64,000 nt of DNA from Daphnia carinata (taxonomy: Eukaryota; Arthropoda; Branchiopoda; Diplostraca; Daphniidae), in contig NC_081337.1 of the NCBI RefSeq assembly GCF_022539665.2, positions 5,308,679-5,372,678 on the forward strand, written 5' to 3'. Of the stretch, positions 1 through 64,000 are shown one piece after another. Positions within the stretch are counted from its first letter, which is position 1, and each line of letters starts with the position of its first letter. The translations under genes were made by a program, and so were the position numbers. Below the pieces are notes generated by a model. It searched no databases. It had not been told where the DNA came from and saw only the letters and a list, made by a program, of their open reading frames with translations.

Positions 1-1750
1 GAATCACTAATATACAGGTTGTTTTCTTGTTGGGCTATAAGTTTTTGAATAAAACGTAAAAAACGGTGTATTTGGATTTCAAAAATAAGCCCGACTTCAT
101 TTTAAAGATAAATTACTATTATTTCAAAAACGGTTAACTTGACCAGAAAACAAATGGTTTTTTTTCAATCAGCGTTCAATTTGGGTTACGCTGTGTGATT
201 TTTATCGCATTTCAAGAGATTTCGATTTTTTTCAAATTTTGACAAAAGTGGGAAGGCTACAGCCTTCCCACTTTTTCATTTTTGGCGAAAATTCTGATTT
301 GGCTTAAAACACATGAATTCGATGCATAATTGAATGCTAATCACGAATATCTAGTTAATTTTTCAATTGGCCTTGTAGTTTTTGAATTAAAAATAAAAAA
401 CAATGTCGGCCGAGCGACAAATAAGCCCGACTTTTCGCATTTTTTTTTAGCTTATTTTGAAAACGGCTGGTTTAGCGTGAAAACCACTAACATAATCGAA
501 CTCAGCGTTTAATTTTGATTATGCCATATGGTTTTTATCGAATTCCAAGAGATGTCCATTTTGGCCAATTTTGGCAAAAGTGAGAAGGCTATACCCTTCC
601 CACTTTTTCAATTTTGGCTAAATTCTAGATTTCGCTAAAAATACATTATTTCGATGCAGAATTGAACGGGAAACATGGATATGCGGTTGGATTTCTAGTT
701 GACCTAATAGTTTTTGAATAAAACATAAAAAACGATGAAGTTGGGTTAGCCCGACTTATTTTTTTTTGCAATTTTCCCACGGTGTCTTTTACGTTTAATT
801 CAAAAAATATAAGGCTCATTGAAAAAAAAACTTGATTTCTGTGATTACCATTCAATTCTACATCGAATTCATGTGTTTTAATCCAAAATTGAAATTTGGC
901 CAAATATGAAAAAGTGGGAAGGCTATAGCCTTCTCACTTTTGTCAAAATCTGAAAAAATCGAAATCTCTTGGAATGCGATGAAAATCACACAGTATAACC
1001 CAAATTTAACGATGATTTATAAAAACCTATTTGTTTTCATGTCAAGTTAACCGTTTTTTAAATAATCGAAATTTATCTTTAAATTTGCCAAACCCAACTT
1101 CATTGCTTTTTATGTTTTATTCAAAAAATATTTGGTCAACGAGAAATCCAACCACATATCCGTGATTCTCGTTCAATTCTGCATCGAAATCATATATTTT
1201 TAGCGAAATCTAGAATTTAGCCAAAATTGAAAAAAGTATAGGGTCAAGGCTATTATAGCCTATCTCACTTTTGTCAAAATTTGAAAAAGCCAAAATGGAC
1301 ATCTCTCTGGAATTCGATAAAAACCATATGGCGTAATCAAAATTAAACGATGAGTTCGATTATGTTAGTAGTTTTCACGTTAAATCAGTCGTTTTCAAAA
1401 TAAACGAAAAAAATGCGAAAAGTCGTGCTTATTTTGTCGCTCGGCCGACAAAAATAAGCCCGACTTTTCTGTTTTTTATTTTTAATTCAAAAACTACAAG
1501 GCCAATTGAAAAATGAACTAGATATTCGTGATTAGCATTCAATTATGCATCGTAACCATGTGTTTTAAGCCAAATCTAAAATTTGGCCAAAAATGAAAAA
1601 GTGGGAAGGCTATAGCCTTCCCACTTTTGTCAAAAATCATCAAAATGGGATATCACTCAGAATTCAATAAAAAAATACACATTAGGCTCAAAATTGAACG
1701 CTGATTCTAATTAGCATGTTAGTTTTGCCGTAACTTATCAAGTTTCTGAA
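1..1750. repeat. Inverted cluster of ~330-bp AT-rich repeat units with palindromic cores
   Basis: Five copies of a palindrome reading GTGGGAAGGCTATAGCCTTC (with CCAC following) or a close variant lie at 248-271, 580-603, 914-937, about 1236-1268 and 1601-1624, spaced about 320-365 bp. Flanks are also shared, for example GACAAAAGTG on one side and CTTTTTCATTTTTGGC on the other. In copies 1-2 these flanks are in one orientation and in copies 3-5 they are reversed, so the block is itself a large imperfect inverted repeat centred near 770-800. No transposase-like ORF is seen; short ORFs here are not credible genes. It may be a satellite or a nested non-autonomous (MITE-like) element cluster. Its left edge is cut by the window. 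Confidence 0.8.
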
Positions 1751-2933
1751 TTATGCGCAATCAGTGTTGTTTTAGCGCATACAAAAACTGGCGCGCCAGT
1801 ACGCGACAGCGCTGGCGCGATGCACCGAATATAAGGTACATTTCAAAAACGGTCGACTTAATGAAAACAAAATAACAATTTTCCCGGAATCAGGATTCAA
1901 TTTTTTAGTATGTTTTGTGAGATTCAACCCATTCCAAAACCTAAATGAGCCGTTTTGAAAATAAAGGAAAATAAAGTGTTGTTAGCGCTCCAACTTTAAT
2001 TGTTGTACACAACGAAGAGGTGTGACATAACTGTAATTTGTCAGAACCTGTCTGAACGATAATAATTCATAATTTCATCAGCTCTGTGGAAGTCATGTAT
2101 TAAATCAATGCGTAGCGGAACGGTGAAAGACAAGATGATACACTCAATTTTGGAAAATTAACGTGAACACGCAATTAATGTTAACACATTACAGCTTGCT
2201 GTTTTCATCAATCATCATTCGTGAACTTATTTTTTCCCTCCTAAACCGGATATCATTGGTGTACAAGAGATTGCCTTTGAATGGTGTCCGTAACTTTTTG
2301 ACGGCTGCTAGCGAAAGGTACTGCTGCATTTGGTGTTTAACTTGACCTGGTGTACTTAGAAATGTCATAGTAGGAGGGCGCCGGAGACAGCAAACGAAAG
2401 ATACGACATCAAAGAAAGAAGTGAGAAGAGCAGAATCTTCGGCGAATCAGGAAAACACACTGAATACAATCGATCGAAAATGACATTAATACTATGATCA
2501 TTGTATCTTGTAAACTTACTGTGCTCCATTCAACATTGGTGCTGAATACTTAGTAGTACAAGTAGTAGGATCTTTGCGTCGGAACCAAGGTTTTCATTCA
2601 TGAAGGAAACAAAAGTCAAGACTAGTGGGGGTCTCTCGAAGAATCGGGCAACACGAATCTACTTTACAACAAAACAGCGCGTGTGTGTGTAGCCATGGAC
2701 TCTTACATATAATCGGAGTTGAAGCGATCCGCAAAACATCGCGCAAACCGAGTCATTTGTTGTATATGCTATCAATTTGGAATTTCGGTATACGCAACAC
2801 AGCAGATGAATACTAATCGCCGTAAGAAGCAATATGATAAAAAAAAAATGAAAATAAATATAAATCATTTTTTTGTTTTTTGTTTTTTTGGAAACACGGA
2901 GGGCGAATTTTGCTCTCGCGATGAGCTAGTTTG
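1751..2933. other. Gene-poor spacer between repeat cluster and FAK 3' end
   Basis: No convincing coding exon is seen on either strand. The right end should hold the 3' UTR of the minus-strand FAK gene, whose stop codon is at 2934-2936. The short ORFs at 2163-2345 and 2625-2937 have no recognisable domain. Confidence 0.5.
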
Positions 2934-8723
<5,790 letters not shown>

Positions 8724-9099
8724 TTAGTCCGTCATCGTCGAACCCCCAATGTACGTAGCACACACCAAAAAATACACAAACACACGAGGGCTATCCGAGT
8801 ATCTCTGGAGAGAAGACACCAACACCAATCGCATTCACGACCTCGCCGAGTACCTTTGCCTGTGCTACTTGGCCAGGGAACTCGTCGTTGTCAGTCCATC
8901 CGATTAACTGAAAGTTTTACTGAGACGCTACCCGAACTCCCGCTGTATGCATGTGGGATTCGGCACCATTCCAATTTCATTCTCTTCCTTTCTTTCTTTT
9001 TCTCTCCTAAAGGCCAACAGACACGTCAAGACAAGAACGAAAGAAAGAAAAAGGGTAGGATCCCGACAAGGCTCGAGGTTAAATCTGTCCTCGACAGGG

Positions 9100-11543
9100 C
9101 CTTTGACTAAGGTAGGAGGCGTTAAAGGTTGAGGGACGAGAGAAAAGTTGAAAAAAAATAAATAAAAAGGGATACCCGTTTGAATGGACTTGATTGAAGG
9201 ACCTGGGGCATTACAAGACAATCGTCATCATCACTCTACCACTTGATCACTCAACGTGTCACAATACAAGTCCAATAATGTCACACTAAACAAGAGAGAA
9301 AGTTATAGCCGACAATCTCTCTCTCGCTGTCTGTCTCTAGTTGGACCTGATTGTTTTCGTCTCCTTTTTTATGTGAAAAGAAAGTCAATGCTCTTCGCTA
9401 GTATATAATGCGCGCTTCTCATTCTGTTTTTGTTTCCTCCTTCTTTTTCTTATCTTTTGCGCTCACTCAAGACAAACAGTAACCACTACTCCCTTCTGTC
9501 TTTTTCTACTCCGCCTACCTTTTTCCAATTCTAGCGGCGAGCGGCTGAGATTCCAAAATAAACCCGAAACGACCGGCTCACGCCTTCATGAAACTCTCGC
9601 GTCTCCACCCGACAGTACAACGTGCACTCCTCCCTTTTTTTTTCTTTTGAGACGATAATCATCAACGACACGGTTTTTGTCGATCGATCCTCCTCCCATT
9701 TCGCATGGCGTTTTCATCCTCGGTTTTCACACTGACAGCATTCCATTAAATGAGACTGCAGAGGTGTCGAAACTCGACCTTCTACTGTAATAACATGAGT
9801 TCCACCCCTAACAACTCCCGCACCCTCTTTCGCAACCCCTTAAACTTGAGCAATAAGCTTTTGGCTCTGCAAAATGCGTTGTATCATAACAAAGCTCGTG
9901 CATATAGAGCCCTTCTTTCTGAAAAACAAAAAGCGAACAACCGGAAAACTAGTCGTCGGCGTACGATGACCAGCCGTCTAATGGCTGTCTTACTGACACA
10001 GCACACAAGATTGGATCATGCAACACTTTACGACCAATACTCAAACTTTTAGCTGGCTATTTGTTTTTTTGCTCACATCCTTGTGGCAGTATTATAATGA
10101 CAGCAACAATCTAAAAGAAATTCCATATGACTATTACAAACTCAAGCTAGCCCAATGTGGATTGTGAAATTGAAATGATATATCAAACCAGCAAAAACTA
10201 AAAAACTTTGTTGACGAAGGGTCTGTTCTCACCAACCGCTACATGAGTGAAAACTTAACCAGCCACTTCCAGTAGTTTAGTCAAACCAGATAAGGAAAAC
10301 CGCTGTAAATTGCGATAAGCTCTACAACACCGAGCTTTAAAAATAAAATAACCAGGACGAGTTAAAATAAAGCATCTAAGACATGAGTAAAATGACAGTT
10401 ATCGCCCTTTCAGTCAAATCGCCTAAAAAAGTAAAACAGTTGAATAGCTGATGCGATTCAAAAAGACTTTACCTTTAGAATTTGGTGATTTCATCTGATG
10501 TGGTGGCGTATAAACACCATTGATCTATGTATTTCACTGACAATTCGAGAAGGGAACAGAGAAAAACCTATCTCGAAAATCAACACAACTTCTACGGACT
10601 CACTCTTTCGGAAGTGGGCCAATACGGGCAACAAACGCACATCACGAAGCCCCTAAAGGCAATCGTCCTCCCTCGTCTCACAATGACGGAAAATCCGGTC
10701 GAATTCACGGAACCAGCGAGCTAGAAGCCAACAAGTAAGTTCTTGTTTTTTTTGTTAAACCCTCTTCAGCAGCAAAGTTGGAAGAAAATGTATGCAGAAG
10801 TTGTGTTGCGCGCACTCCTTAAACAGCAAGTATTTTATGGTTGACTGGTTTCGTCCGCCTAGAGAGAACTTTTGGCCCGACTCCCGTATAGTAGATGGAG
10901 AACGCTCCTTATATGGGAATTTTTTGCTGATAATCGAAGGTCGTGCTATCAGTCACGCTTGACAACCCTATACACGCCCGGGCATCCACAAAACCAAAAA
11001 TTCTACTACATCTTACATTACAGTTACCAGATTCACCAATTTATTGCACAATAAGAGACTCTACACGTTTATGCGGTTGAACAGAAGAGAGTTGCTGATA
11101 ACTTTAAAACAAAATTAGAGCGGAATGTGTGTGTCTGTGAGAGCGATAAGTACAACCTTGAATATTTTGATTGCTGACACAGCTATGTCGTTGGAGATCG
11201 GTAGGCTAAATGCGATTTAACTTTATGGTGCTGATAACATTGTTCGACTTTGGTTCGTAACACTATGACCATTGACGAACCTCATCGTAGAGTCTAAGAT
11301 TGTATGATAACGAGCAAAACCTAAACCCATTCACGATCTCGGGTACGCGTCATTCTTTCAACATTTCCGTCTTGATCTAGGATTAAAGAAACAGAGCTTA
11401 AACAGATACAGACAATCATTCCAAATTATTTACATTGCATTCACTAATGACGGCAATAAAATAGAAATTTTACTTCAGCTTAAATCCTGAATTACTTTGT
11501 TGATATGGGCAAGTTAAGCTTTCATTAGATTCCATTGTTGGCT
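9100..11543. other. FAK upstream region and gene-poor spacer
   Basis: The part next to FAK (about 8724-9700) probably holds its 5' UTR and promoter. A TATATA-like stretch near 9399-9407, flanked by GCGCGC, is the only core-promoter-like element I can point to on the minus strand. From 9750 to 11543 I see only short ORFs with no domain; the 100-codon plus ORF at 9750-10052 is basic but matches nothing I know. Confidence 0.3.
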
Positions 11544-12479
11544 TTAGGCGACATAGGATATGACTGCAGCTTGGTTTTGAATCAGCAAAACTTCTTCAAG
11601 TAGTTTGATGTAATCTATTGCTCGTTTCTAGGATAATGATAAAGGTGGAGAGGTTATGCACGTACTTTATGGGTTCATCCATGCGTAGACATAACCTACC
11701 AAAATTGAGACCTTACTGGTACGCCGCGCTCTTGCATCTTCGCAAATTTTGGTTTTGTCTGTCGTGTTTCCTTCGTGTTCTCTGCCAATTAGATGTTTAC
11801 AAAATATTAATTTTTTTACTTGACAGTACAACTTGAATTTGATCGATTCAACAGCTCTTACAACAATGGTGAACAAGATTTACTGACCCAAATTCCGCTG
11901 GGACGACTTGGTGAAGTTTGGAAAAGGCAACGTTGACCTATTTTTGAGAAAATTTGGCATTCATTCACTTTAACGTTTTCCCTTATCGAACATGAGTCAT
12001 TTCCAGTTAATTCACTCACCGACTGAACGCGACGTCTCTCTCGTGCATTTCTCCGGGCTACCTGGAACGCTGGACGGACACTGTGAGGAATGTGTGGAAT
12101 GTGACGGAAACTGGATTTGCTTTTGTTTCTCTTTTCACTTTTCAACGACACAGAATTAGCGGAAAATGCGTTCCAGATTTATGTATGGAAGCTTACGTTT
12201 CTGCTCTCGTGGCACACTTGTCATCCAAATATTTCATGACAGACGTTCCGTTGCTATAGGAACGGATGACTTCGTCGTTACCCATTGTCGAAGATGTCCA
12301 AGCCATGGAAAAAACATTTGCCTCTGTAAATGTGAAATGAATTATTACGCTTTGCATCGAAAAATTAGTGAATGAAAATGTTTATCTTGAAGCTTTTGAA
12401 ACATCTAAATTGTAATGAAATGCCTTTTACCGGTGATGAACAACGAGGTCGGACATGGTTGATCTGTTTGGTCGGACAT
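11544..12479 (-). CDS. Small bHLH transcription factor, achaete-scute-like, six tiny exons
   Basis: Nuclear DNA-binding regulator reconstructed from exons 12479-12431, 12323-12197, 12137-12020, 11937-11888, 11730-11700 and 11627-11544. The exons sum to 459 nt and encode 152 aa; every junction keeps phase and uses GT-AG. The C-terminal half is a complete bHLH: basic region FQVARRNARERRRVQSVN, helix 1 NVAFSKLHQVVPAEFG, short loop ARRTSK, helix 2 SKVSILKRAIDYIKLLEE. The RRNARER basic region is typical of the achaete-scute group, but the helices are divergent, so subfamily is uncertain. The N-terminal ~75 residues are low complexity with no recognised motif. ATG at 12479 begins MSDQTDQPCPTS. bHLH proteins of this type act as E-box-binding dimers, often with Daughterless/E proteins, in cell-fate decisions. 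Exons are 31-127 nt, so no single ORF reveals the gene. Confidence 0.8.
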
Positions 12480-13241
12480 GATACGTCTCACCTAGTCGTA
12501 ATGGGTTAGAAATTTGTACCTTTCAAAAGCAAAACGTTAGATTAACTCGGTGGATCTCACCGCCAACAGAATAACAAGTGATATACTTATTGGGGGCTCC
12601 ACTTGTTTTTTATCCGTTCAGACACATGGAAAAAAATGGATCGTTAACAGGCGGAAGTGATATCGCTTGCACCTGGCTTTGGCCCGCATGAGTGTGTTTC
12701 CTTTCTTTAGGTTATATTTTTCTTCTTTTTAATCGATTATTTCTTATTTACCAGTGCCACTGTTTGCAAACGCACTAGAAACTCAAGATCGTTATTTACT
12801 TAAATTCTTCTTTATTAACGATTTTTTCGCCTCAATATATCGTAAACACAGGACGTTCCGACATGCCATTGGTTCTTGTTCAAGACGTTCTTACATCGTG
12901 CCGGAAAGCAAAAAACCAATCCGAATTTCAATACAATTCATTGATGTTTAAACGAGATTTCTGTCGATATTTGCTTTGTCCTACACTTAAACATTCTTTT
13001 GCAATCAAAAAGAGAAGCCGATTTTCGTTGTGTCTGATTTCACAGGATATGTTATATCCAAACTACTTAACTATTAGAGGTCAGTTCTTCTTTTACCAGG
13101 ATCATAAACGGAGAATTCATAAATGTCGCAAGTTTCAAATTTTTTAAATGTCAAAAAGCAAATCTTTCTTTGTTTTGAAGTTTGCTCAAGGTAAAAGAAA
13201 AATGTGATACCTTGAGCTAAGTTCCCTGAGAAACGTTATTT
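12480..13241. other. Spacer between bHLH gene and TCP11-like gene
   Basis: This should contain the bHLH promoter (reading left) and the 3' UTR of the TCP11-like gene. No coding exon or RNA gene is apparent; ORFs at 12754-13147 are AT-rich and lack domains. Confidence 0.4.
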
Positions 13242-15469
13242 TCAAGCTTCCTCTTGAATCAGGTTTGCATAATGTTGCGCAAAAACGGCTCGATTGTGGG
13301 ACACGAGACGCGCAAAACGTCCAGCGACGCCGGCTATCTCCGACTTGAACAACGAGAGACCCATCGGAATTTGAGTAGGACGAGCCACTTCATTACTGAT
13401 GACTTGCTTCAGAAAATCCATGAGACGAGAGTCTGGTATAAAAAAACAAAAATTTCATTCAAAAACATAAGTACAATGCCAACATGCCATTGCTACTCAC
13501 GTATGATTTCCATCACTCGATTTCCGGGGTCACGTAGAGCCAATATTTCAGCAACGATCAGTTTCTTATTTTCTTCCGACAGTTCCGGAGTACCTTGCTT
13601 TTTCAGGGCTTTGTTGATATCTTCTACCACCTGGGCTCCCACATTAGGTAATACAGTCTCCAGTTCCTCCGGAGATCTAGCATCTCCCAGGACAACAGCA
13701 GCATGCTCTTTCACACTGTTGCGGAAATCTGGCGATGGTTGCTGCAACCCAATATCACGGTTCAACGAGACTAGAAGAATTGAACTCAATATCTGTTGGA
13801 TTCAATATTATGTTCGTTATTTGCCTAATTCTTATGACATCATTTATATCATCACCTGAATGCCCTTGAGTTTTTGTCGCATTTCTGCGAACCGCTGTTC
13901 ATCCATAGCTACCGTCTTGAGAAAAACACAAGGGGTTTAACGTCGTTATATCAAAGTCAAACCTAGTGGTAATTTGTCTTTCGGACGAGACAAAATGTAA
14001 ACTAATGGTAGATCAACTTACTTCAGGCCATGGATGAGTGCCGTCCCAGCAGAGTAATTCCATGAATGCATCAACCAGAACAGAAGGGATGATTTGCACG
14101 TTGTTACTGGCGCTCGCCGAACCGGCTGAAATTTCCTTCCGATTGCGATGCAGCCACGCCCGTGTGTTTCGTAATCCATCTATCAATGAACAAGTGTCAT
14201 AAAAGTTTTCGCTGTCATTATCTGATTCATATTAGATCTATCTTAGAACCTACCAGGAGTAATTTTGAGATAATCTTCGAATTTGCTACGTTCATATTCA
14301 ACACTGCACGCTGCAATGTGCGGACGAGACATCCGGATAGTAAAATTCGCCATGTCAATTCGCATTAATTCTAAAGTCTTCAATGGAGTGATTTAATGCC
14401 ACTGATTACAAATGAAGCGATAGATATTTACCTCAAAGATGCCTTTATAAAGTGCAACGATATCTTTCATGGCTGTTAATTCCCTTATTTTATCATCACG
14501 GCCTGGAGCACAGAGTCTTGCCATAAGTGAAATTATATACTGTGAATAACTCTGCATTATAAAACAAATAAATCTTTAAAAATGTTACCGATAATTTAAA
14601 AAAACTAAAATATGAGTACATGCAAATCCAGAGTTCCTGCACTAATTTGCTGTCTGATCAATTCTGTGTCCAACTTGTCTTTGATTTCTTGCTGAGTTCT
14701 GGTTTGATGGGGTAACAATAAGGACAAAAGCCACTATAATACAGCAAAAGATGTGATCAGCAATGTTATGAAAAAGTTGTTGTTGTGCTTCTAATAGCCT
14801 TACCTCTTTAATTTCTTCTAACAATGTCAGAGCTCTTTCATACTGTGGAGGATCTTGTTCAAACTCTTCTTTCAACAGATCCCAAAAGGCTTGGTGTGCT
14901 ATCTCTTTGATCTTTTTTTGGATGCTAGAGGATAACTTTGAAATTTTGAGATCTAAAACATTTGGTTTTTAAAAATTTATAAAGACAACCTTCCACTTGG
15001 CAATTCCACTTTTTCCAAATGGAAATCATCATCAACGGCTATATCATGGGCCAAAGCCATCTTCGAAACACTGTTTGCTGCTTTCATAATTTCTTCTAGA
15101 CTAACAAATCCAGGTGGTGATGCAGAAATAAATGCAGGGGCAGACTGTGAGGTAGTTCTTATCCTGTTTTATAAATTTGTTAACATAACTTCTTTCGCCA
15201 GAAAAACCTGTTGCACATTTCCCACCTTTTAGGTGTTGCTTCTCCAGATGAAGTATTGTTTTCTGCTTGATCCTCAGAACTTTCCAATTTCACACAGATT
15301 TGACATTAATTTCAATGGTTGATTGATGTCAATATTTTTTAAAATGCTTATACTTAGCGTGTATATGTTGTCCAGCATTTGAGATATCGACAGGTTCTGT
15401 TATTTCTTTTTTACTAGGACTTCGATCATCATCGCCAGATGATCTACCTTTCCTGGATTGGTCACTCAT
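13242..15469 (-). CDS. TCP11L1: T-complex protein 11-like (TCP11/SOK1 family)
   Basis: Multi-exon minus-strand gene with ATG at 15469 (MSDQSRKGRSSGDDD) and stop at 13242-13244 (ending HYANLIQEEA). Exons placed by phase: 15469-15354, 15279-15226, 15163-14990. The rest are approximate: ~14933-14802, ~14733-14633, ~14560-14432, ~14382-14252, ~14183-14020, ~13918-13857, ~13796-13500, ~13435-13242. Family signatures include PPGFVSLEEIMKAANSVSKM, MALAHDIAVDDDFHLEK, AFWDLLKEEFEQDPPQYERA, LLPHQTRTQQEIKDKLDTEL and ANFTIRMSRPHIAACSVEYE. TCP11-family proteins are helical and intracellular; mammalian TCP11 has sperm-associated roles, while the TCP11L1 molecular function is poorly defined. The N-terminal ~55 residues are polar and probably disordered. 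The exon boundary near 14985 was not resolved cleanly, so the exact length is uncertain. Confidence 0.85.
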
Positions 15470-16596
15470 ATTAACAGCAACAGAAAATCCTTACTACACG
15501 GTACACCAATATATGGAGTATAAAGTTCTATAGAAGAATAGAGGACGGAGAACAAAAGATTTTGGCCAAGATCAACAAATAATGAACGACTTGGCAGACG
15601 ATTATTATGGTAATTCTAAAATACTACGGGGTAAAGCGCACGAGGAAGCCCACAAAAGCACTAGAAAATGATGGACTGATGTAAGCAACTTTTCAGTTCA
15701 CGAGCATTGCTTATAACGGGTGGGCGACAGCACGTAAGCCGACGGTAATGGATATCGGGTACTTTGGAAAATAATATTGACTTCATTTTTTTTTTTTTTA
15801 CAAAAAAAAAATGTTTAATTAGTATAATAACAAAGATACGAACCCGTGAAATCAGCATGGCAGCCGCAATCTATGCAACAGCGCCGTTCTTCTGTCACTT
15901 ACTATATACATAAGCTACCTATTTGAATGAGGGAAACCCAAAGCTAAATTTGGTTGAGATGTGCGGTCCTGGCACAATGGTTATCACCCTCGCTTTGTAT
16001 TCTTTATCTCATCGGATTACGCAAGAATCTACATTCTCATCACTTCGGAATACGCAAGAAAGAAAATACCTCATTCAAGAAAGAAGAGGAAAAAAGAAGA
16101 GCAATGCCTACTACGAAGGGCTAAATGGCACCAAACTAAAAAAAAAAACACACACTTACACGTTTACCGACGTTTCACAGGCAGCTAATCATCGAGCTAT
16201 GTGACCCTCTTCGATACCCGCAAGTTTTTGTTGGTTTCTTACTGTGTCAGTAGGGCGTACAATAGCGCGGTAGTAGTAGGTAGGCATGCTAGTATACAAA
16301 TAAATCAAATGGTTACAAGAAACGTGTATTCTTTTTTGGTAAGACATGCGTGACACCGCGTCCAGCACAAGAGCTAACCGGAAAAAGGTCTGATGAGAAT
16401 CTTCAACGAAAATGTAAGAAAAAAACGCAAAACAATGGAAACATCCCATTTCATGTAACTTCGCAAGGCGTTTCATAAAATCATGTACGACGGAAATTAA
16501 AAAACATATAAAAATTTCAGATAATCTATGACACCATGAACTATACGTGTATGTGTGTGTCTGAGTCCCAACAACAATTTCTGTCAGCCTGCAATT
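15470..16596. other. Spacer between TCP11-like gene and diablo 3' end
   Basis: Holds the TCP11-like upstream region and the diablo 3' UTR. There are poly-A/T runs near 15785-15812 and 16138-16150. No gene is supported. Confidence 0.4.
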
Positions 16597-18873
16597 CTAC
16601 CACAGATGTGTCTCGTGTTGAGGCATTTTGACAACTCCTACTCCGCCGCCAAGTCGTCGATAGTTCATAGTGCCACATAGACGCCACTGGTTCTGTTCCG
16701 GATCGTAGACCTCAATGGTTTTCAAATACGTGGAACCGTCAAAGCCGCCAACTGCATATAGCTGCCCATTGACAACAGCAAGTCCAACCTAAAGAAAGCC
16801 AGAACTGGTTAAAATGCGCTCAAGTTCGTTAAAATGAGAATGTAACTTACACCACTTCTTCTCGAGCTCATGGCCACTATCGGGCTCCACGTGTTTGTAT
16901 TGGGATTGTAACGCTCGGCCGACGAGAGTTCTGTAGCATCATCACGTCCACCCACGGCATAGATCCAATTATTGTAAACGGCGCAGCCCAAATGTTTCCT
17001 TCTTGTTGACATTGGGGCGACCAATGTCCATTTGTTCTGTCGTGGGTCGTATCGCTCCACTTTACAGGAAAAAATAAATTGCTTTCCATGAAAAATCTCT
17101 CACCAATCGATTAGCGACGTTAAAAGGAAGGAATAATACCAGTATTTAGAGGCATTTGGCCGTCAGAACCACCAACGGCATAGAGGTAGCCACCTAATAC
17201 AGCTACAGCAACACCTAATCGGCGAGTGTTCATCGAAGCCACTTTGCTCCATTTGTTCTCTTTGGGGTCGTATCGTTCGACATAGTTCAGACAACTGACA
17301 CCGTCCTGACCTCCGACTGCGTACAAATAGCCATCAAGAACAGCCACACCCACACTAGTTCGGCATGTGGATGTGGGTGCCACTTCTGACGACCAGAGAT
17401 TGGTCTGCGGGTCGTAACGTTCTATGCTGTTCAGATAAGACTGGCCGTCGTGACCGCCAACTGCGTACAGTAAATCACTAAGAACGGCCACTCCTACGCC
17501 ACATCTTCGTTTGGACATTGGAGCCACCAGCTTCCACTCGCCTGTCTGTGGATCGTAACGCTCCACCGAGGCAATGGCATCTCCACTGCACCAGCCTCCA
17601 ACTGAGAGACGAATTCATTCAGACATAATTCTTGACGAAAATTGCAACAGCTTACCTGCAAATAAGACTTCGCCCCTACGAACGGGTTTCCGTGGTCTCG
17701 TTCTTGGGCCTTGCATCAAAGGTCGTTCTTGAGGCAACAGGAGATAATTTTTAGCTTCATCCACCAGGTCTCTACAAGCCTCGTCGCTCTTAATGAGCAG
17801 ATCTGAGCCTACGGTTCCCACCAGAAATTTTGGACTAAGAAGAGGCAACCTAACGTGCTGTAAAACCTAAGACACGATAACAAATTGTCTGTTTTCAATG
17901 AATTCTATTATGCTTTACGGAATTCTTAAATACCTGAGGCAAATGACCTCTCCGTTCAGCTACGTTGTATTTGACCCAGGCGAGCACAGCGTTAAAAACT
18001 TGCTCTTCGGATCTAACATTGAGTTCGTCGCTAGAGATTATATCGATGAGCTGATTGACAGGCAGAAGGAGGAATTCTTCACTTTCCGTCACCTAAATTG
18101 TAGCAATTAAAAAGGTTTACATTAGTACCTAGATAGCAAAGTGGTATATAAGGGTGACATACTTCTTGGAAATTATGTTGAGTAAATTTATCAGCAATCC
18201 TCAACAATTCTCTGCAAGAGTGTGTATCTGCAAAAGCCCTAATGCCAAGGCAGTTTGAGGGGTCAAGCTGCCGCTTCAGAAACTCACAACACACATCCTG
18301 AATTTCTTGTAGTTGCAACAAACACGCGGCAGGGAGTAATGTCTGCACATTTGTTTCTTCCACGAGAATGTAGGAAGTGTAGCAAAAGTCTATCAGCAAT
18401 TCCATAGCCTGTTCATCAATATCCCGAATTGTCACTTCAGTTTGTCTGGATTCTGCTAGCTCACCAGTAAACATTGCTCTGAAGTAAGGGCTACATGCTG
18501 ACAATATGACTCTGCAAAAATTACAAAAGGATTAGGTTTCTTTGCTATGTAAATGAATGTAAATTAAAATGGCAACCTGTGAGCAAAAATTTTCCTGATG
18601 CCTACATTCAGCACAACATCACAGAGTTCTCTGTGACTTCTAAGTAGATTAATTTCTGCAAGGCAAGCCCTAGGGTGCTTTTCAGACGTGTATGCTAAGC
18701 AAGCAGGTGATGGAGACCTTTCAACTAAAGGATTAACTGACTTGACTCCGTCCATTTTCATTGTGACGGCGCCCAGCTACATACGGAGACAAGAAGCTTT
18801 TTTGTGAATTTGGTTGCTTTATTTCAGAATTTAACCACTGCTATCTCACCTCTTCTGGGGCCTTCATGGACAT
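16597..18873 (-). CDS. dbo: Diablo / KLHL20-type BTB-BACK-kelch adaptor of Cullin-3 ubiquitin ligase
   Basis: Substrate adaptor expected to bind Cul3 through BTB and recruit targets with its kelch propeller. Exons (minus): 18873-18850, 18776-18577, 18511-18163, 18092-17934, 17866-17656, 17601-17140, 17059-16851, 16788-16597; 1806 nt, 601 aa, all phases agree. The length fits the family (human KLHL20 about 609, fly Diablo about 620). BTB begins near [11 protein letters not shown] and includes [24 protein letters not shown] follows ([38 protein letters not shown]). Six kelch repeats follow, each with a GG doublet and YDP-x-W pattern ([63 protein letters not shown]). The start at 18873 (MSMKAPEE) is the first ATG after an in-frame stop; the second exon carries another ATG at 18761. 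Confidence 0.97.
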
Positions 18874-19435
18874 GTCTAAAACGGGATTGTCCGACTTTGT
18901 AAAGCACTAAGCTGCTTCGCAGCTATGGAACATTACTTACCCAAAACATTAGCAAAAACACATCCACTGTTTCACGAAACTACAAAATTTCAGAAGAATA
19001 CGACGAGGATATTCATAGGGGCCCTACTTTCTACAATGTTTGTTTCGTGCACAGAACGGAAAGAAACGCCAAAGTCAACGTTACCTGGTTTATATTAGAG
19101 CCGCTAGATGGTAGGTCAAACGGTCTTTCAACTTGAAAAAACTGAAGCTGATGCTTATTTCCCGCCAATGTCGAAAATTAATTACACGCCTAAGAAAATT
19201 GCTTTTTTTTCTCTGCAGTAGCTGTTAACTATATTCGCGGTACTTAAAAGACCAACGGCCTAAACCAATTCTTCAGCAGGAAACAAATGACACCAGGAAA
19301 ACTTTACTTTCCTTCACATTTCCGTTTCAATAAATATTAATTCGACTACAGGCAGATGTATTTAATCAGGCACAACATGATACATGAGCAACATAAATAC
19401 ACCCAATACAGTCAACTGAAGTCAGTCTGTTGAAA

Positions 19436-20150
19436 TTACTGCTTCTTCAGGTAGTCGAGAACGACAGCGGTAGCCTCAGTCTCAAGACCCCAATCCTTGA
19501 CGACGACGCAAGAGCAGCCGACGACCTTACGAGCCTTTCCCTCCTTGTCAATCTTGCAGAGACCAGCCCATTCACCAAGCTTCTTGTTGTTGTCCACCTT
19601 CATCAATGGGATGTTGTGTTCCTGGCAGAGAGCGGATACAAGTTTCTTGTACATGGGCTCACTGCAGTTGTCTGCCAAAACACACAGCAAAGCTTGGCGT
19701 CTAATGAAAGTAGATAATTTAATGAAGGCAAGCTACAGAAACCCCTCTACTAGTGATTATGCATTACTTGTCCAAAGCTTTGGCAGCCTCATGCAGACCA
19801 CGGGCCAAACCATCATGAATCATGGCATTCTTCAGCACTTCCTGGGTAGCAGTGTTGATGTCGAGTGGGCCACCGGCAACTGGGGCGCTCAACACATCAC
19901 CTCTGCAATACAAGAGATTATAGTAAACGAAATCAGACCATTTGTTAATTGATGACAACTGAGATTCAATTGCAAGAGGTGAACGTGCAAGAAACTTCAC
20001 AGGATTTAATGAAAAATTAGACTTAGCCTATCGTTTTCCAAATACCAATCTTCATTATTTATATATTACACTATACATATATAACGTCAAATGATTTGCA
20101 TAAACAACCGGTGGCACGGTCAAGTTGACTTACCCTTCCATGTCAGACAT
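19436..20150 (-). CDS. RpS12: 40S ribosomal protein S12 (eS12)
   Basis: Structural protein of the small ribosomal subunit, L7Ae/L30e/S12e/Gadd45 family. Coding exons (minus): 20150-20134, 19902-19768, 19700-19436; 417 nt, 138 aa, normal family length. Recognisable stretches: [53 protein letters not shown], and C-terminus [10 protein letters not shown] noncoding first exon probably ends at 20296 (CATC|GTAAG), with an acceptor just before 20161. A pyrimidine tract, CCCTCTTCC on the minus strand near 20355-20347, fits a 5' TOP start typical of ribosomal protein genes. I looked for a C/D snoRNA in the introns and did not find convincing boxes. Confidence 0.97.
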
Positions 20151-20295
20151 GATTTTAACAGCTGAAATGGAACTCCTTCTGAAAATACGTAAAAAGGAAA
20201 TACTCGGTAAAAATCCATTGGTACGATAAAATTGCGGTTACGAAAATAGTATAATGGATGGCTAGGATTGAAATGGATTAACATGCAAAACTTAC

Positions 20296-20357
20296 GATGA
20301 TGTCCGAAATGGACTAAAAGTTGTAACAGACAGACGAGTTTCTTGTGGAAGAGGGCC
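20296..20357 (-). promoter_or_regulatory. RpS12 noncoding first exon and TOP-like start
   Basis: The minus strand reads CCCTCTTCC near 20355-20347, then a short leader ending at the consensus donor CATC|GTAAG at 20296/20295. This places transcription start around 20350. The terminal oligopyrimidine character is an inference from sequence. Confidence 0.5.
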
Positions 20358-20359
20358 CT

Positions 20360-21126
20360 AGATTGGCGATATATCGATAAATAGACATTTCGCAGAGTTG
20401 CCACACAGAACAAAATAGTCTCTTGTAAAAAATCATCACCAGATGGCTACCGGCTAGTAGGGAACGAATCCGTTTGGCTCTGATCGCGGTCCCCACTCGC
20501 ACCGCGCTTTTAAAAGCCATTCGGGGCATAATAGAGACAACCCTTCGTCAATCAGGGTAGTTCAGGGCAAAAATGAGGGGTTGCCCCGGAAGCCCCAACG
20601 CCATTTAAAAAAATTAAGGCTGTACGGGTTTTAAAAATCGGAGTTTGCGGGTAGAATGTCACAGGTATGAAATGTAGAAAATCAATACAAATCTTTCGCA
20701 TTTTTTTTTACATTTTAAAACAGAAAATAATACATTGCGTAATTTTTTATTTGACTAACAACTAAGCAAAACAACATTTTAAAACAACGGTCAGAGTAAA
20801 CTGTGTACTGCATTCTACGCTAACGTTTACGAGATATAACGAAACATGAGCAACTAAGCGTGAAGATGGCGCAAACACTGCAACGCAGACTATTTAATGG
20901 CATACGTCAACGTACGTTGGCCGAGCAGGTGAAATGACAGGGACATTAAGAATGTGCATATGTGGTACTCTATCTCACATGTACACCGGGGAAGAATGTA
21001 GTAATCAAGAGAGTTTGGGGTTAAGAGGGACTACCGGGATCGTCGACTCAAAACTTTATTCGAATCGGTCATGCGCGTCTGCTTCGACGACAACTGGAAA
21101 ATTGCATTTTCTCCGGCTGACTGTTG
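20360..21126. other. Intergenic region between divergent RpS12 and RGK genes
   Basis: About 770 bp separate the RpS12 start (reading left) from the RGK TATA box (reading right), so it probably contains both promoters. No coding exon is apparent. Confidence 0.4.
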
Positions 21127-21134
21127 TATATAAG
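21127..21134 (+). promoter_or_regulatory. TATA box of the RGK GTPase gene
   Basis: TATATAAG lies about 245 bp upstream of the inferred ATG at 21379, with start-site-like sequence around 21155-21165. Confidence 0.4.
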
Positions 21135-21378
21135 GGTACGCGCGCAGAAGTGACTACGTTCTGTTGCGGACCAAGTGTCCGCCTAGCAACTTCCCCCCCG
21201 CTATCGTTCTCTTTTTTCATCGTTTGTTAAGTGTATTCGCTTCTGCTTTATTTATTTCCCTACGAATTGAATTCGTAATTTCGCATTGACGAACTTTAAG
21301 AATGTATCTTAGAAATTGAATTGTATAGCGATCACAAAATCAGTGGCGTGTCTTTCTGCGCGAGAGAAGACCTATTCA

Positions 21379-24300
21379 ATGACGGACAACAATTCCTCCG
21401 TGCCAATCATGGCGGAAGTTACAATCTTAACAACAAACACGGGCAAACGTCAACAAGACCTGTTAGCGACTCCTCTTGCCGACAGTGTCACGCGACCAAT
21501 GCCGACATCATCGTCGTTGGCCGACAGCAGTCGGCTAATAGCCGATGATCAACACTTTGATGGCGAGTCAACCCAACAACACGACATGATAATTAGTGGT
21601 AGTATAAAGCATTACGGTGAAAATAACTCTGCTTGTGGAGCTCGTGTTTACTCGGCTGCCTCGGCCAATCAACCGTCTGAAAACACTTACTGTTATTCCG
21701 ATGAAGAGGGCGATGAAGAAGGGGATGATGATGTGTTGGCCAGCGGCAATCGTTTGAGTCGACGACATTCATCGGCAGGCATTGTTCCATTGTCATTAAG
21801 ATCGGTGTCGTCGTCATCGAACGCGATCGACACGGACGTGCTGCTAGCGGCCGATGGACGTGCTGGCGTCAGCCGATCGGCAAGTCGACGCTACCGCATC
21901 GACGAGGAGCAACGGAATCAATCGACGATAGCGATAGCACGCCCGGCACTAATCAATAATAACGTTGGTAATTGGTTGAACGTGCCAGGTGCTCCTGTCG
22001 ACATTGGCAAGAAGTCGATGGTGAAGAAGAACAATGCCTTCACATCAATCGAGCAGCAAATGGATCGTTTAGAATTAGTGCAAACTCCAGCGCTTGTCGT
22101 CGGAGCTGCGGCAGCAAGTATGAGGAACCAATCGCACAGTCAACGCCATCATCATCAGCAAACTCATCGATCTAGCAATTGTGTAGAGTCATCGCAGTTA
22201 TTGGTGCGTCATCAACAGTCGTCTCAACACGTTCGTTCTCAGTCGGTCCGCGTCGTTCCTTCCAGCAGTAAATTCACGGCACCTAATAGGAACAATAACA
22301 CCAGTCCAATCAATCAACAACAACAAAAATTCATATTCGACTACAACACTGGCAGCAGTATTCAGCAGCAGTCTACAGGGAAGATCCGTCCTCGCGGGAC
22401 TAGTCTGCCCGGCACTAATCGTGCCATTGCATTGGCAGATGGTGGGGTAACCGCCGGGATGAACACAGACGAAGTGGCGGCTCAGCAGCAACAACAATAT
22501 TACGATAAACGAGAGGAAGACGAGGCTGATTATTACCTGTTGAGACATTTCATCGTCCATGGCAAAAGCAATAAAGTGGTCAATCGGGGTGATTCCTTCC
22601 GTCGCTCGCTGCGTGCACATCCCAAACAGCAGAACAGCAGCGCCGTCAGTCAACATTCCAGCACGTCCAGCATCAGGTTAATACCATTAATCTTTCCAAT
22701 TTTCCTCGAATGTTTTATCTGGCATGTGTGTTGTACACCTAAGGGCAGACACAAATGAAGTTGTTCCTTTATTATCTAAAGGCTATAAAAAATGTGCGTT
22801 CCCAGCGAACTCTTACAGTTTTACGTCCATACACTGCGCAATAGCCATACCAAAGGTTATACTTTCCAAATGGGCGATTTCATGTAGCATATATAGAATT
22901 ACGGTTATTGCACAGCGATATCGTTCGAGTTGCTCTCAATGGCTAGGCACTTTTTTCGCGGACCGATAAAACGATGACGTAAAAGAAAACAAACCAGTAA
23001 AGACTAAAATGTTGTAGCGTAAGTCTAAATTTGCGCTAGGAAAAAATCCACAATCACGTATATCCTCCTGGTTGTATATGTTTAGTAAACAGTTTTAACC
23101 AGACGCGCCAGAGAGTCTAAATATATACGCCCGATGCGCCGTTTCATATAGTCTATTGCATGTGTGCTGTGCACTACAGGTTTTTATGGGCTTCCCTTGT
23201 TGTTATGGGCTATGTATCCAAACGGAGGCAACGTGCAGTACAGTCGTTATTTCGCGATCGCTAAAAAGAAAAGCTTCGGAACGGTTGGTTGCGTCGACCC
23301 TAATAGGCTTACACACATACTCTTTATACAGAAAACAAGGACACATGTGCTGGCAGTTCGCGTGTGTGTCGCTACATATTTTTTTGGTGGTATACAAATT
23401 GTTTTAATCACTGACCTATCTTATAGTCTAGCTGTCGGTCATGTTTGAAATTATACGTAAACATACTAATGGCCAACTGGTGACGTCAATTGTCGGAAAA
23501 CTAAACCAACACTCGTGCATACCAACTGATCGTTTTGCGCACAATCGTAACCTTATTCATTGTTCAAATAAATCAAAAATAAATATTTCATCACGATCTA
23601 CGTTTATAGAAGTTGGAAAGAGAAATTCTTATTTCCTTGATATTAGATGCTGCTTGCACGCTTGTTTGAGTTTCTGTTTATACCTGGCTGTAATGTCACA
23701 AAGTCTGCCGCAGAACGAGACATGCGTGTGACACGCATCAGCAGTTCTTAATACTTTTTCGTGTGACTAACTTGTACGTATGCGACATATGAACAATGAG
23801 AATTTATACGTACGTTTGAGTTTTCTGCTGCCGCCTACCCCACATAATGGTTGCTGGTAGCAGCAGCGACAATTATGGTGTTGCTGTATGAGTAGCGTGA
23901 GCTCTATTAAACCAGCTACCAGGTGAAAGAAAATCAAGGGGCAACGCCAGAACCTAAAGCAAGTCAGAAAGAAAAACATATTAAATTCATTGTTGCTACT
24001 GCTCCGAAAACTCGAATCGAGTAGACGTGCAACAAAGAGGAGTCCACGTGAACAGGATATATTGAACGGTGTCGCTAGGAGAGCTACAAATACACTACGT
24101 ACCACCAACAAAATGTGGGCATGTGAAAAGTATAGCCATGGTTAGGTGTATGTCTTATTATACATTCGTAACTGACGGCAACTGTATACCTTTTCAGTAT
24201 CGCTAGAAAGCTGAATAACAATAATGTATTTAGCTTATATGTCTATATGTATATACAGCGCTACTGGAAAAACACGAGGGACACTTCAGAAGAGTCGTTG

Positions 24301-27300
24301 CTATCGCGTGACGGTAACCGAGAAAATAATAACACATCTATAAAGGAAGTCCTCAGACTGATCGTTATCGATCCTTGTAAAAACTTTCCTATCTAAAATC
24401 GTTATTTTAGATATAAAATATAACGCAGGTGTCCAACATAAGAAATCAAACTACATTAGTCTATGCACGGCTTATTCTAAGTTCTTTGACATGTTCGTGA
24501 TTCACTATGCAGTTATAGACTCTTCTTATAACCCGCGTAAGCAGGATCTGTTATATAAAAAAGAAAAAAAAGACAACGAAAATTTTAAATGTGTCGCGAG
24601 TTTTATATGCAGGCTCAAAGGATTACGTGCCTCGCGAGGAGAATTCCTCAGATCTCACGGACAATAAATAATAAATAAGACATAGAGCAGCAGCCCGTCG
24701 GGAACGCAAAATATTGTGTGTATATACTAGGTTTATGGGCAAACAGCAGGGCGTTGTTGTATACATCTGCTGATACGATGCGTCATCAAAACAAAGTGTG
24801 CTGACATCATACGTGGATTTAGTAAAGACAATATAAGGTAATCCTATTATATTATTCACAGGCAATGATTTATAGAGGGCTTTATAGTCCTATTGGTTTC
24901 TAAATTTATAGAAAAGAGTGTTTTACTCAAGATGATGTGCAGGAAAAATTCTTTACTTTACTATGTGCACCATGAGTGTTCATGCCTGTATGTTTAATCT
25001 CTTTATCCATTGGTATTGATTTGATAAAAACTTGACAATAATGGCAGCATAGGAAGGATTTGATTGGTTATCAAGGCAGCTTCAACGAGGGGATTACTAA
25101 CACATGAAAGCTCTAGGCAAAAGCTGCCTGACTTGTTAGAAAGAAAAATAAAGGCAATTACTGCTATATCTTTTTACAAAATGGCCATTTTTAATGCAAG
25201 GCATGTCAACAAAACATGTAGCTTGCAATATGCACTTGACACTAAAGTTCCAGGTGTTACGAAAGTGTTTTGATCTTCCCTTTGGTGTAATTCACCACCA
25301 TGATCAGCCTACAACTGTTGTATAGGACTATAATTACATTCTCGTATGCCAACAGAAAGTACAAGGAAGAGCACTTCACCTTTCTCATGCAATACAGTGG
25401 GTGTTTTGGTAAATGAAATAAAACCTCACCTATTCTTGACAGCCACATGCATCTTGTTATTTGTTAATGGCCTGCCAAAGTCTGCTGGCGTGAAGTCCTT
25501 TCGTCGTCTACAAAACAAGATATTCATTGTATCTCTATCAATAATGTCAATGTTGTGTTTGAAATAACAGTACCGAAAATGTGGCCGGGTCTCCACCGCC
25601 TATCCAACAGCAGCAGCAGCAATACCACTATCATCCGCAACAACAACAAGGACAATACTACTCACCGTACCAGCATTATGGGTTAATGGATCAGGTTCAG
25701 CAACAGCAGTCATCCAGACGTGCTTCTTTATCTTTGCTAATGGTGGCCGGTGCTGATCAACAACCTGCAATGTTTGCGGGTCCATCACCGCCATCTGGCG
25801 GACCTTCATTAGGAGAACCTTTCCGAGTTTTGATGTTGGGAGCCTCTGGAGTTGGCAAAACAGCCCTGACGGCCCAATTCATGACATCTGAATATCTCAA
25901 CACTTATGAAGCTTCTTTAGGTAAGACAGCATAAATAATACGAAACTATGTGGCAGAAAAAAATGAGATAAAATCGTATTCTTTTACGGGGCCATAGATG
26001 AAGATACCTGCGATCGTTCCGTTTCAGTTTTGCTCGACGGAGAAGAATCTCAATTGGTCTTTATCGATCATCCACATGGGGAAATATCGGTAAGTTCTAG
26101 CACGTACGTTTGTCTTCATTCTCTTTCAGCCTAGTAATATGTAAGTCAATGATCTAATATTGTTGTATACAACATAGGCTTTAGAGGCAATAGCTATACT
26201 TTAACGAAAAAGGCCCTAGTTAAAACTCGTCAGAAATGTGCACCGCCATGTTTTCTTTTTCGACAGGCTTCTATAATCCGTAGAAACCAAAGTTTTTTTG
26301 TTTTTTTTTAATTTTAATAACATCTCATAGTTTTACACGAAGACTAAGATACGTTTATTAAAATAGATTTCCTTTTGCTATTTGTGCCGATAAAATTCAT
26401 TAGTTTTGGAAGTTGATAACAAACGTAGCCTACAGGCATTAAACTGTATAAAGAAAAAGGATTGCAAGAGAGTGAAAAGAAAAGGAACGAATCAAAGTTT
26501 TAGAGCACGTTCGAAAAAGTTATGTTATTCTCTTAAAAAAGTGGAGAAATGTACCATGAAAGATAGTATTCTTTCTTTAGGTGCAATATGATAGCCTAAA
26601 GCTTTGTTACTGCAGAACTGCTTGCTAGACTGATCTACGGGATGATTACCCTCTCGAATTCCATTCGTCATTATTGCAACGAGTCTACACACGGACTGCA
26701 CGATACAGAAAAAGATCAAAAGAAAACAAAAAAATGTGGGTTTGCGCTAAAGTGGTTTGTTTGATGCTGTCGTATAACTAAGCCGAACAAGAAAATTAAA
26801 GATCAAGGGAGAAAAGATCAAGTCCTCATCACGTACATAACACATAAGCCGGTCTAAGGTGGATGTCATATGGAAAAAAGATACCAAAAGTCAAAGAGGA
26901 ATACTAGCCGATTCAACACAACATATCACGAGCACAGACATGTATACATTTGGCCATCATGTATCATTACATCTATTCCAAACAGGACCCTTTTACGTGT
27001 GGGTAACTTCTGTTACTCGCAACCCATTAAAAAGATCAATCGAGTAGAGTGGCCATATAAATGATGCCTTTTTATGTAGTGTAGAAAGCGAATAAAAAAC
27101 GAGTACTCTAATGGTTTGTCGTGGTACGCTGCAAAATAGTCTAACACAACATCTAACACTGCTTTAATACGACCATATTAGTATATTCTATGCCGGTATA
27201 CGTTCAGCTAAGAAACTGCTATTGATACCTCAATAATTAATCAAAACCGTTGGATGTAGGTGGAGAACAGCGTATCCACCTACAATCCACACGCTTTCGT

Positions 27301-30300
27301 CATCGTATACAGGTGAGGTTATCGATAAATAATTCAATATACCTATCGTTATTATGTACATCTAATTACCGGAATAAATGCACAGTGTTGTGGATGCCGA
27401 GAGTCTGCGAGAAGTGGAAGAAGTGCTGCACTTTTTATGGCGACATTCGTTAACAAACAATCGAAATAGCAACAGCAGTACATTGTCCATAACGAACTCG
27501 TTTTATGGCCGGCAACGCCATCAAACAGCAAGTGCGACGACGCTCTCCACTACGGATGCTCCAGTTGACCAGACATCGCCGGTTCGAGTGGCACCATTGC
27601 AAATGTTGCCACCTCCGATTGTCATTTTAGTGGCTAACAAGATCGACCTCGTCCGTTCTCGTATCATTTCTCCTCAAGGTAATATCTTGACTTAAAATAT
27701 TTACTTAAAAACTAGGGCATACGCCAGCCATTTAAAAAGACGCATAACAAAATGGCTTTCTTTTAAAAGTCTCGATTTTTCCCATAGGGCAAGGTATTTG
27801 TAAAACTGCATCCGTAAACCATTTACAGATTCACAGCAAAGCACTATGTAGATAGGAAAAGCTTAGATCCAACCCTCCATGTAGTGGTGGCCAAACTTAG
27901 GAAGCAGAGTGGGAAAAATCGATTTCTTATTGTCGCATTTGAAATCTATAAGAGAGTAAAAATCAAAAGAAACCCATAATCGCGTGCGCGGGCAAGAGTC
28001 GGTGACAGCTGTTCTCTTCCTTTTTTTTCCGCTTCTATAGTCTGTATATCGTACGGACTGCACTCCCCTACATATATCTATCGATCTTCGGGTTAGACAG
28101 TCAACCGACGGGTGTAAGGAAATGTGCGCTCTTACGACGATTGCATCTACGAAGTGCCGCGTCGCTTCGCTAACATATGAATATCGGCTCTGCGAGGACT
28201 CTAATATATACAAGAATACTAACGGAAACTTTTCTGCACAAAACTTTGCATTATTATTACGACGTATGCCTTCCTGAGAATTGATTTACCAAATGCCGAG
28301 CGTAGACGTATTATAAAGGACCCCTTATTAATAATTGGGTGCGTCGGTGAAAGTTGACGCAAAGGTGCACCGATGCCGAACAAAAATATCCGGAAAAAAA
28401 AACTCTTGTGCCCAACCGATCGTACGAGGTATCTCGCCGTATATAATCAGCCAAAGATCAATATTGATGTAGGAAACGGGCCAATAATAGAAACGACCGC
28501 TTGGCTCCCAAACAGCTGTTACGCCGTAATCGAATCTGCGGGTGAATGTTGTGTACACAACGTCCAAGCATTCAACAGACACATCGGTTGGATTACGAGA
28601 GCCCTTAAGTACGTACGTAAGACTATAATAAATGTCAATGGAAGCATTTCGCGCGAATCGTTTGGATACTACATCAACACGTTCTTTTGTTGTCGGCAGT
28701 AAAGTGGTGCAACATTAGCATCCATCATCCGTTTTGGCTCTTGAATTGGGGGAAAATTGGCGGAGGAGGGATGGCAAAAGAGGCGGACAAGTAAGCAAAA
28801 TGTATCGAACCTTTAGTAATAATACAAATCGCTTCTGTATAGAAGATGATGCGGACGGTTTTTTTGAAAACAATGAGGGTAACAAAGAGTCGAACGGAAT
28901 AGAAACCAGTGGCATAGACGTTAGAAGAATGAATGTGTACTACTTACAATCGAAAGCCAACCAATCCATCGCAAAACAAAAGAATATCTGAAGGAGAAAA
29001 TGAACAACGAGGTAAAGCCATCGGTGGGTTGCACAAAACTAGGATGTAGTAACTAAAACGATTCTCGTTTTCTCGATGTTGAGGAGAACGTTACGAAAAA
29101 AAAGTCATCCCTTTTTCTTCCTACGATGCATTTTGTCAACCTTTTGTTTGCCGAAATGTAAAAGATATTCTCATTAAGCAGACAATGGCATTTTGTCTGC
29201 TTCCGTATTTTTTAATAAACGAACAGTCACATTGACTAGAAACAAAAGGTTGATAGAAATGCAATAGCGAGCTATATCCAATTTAATAGACACAGGACGC
29301 TATGGGAACAATATCAAGAAAAATACGGTCGATGACGGAAATACGAAAAAAGAAGGCCGTTCCATCATCTTGCCCTTGGTAAAAAAAGAAGATGGCCGAA
29401 GGAAAATCGAGAAGGGATAGAAAGGAAATCGATATGGGGAATGTAATAATTATCAGCACATCACAAATAGCATCGGAGGGATACATGGTCTAGAATACGG
29501 AAAATGCAAACAATAATGCAGCACGTGTCCACCATGAAAAAAAAGGGGGGGGGGGGAGCTGAAAAAGATAGTCACGTCAGCAGGCGTTGCCCTTCCGGCC
29601 CTGGACCAAGGGGGAAAAAAAATAATACGGGCTCAGATAGTGTCTTAGGAGAGAATGTAGAATAACAATGAAATGCTAATGTGCGATATCCAATTATTTG
29701 TACTGTTCCTTGGCTGTTCATCGGAACGGTTTAACATTCTATCGTCGTCAAGAGAAACGGAACATTGAGTCAAGTACATTACGAGAATTTGTGCAATCAA
29801 TAACACTCTCTAACGTAGGCCAGCCAAAGAGATATGAAATAATTCAAACTTAACATCGCCCGCATTTTCTAAAAAAAAAAAAAAGAATGTAACATTTCCG
29901 CACGTACCTCCATTCCGGATATCCATGGTGTTGCGTCGTTGGCACTTCGTTGTTATAAAAAGGAAAAGTTTGTCTGAAACTCAACCGATGTTTTTGCAGA
30001 TCATGAAGAACTAAACAGTTTTCCCACTTTTTTTGCTTGTTCCACCAACGTAAAAAAAATGTTCGAAACAATAGACTCACGTCAGCAACAGCTCCGGATG
30101 CATAATATTATAACCAAATGCGACTGAGGCGTCAAAGTGGTGTCCTATACAGGCCCAGCCACGCACTTTTGTTTTGAAATTGTAAACTTGCGTGTGCCAT
30201 TAGTGCCATCAACAGCCACCTTAGAAAACTTTCATTTTAATGCACAACAAAAGGCCATTGTTTGATTTCTCCTTACCTACTTCATGCAGCGGGTAAATCA

Positions 30301-30774
30301 TTGGCGACGTCGTTCGATTGCAAGTACATCGAAACTTCTAGCGGGATGCAGCACAACGTCGATGAGCTGCTCGTCGGCATTCTGAAGCAGATCCGATTAA
30401 AGATACAAAAAACGGAACAGATGCATCAGCAGCAACTGATTTCTCCAAATTCCTCCACACCTTCATCGAAAAGTCTTTTTCGCAAAAGAAGTGGAAGACG
30501 ACGCCAACAACAACAGCAGCATCGTGTTAATTACCAAACGTCGGGATCTTCAGGTATTTCAGCCGAAGGCGAAGGATCCTGTTGCATCAGCACCTCTGCC
30601 ATTCCTGGAATAGCCACCAACAACACTGGACGGATAACGATGACGGCAACAACGACGAATCGACGTTCGGCCAGTCTTCGCGTCCGCCGCATGTTGGGCA
30701 AAGCCGTTTGGACGTGTGCAGAATATTACCACAGGAACAAATCACGCTCGTGCGAAGATCTTCACGTTCTTTAA
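21379..30774 (+). CDS. RGK-family (Rad/Gem/Rem-like) small GTPase with long disordered N-terminus
   Basis: RGK proteins are membrane-associated Ras relatives, best known for inhibiting voltage-gated calcium channels and affecting the cytoskeleton. Exons: 21379-22676, 25571-25920, 25998-26089, 27260-27312, 27386-27678, 30290-30774; 2571 nt, 856 aa, phases agree. Residues 1-~510 are Ser/Gln-rich and disordered (poly-Gln near 470). G1 is GASGVGKT (~524-531). The switch II/G3 region reads FIDHPHGE instead of Ras DTAGQE, as RGK proteins diverge here. G4 is NKIDLVRSR, and G5 is CKYIETSSGMQHNV. The C-terminus NKSRSCEDLHVL matches the conserved RGK tail and there is no CAAX box. A Ser/Thr-rich insert of about 60 residues separates LHFLWRH from IVILVANKID. 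Introns 1 and 5 are 2.9 and 2.6 kb, unlike the short introns of neighbouring genes. ATG 21379 is the first in the open frame. Confidence 0.92.
22677..25570 (+). other. RGK intron 1
   Basis: Large intron bounded by AG|GTTAAT and ATAACAG|T. It contains no ORF with a recognisable domain on either strand. An enhancer or a nested noncoding RNA is possible, but nothing specific is visible. Confidence 0.7.
27679..30289 (+). other. RGK intron 5
   Basis: Large intron between donor CAAG|GTAATA and acceptor CATGCAG|CG. A G-rich run sits near 29545-29558. I see no coding exon, RNA gene or transposon protein in it. Confidence 0.7.
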
Positions 30775-33106
30775 GAGATGTTCTTGACGAGATATGTTGA
30801 TACACACACGCGAATCACACCACATATCTCTCTGTGACAGCCATTGAAATTATACACGTGTTGGCTGCCATCTGTCAATTTTTAAAGTCTCTTTGTGCGT
30901 TACGTCTCTGTTTTCTGTTGAACTCTCAAAAATACATTGATCATATCAAACGGGTTCATTTTCTTGAAGGATTTCTTTTTTCAAGGTGGAGTCATGTTTG
31001 CTCAATCACTGTGTATCGGAAATTGCATCAATGTCGATTATTGTACTAGACAATATTTACTGTTGCCGTTGACGCCATTAACGGACAGGAGCGAATAACA
31101 TGTCGGGAACTCGCTTTTAACTTATTGGGCGCGGCCATTACTTCTATTTTTGCTCTCTTTGTGATCTTTCGGCTCAGCACTTACCTTTCTCTTAAATCTA
31201 ATGCGTCAGTAGTGGCGTCCCATCTCCCCGTTAATGGATATCGGACTCAAAGTACAATCAACGGGGCCCACTTCTATTTACTAAGCTTTTATCCCTAATG
31301 GAGATGAAGCAAATTTTCTGCACCAATTTGTGTGACAAAAGGCAATCCATTTCTCAACTGAGATACTCACCTTTTCTTTGTTGAAGCACAACATCCGTCT
31401 GACTATTTGCGTGGGCAATATGGCGTGTTTCTCTTTGTAAGGTGACACAAGTACGACAACCCCAGGCACTGCACCCAACCACCCGTTAACGAACGATACG
31501 TGTATAAAATTGCACGCTCGTTATTTTATCGTTCGATGTTGGACTGTTGAACGAAAATTTGCTCATTAGTCAAAATATACTACCGTTCAAGTGTACAATC
31601 GTACCCACAAAATGTCGTGTCTTCGTTGTTGATGAGAGTCGTTCACCTTGTCACACCAACGATTTTTCCTTCGTTATCAAAGACACGACGAGATTTTTCT
31701 TCCAATTTTCCTTCGTGTGTTGTCGTAGCAAGTCGTCAGTCCCAAGTACAATTGTGTATCAAAGCGTTCTCTCGAGAACTTGTCATTCCCTAGACTTTGT
31801 CAAAAAGAAAAATTAGAGTCGCTTTATAATGAGAATTATATTGACGCAAAGTCAGGAAAAAGATTTTGTTTCAACTTGGTGTAGGTACTTACGGGGAGAC
31901 ATGTAACCAATTGGTCGGAAACCAACCCATCCGAGTTTTTGAATTCTTTGATTAAAGTATCGATTCTTCCTTGGAAATGCCATGAAACAAAAAAGCAGGA
32001 AATGAATACCTACTGCTAATAGGTCAAGGAGGCTTAGAAAGAACTGAAAATCTTTAAATTGCCCATACGCTTCTATGTGATTTAATAATTACCAAATTCA
32101 GTAAAAAGAATACCGATATCACTCGACTACCTCGGACTGAACGTGGATAAGAAATGGGACTCTAGTGCCAAATTGCCGTGGGCAAAAAAAAAATGTATGT
32201 CCAATTTTTACATATTCACCAATTGCCCTTTGAATCTTTCTTTTGTTTCCAGCGGCTTCTCGTTCCACTGACGTCACTGCATGCGTCTTCTAACACCTAT
32301 GGATGTTGTGGCTATTTATAGAAACATTCAAATGTGGCTGATGTTTGAACGCAGAAAATCACTATTGCATGGAACCATGGCGACAAGATGGGATCTGCCA
32401 AGCCTTGATGTGGAAGAAAAAAAAACTTTTAATCCACTCGACTTTTAATAGTCAATTGAAACAGGCTAGCCTACCATCTAGCGGCTCCTCTTATTCTTTT
32501 TTTAAAACAAAGTTTACATAACAAAAGGTAAATATCTTGAATACTTAAACAAACATTAAAAAAGGAAACAGTGCAAAACTAGTTGAGCTAGCGCTATGAG
32601 ACGAGAGGAGTGTTTCTGACCTTTAAATATAAAGCCATTTAGCCATATTTCAGCTTAAATTTATATAAATTTAAAAATTACACTTATCATCTTAAAAATA
32701 CTAACTGCTAAAGTTTTTTTTTTGGAAACATTTAACAAATATTCAATACTTACATGAATTCTGGACTAAAAGCAGTTCAGAGCAGACTACGTTTCAAAAG
32801 GGAAAATAATGAGAAACTGGTTTGTTTTGACAGTTACCGAGACGCCGAGAGGATTGGTGGTGTGTTCCAAAACAGTCGTCGATAAGTAATTAACTGGAAC
32901 CGGCATCTTTCTCTTTTCCTACTGTCACGTAATTCATTTGTTTATAAAGTTTTGTTGACGTCTGAAAATTATATAAAGAAAAGCAAAAAATCAAGGACAT
33001 GAACGACTGTGTTCTGCGGTTCGACGCTGAAAAGGCAAGAGGTTAGACCGTTTTAATTTAAAAAAGATGAGGAAAAAAAAACATACAAGATTACCTTTCA
33101 AACCCA
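30775..33106. other. Spacer between RGK and protein C10 genes
   Basis: RGK 3' UTR and the C10 upstream region. No supported gene. Confidence 0.4.
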
Positions 33107-34052
33107 ATGAACTTGGAAACAGAGGCCTGCAATGACATTTTGACAGCCTTGAGCCAACCAGGAAATGCTGAGAAGTTGGCTCGGGCTAGAGAAGTTGCTG
33201 GGACTGACATGGTCAAAGTCATGAGGGAGGTTTTCCCCATAGTCACCCAGATTCAACTTGAGGTTTGCTTCTTTCTTCTCCAATTTTTGCTGAAACATTT
33301 TGAAATTGCTGCAATAACCAATCTGTTTTTCCTTTAGGTCATTCAACGTTTTGGCTTTCCTGGAGATGGCGAAGGTAAGAAAAAAAGCTACAAGTTTAAT
33401 ACATGTTTGTCAGTTAGATGCCAATTTATCATTAATACTGGGAATGAAAAATTTCCCAGGTCAGGGACACAAAATGCAAAATGGATTGTATAGAGATTAG
33501 ATTGGTACATGTAGGCAAACATATTTTCAAAGACTGTGAAAAGTTGAAGGTTACTACCGTGGCCCTCCCAGTTTTGGAATACAGATGCAAATTTTCCTCA
33601 GTGATGCTCTCATTCCTCAGCATCATCAGTCCTTTATTGTTGCTTAGTGGATGTATAGCAGATCACATGCATCTCAGAAATGTTTGTCCCTCACATCTTT
33701 TACCTTTCGCAGAATCCCTTTTCTTCCTCCGACAATGATGCCGACATATTATGTAGATTAGAATTCAAACGAACGAGTTTTTTTTTTGGCCCGACTTACT
33801 GATGGCAATCTGACGCAATGGCTCGCTCATTTTTTGTGTAGTTATTGATGACTTCAAGTTGACATTTGCTTCTTCCTTTCGGCAGGTGCCGCGCAATTTT
33901 TACAATTGGTGCGATCTTTGGAAAAAGAAGACGGAGAAGTTAGTCGGTTGAGCGATCAGCTCAGGGCTCATTTCCTTCCACCGATGACGGCTCCCATCCA
34001 TTCGATTCCTGCCTCTTCCTCGCCGCAATGCAACGGTGCATCTCAGCCATAA
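33107..34052 (+). CDS. C12orf57: Protein C10 family (C12orf57/GRCC10 homologue)
   Basis: Small conserved intracellular protein. Exons: 33107-33262, 33338-33374, 33886-34052; 360 nt, 119 aa, phases agree. Family signatures in order: CNDILTALSQPGNAEKLARA, DMVKVMREVFPIVTQIQLEV, IQRFGFPGDGEG, QFLQLVRSLEKEDGEVSRL and LRAHFLPPMTAP. These align with human C10 (CNDMGKMLQFVLPVATQIQQ, AYGFSCDGEGVLKFARLVK, LFLPPMTLP) over essentially the whole length. Human C12orf57 variants are linked to a neurodevelopmental syndrome, but its biochemical role is unclear. A likely poly(A) signal, AATAAA, lies near 34790. Confidence 0.93.
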
Positions 34053-37000
34053 ATGAACACTAGTGCAATATAAAAGTAGTTTAGTACAACAATAGCCAAT
34101 CACGTGCTCAAGTAAAACCATTTGAAAATCCGTTCATGATTCCTCAGAAAGTGAAACTAATTCAATCATATTTTTCGTCCATTTTTTGTAAACCCCCATC
34201 CCCCTTTTTTTTTTCTAAATCCAGCTCCTTCATTTTTACTGAGAATAGCAAATGATATTTTCTCTCTCTATTGGGTGTTTTTAGTTTAGCTAAAAGAGTT
34301 TTTAGTCAATTGATAAAAAGATGACGGTGAGAGTTGCTGATGGAATCTAATGGGATTTATAGTGCTAGCATCGTTTTTCTTTCTCCGCGTATATATAGAG
34401 AGTAGTGAAAATAGAGACCATTTAGTAGTTGTTTCCATATTTATAGCTCGTTTCTAAACAAAGTAGAGAGAGTGGACTCTTATTACAATTTTCCGTGTAG
34501 AGAGAGTTGACGCAATTCTTCACGATCGATCCAAAATCGTTGATTGCCCACGGGCGGCACTGCTCTATACAAATAATCGTACGCACAATCTCTTATTTCA
34601 GATTCACACTGATGGCACATCAATCGCAATATATGTAAACGAGTTTAAATTTTTAGGCCTACGGCGACTAGTAGTTGGATGGATCAGCCATTCTCGAATG
34701 CCAGGTCTTCCCGTTTGGCGTCGACTGGCCTGCAAATCAATCAGTTAAGACGATGACGGGCATTTGAAATGTGGCTGAGGTTTAATTAGGAATAAAGATG
34801 TGTTGATCCAATTGCTATGGCGCCTCTCTTGTCTCAACTTAGACGATGTCTGATCGATGATGATGCAAATACCATCTAAAGTTTGATTGTTGGTCTTCCA
34901 CCGTTCAGAATAAACACGTGCGGCCTTTCACATCAGTGCCAATGCCTTGAGTGATTATATAGCTGACTGTAACGACTGCCCTAATTTTAAGAGGTTCTCC
35001 GTTTGCCACAACAGATCTTTTAGATTTCAAAACATTTGGCCAAGAAACAAAAAAACGGATGACCTCCATAAATTGAATAATTCTTGGTCGAGGCCGTTAG
35101 AGAAAGAGGGTTCAACGTTTTGCTTCTGACTGTTTTCACGCAGCAAGCGGGCGCTACCCGCCAGATAGCCGCTATACTTTTTCGTGATTGGCATGCGGCG
35201 CCTCAACGTCCAGGAATGCAGTTGTTTCTTCCTGTTGTTGTTTCTTGCCAGAAGAATAAATAGATATAGACACACGGTACTACACTTTGGCGTTTCTTTG
35301 ATATGATACGAGAGGAGGATGGTTTGTTCTTTTGTTTTAATTCTACACACATGCACACACGTTTGACTCTTTTTTGCTTTTATAGATAAAAGAGAAGCAA
35401 GAATTTCTCAATAAAATTGAGAAGAGACTCTCTTGCCGCTTTTTTTATTTTTCAATTTCAATCTTATCTGTATTGGGGAAAACAATATTCAGACGCGACG
35501 CCGTGACGCCCCTCTAAACACTTCCAATAACACGGCACTCTACACTAATAATGGAGCATTTCTTTCGTTTTGTCGAGACCTTTGTCAAGTGTAAATAGCC
35601 TTTTAGCCTTAAAACTTAATGGATTTTCTTTCCCCCTTTTTAAAGACGATTTTTTCAAAAATGTTTAGCCTATTACACAGTCAAGGTTGATTACCGGTAA
35701 AAAATAAAAAGCTCACCTGTTTAAGCAGCAATTCCATCTATGCAGGGTGTGCTGGAATGTCCACCATCAATAGTCGAACACAGTAGCCAAAAAAAAAAGC
35801 CCCGAAAAGAAACGAAGGGTAAAGGCCACATGTTTCTAATGGCACACATGTTTTTGCAATCTATTCACGTTTTACGATTCATGTCGAAATAGTTCAGTTC
35901 ACTTCTTTGGGATTCTAAAATTTATTTTAGAACACATGACGTGACAAAACTTGTAGTGCTCTGACCATAGAAAATGAGAAAGGGGTTGATGATTCATAAG
36001 TATAGGAGGTTAGGCAAGCTTTTCTCGTGGTCGGTTGCCAAATCGTTTTTATTTCTCAAAATTCCTTTACATTTCATTAATTAAATTACTTAATCCTTTT
36101 TTATTTCAACTATTTCTCTTCATTTAAATTTCCATTCACCATTAAAAAAAAATAGAACCATTTTTCATTCTTGGTCGCCATTTGATGTTGTTCAATTGGC
36201 GCGATGTTGCCTATGCAGTTGCTTCACTGGTCGTATAGCTGAAAGGTGATGGCCGACTGGCGCCGCGACGCCTCAAAGTCCCGACTGGGATGGAAGATGC
36301 GCCAAAGCTCGTGATGGGACGACCGGCCATGGCTTATTCATGTTTTTTGTTTCTTTTTGATGCAGTTGATGGCCCATGCACCGTTTTATTCGGACAGCCA
36401 CAACAATCGATGACTGTCAGAAAAAAGAAAGAAAACAATGTTTTGATAGAACATACGAACAAAAAGACAAGCAAAAGGAGGAGGATTGGTCTTGTTGTTC
36501 AGCTTTTTTGGCATTGCCTTGCTGTCACAATCAAAGACGGAACGATTTGTTCGTCTTTTTTCCCCACAGCTGATGTTTTCATTGGTTTTGCTTTGTTTTG
36601 TATATTCATCTAACTACATATGCAGTCTATCCAGCATGGATCGTAGGTAGATATATATCACTAGTTATTACGATGGTGGTCTCTCACCGTTTCCCAAGCC
36701 ATCACTCACGCACTTGCTCAGACTAGTCTCAAAATTCCACCGCCCCTCCATTAGTCGATTATTTCTTTCAGTCGAATCTCTGGGAGGATGGGATGTTCAT
36801 CTTAACCAAAACATTGATTATGGCCTAAATCTGTGACTGTGCATCAGAATTCTACCTTATTAGTTGCCCTATGTATACAGTATGTCCAACCTCCGATGGG
36901 AAATTAGCAACTCCGTGATTAATTAATCAACCCTGCTAACGTGGTGGCACGACAATTTGTCTTCATTACCCCTTTTTATAGAATTTTTAATCGTATAGAG

Positions 37001-40000
37001 GTTGCAAGCCGTTCCTTGTAGTTAGAGCGCAGCATATGGAATGCACATCGATTTTCGAAATCATCTTTGTGCTTGGAAACGTAATGGATGCAACGTGTTT
37101 ACCTAAATCAAACGCCCAGTGCAATCGGAATGAGAGCCCATCTTGATTGACGAAACAGCCGATGACCTACATCCGTCAAACAAAAATGATGAGACAATAC
37201 AAGAGGAGGCGCCAGCCAGTCGTCGCTGTCAAAGTATCTAATTGGATATTAAACGGAATAATGGCCTCTTGTCTTGCGGATGGATGGATGGCTTCGATGC
37301 GTCTTACCCTGGCATTATTCAAAAAGCCAATCACTCATCCGACAACATTGATACAAAACCTCCAGCTGGCACAAACGAGGTGTTGTTGTTTTGAGAATGG
37401 ATGACGCCTGGCGACGTACACGCTGTCGATGATGTCGATAGATCTTCCGTTGGCCCATGTCCGATTTTTTCGTTGTTGGCTTGTGGCATCCAACGCCGCA
37501 TTCCACACGGCATTTCTTGAAGATGACTCCGGCAAGTCTATTACGCATACACATCTCGAAAAAATTTATTCCTTTTTTTTTCTTTTTATCGTTGATTTTC
37601 CGCTGATGGGACGCTTCGGATGGGATCCCTTCTGGATAGACGCATCACGTCCCGTCGATGGAAACAACAAAAAGCCGGGACCTTCGTGAGGTCGGGAAAA
37701 AAAAGGAAATAGTTGCGGCGACGTCATACGTCCGCGTTCTTTTCCCCCCGCTGATTCCCACTTCTCGCAAACGGTCACGCCATATGTTAACACAAATTGA
37801 ATATATACCGCCGCGGCCATCGTCGCACTCGGCTTTTCGTTGGCATATAGACATCCAGCAGCGACTAATGGCCGTAATGGAGATATCGCACGCACTCTAT
37901 TCGCCTGTCCTGGAATGGTTCTTGTTTTTTTCCCCATCCTATTCGCAACTGGTGCTTATATAGCCTATGTCCTTCATCGCCATGAAAGTTGAGAACAATT
38001 TATTTCATTACGCACTACGGATATGTGTTTTGCTGGATAAGGAAAAGAAGAAGATCCTGGTTCATCGGCGTATCCATTGGTTATTGACATTATATCGATT
38101 CCTGTTGGCACTACGTGCAAGCAGGATGTGCCTATTGTGTTAGATCCCCTGTCGATGTATTATTGTTTGGGCCTTCAATCACTTATAGTGCTGTGTGTAT
38201 ATGGATATGTCCAGCTGCAAGACCATCGTCGACTACATATACAGTTCCGTCTTTCTGGGAATCATTTGATTTATTTACAGCCATTCCGCCATGCATTATT
38301 GAATGGCCGGTGCAACTCTTATTTATTTCCAAGTACAGCGAGCAATAACAAAACCGAACGCATGATTGAACATAACGAGGTAATGCTCAGCACTACACAT
38401 CCGTGATGAAACAATTGAATCAACTGGAGGGGAATTTGTTATGAGAAACAATGTACCCGTATCCGGGTATTGTTCCATTGATTGTCACGTGACCACTTTC
38501 ATTGAAAGTCGTTGATCGATTTTCTTTGAGGCTTGTATAACTCGGTCACGTTGCTGCAGGAAACGACAGACGTACCACACGCGCCCTGTTCCTGGAACGA
38601 CACAAGGACGCTCATCGAGTTTTCAATCCACCCTATTTATCTCAGATTGCGTTGTTATTGTTGTTCGTGTCAATGTCGGCGAAAGATTGGCCAAAAAGAA
38701 TGAACAAGCACAATCACTTTGCAGAATTCTTTCTAGAGAGACAGTAATAATAGAAGGCCAAACGAGTTGCAAATTCTGAAGGTTTCAACGTTCGATTCCC
38801 AATATGTAAGGTGGTAATTGAATTGTGCACCACTTCCTTGATGGAAGGTGTTGCCATTTATTTGCGTACAAAGACTTTCATTAAAACAAGTAAATGTGAT
38901 TGATAACGTTTAGTATAAGTTGAACATAATGGCGCATTCATTAAAGGTGAAATCATAATAGGATAAAGGCTGGGAGGCCGATAATAAAGAAACCAGTAAA
39001 AAGAATGTTAAAAAAACTGAACATTAAATTTCGTTATTATTCGAATTCAACTTCTTTTTCTCGATTGGCAGAGTTATAATAGATAGTAGATAGGTTAGTT
39101 GGGTTGGGCGGCACGGCCGTTGTCTCCTTGACACACATTCACGGTGACAATAGTATATATTCCTACTGCTTGCTGCAGGTCCCGCCGCACGCACCTAGTA
39201 CATGTGTGTAAAGTAGAGAGCGTTAGCGATTTCTGCTGCCGAACGGGGCACATGTATATTCTTTTTTTCGAAGGCAGGTGTGCGGCAACAAACAAATGAA
39301 AAGCTAAACAAAAAGTAATTCCCCTTCTCCTTGTTTTTTGTTTTTTTTTATAGTTTTTCACAGAAGCTGTTGTAAGCAAATTCACTCTCACTCTTTTCAA
39401 AAACGTAATGCCTTGCCACTCTCCCAAAAACATCGGTCCAACAGAGAAAACTATAATAGGTCCTAATCACCAACTGTCCTTTAATGTCGCATTTTACTAC
39501 ACCGCACGGTTCGCTAGCTGGAGCTGTGTAACAACTTTTCCTCCTCCTTCGTCATCAGTAAACAAAAAAAAAATGTCCAAATGAAGAACAAAAGGATCTT
39601 TTCTAACTGATAGCGATAGAAAATGACGAATGTTGTCTTGACATAACATCATTCGCGCAATGCTGCACGCATAGCGGGAAATGTGCGCACTTTACACCAG
39701 ATGAACATTTTGTCGTGATAAAACGGCCAATCTTTTCACGTAAAAAAAACAAAACAAAGCGATATAAAGCGAACATCAAACAACACGAGTCAAAAGCGTG
39801 AAACGAATTTTGGCTACATAGGATGGAGCTCAACGGCCGTTATTAACTAATTCAACTCTCTCATGTTATTATAAAGGAAACCGGTTCTCTTGATATGTCA
39901 AACGGACTCGTAAGAGCCCAATATTTAACGGCCGTTAGACATGATAGCAGGGGGACCTTGGTTTCTTATTGAAATATTATTATTCATTTGTGTATATAGT

Positions 40001-42406
40001 AAGCTGAAAGGTGATTTGACGCTCAACTTGTCATGTGAATGTACGGCAAAAGAAAACATTAGAAAGGAAGAGGAAGCCAAGCAAGGGGGGCAAAACTGAC
40101 TCGCTCCTGACTAGACTTTCGATAGTGGACGAAAAAGAAGAGATTGCAGATTAGACGGTCGTCTGGGTGTCTGTGCGTCATGTCGCGGTCTTGTCTGCTC
40201 AGCTGCTCTATACATGTGCTGCAATTTATCCTAGATTTAGAAATAGAAGAGCGACATGTCGATGCGTCCCGTAGAGGGTCAACACAACTCAAACACGCAC
40301 ACTTCAAAAAATTTTTTAGAAAAGAACCAGCCGTCGTAGTTGTTTGGCTTCAACAAGTCGTCGGTCAGTTTGACGGGAGAAAGTGAAAGTGAAACTTCCA
40401 TCTCACGAAATTGAAAGAAAATTCCCTTTTCGGATTTGTGCGCTGCGATTGGGTCGAGCGGTCCGTTCGTCCTTTTTTGTACGAGACGCGGACAGTGTTT
40501 AAAAAATACGAAATCAAATGAAGATTGGAAAGAAACAAGTCCCTCGGAACACGTTCGACCATCGCAATGTAACACACGAAAAACACACGGACGATTTTTA
40601 TATGTTATTGAATTGAACGAACGGGTTGATCGTCAGATGATTGCATACTACCAATTCGACCGCAATCAACTTGGAAATTCCCTTCCAAGTTGATGACGTC
40701 AATCGGATCCATACCTGACAACAACAAAAAATGAATAAAATTTTTCGTGGGTCGAGGTCGATTTTCAATTTCTCCAGACTTCTACCTTGACGAACATTTT
40801 CACTAGTCATCTTGTTCCTTTTGTTGTTTCATTGATCTACATTTTTTTGCGTGTGGATGGGAAGCCCCCCTCCTTTCTTTTCTATTTAATGCTCATAATT
40901 TCGTCCTACCAAATACGTTTTTCTTTGTCATCATTTTTGGCACAACAAATGGTTGTTTTCTTCTAGGACTTTGTGGCACATTGAAATTTGCTTGCTGCTG
41001 GCTGCGCATCATGGGGGTCTTTTTTTTTTCTAGCGGGAGGTACCATCACATATTACATCATCGGTTTCCTCGTGATTCAAATTCATCGTCCGCGTGTCCT
41101 TTCCGGACCGGGCACATCGGGTCTTTTGATACGTTCGACTTTGAAAAAAAAAATCTATTACAAGGTTTTCGTTTCTCTTTCACGATGAGCATCGTCGTCG
41201 TGCGCTAACGTTCAAGGCGCACAATAGTTGCAGGATATTATGGAGGGAATATGTTTCAAAAAATTAAAATTCTATTCTATTCCGAAAAGTTCTGTTTCTC
41301 CAGCCCAATTTTTGGTTGCATTCCTATTTTCGCCGCCCTCACATCTTTAATGAACAACGAGTTTGACTGAGATGAAGTGGATCAATGTGGGTCCCATTAA
41401 TAGGCTTTTCAAATGAATCATTTCAAGATTTGTATCGGAACGAAAAAAAAGAGAAAGACGGAGAGACCAAAATTATAGCAAAGAGTCAAGTAAAGAAAAC
41501 GGAGAGAGCCGTCATTATGCATTATTGTGCAGTGAACAGAAAAAATCAGGAACCGGTTCTCCTGTTCGTCGCATAAAATGCACAAAACTCACCTACAACG
41601 AAAAACCATTCAATCAAATCATTTCACCTGCTGTCCATATTCATTCGCGACAACTGAGAACCTGCATCATTCTCCAGTTATCGAAACAAAAAAAAAACAG
41701 AATTTTGATTCACACATTTGCTGTTTCATGTCGCCGCATTTCATATCGAATAAAAAAAAATGAAAACAACAAAAGTGACCAATTTGATTCAAGTGCGTCA
41801 TCGATCACGCCATTTGTCAGCTCAATCAATTCATCCATCACTGTTTTTTGGCAAAGATTTATTCATTGGTTTGTTATCTTTTCTTTTCACCCTCATCTTT
41901 GGTACGCGCCAATATGACTAACTACAATTTTTACCTTGAGGAAATGGATGGGGGGGGGGGGGCATTATAAATTATCCTTCAGGGTTATTTCTAGTTTTTC
42001 TTACTCGGGCACCTGTCTACAGCTGCCGGGCTACACTAGCCCGTGTCAGCCACAAAAAGAAATGGATTTACAAAAAAAGAAAGAAAAAAAAAATATATTT
42101 TTTTTAAGATGAGGGGTGACCTCTTTGGTTAGTTCCACGATGTCCCTGGCCCTTGTTTTATTTTCAAAAAAAATAAATAAATAAATCGTCTACCTTTATT
42201 ACCTTATGGCATTATAGGCAGATCACACAACAACTCGGAAGGAAAAAAAAAGGAGAAGGGGACAGGGACCCGTGTCGTTGTTTGTTATTGGAGATTAAAT
42301 TCACCTGAGAGTCTGGCGAATGGCAGAAGGAGGTGGGTGGCGGCTGGGAGGTGACGGAGCAGCACCTGACCATGGGTCCCAACTATCCGATCATGTTGGA
42401 GAGGAG
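34053..42406. other. ~8.3-kb gene-poor spacer upstream of the FAS1 gene
   Basis: All ORFs here are short and unlike known proteins. There are homopolymer runs (G run near 41950-41962, A runs elsewhere). I recognise no tRNA, conserved microRNA or mobile-element protein. It may hold cis-regulatory DNA for the FAS1 gene or the 3' region of C10. Confidence 0.5.
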
Positions 42407-42446
42407 TATAAAAGCTGGTCTATGCCACATCTGGTCAAAGCAGTCA
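42407..42446 (+). promoter_or_regulatory. TATA box and initiator of the three-domain FAS1 gene
   Basis: TATAAAAG at 42407-42414 is followed about 30 bp later by CAAAGCAGTCAC, an initiator-like sequence. The leader then runs about 510 bp to the ATG at 42958, with several CT- and A-rich tracts. Confidence 0.6.
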
Positions 42447-42957
42447 CAGTCAAACTGCCCAGGCTCTCTTTTTTCTCTCTCTCTCTTTTTTTAACTCTCC
42501 ATCACACACGCCAACCAAAACAAAATCCCTCTCTCTTTTTCTCTACATTTTCTTTCTTCCTCCCATCTTGCCCTTTTTTTTATTATTATTATTTATTTTT
42601 TTCTCGACTCTCTCTCTCTCTCGCACGTTCTTTTCGGCAGTTCTCTCGTTTTCGCCGGCCAGCGCACGCACGCGACTCGTAAACGCGGTGGAAAGTGAAT
42701 CTCATCGACCAAAAAAAAAACGACCAAAAAAAAATAACGAATAGCAACATCCGTTGAATACGAGAAACGGTAGCCAATAACGAGCTATCAAACCGGACGC
42801 AATTCATTGAAGCCGAAAAAAAAAACAAAAAAAAAAAACGGACAAGTGAAAGTCGATTTGAAATTGCATTTTTTTAGATTTCTGAATTAAAAAGAAAACA
42901 AAAGACTTGGTGGGTTTTTTGGCGCTATCGCGATACGCACGTCGAAAAAGGGTCGTC

Positions 42958-45827
42958 ATGATGTCGACAGCGTTTATCTACCTGTTGCTGATTGGCGGTC
43001 AGGTACGCGCCCTACCTGTCGAGTGGTCAACATCGGATTCAGCTCTGGTCGAAGTAACGACCAAAATGGAAGCAGACGTCACTGCCGGTGAAGGAGAAGT
43101 GACGAGCCAATTGTTGGACGACGTCATCCTTGACGACATGACCATCAGCAGCCGACAGAAATTCCAATCAGCCGGAGGCATCGAATTTCCCAACACGGCC
43201 TTCATTCCAGGCGATTTGACCGAGCAGCTCTCCGTCGACGGATTCTTCTCCTTGTGGTTCGTCTTCCTCGACGACGACGTCTTCACGTCAGGTAAGTCCC
43301 CGACCTTCTTTTATTTTTTTTTTAGATCACCTAGGGCGATAAAGACTTGCAGCAATTTGTGCGATCAACTAGAACTGGCGGGTTGGTTCAGGTGAACCAC
43401 AAAAAAATTGAGGTGGGAGGGTGGGATAGCACCACGTCAGTAGATAATTTTTTTTTTTTTCTTTGAAAATTGAATAGAAGAGTGGGATAGAAAAAGATGG
43501 CACACTAATGATGTCTCAGAAAGAACGAAAGGGAGAGACAGAAATGAAAAAAGAAGAGATGGGAAAGGAAAACGAAAGCGAATGAGGCCGCAAGGGCACA
43601 TGGCTGTAGTCCAGTGTGGCATTGACATTCGCCAATGTTGGGACGGCTTTTTAGAGAGGAGAAATCGCAATCGTCGTCCTCAAAAATGCATAATTCGTTA
43701 TTCCATTTAGTTTTTACAACAATTTGTGATCAACGTCTTGTTTCTTCTTATCTTAAACAAATTCCTATTAATTACAGACAAAGAGTTCACCATCCTGGCG
43801 CCCAGCAATAGCGCCCCCATGAGGCCGTCGCCCACCGCGGCCGATAAGGACAGAGTCCGCCAATTGCTGCTCAACCACATCGTCCTGGGACGAGCCGTCA
43901 ACATTTCCTCCGATTTATCCTCCACATCGCCACCCTGGTACAAAGACGCCACCATCCACACCAATAAGAAACCGCTAACCGTCACCACGTTGGGTGGTAG
44001 ACAACTCCATTTCAAAACGCGAAAAGGTAAATGATTACGCATCATTATTGACTCCATTTGCGTCCTCACGCGATGTTCGTGTTAGCAGATGGAACAGCGG
44101 TCGTGAACGGAGTCAGGATCGTCGGCAAGGAGGTGCGCGTTCCGCCCAATGGAGTCATCATCGTTTTGGAGGATTACCTGTTTATGGACGAGTATCACGG
44201 TGATGTTGAAGGCTCTGAATCGCAATTGTTTAGCGCCATCCCCATGGTGACGGCGTCCGATGGAACCGATCATTTCCCCATGATCGAATTGGGAACTGCC
44301 CTTGACGACGACAGGTGAGAATACAACGTGATGTGATATATGAAACATTGGATTGTAATTTTGAAATGACAGCGTCGGTGGAGCACATCTTGGAGTTGCG
44401 GTGAAGAGTGAGCCAGTAGGATCGGTGTTGATTGACCGTCAAAAACTGAACCTGACCGATGTCAGTCGGCCGTTCTACGAGGAACTGGTGGAAGTCCTCA
44501 ACTTCCTGCGCAGTGGCACTTCCGATTTCTTACGCTACCTGGAACAAGTCAACATTTCCAGTCTATTCAACGATGGTACATTAGCCCTTCATTTTATTAT
44601 TTAATTCAATCTTGTTGATTGGTTGTTCGAATTGTAGAAGAAGAGTACACTGCGTTCATCCCGATGGATGATTCGTTCGCACAGTGGTACCCCATCGATT
44701 GGGGATTCAATCCATTCGACGTCGCATCGTTTGTTAAAGAGACGATGATGAATCATTTCGTTCGAGGAAGAATAAAGCAAAAGGACGTCAAAGACGGCCA
44801 GTCGATGACGACCCTGGGAGGCAAAACGATCACCTTCTCTTTCTCGCCAGCAGGTAGACATCGTCAAGTTCTATTCCTAATCATTTAACGTCTTATATCT
44901 TCACTTTAAACGCCAAATAGGTAAAATGGCCGTCAACGATGTTGAAGTGTTTGACGGCGACACGCCCGTTTCCCGGGGCAACATCCAATTTGTTGGCGAT
45001 ATCCTTTTTGTCAATTCGACGGTCGTCAGTGAATTGAACGCCAAACATCGCGACGTCGAATCGGCGCCGCTCGTCGGCTCGCCCTGGTACTCGTCCCAAT
45101 TCCTGTCTCACACTTACCGCGAACTCAGTACTCGCCAAAACGCGCCCATCCCTGCTGGAAGTACTAGCCATCCGTCGTTCAGTTTAGCCCTGGACTACAT
45201 CAATCGAACGCAGCCTCAGCTGAGAGACGATTTGCCCAGTCACGACGACTGGCGGATGATCACCTACACTTTCTTCGTTCCGCGCGATTCCGCTTTTTTC
45301 AATTTGTGGCCGCAAGACACGGCCGATCCGTTCGTCATTGACGACGAATTCCGTCGCGAAGTCTTCCTCAATCACTTTGTCCGCCGTCGGTTGTACCACG
45401 ACCGCGACCTCGTCGACGGCGCCGTCCTCACCATGGCCGGCAACCGAACGGCCAAAATCAGCCGCGAAGGAAGTAAGTAGCGAAAATGTGTTGACCATGT
45501 GTTTCGATTTTATGACAATATTCTTTAAAAAATTGTAACACAGATGTAACGAAAATCAATGACGCCATCATTGAAGAAGCAGACATTTTCATCTACAATT
45601 TGGGGACGGTGTTTGTTATCGACCGAGTGCTCTTTGCCAGTCACGAGCAAATCAGTCAGGTGCTGGCCAAGAATGCTGACCGCATCCCGTCGTTCGGATT
45701 AGCTGGAACTGATGGCGCTCTTTTAGCCGGGTCTGCAGTTGATGAGAGTCAGACGCTGGTTGTCGACCTGCTGGATGAGTTGGCGACCACACAATCAACA
45801 GCGGGCAAACTCGTTATTCGCGAATAA
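42958..45827 (+). CDS. Secreted fasciclin protein with three FAS1 domains (midline-fasciclin/TGFBI-like)
   Basis: Extracellular adhesion protein. Exons: 42958-43291, 43778-44026, 44089-44314, 44373-44575, 44638-44853, 44921-45472, 45544-45827; 2064 nt, 687 aa, phases agree. Signal peptide MMSTAFIYLLLIGGQVRA. FAS1 domain 1 (~70-235) has FTILAPSNSA and LLLNHIVLGRAV. Domain 2 (~285-460) has YTAFIPMDDSFAQW, MMNHFVRGRI, TLGGKTITFSF and GDILFVNSTV. Domain 3 (~490-640) has YTFFVPRDSAFFNLWPQD, VFLNHFVRRRL and GTVFVIDRVLF. The PQD-TADP stretch of domain 3 recurs in the downstream array genes, and the intron after ISREGN (phase 1) matches an intron in those genes. FAS1 domains mediate cell-matrix adhesion. 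A poly(A)-like AATAAA lies near 46155. No GPI or transmembrane segment is seen at the C-terminus. Confidence 0.92.
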
Positions 45828-47205
45828 TTCCCCGTTGCTCCGCCATTTTTTCCGAAGCAAGTGCCATTTTGTTTTTTTAATTTTTTGCCAGTCTTTCCGC
45901 CACCCGATATTGTTGAAACGGCCGCGATGAAAACGAGGGAAAAAGATTTTTGATGTACAAATGTTGGGGTTAAATGGCTAATGGCATACGCCATGTTTCC
46001 GTCCATTGGCTCTCTCTACAACAAGCCACTATTTGAATTCTTATTTGATGAGACGCATCACCTTTTATTATTATCATTTTTTTCTTACGTTTGACAGGCT
46101 TTTATTTACAACGCAAACCATTACACACATATATATATATATATACAGTATATAATAAAAGTATATATAGTCCATCTCCTCTTTTTCTGCACACACCGTA
46201 TTATAAACCCCACGTATTTGTAATCTGTAATTGTATATGTAATCTGATCGACAGCACTATGTGCACTACTGTTTCGTATACCCATCAGACTCTTTCGATT
46301 TATACCCGCACATCTTTTCAAATCAATATATTATCTAACAACGAAACACGTCAGTCTATCAAGTGAAAAATACGCAAGAAAAGAAGTTGGATGTGATACA
46401 TCACGTAGGTTATTTGCCTATTCCAGATGCAGTTTATAGCGTTTTAAAATTTGTAAAAAAGAAACGTGTTTCTCACCTGCAATTGGAAATGGAAAGTAGT
46501 TGGCGACATTCCTGCTCCTTCTCATCACCGGATCGAACTGGATTTCTTGTTTCATTGTTGTCCATTAAGTTGGTCGTTGTCAACAACCAGTGTCGGAATT
46601 TTCGTTCGATCAATGAACAGGTAATCGTTCCCCATCAGGCGTTTAAAAAAGAAAACAAATTCAATTGTATTTAGGTCAGTGATTCTCTTCATTAATCTTA
46701 TGTCACGTCAAACAGCTGCCGGACTTGAATAGAAATCGACTTCACGATCGCCTTGAATCGTGCACGATCTTGTCGTAGCAGATTATTGATTTCCTCGGTC
46801 CACTACAAATCGTGTGTGCTAAACGAAGGCATTTCCGGTACTACTTTCTTTGCCAAAAAGCTGAATTTTTTTTTTCAATTGAAAGTAGTCATACTAAACT
46901 ACCTTGTCTTACTTGTAACAAGTGCTTGTTTTTTTGTTTCACAATTTAACGCTAGTAGGTGCACACGTTTCGTGTGGCCTCATTCGCTCTGCCAAAAAGA
47001 AAACAACGCTGTCCTTGTCGTTTCACTTTCTATTCTCCCTTAACAGCGATTGTCTGAAATCTTTTTTTCCCAAAAACAATTCAGAGAGTCTGACACGTTG
47101 GAAAAGAAAAAGACCCGGAGGTCAAGATCAAGACGGATGACGTCAACGTATCACGGCAAAGCCAGACATAAAGACAATGCTCAAACTATGTGATTTGAGC
47201 TCGGT
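45828..47205. other. Spacer between the FAS1 gene and the inhibitor array
   Basis: Contains the FAS1 3' UTR with a TA dinucleotide tract near 46131-46146. No gene is supported. Confidence 0.5.
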
Positions 47206-47246
47206 TATATAGAATAGCTTTCTATGCTAACAGGCTTTCAGTCGAT
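47206..47246 (+). promoter_or_regulatory. TATA plus TTTCAGTCG initiator, array gene 1
   Basis: TATATAGA at 47206-47213 and CTTTCAGTCG at about 47236-47245 put the likely +1 adenine near 47240, about 34 bp from the TATA box and 20 bp before the ATG. Confidence 0.6.
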
Positions 47247-47260
47247 GGTCTCACTTCTCC

Positions 47261-48389
47261 ATGGCTACAATTAAAAGTTGGATTGAAAATATTAAACAAA
47301 TCAACTACAGTCCTTGCATTATGTACGTTATGTATGTCATGTGGATGGTCGCCTTTTTGGCTTCGGTGTCGTCCAAAACGACCGGCACCCAAACTGGGAC
47401 AGACGTTGTCACCGAAATTCTGAGTGCCATCAGCGGACGTGAAGACACGCGGAGAGTTGCCGATTATCTCAATTTATCACGCGCTGAACTGGTCAAAGAA
47501 ATGCCTCTCTTTAGTCCTGGTAACTAAAAATCAAACGTATTCGTTTCTTAATGATTATTTTGTGTGAAACAGATGGGACGAAATTAAGTTACACATTCTT
47601 CGCCCCGACGTCGTTTGCTTTCCTGCTGCAAACACCGCAAGACACTGTCGATCCGTTCCTTGTTGACGCCAATCTCCGTCTCAGAGTGTTGATTCGCCAT
47701 TTTGCTAGACAAGGCGTCTCATCTAACGATCTGACCAGATTGGACACGCTGGTCATGGCTGACTCGAGTGTGGCAGCTATTACTCGTACAGCTGGTAATC
47801 GACATATCTTTTTTGCGTTTCTTATTAACTTTTTCAATTCCGAATAGACACAAAGACGTTCATCAATGGAGCAGAAATTCAGAGTTCTTTGTCGTCCTCC
47901 TTTGTCGCTGTTTATATTGTCGATCGAGTGTTTATAGTCGGCAATGAAATAAATGACGCCATCAGCGCCCATTTCCAGAACAATCCGGCAACAATCATCG
48001 GCCTCCCCGAAATGCTGCCGTCAGTAGTTCCAGAAATCGCCATTGTGGAGCCATCTGTTTCGGCACTTGTGCCAACTGTGGGCGGCTTCAGTAGTGTCTC
48101 TCCCAACGATATCGACGTCCAGGACGTGGCAAGATTCGTAACGACGTCGTTGAGTGCTAACGGGGCTTCTCCACTCTTCCTAGTGAGTGTCGACACAGCT
48201 GAAAAGCAAATTGTAGCCGGTGTCAACTATCGACTTCAGCTAAAGTTCAACAACCAATTGGAAAGCGAAGAAAATACTTTAATCGTTTGCCAAGTTGTAG
48301 TCTTTGATCAGCCGTGGACGTCCACTCGCCAAATCAGCTCATCCAAATGTAGTCTATCCCGATCCGCCACTTCTGTTGAAATTGACTAA
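47261..48389 (+). CDS. Array gene 1: secreted FAS1-cystatin fusion
   Basis: Exons: 47261-47519, 47573-47794, 47848-48389; 1023 nt, 340 aa. A hydrophobic stretch (YVMYVMWMVAFLASVSS) after ~24 residues acts as a signal anchor or late signal peptide. The single FAS1 domain is split by phase-1 introns: DVVTEILSAISGREDTRRVA in exon 1; YTFFAPTSFAFLLQTPQD, LRVLIRHFARQG and VMADSS in exon 2; and FINGAEIQ to VAVYIVDRVFI in exon 3. A ~40-residue linker leads to a cystatin domain with all three inhibitory elements: Gly pair in VGGFSSVSPN, QIVAG in KQIVAGVNYRL, and PW in VFDQPWTSTR. The Cys pair CQVV / SSKC fits the cystatin disulfide. Cystatins are tight reversible inhibitors of papain-family cysteine proteases, so inhibition is predicted. 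It has no Kunitz domain, unlike genes at 52131 and 54134. Confidence 0.88.
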
Positions 48390-48861
48390 GCATAAAATTA
48401 GGAAAGATTAACCTATTTATCATGGCATAAAACTCACTTGACTTGTTTTCATTAAACCGATTTTTCTTCGCGTGTCAGATCCTGTTTCGATGTATTTTGC
48501 CATTTGTAAAAAAAAAAGGATTCAAAAATAGATGAAGTAAAATACGAAGATTTAATTTAGATTTTTTGTAACAGTTGAATTGTCAGTGTTGTGTACCCGA
48601 TAGAATATGGTCCAACCAGTTTGATCGCAGTCACTGGAAATTCACATAAAATGGGGGACTCATTGCAACTTCCGTGGACTTTGTGTCAACCAATAAAATC
48701 TCGAGTCTTCTCGACCAGTTTGAGCTGTTGGATGAGTTCGGTGACACAAACAAAAAAAAGCCATTTTACAGGATAAACGCCAAGTGTCCTCTTTTTTTTG
48801 TGTTTGATTGGGAGTTCAATCACCTACCAACATGAATCAAGATGGAATCCGGTTTTGTTCA

Positions 48862-48898
48862 TATAAAAGCTCGTTGTTGTTTCCAGTCATCAGTCGAC
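48862..48898 (+). promoter_or_regulatory. TATA plus CAGTC initiator, small Cys gene
   Basis: TATAAAAG at 48862-48869, then TTCCAGTCATCAGTCGAC beginning near 48881. The ATG is at 48929. Confidence 0.55.
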
Positions 48899-48928
48899 TC
48901 CTGTCTGTAGAAAAGAAGCCATTTCAAG

Positions 48929-49311
48929 ATGAAACTATACGCTGCCCATTTCATAATGATGGCGACCATTTCCGTTGTCGTGTCGTCGAAACCCGTGACT
49001 CAAATTGGAAAGAACATTACCAAACATTCGGCCAACGAGAAACAGGAGACTCGTATTTACCATCCCAGTGGTAGGTTATAATTTTTTATTCTCAGATCAT
49101 TATTGGGTGGGAAACGCCCTTATTTCAAGCTTTGATATATCATTATATTTGCATTGCAGAATTGGAAACGAGTGAGACAGAGAGTTGCATCGAACAGTGT
49201 CAGAGAGACTGGAAATTCGGATATGGTTGGGAGAAATGGGTTGATCACTGCTTACTTCATGAATGTGGCGTTGAACCTGATCCCGACGCTCATTTTTACG
49301 TGACTTTCTGA
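48929..49311 (+). CDS. Small secreted cysteine protein inside the array
   Basis: Exons: 48929-49070 and 49160-49311; 294 nt, 97 aa, phase-1 junction. Signal peptide MKLYAAHFIMMATISVVVSS followed by KPVTQIGKN. This resembles array gene 4 (LMATVLLVSSKPTNIG), and the first exon also ends in phase 1. The second exon is unrelated to FAS1, Kunitz or cystatin: an acidic segment, then four Cys in the pattern C-x3-C-x18-C-x4-C (SCIEQCQRDWKF ... DHCLLHECGV). I do not recognise the fold. The shared signal exon and promoter suggest it arose from an array copy by exon replacement or extreme divergence. Confidence 0.65.
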
Positions 49312-49681
49312 TTGGAACACTTGAGGCGCAATGAATAATCATATTTATGAATCCATTTGATCATAACACAAATTCTAAGAAATGTATTTACCTTTTAAGG
49401 TACAATACACTTGAACATGTTACATAATGGCTGTACTACATTCCTATTTGGTCCACAAAAATCGAAAAGATTTTATTTTATGGTCTAACAATTTTGTGTG
49501 ACATCAGACTGTTAATGCGATGCAGCAATAACCTTGGTGAAAGAACGTTGTGCTCTCATCCTCCGCCCTTTATTTGTCCTTGTTTGTCAGTTGCCAACGT
49601 GTCCCGAAACTGTATTATTTTCGTTGCTGGGCAGATTTTGCGATCCTATTTCCAGGTGTTTCACACGTTCAAGCCCTTCTG

Positions 49682-49720
49682 CATAAAAAGGGAAACACCC
49701 TTTTGCCAGTTTCAGTCAAC
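49682..49720 (+). promoter_or_regulatory. TATA-like plus TTTCAGTC initiator, array gene 3
   Basis: CATAAAAAG near 49682-49690 and GTTTCAGTCAAC with +1 A near 49714, a spacing of about 31 bp. Confidence 0.5.
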
Positions 49721-49771
49721 TGTTTGCTGTTGACCGCTGTCGTTGGTCGCTGCTGCTCAAAAATTCTAACA

Positions 49772-50517
49772 ATGTCTACCCTATTCGCATTAGTGGCCGT
49801 CCTTTTGACTGTCGCATCCTCACAAGCGGCAACCGAAACTGGATCTGACATTGTTACGGAAATTCTAAAGGTTCTCAAAGGACATGACGAATTATGGAGA
49901 GTCGCAGACTATTTGAATTCTTCTCGTACCGCCCTCGTCAACGAATTGCCTCTGGAAACTTCGGGTAAATCATTTGCGAGTTAGCAATTTTACCTGTCTG
50001 ATTTAATAAAAAAATGATTTAATAGGACGCAAGTTGAGCTACACATTCTTTGCACCGACGGCAATGGCATTTTTGAGACAGATGCCTCAAGACACAGTCG
50101 ATCCACTCATCATTGACGACGGTCTCCGGACTAAGGTCTTGATCCGTCATTTTGCCCGTCAACGCGTCTCGGCCAACGATTTGGGTAAATTGGACAAACT
50201 CGTTATGGCCGATTCCAAAGAGGCCATTCTCACGCGCACTCCCGGTAAGTCCCGTCCGTTCCATCGATTCGCTGACGCTCACCCCAAGGGCATGTGTTTG
50301 ATTGCTTAATGATTTTTCATTTCCTTTATTGGCTGTAGGCACACAAGTCAATGTGATCAACAAGGCGGAAATCCAGCCGGGAGCTATTCAATTGCCTGAT
50401 AATATTGGCACCATCTACACTGTCGATCGAGTCTTTATGACCGGTGAAGAGGTTGGCCAAGCCATTTCGGCCCATTTTGAACGCAATCCAAATACTGGTT
50501 TTGGCTTCTTCGGTTAA
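49772..50517 (+). CDS. Array gene 3: secreted single-domain FAS1 protein
   Basis: Exons: 49772-49964, 50026-50244, 50339-50517; 591 nt, 196 aa. Clean signal peptide MSTLFALVAVLLTVASSQA. Exon structure and phases (1,1) are the same as array gene 1. FAS1 motifs: GSDIVTEILKVLKGHDELWR; LSYTFFAPTAMAFLRQMPQD, LIRHFARQRVS and LVMADSKEA; then VINKAEIQPGAIQLP and GTIYTVDRVFM. The reading frame stops after HFERNPNTGFGFFG, exactly where gene 1 enters its linker and cystatin. No cystatin remnant is seen downstream. It could be an adhesive or scaffold member lacking inhibitor modules. The start is chosen for its signal peptide; an upstream open frame exists without a better ATG. Confidence 0.88.
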
Positions 50518-52028
50518 CCTCCCGTTTTATCTAATATTGAATTAGAGTCTGCATTCTATTTTTTTTTATATGAAAATTAGCCTTTTTATTGGTGCCCCTT
50601 TTTAAACACAATTCATAACTCCTGTTTGAAAATGCTAGTTTTAGGGGCTACCATTTTTGCAGATTTACATGTTATACAGAGCTTATATAAGTAAGAATAA
50701 AATATTCAAATTTTCAAAAGGACGCGTTGTTTGCTTCCCCTTCCCCGAGTTTTCGAAACTTATGCAAATCCCCGCAATGAAATTATGCGAGATGGGGAAG
50801 GGTAAGGAAAACAGCACGAAACCCCCAAAAAGATGAAGAAAAAAAAAGACCTTGGTATTTTTTCATTTTCTTAATTTGAATATGGGGAAGAGAAAGAAAA
50901 CGAAAGGGTAAATAGAATACCTCCCCCAACCCATGAATTTATTTGGAAGAAAGAAATGAAAAGGCGGGAAGAGGGAGGAAAACTTATCAAGTTAATGGAA
51001 CTTGAAAATATCATAAAAAGCCCCATGATTTTGTTCGACATTCTGCAGTTTCATTCCCAAACGATAGAGGACAGCAAAATCGATGGGAGAAATTTCTTCA
51101 GTTCGAATCGTTACTTTTTGTGTTTTCATCCTACTTTCATCTAAACGTGCACAAGCGCCATAGTCAATTGGACGGAAGGATGACCGTGTAGGCGAGTGAT
51201 ACGGCACCATTGGACGCATTTAACTATTGTGTTCGTAAGTAGCAGGGGATTGAAAGCTTTTGTATCCTTCTGCGTGTAAGAACCTCATGGCCAGGTCTAA
51301 GGAGATTATAGTCATCCTACGCCATCCAATCAACTACGTTTCTTACATGAAATGAAACTGAGCTAATACCGACAAACCTACGCACTCGTCACATGAAAGC
51401 TGCGTATCAATGATTTCCCCGTAACGTTACTGCTGCCTCGTCTGCTTCTCCCAGAATTTCATCGTGCTATTATAATCAAAGGATTGCCTTATCTCTGTTT
51501 GACAGTTGCCCAGCTTATAAATCTGGTGAGAACCAACGTTGTGCCGACGAAAGTTCAACAAGATTTAGGAAAATGCTTGAACCTCGTCGAAGTAATCACG
51601 ACTTTTAAGGTAATTTTCTTTTGTCGACATGTTGCGATTCGAAAAGGAAAGCTTGGACGTCACGCTTATCATTTTATTGCTAGCGATTATTATACACCTG
51701 CCGTCTATTAACAGGAACGGCCATGGCCATGTCCTCGTGACGAGACTTTGTCCTCTACGTGCCCTTCAACAGATCACTCGACGTCCTTCCCAATTTTGTT
51801 TTCATTGCTAATGCTGGTAACCTTTAATGATTTAAATGCGTTTTTTCATTTACAATTGCATAATAACAGGCTTCCTTGCACAAATGAAAGAACCACGAAC
51901 ACCAAAAACTCTTTTGTCCATTTGTGCAATTGCTCTTTCTGTGTTTTTCCCACCATTTTCCCCAGACTGCGTGTCATCACCACCATCTTTAACAGCAACT
52001 ACAATCACGAGGCGTTTGTTAGCGGTGG
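50518..52028. other. Spacer within array
   Basis: A purine-rich AAAG/GGGA stretch lies at about 50745-50995. No FAS1, Kunitz or cystatin fragment was found. Confidence 0.45.
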
Positions 52029-52076
52029 TATAAATACAAGAAGAAAGGAGCTCCGCCTGGATGTCTTCAGTCGCCG
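52029..52076 (+). promoter_or_regulatory. TATA plus CTTCAGTCG initiator, array gene 4
   Basis: TATAAATA at 52029-52036 and GTCTTCAGTCGCC near 52063-52075. ATG at 52131. Confidence 0.55.
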
Positions 52077-52130
52077 GTCGACTCTTGCTGGCTGTACTGC
52101 TGCAAAAAGAAATCACATTCTTGCACAAAG

Positions 52131-53463
52131 ATGAAGGCCATGACAGGTCTTCTAGTCTTGATGGCTACTGTCCTTTTGGTGTCTTCCAAACCGACGAATA
52201 TTGGGGACACGGACATTGTCACCGAAATTGTACGAGCCATGGAAGGACGTGAAGAAATGTGGAGAGTTGTCAGTTACTTGAAAGCCTCTCGTGCTGGCCT
52301 GCTGAACGAATTTCCACTCTTCAGCCCTGGTAAGCCAAATAGCATTCACTGTCGTCCATTACTGCAATTGTTTATTCTATTAGATGGAACACAACAAAGT
52401 TACACGTTCTTTGCTCCGACGTCGTTTGCTTTCAGCTTGCAAACTCCACAAGATACGGTCGATCCGCTCTTTGTCGATGACGACCTCCGTCTTAGAGTTC
52501 TGATTCGCCATTTCGCACGCTCACCTGTCTCTTCCGATGACTTGGCCAATGTGGGCAAAATTGTCATGGCCGATTCCAGCGAGGCAGCTCTCACTTATCA
52601 AAATAGTAATGAAATGTGCAGCCTGCCACCTCTCGATCGCACAGATGCCGTGTGTGAGGCCTACATGCCGATGTGGACGTTCACGTCCGCAACGGGCAAA
52701 TGCGAGAGCTACATCTACGGCGGTTGTTTCGGGACGGCCAATCTTTTCAAAACAGAAGAGGATTGTTTGTCAGCATGCGGCCCAACTGCCAGTACATTTT
52801 TTTATAAGGGAATCATTGTCCATGATTGAGTTTAATCCTTGAATTTGATCATTATCAGATACCAGGACGCGGTTGATTAAGGATGCGGAAATCCAGCCGG
52901 AAGCCATCCGCTTACCGCAAGACATCGGTGTTGTTTACATCGTTGGACGTGTCTTTATGAATAGTGACGAGGTCAGTGAGGCGATTTCGTCCCACTTTAA
53001 ACGTAATCCCAATACGGCCCTTTGTCTTGGCCTTCCTTGCTCACCTGGCGAATCACCAGCGCCGGTTGACGATGAAGCGGCGCTCGATATCCGCAATACT
53101 CCGCTGGCTCCCCCACCAGACGTTCCTATGCCGCTCGGTGGTTTCAATGCCGTATCGACCGACGAACCTGACGTCCAAGAGATGGCGGAATTCGCCACCA
53201 AGGCCATGAGTCAGGGTGCCAATCGGGAATACCCGATCACGTTGGTTAAGATAGTCAAGGCCGAGAGACAAGTTGTAGCCGGATTTAATTATATCCTTCA
53301 GTTAGAATTGAAGGAAAACCCCAAGAATGATGCTGTCGTCGTGTGTGACGTGGTCGTCTTTGATCAATCGTGGACGTCCACACGTCAAATCACGTCGTTT
53401 CAGTGCAATCCTAGCTTGGCTATTGCTCCCGAAATTGAATTAGGACTGCCCCCCTTATCTTAA
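52131..53463 (+). CDS. Array gene 4: FAS1 with internal Kunitz domain, then cystatin
   Basis: Exons: 52131-52329, 52384-52791, 52859-53463; 1212 nt, 403 aa. Signal peptide MKAMTGLLVLMATVLLVSS. FAS1 part 1: DIVTEIVRAMEGREEMWR; YTFFAPTSFAFSLQTPQD; LIRHFARSPVS; IVMADSSEAALT. A six-Cys Kunitz/BPTI domain then sits in the same exon (CSLPPLDRTDAVCEAYMPMW, KCESYIYGGC, EEDCLSACG). FAS1 then resumes (LIKDAEIQPEAIRLP, VVYIVGRVFM). So the Kunitz domain interrupts the FAS1 fold before its last strands. Kunitz P1, the residue after the second Cys, is Glu, unusual for a trypsin-type inhibitor. The cystatin follows a Pro-rich linker: LGGFNAVST, RQVVAGFNY, and SW where PW is usual. Predicted secreted, possibly acting on both serine and cysteine proteases. 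Confidence 0.9.
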
Positions 53464-54040
53464 AGTTTGTGGTCGATGAGAACTGCACCGTGCGAACCGG
53501 AAGTTTTTTTCTTTCTCTGGTTTCCTTAACGTTATGTCTGAGTTCAATACAAAGTTTTCCAGACGTCCAATTGGAACTCTGCGATTCATCTTTCTATTTG
53601 CGTAGAAGGGCCACAAGTACTGCAGTAAAAGGACTTTAGAGGGAAAGTTTTTGGGTGCATTTAACACTTGGGTTGGTCCAATTTGGCAGCCTTGAAAGGT
53701 GTAACGACCTACCTTAACAACTGCGCATGGGAACACAACCATCTGCCACCTGGAGTACAGAAGAGCAAGCTACGATCGGGTCAATGAGTGCGTCAAAGGG
53801 CTGCTCAGCTTTCATTCGTCGTTTCTTTTTTCTCCTTTAATAGATTTGTTTCGAACAGAAAATAACTCGTTCTCGTGGTATTTGGAAGTCGATTCCAGTA
53901 GATTTTCCCCTTTTTACCTGTATATGCTTTAAAGTTCAAGAGCCGTGGGGTTCAAGGCTGTAACGGTATCTAATTTAAAATTCTTGAGCCCTAGTGGCTT
54001 TAGTTGCCTAGGCTGATTGTGTCCCATCTATTCTTGGACA
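53464..54040. other. Spacer within array
   Basis: Contains the gene 4 3' UTR and gene 5 upstream region. No coding remnant seen. Confidence 0.45.
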
Positions 54041-54080
54041 TATAAAGATGGGTTGACCCTCTATGGGGTGCATTCAGTTG
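54041..54080 (+). promoter_or_regulatory. TATA plus TTCAGT initiator, array gene 5
   Basis: TATAAAG at 54041-54047 and GCATTCAGTTG with +1 A near 54075, 34 bp apart. ATG at 54134. Confidence 0.55.
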
Positions 54081-54133
54081 CCAGTCCAATTTCCCTGCTG
54101 TTGCTAGCTGCAAACAAAGCTGCTCACAAAGAC

Positions 54134-55472
54134 ATGCACCCAACGACAATCATCGGCCTCTTGGCTTTTTTGGCTTCCCTGTGGGTGTTTGCGACGTCGA
54201 AGCCAACAACCACCGGCCATTATCATCATGGCACTGATATTGTGACCGAAATTCTGCAAGCCATCGACAGACGAGAAGAAATGTGGAGAATCGCAACTTA
54301 CCTGAATGCTTCCCGTGACGACCTTTTGAAAGAATTGCCCTACCTTGATGCTGGTAAAATATATTATTCTCTTCAAATTATTCTTTTATGCTTTAAATCA
54401 TTGCTTCGAAATAGATGGGACGAAAATCAATTACACATTCTTTGCACCGACATCGACGGCCTTTTTGACACAAACTCCACAAGATGCGTCTGATCCGATG
54501 CACGTTGACGCTCATTTCCGCCGTAAAGTCCTTCTTCGCCATTTCGTTCGTCAACATGTTACGACCGATGATCTGACCAGAGTGGACACGCTCTTCATGG
54601 CCGATTCTACAAAGGCTGTTGTAACTAGGAAGAGTTCGATTGAAATTTGTAACTTGCCACCGATCCACCCGAGCACAGCTACGTGCATGGCTTTTTTCCC
54701 GTCTTGGACGTTCAACTCCAAGTCAGGCAAATGCGAGAGATACGTGTACGGTGGATGCCACAGAACTGAGAACCTGTTCGATACAGAGGAAGACTGTCTA
54801 GCCAAATGTGGGCCAGCTGTCAGTAAGTTGATTATGCATTGCTAATTTTTAATATCATACTCACGAAATTGCCAATCTATAGATACGGTCAGGTCATTTC
54901 TGAACGAGACGGAAATTCAAACAGATGCCTGTGCATGCAGTGAACTCGTTCACGATTTTTGCACCATGTTCGTGGTCGATCGTGTCTTCATGGACCGTAC
55001 AGAGGTGATCGACGCTCTCAGTAAACAGCCCAGCACAGGCCAAATAGGTCCGTTCAGTTTGACTGCAATTCATTCATCGCCGTCCAATCGAATCCCTAAC
55101 CACGAACCAAGTTCTATTCATCCGCTTCGTACCACTCCACTCGAACCAATCGGTCCCATACTAGTCGGTTATAATAACGTATCTCCCAGCGATCCAGATG
55201 TCCAAGAGATTGCCCAATTTGCTGTTGATGAACTGAGCCGGGGTGCCCACTCTTTGTCATCTCCACTTGTATTGGTCAACGTCATCGCAGCTGAAAAGCA
55301 GGTCGTGGCCGGAGTCAATTACAAACTCAAATTATCGCTTCAAAATGCCGAACTCGGAGCCATTGCTTGTGATGTGGTTGTCTTTGATCAGTCGTGTTCT
55401 TCCACCTGCCGCGTCAGCTCGTTCAAGTGCAATCCGTCCTTCGTCAGTAGCATCCCCAACGTCAATGAATAA
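54134..55472 (+). CDS. Array gene 5: FAS1 with internal Kunitz domain, then divergent cystatin
   Basis: Exons: 54134-54353, 54415-54822, 54883-55472; 1218 nt, 405 aa. Signal peptide MHPTTIIGLLAFLASLWVFA. Exon 2 is 408 nt, the same length as in gene 4, and again joins the FAS1 core (YTFFAPTSTAFLTQTPQD, LLRHFVRQHVT, LFMADSTKAVVT) to a Kunitz domain (CNLPPIHPSTATCMAFFPSW, KCERYVYGGC, EEDCLAKCG). P1 is Met, which in other Kunitz inhibitors favours elastase- or chymotrypsin-like targets. FAS1 ends with FLNETEIQ and FVVDRVFM, with two extra Cys between (ACACSEL). The cystatin keeps KQVVAGVNYKL and the N-terminal Gly (LVGYNNVSP), but the second hairpin PW reads SC (FDQSCSSTC), gaining two Cys, so inhibition may be weaker or altered. 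Confidence 0.9.
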
Positions 55473-56672
55473 GCCCTTGATTATTGCTAACATCTAAATG
55501 ATTTTTATTAGTTTTAATTATACTCTTTGTTCTTTTCCTTGGTTTTTCGTTAATATTATATTATACACGTGGGTTTGTTCAAGTATATAGTGGAATTCAA
55601 AACATTTATTGAGTTCATCTGGACTTCCTCGCAAGCTGTTAGTGTGGCAGCTCAAGGATACAGCGATATCTAGATCAAGGTTAACGGTACAATTTGTTGT
55701 GTGTTGGGGTAGGTCTGCGAAGGTAGAGGCCGTTTTACGACAAGGCTTATACGGATAGGCACAGGGTCACTGGCCTCTCCATTCCCGGAAGGAGATACAA
55801 ACCGTATCCCGTTTTAGATAAGCTGCTGCAGTGACCTGATTCGAAATGATCTCAAGTTGTAGGGACCTGACTCAGCGTTTGAGTTGCCAATCAACTGACT
55901 AGAACAAATTATTTTTAGATTGGACAAAGGGACAATGATAAACACAAAACTTATCTGAATTTTCTCATTTCTCAGTAGAAACACAATCCTCAAAGTACGG
56001 CCAAGCAGTTACGAGTTTGAGTTTTAGCCTACAGCTAAAACCTTTTTATTTGCAGGGTTGGGGTAACTATCTCAACCACTACAAGTTTTTAAAAAGGGAA
56101 GGTAGGGTAACAAAAACATATTTCGTTGCCATTCCTTCTCCATCTTTTCCACGTTGCCTAGCCAGGCAGTTGGTGATAGTCTGTTGACAACGACAGATGC
56201 ATTCGTCAACGTTAATCGTTGTGTTGGTTGTTGTCGTTTATTCGTTTGTTCGTCGTTTATTGCAATTGAAGTTCGTCATCGAAGGCGTTGCTTCCGCTAC
56301 ATTTATTCAACGTTTAGTGGACTTCGTAGACGGTTATTCTGCTATCCATTTCGGGAATGTCGACGACAAGTAGATGAAAACTCCACAAGTCCTTTCACAG
56401 CATTACCGTTTGCATCATTCGACAGGTAAAAAGGAAATGCTAAAAATTAAGAAAAACTTGGGCCTTTCCACTCAATTGCAATGTGCATCGGGATGAGGCC
56501 AATTATTCAAGATAACTGTCGAATCCCTGTACAAAATTAGAATTGTACCTACCCCCTTAGTTTGGAAATTCTATTACATACGAGCCAGGTTCAAGGGTAA
56601 ACGGTATATTCGTTTCAAGGTGAACAGCCTACCTCTTGTTTCAGCCTATTTAGGATAGCTCTTCCCCCTTCT
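55473..56672. other. Spacer within array
   Basis: An ORF at 56154-56429 ends at a good donor (TTCGACAG|GTAAAAAG), so a 5' noncoding exon of the next gene is conceivable. No domain is recognisable. TTTCAGTGAGTC near 56672-56683 resembles the array initiator. Confidence 0.35.
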
Positions 56673-56772
56673 TTCAGTGAGTCACTAAGAGTCGTTGCAC
56701 ATCTTAGTAGCCTCGGCTTTCGAATTTTGTTTGACTATTGCCACCAAGCCATTGAACCTACAATCAATTCTG

Positions 56773-57165
56773 ATGAAGAGGATGTCGCCTAGTGTCATAG
56801 CGTTTTTACTTTGTTTGTTCGTGGTGTTTCCTTTCGATGAGGCCAATTCGGCTTCATTTGAGCGACAGAAGCCCGGTGGATACTCGTCCGTCAACGTAGA
56901 AGACGTCGACGTCAGAGAAATGGCGGAGTTCGCCACCAGCGCCATATCGTTGAGCAGCAACTTTGGACCGTCTCATCTCATCAGGATCGTTAAGGCGGAG
57001 AAGCAAATCGTGGCCGGTACGAACTACAAATTGACGCTTGAACTGGACAGCATCGTAGACGGAGATATTGTGTGTGACGTCATCGTTTTCGATCAGCCTT
57101 GGACCGATACTCGTAAACTGAGCGAATCCAGTTGCATGGCAGTTTGCACAAGCTCAGATGTCTGA
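56773..57165 (+). CDS. Array gene 6: stand-alone secreted cystatin
   Basis: Single exon, 130 aa, the usual size of a type-2 cystatin. Signal peptide MKRMSPSVIAFLLCLFVVFP (then FDEANS). The inhibitory wedge is intact: PGGYSSVNVEDVDVREMAEF at the N-terminus, KAEKQIVAGTNYKLTLEL in the first hairpin, and VFDQPWTDTR in the second. The Cys pair IVCDV / ESSC fits the conserved disulfide, with two further Cys (MAVCTSS and the preceding ESSC region) near the C-terminus. It matches the cystatin halves of genes 1, 4 and 7 closely, so it may have arisen by loss of the FAS1 exons or may represent the ancestral cystatin unit. Expected to inhibit cathepsin-like proteases outside the cell. Confidence 0.88.
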   Translation: MKRMSPSVIAFLLCLFVVFPFDEANSASFERQKPGGYSSVNVEDVDVREMAEFATSAISLSSNFGPSHLIRIVKAEKQIVAGTNYKLTLELDSIVDGDIVCDVIVFDQPWTDTRKLSESSCMAVCTSSDV

Positions 57166-57667
57166 TTTTGTTTTTATCATTAAACCATATGGCATTGCAG
57201 TTTATTTGTAGTCCTTTTAATAAACCACACCTATTCGATACGCTGGGAGAGAAGACGTGCAGTAGTTAAAATTGAAATGGAGCACGGCCACTTTTCATCT
57301 GTTGCGATGATCTCAATATTTATGGCCTCGTAGTCACGTTCAAATTAACTCAGATCATCGTTCCTGTAACGTCTCATTACCTGCCTCAGGTGTCATCGCT
57401 TTGGTTTTGGTTCTCATTTTGAACCAATGGTTGAGCACAGTCCGCGTTGAAATGCCAAATAATGAAATCAGAAAGCATCAGTTTAAGTAAGTACATGGTG
57501 TTGACTGTTTGTTCATGTTTAATGTGTTGTATGAAAGACACGTCATTCGCAGTTTAGCCACCATTGAACGCGTACAACTTGTTCAGGTATGGTCTAGAGT
57601 TATATTAGTTTCATGGTGCTGTACATTTATTACATTTCATATTTTAACATTTTTCAGATCAAGAAAT

Positions 57668-59420
57668 ATGATGAAGAGGCTTTTGTTAATTCTGATGCTG
57701 AATGTTGGGATGTGGGCGATTCATATTGATCCTGATACAGACGAGTTCTGGGAAGATGGTAATGTTGAATACATTTACAACGATATTGAATTTCTTCCCA
57801 GTAGGCCTTTGACATTTGTTGAAAGCCAAACCACAAGGCCAGATGCAGCTGTTGAAGTCCTTACGACGCTATCGCCGACGCCCGTGTCAACCATCGCAGA
57901 ACCATCAACGACTACATCTGCAATAATGACACCCTCGGTAACGACGGAAGAACACACGACTGTATCGCCAACGACTGTTCAAACTAGTATCCAAACAACC
58001 GCTATTCCAACCACTATTCCGACCACTGCCCCACCAACGACGGAGCCAACCACTACGCCGACCACTACGCCGACCACTATCCCAATGACTGAGCCAACTA
58101 CTACGCCAACAACTACGCCAACAACTACGCCAACAACTACGCCAACAACTACGCCAACAACTATCCCGACGACGGAGCCAACAACGCAGCCATCCACTAC
58201 GCCGACGACGGTGCCAACGACAACGGTGCCAACGACAACGGAGCCATCCACTACGTCACCAACGACGGAGCCGAACACTGCGCCGACCACAACGCCGACC
58301 ACTGCGCCGACCACTGCGCCGACCACTACGCCGACCACTACGCCGACCACTACGCCGACCACTACGCCAACCACTATCTCAATGACGGAGCCAATAACGG
58401 AGCCAATCACTACGCCAACGACTGAGCCAACAACGACTAAGCCAACAACGATGGAGCCAACAACGATGGAGCCAACAACGATGGAGCCAACAACGATGGA
58501 GCCAACAACGATGGAGCCAACAAAGACGGAGCCAACAAAGACGGAGCAAATCACTACGCAAATCACTACGCCAACCACTACGCCAACCACTACGCCAACC
58601 ACTACGCCAACAACTACGCCAACAACTACGCCAACAACTACGCCAACAACTACGCCAACAACTACGCCAACAACTACGCCAACGACGACGGAGCCAACAA
58701 CCACCATCCATACCACGACGGCCAACGACAACGGTGCCAACGACCACCATCCACTACGTCACCAACGATGGAATCAAAGACAGAGCCAACCAAAGCAAAC
58801 CACTACGATAACCACTGCGCCACCAATGGAGCCACTACGCCGACCACTACGCCGACCACTACGCCGACCACTACGCCGACCACTACGCCAACCTCTATCA
58901 CAATGACGGCGCCAATAACGGCGCCAATCACTACGCCAACGACTGAGCCAACAACGACTAAGCCAACAACGATGGAGCCAACAACGATGGAGCCAACAAC
59001 GATGGAAACAACGATGGAGCCAACAACGATGGAGCCAACAAAGACGGAGCCAACAAAGACGGAGCAAATCACTACGCCAACCACTACGCCAACCACTACG
59101 CCAACCACTACGCCAACCACTACGCCAACCACTACGCCAACCACTACGCCAACTACTACGCCAACCACTACGCCAACGATCGAGCCACCCACCACCATAC
59201 CAATGGCTCCGATCAAAAAACTACCCCGATAACGATGGAAAAAGACAGAGAAAGGAAGAGCAAACCACTAAATAACTCCTCCGCCAGAATGGAGCCAATC
59301 ACAACCCCACCAACGACGGAACCACTCACTACCCCACTAACGACAGAGCCAATCACGAGCCCTACAACAAATCCCACAACGATCTCCACTAAGTGGTCAT
59401 CACTCAATTACCGCCAGTGA
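57668..59420 (+). pseudogene. Thr/Pro mucin-like secreted protein, reading frame broken at two or more places
   Basis: ATG 57668 (a second at 57671) gives signal peptide MMKRLLLILMLNVGMWAI, an acidic segment (HIDPDTDEFWEDGNVEYIYN), then Ser/Thr/Pro sequence and about 330 codons of PTTTPTTTP-type repeat (12-bp unit near CCAACAACTACG), a likely O-glycosylation domain. A 5' UTR intron is likely (CAGTTTAA|GTAAGT at 57487, acceptor before 57659). The repeat frame shifts near 58722-58770 and again near the A run at 59214-59219; each downstream block is open in a new frame (58768-59232, 59235-59420). One 57-nt GT-AG segment (58731-58787) would restore the first frame if spliced. Real decay, unrecognised small introns, or assembly errors in the repeat could explain the breaks. 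It may also be the N-terminus of the next gene. Confidence 0.55.
57990..59215 (+). repeat. 12-bp coding minisatellite (Pro-Thr-Thr-Thr) with an internal ~450-bp duplication
   Basis: Units close to CCAACAACTACG or CCGACCACTACG run through 57990-58700 and 58830-59180. A composite block with ACTATCTCAATGACGG, then ATGGAGCCAACAACG units, then AAGACGGAGCCAACAAAGAC and TCACTACG units occurs at about 58370-58690 and again at about 58890-59180, so a larger segment was duplicated. Long antisense ORFs (Val/Gly-rich) are by-products of the repeat. Confidence 0.85.
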
Positions 59421-59491
59421 ATATTCGCTGTGACAGCCAATCACCATTTTGCGAAACAGAAATTTTCTTAGATGCTGCACAAAAATGATCG

Positions 59492-62400
59492 ATGCTAAAA
59501 AAGAACGGTGTCACCAATTTCCCACCCCTTTCCTGTCAATCCATTGTCACTGATCACCAATTTTGCTTTGTTTGTCCACCGCAATTTGGAATACTAAAAA
59601 TGTTTGAAACTCGATGCACATGGATCCCGCACGCAATTGCCAACGCTGATGGATTCGTGGATGAACGCAAGTTCGACGCCTTGTCAAAAGATGTTTACGC
59701 AGATTTGCGCAACATGTATCGCAAATTACGAACCAACGACCCGAAACAGCTGGACGAGATTCCAGAAGCAGTTCGTGTCGCATCTCACGATGTACCGTTG
59801 ATTAGTAACGGCTTTAGTACTTTCAAGGATCTGAATGTGGATGACGCTCAGGTCAAATCTATTGCTGCCTTTGCTACCACAGCCTTGCAAGCGAATCGTA
59901 ATTACAAACGTCTTGTTTTGAACAAATTAATCAAAGCTAAAGTTATGGCCGGCAGAAACTTCAAACTAACTCTGCAATTTACGAATTTTGATGCCAATGG
60001 TTATCCCGGTAAATCTCTTATTTGCGTCGTGGTTGTTTTCGTCCATCCCATAATCGAAACCCGCGAACTCGTGAGTCATTCGTGTTCTGTTGCACCGAAG
60101 AAACTTGCGTCTCAACCTGAAACGGACTTGGTCAATGAAATTCTGTTGGCTATCAAAGAACGAAAAGAATTATGGCAAATTGCCAATTATCTGAATGCGT
60201 CTCGAGAGATCCTGGTCAAAGATTTGCCTCTCACCAGTCCCAGTAAGTAAAATTAAAGAATTGTTTGCCCTTGATTTGCAATCTATTTTGCAATTTAACT
60301 TCCAGACGGGACAAAGTTGAGTTACGTTTTCTTCGCACCGACGTTCCTGGCCTTCAGGATGAAGGCAATAGGGAATGCTGCTGATTTTGATTCGTTTTTG
60401 GTTAATCCTGATATCCGTCATAAATTTTTACTTGGTCATTTTTCACGCCAAAACATTTCGTCCAAAGAACTGAAGCAATTGAACAATCTCTCCATGGCTG
60501 ATTCAACAAAGACTGTTCTTTCACATGCATCCAGTAAGTTTGTATATGCATTTTACTTGGAATTCTACAATAATGTTGTTCTTAAATTCTCCGGCCAAAT
60601 GCAGATATAAAAAATGGAGTATGTAAGACGCTCAAGTGCAAGGAAACATTATGTAAATTACCACCAATGCAAGGGAAAAAAGGGATGGCGTGTAGGGCCA
60701 ACGTCCCCAAGTGGACTTTCAATTTCACATCGGGCATCTGTGAGAGTTACACGTACGGCGGTTGTGGAGGATCGAAAAATCTGTTCGATACGGAAATTAT
60801 GTGCCGGATGACGTGTAGTTCAATAAAGAGTGAGTATTATGAAAATTTTTATTAGTGAAATTTGTGTTGATCAGAACTATATGAAATCAATTGTAGCCTA
60901 AAATTTCGACTAGTTGTCTTAATTCCATCTGTTTTGTTCATCTTTATTTTAAATTTTATGTAGATGGAGATATGCATTTTATAAATACAGCTGCCATCGA
61001 GCAGGAAACCATCCAGCTAGCGAATGGTTTGGGCACAATCTTCGTCATCGATCGTGTGCTTGGCGGACCTACCAGGAAGGGCAATGTCAGGTATGACTTG
61101 GACAATGTATGTCAGTTTTACCATTCTCTTAACTTTATTTTCGTTTACCCTAGTTTTGCAAAACCCGTTAGATCAACGAATTCAAAAACTACAGCAGTTG
61201 ATGAACCAAAAGCAGTTGATCCCACTACACCATTGCCAGGTGGATACAATGTGCTGGAGAAGAATGGCAAAGATGTTGAGGAGATGGCACAGTTTGCCAC
61301 CAACGTCATATCAACTAAACTGACAGATTGCGATCTTATTGGAGTCGTCAAAGCAGAATCACAAGTCGTAGCTGGCACGAACTTGAAGCTGACCCTGAAA
61401 TTGGCACCAATCGATACCCCTGCAGTTCACGAGAAATTTATTTGCGAAGTCGTCATCTTCGACCAACCATGGACCAAAACCCGAAACGTCACCTCCTTTA
61501 AGTGCACCTCCAACGAATTTAACATTGTCACAGAAATCTTATCTACTATCGAGGAACGAGAGGAATTATCACCGGTCATCCGTTACCTCAACGCTTCTAG
61601 AGAAGACCAGGATTTTTTGATGGAGTTACCTTTTATCAGTTATGGTAAACGCTTTTATTTTTATTTCTTGCACAAACATGTATCTACATCGCTACTTGTA
61701 TCTCTAACTAAACGTAAATGTATTTTAAAGATGGAAAATCGTTGAATTGGCTGAGTTATACCTTCTTTGCCCCCACATCATCGGCCTTTACGTCTCAAAT
61801 GCCACAAGATGCCGCCGATCCGCTTATTATTGACGCTGATTTCCGACGCAAAGTCCTTCTCCGTCATATCGTTCACCACCACATGACGCCGATGGATATC
61901 GTTCACGCAGACAAGCTCATCATGGCGGACTTGAAACAGGCAAATGTAACCCACACAGCTCGTGAGTGACACTTAGATACGATTCAATATTTCTGCCCTC
62001 ATCTGATGGAATTTAAATGTGTTCCTGATTATTTTAATAACCTGAATGTACGTTATCAAAACAGAAAACAATAATACCCTGAAAAAAGTGAACGACGTCT
62101 GTAACCTCCCGCCTCTGCTGAAGCCTAAAGATACGATTCAAATTGAATGCAGAGGCTACATTGAATTGTGGACGTTCAATTCCCACACCGAAGAATGTGA
62201 AATGTACATATACGGTGGTTGTGATGGATCTGAGAATCTTTTCAACACCCATATGGCCTGTGAAGCCGCTTGCGGTGAATTCAGTACGTCGCATTTAAGT
62301 TAACAATTTCTTTGTCTTTTCATAATTTTTGTTTGCCACGGCAGGTCGAAAAATGCACATGATAAACGGTGCAGAAATTCAAACAGGTATGATTGAACAA

Positions 62401-63223
62401 GGCTTCGGCGTCGTCTTTATTATCGATCGCGTATTCATGACCCGTGATGAAGTCAGCGCTGTTTTCAACAAACATCCCAATACCGACCTTGGCATCTATG
62501 GTTCAGCTGAACCGCATATTCAAACATTGACAAGTAAACCTGATGAACCAGAAGAATCCGAAGAACCTCTTGAAGTCACTGGAGCTACAGAAGTCATGGA
62601 AGCCACAGAAGTGACAGGAGCTACAGAAATCACGGCAGCTACAGAAGTCACGGGAGCAACAGAAATCATAGACGTAACAGAAGTCATAAAAACCACTGAA
62701 GCACAAAAAGCCGAGGAGCCCGAAGACGCGGAAGAAGCTGAAGAAGCAGAAGACGCTGAAGAACCAGAAGACGCTGAAGACGCTGAAGAAGCTGAAGACG
62801 TAACGAAAACCGCAGAAGCAAAAGATACCGAACAAACAAAGAAAGTCGAAGAGGCGGATGAAACCGAAGAAGCCCAGGGAAACGATAAAAGTAAGTCGTT
62901 TGACGTTTAATTTTGACACAAACATTAAATACAGTCTAGTCTTAGTCAATTACACCCCGGCACAAGTCGATGACGTCGAAGTTCAAAAAATGGCCTTGTT
63001 CGCTACCAAAGAGTTGAGTCAGAGCAACGAGGCAATGTCTCCGTTGGTCATGACCAGCATTCTCTCGGCTGAAAAACAAATCGCTCCTGACATTAAATAT
63101 CGCCTTCGTTTAGAATTCAAGGGTGGATCGGAAGAGACATTGATATACTGCACCGTGATAGTGGATGAAGCTGCTGCAGAGGGAGGTTTGCCAAAAATGG
63201 CCGAGTCTGATTGTGTAGATTGA
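59492..63223 (+). CDS. Array gene 7: multi-cassette cystatin / FAS1[Kunitz] polyprotein
   Basis: Exons: 59600 (or 59492)-60242, 60306-60533, 60605-60829, 60964-61090, 61154-61644, 61731-61961, 62065-62283, 62345-62890, 62940-63223; 2994 nt from ATG 59600, 997 aa, phases agree. Order: cystatin a (degenerate: KAKVMAG, no PW); FAS1 with Kunitz exon (YVFFAPTFLAF; P1 Arg in MACRANVPKW); cystatin b, intact (PGGYNVLEK, SQVVAGTNLKL, FDQPWTKTR); FAS1 with Kunitz exon (YTFFAPTSSAFTSQMPQD; P1 Arg in IECRGYIELW); ~110-residue Thr/Glu/Ala acidic linker; cystatin c, degenerate (KQIAPDIKY). Each cystatin runs into the next FAS1 within one exon (SHSCSVAPKK to DLVNEILLAI; FKCTSNEFNIVTEIL), so this is one fused gene rather than neighbours. 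Here Kunitz is a separate phase 1-1 exon. Neither ATG gives a signal peptide, so the true N-terminus is probably upstream. Confidence 0.8.
60605..60829 (+). other. Kunitz/BPTI exon, first cassette of gene 7
   Basis: Symmetric phase 1-1 exon of 225 nt. The six Kunitz Cys are present (LCKLPPMQGKKGMACRANV, GICESYTYGGC, IMCRMTC), plus two extra Cys ahead of them (GVCKTLKCKE). P1 is Arg and P1' is Ala, the canonical trypsin-inhibitor pair. Confidence 0.85.
62065..62283 (+). other. Kunitz/BPTI exon, second cassette of gene 7
   Basis: Symmetric phase 1-1 exon of 219 nt with six Cys (VCNLPPLLKP, IECRGYIELW, EECEMYIYGGC, HMACEAACG). P1 is Arg and P1' is Gly. The loop between Cys 1 and 2 is longer than in bovine BPTI. 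Confidence 0.85.
62560..62890 (+). repeat. Coding low-complexity repeat: Thr-Glu-Val then Glu-Asp-Ala linker
   Basis: Repeats of about six codons (EVTGAT, EVMEAT, EITAAT) are followed by AEEPEDAEEAEE-type repeats. It joins the second FAS1 domain to the third cystatin of gene 7 and should be an extended acidic spacer. Confidence 0.8.
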
Positions 63224-64000
63224 GAATAGACTCAAGGATGTGCAAAAAGCGTGATGACAAGAAGATCGACCTTTTTTAAAAATTTTAATTTTTAACATTT
63301 AAATCTTTTTACAAGTTTTTCTATCGCACTCTTGTGAGTAGTATAGTAGATTTTCTCGTGTCTTTCTCGCCTTTCTTGTAATCTTTCTATTAATGACAAT
63401 GATAAAACAAATTCAAAACTGCCCTCTGGTGACGTGAAAATTGCTACAGCCCGGAGGAACGAAAGTAGCTGGACGTAGCTTGAAATAGGCAACGGCATTG
63501 AAAGGATAACGACAACAAAGAAGAATGAAGGTCTTATTAATTACCTGGATAATACAGCATGGGATCGACCTGCTCACAGCATTTGCAATGCCAAAGCCGT
63601 TACGCAGGTTGCTGTGTCCTTGGTCGTGTTTAGAAGGTGATTACAGATTTCAACTGCTTTATTACGTTCTACTATTTATCAGAAGATAGTGTTCCCCTTT
63701 TGACAAAGACGGATCTGTCCAGCAGCTGTTTTTATTCGATTAACAATTTATTGCTCATTGAGCACAAAGTAGAAAAATTTAGGGGACACGCAATGTCATC
63801 TATTATCGCAAAGGCGTCCTTTCTCAATGCTTTTGGGCAACATTAACTGCAAAGACCTTGGGCACGACGGTCTGTGGGTTTTCGTGAGCCAAGGATCTAT
63901 AGACCGATCACGCACACCGTTCTGCAAATAAAAAGGTAGCCCTAACTATGATACTAATAGCACAAGTGACTGACTGTTTGCTCAGGTAAGACACGATGTT
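63224..64000. other. Right edge: gene 7 3' region and possible start of another array gene
   Basis: An ATG at 63525 opens MKVLLITWIIQHGIDLLTAF and runs to a phase-1 donor (TTAGAAG|GTGATTAC) near 63638. This is a signal-peptide-like first exon with the same phase as other array first exons. No TATA box or following exon can be shown before the window ends. Confidence 0.25.

Follow-up and report, generated by a model that had tools for sequence, protein, structure and literature searches.

FAS1 domains are familiar from TGFBIp/BIGH3, periostin, stabilin-2 and insect fasciclin I, Kunitz domains from the Kunitz/BPTI inhibitors (MEROPS I2), and cystatins (MEROPS I25) from proteins such as cystatin C, tick sialostatin L2 and mialostatin. 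In the amyloid precursor protein, a Kunitz domain sits between domains and not within one, whereas in genes of Daphnia carinata a single FAS1 domain is split between two consecutive strands by a complete Kunitz domain, and a cystatin follows. Unlike in the known FAS1 proteins, the fold is interrupted by a whole Kunitz domain; unlike its Kunitz/BPTI relatives, the Kunitz domain is nested in another domain; and the cystatin forms the tail of a chimera of FAS1 and Kunitz. Uncurated public annotation already lists the domains of these proteins. The statement of a first-pass annotation that no such protein has been described was borne out in the literature searched, which included few subscription papers. 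An arthropod survey gives totals of 22 Kunitz and 10 cystatin proteins for D. pulex, and the portion of its text that we consulted does not mention a FAS1-Kunitz-cystatin fusion (PMC5673224). An unnamed Fasciclin unigene is listed among those upregulated in sexual females of D. similoides in the consulted part of another study (PMC5037449), but its link to the present family is not established.

The genes studied here lie in a 64,000-nucleotide stretch of contig C7 (hereafter the window), to which the positions below refer unless another contig is named. The first-pass annotation placed a Kunitz domain inside FAS1 in two genes, g4 and g5, over 52384-54822. Both the order of the domains and the coordinates were correct, as exon 2 of g4 begins at 52384 and exon 2 of g5 ends at 54822. 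The features of the two genes are as follows.

52131..53463, forward strand: g4 (NCBI LOC130699316), with a signal-like start, FAS1 interrupted by Kunitz, and cystatin
52131-52329, 52384-52791 and 52859-53463, forward strand: exons of g4, both introns being phase 1
52386..52598, forward strand: g4 FAS1 core upstream of the Kunitz domain, GTQQSYTFFAPTS...MADSSEAALTY, from profile and structure model; strand E133-140 ends here
52617..52778, forward strand: g4 Kunitz domain, with six Cys, a Cys1-Cys2 spacing of 11 residues, and Glu at P1
52861..52959, forward strand: closing FAS1 strands of g4, TRTRLIKDAEIQ...VGRVFM, from the Kunitz-excised scan and structure model
53137..53415, forward strand: g4 cystatin (about residues 296-388), with QVVAG and loop 2 DQSW
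54134..55472, forward strand: g5, with the architecture of g4; exons 54134-54353, 54415-54822 and 54883-55472
54648-54809, forward strand: g5 Kunitz domain, with Met at P1

The spliced model of g4 was identical to LOC130699316 (P0001) at 403 of 403 residues. The FAS1 core and the Kunitz domain are encoded by one uninterrupted exon both in g4 (52384-52791) and in g5 (54415-54822), so that the upstream fusion of FAS1 to Kunitz does not depend on splicing. GT-AG introns of 67 bases in g4 and 60 bases in g5 come next, and are followed by the downstream FAS1 strands, a linker and the cystatin.

Pfam scans detected Kunitz (PF00014) with E-values of 1.1e-13 in g4 and 1.4e-12 in g5 (51.6 and 48.0 bits against a cut-off of 21), and cystatin (PF00031) with E-values of 9.1e-9 and 5.4e-9, over the curated cut-off. 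The match to Fasciclin (PF02469) was weak (E-values of 2e-5 and 6.5e-6; 25.2 and 26.8 bits against a cut-off of 22), and covered the upstream part only, namely profile positions 12-80 in g4 and 14-78 in g5 of 123. Thus, the raw scan did not place FAS1 on both sides of the Kunitz domain, whereas a scan after excision of the Kunitz domain in silico did: the match extended to positions 12-122 in g4 and 14-121 in g5, with 33.6 bits each. In all five nested copies of D. carinata the excised match reached position 121-122, with 33.6, 33.6, 32.5, 51.5 and 26.0 bits. When scanned whole, the copy on contig C4 (P0005) and a D. magna relative (P0007) gave 20.4 and 20.2 bits, which are below the Fasciclin cut-off of 22; the value of 26.0 is that of P0005 after excision. 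In a third gene of the window, g7, only one of the two FAS1 units was reported on its own when the protein was scanned whole. In the predicted structure, the downstream FAS1 part continues the fold around the Kunitz domain, which is itself modeled with moderate confidence (block pLDDT 59-84). This model was built on a 38-row alignment; a run with 12 sequences gave a pLDDT of 56.6, with the Kunitz blocks below 50. The excised scan and the model agree that the FAS1 fold is continuous on both sides of the Kunitz domain, and together with the exon structure and the Pfam matches they confirm a Kunitz domain nested in FAS1 and followed by a cystatin. The SQAPI profile (PF16845) also exceeded its cut-off in g4 (41.3 bits) and g5 (47.1 bits). 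Since we take PF16845 to be a cystatin-fold profile, this match indicates the fold only, and inhibition of aspartic proteases was not accepted from a profile similarity.

A search of the 108-Mb genome gave 58 Kunitz matches, five of which are nested copies: g4, g5, two in g7 and one on contig C4. Chance is ruled out, since 5 of the 58 matches occupy an identical position within a FAS1 unit and are followed by a cystatin. None of the other 53 matches was seen by eye within 50 kb of a listed FAS1 match, although that list omits the C4 copy and g2, so that a diverged FAS1 domain could escape it. The architecture recurs within the genus. The D. magna relatives are OUZ56_008508 and OUZ56_008507. 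That of g4 matches it at 87%, whereas that of g5, P0007 (OUZ56_008507), matches g4 at 46% and groups with g5 at 100/99 in both tree analyses. D. sinensis carries the C4 form, and the D. pulex model DAPPUDRAFT_39875 (P0039) begins at the MADS motif and continues into Kunitz. Seven open reading frames (P0034-P0038, P0047 and P0052) continue in frame from FAS1 into Kunitz, P0047 and P0052 holding the last FAS1 residues only. Among the matches listed, none joined FAS1 and Kunitz under the name of another organism; one of the lists gave 120 of 299, and relatives sharing short words were the ones reached. The NCBI model may be partly predicted, and the Kunitz domain could then belong to another gene running through the locus. 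We regard this as extremely improbable, because a single open exon encodes FAS1 together with Kunitz in three of the five D. carinata copies, the seven reading frames hold both in one frame, and the domain order is repeated in several species of Daphnia and at two places in the genome. A gene-prediction artefact is thus rejected in view of the open exon, the NCBI model and the relatives in other species.

The first-pass annotation listed only g4 and g5. It missed the nested copies at 60306-61090, at 61731 to about 62439 and on contig C4, as well as the Kunitz-free sister genes at 47261-48389 and 49772-50517. The remaining members of the array in the window are the following.

42958..45827, forward strand: g1, a multi-FAS1 protein, with phase-1 introns 44027-44088, 44854-44920 and 45473-45543
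47261..48389, forward strand: g2 (LOC130699318), Kunitz-free FAS1 and cystatin, with phase-1 intron 47795-47847 at the insertion site
49772..50517, forward strand: g3 (LOC130699319), Kunitz-free FAS1 alone, with phase-1 intron 50245-50338 at the insertion site
56773..57165, forward strand: lone cystatin gene with a signal-like start, inside the array
59600..63223, forward strand, 5' end provisional: g7, cystatin - FAS1[Kunitz] - cystatin - FAS1[Kunitz] - acidic linker - cystatin
60605..60829, forward strand: first Kunitz domain of g7, a separate phase 1-1 exon with Arg at P1; FAS1 halves 60306-60533 and 60964-61090
62065..62283, forward strand: second Kunitz domain of g7, a separate phase 1-1 exon with Arg at P1; FAS1 halves 61731-61961 and 62345 to about 62439

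The intron phases point to the way in which the Kunitz domain was acquired. A phase-1 intron lies at the Kunitz insertion point also in the Kunitz-free FAS1 units of g2, g3 and g1, where its place in three FAS1 units was matched by eye. Each Kunitz domain of g7 forms an exon of its own between phase-1 introns; the class 1-1 pattern of exon shuffling is thus present, with 1-1 Kunitz exons in g7 and the intron pre-existing in g1, g2 and g3. The copies in g4, g5 and on C4 keep the 3' phase-1 intron and lack the 5' one, and a former 1-1 state is presumed for them. Kunitz-free, separate-exon and fused-exon forms therefore coexist in one genome. Near relatives of the nested Kunitz domains are Daphnia long-loop genes such as P0068 of D. 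carinata and P0044 of D. pulex, which they resemble in the six Cys, the Pfam match, the phase 1-1 exon and the 11-residue Cys1-Cys2 loop. P0068, a stand-alone gene on contig C1, has a phase 1-1 Kunitz exon, and the nested domains fall within a 43-row group with long-loop Kunitz domains (99/87). We suppose that a class 1-1 Kunitz exon belonging to the long-loop group of Daphnia inserted into a phase-1 intron of FAS1, and that three of the five D. carinata copies later lost the upstream intron, which would have left Kunitz and FAS1 in one exon. FAS1 could tolerate such an insertion because the two ends of a Kunitz domain are close together. Exon shuffling is usually pictured as the addition of domains between domains; here the module appears to have entered the middle of a folded domain. 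The entry of class 1-1 exons into pre-existing phase-1 introns is described as a rule in the part of the literature source consulted, according to which the amyloid precursor protein likewise gained its Kunitz domain by exon shuffling (PMC3927616).

The number of insertions is a separate question. With either of two row sets, none of 200 bootstrap trees placed the Kunitz-bearing FAS1 units in one clade. Since the FAS1 trees do not unite the Kunitz-bearing copies, a single insertion event is not demonstrated. Kunitz-bearing and Kunitz-free units are mixed in these trees, and the grouping of the g7 Kunitz domains with those of g4 and g5 is uncertain. Furthermore, P0036, which has a Kunitz domain, and P0008 of D. 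pulicaria, which has none, share 65 of 65 residues and diverge just before the Kunitz domain, which suggests a recent exchange; gene conversion, cassette exchange and alternative exons are candidates for this identical start of the FAS1 exon. Several independent insertions or exchanges, in which cassettes entered and left one and the same FAS1 intron more than once or gene conversion acted between tandem copies, therefore have a substantial probability, though one somewhat below even. On the other hand, forcing one clade cost 8 log units with an AU p of 0.09, which does not reject it (the group was named by its trait and includes two long branches), and the Kunitz alignment is short, with many forks unsupported either way.

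As to function, the six-Cys Kunitz domain in the FAS1 fold and the cystatin stood as the first-pass annotation described them, and g4 and g5 begin with a hydrophobic, signal-like N-terminus as judged by eye, but the annotation's trypsin-like target was not supported for these two genes. A basic P1 is typical of trypsin inhibitors, although not required of every Kunitz domain, and neither g4 nor g5 has one: P1 is Glu in g4 and Met in g5, which also sets them apart from Kunitz/BPTI relatives. Among the nested D. carinata copies with P1 named, only the two downstream copies in g7 have a basic residue, Arg. Inhibition of trypsin by g4 and g5 is thus not supported. Across 17 nested Kunitz domains parsed, the P1 residue was most often Glu (8 domains), followed by Leu (4), Met (3) and Arg (2), counts that are not independent because many of the 17 are orthologues; the first Kunitz domain of P0039, truncated and with Tyr at P1, was excluded. 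Arg or Lys occupied P1 in 21 of the other 36 domains parsed from the 53 non-nested matches, those outside the six-Cys pattern being dropped. All 17 nested domains have a Cys1-Cys2 loop of 10-15 residues, whereas it is 8 residues long in 25 of the 36 others. Such a long loop alters the binding loop and counts against reading the Kunitz domain as an inhibitor. Glu is unusual at P1, and the Kunitz domain of g4 may inhibit nothing. A nested Kunitz domain that serves as a non-inhibiting, disulphide-rich spacer or binding module diversifying a FAS1 loop, with only the cystatin active, or neither, would fit the excess of Glu over Arg among these partly orthologous domains relative to the others. Nevertheless, we consider this unlikely, since P1' is Ala or Gly in all 17 nested domains, and Glu in g4 and Met in g5 are kept in their D. 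magna relatives, which goes beyond the needs of a spacer; moreover, a P1 of Met or Leu can serve against chymotrypsin- or elastase-like enzymes.

The explanation that we favor, with somewhat better than even confidence, combines an intron-inserted Kunitz domain with a secreted two-headed inhibitor on a FAS1 scaffold. Judged from sequence, an inhibitor of two protease classes borne on a secreted scaffold is the best reading. FAS1 would mount both inhibitory heads on a single scaffold that binds matrix or membrane; this adhesive role is assigned by analogy with the FAS1 family. The Kunitz domain would act on serine proteases with a specificity that varies by copy (mostly Glu or Met/Leu at P1, and Arg in the g7 copies), and the target of g4 and g5 is probably not trypsin. 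The cystatin would act on papain-like proteases. In g4, the profile match, QxVxG, the N-terminal Gly and the loop-2 Trp are all present, but unlike in I25 cystatins the loop-2 Pro is Ser (SW in place of PW), whereas the Trp of the second binding loop is gone from g5 (DQSCSSTC), a loss that counts against inhibition by its cystatin. Should the heads be active, FAS1 would serve as a natural scaffold for displaying inhibitors of two classes, and the change of P1 between copies would make protease targets directly testable in a standard ecological model animal. It is conceivable, although we hold it rather improbable, that the FAS1 hairpin intron is a docking site at which Kunitz heads with Glu, Met, Leu or Arg at P1 are inserted, removed and swapped on a near-identical scaffold, yielding lineage-specific, surface-bound, two-headed inhibitors against changing dietary or pathogen proteases.

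Several other features were observed. In g5, extra cysteines occur over 54883-55420: some lie among the closing strands of FAS1 (TDACACSELVHDFC) and others in loop 2 of the cystatin (SCSSTC). They are kept in P0007 of D. magna and possibly form additional disulphides. The QxVAG motif is missing from two of the three g7 cystatins, which also speaks against the inhibitor reading, and the C4 copy is preceded by two cystatins. More cystatins and FAS1 lie downstream of the array, including multi-cystatin genes adjoining the window (L017, 1491-3287 and 4494-7166, the second being LOC130699339 of 882 aa), and another cluster of cystatin matches is found on contig C10 (L020, C10:3184000-3193000). Between g2 and g3, a pair of small Cys-containing reading frames with a signal-like start lies at 48911-49311. 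Just upstream of g7, at 57491-59420, Thr/Pro-rich mucin-like repeat reading frames in shifting frames, with a signal-like start at ~57668, may represent the first exons of g7 or a separate mucin gene.
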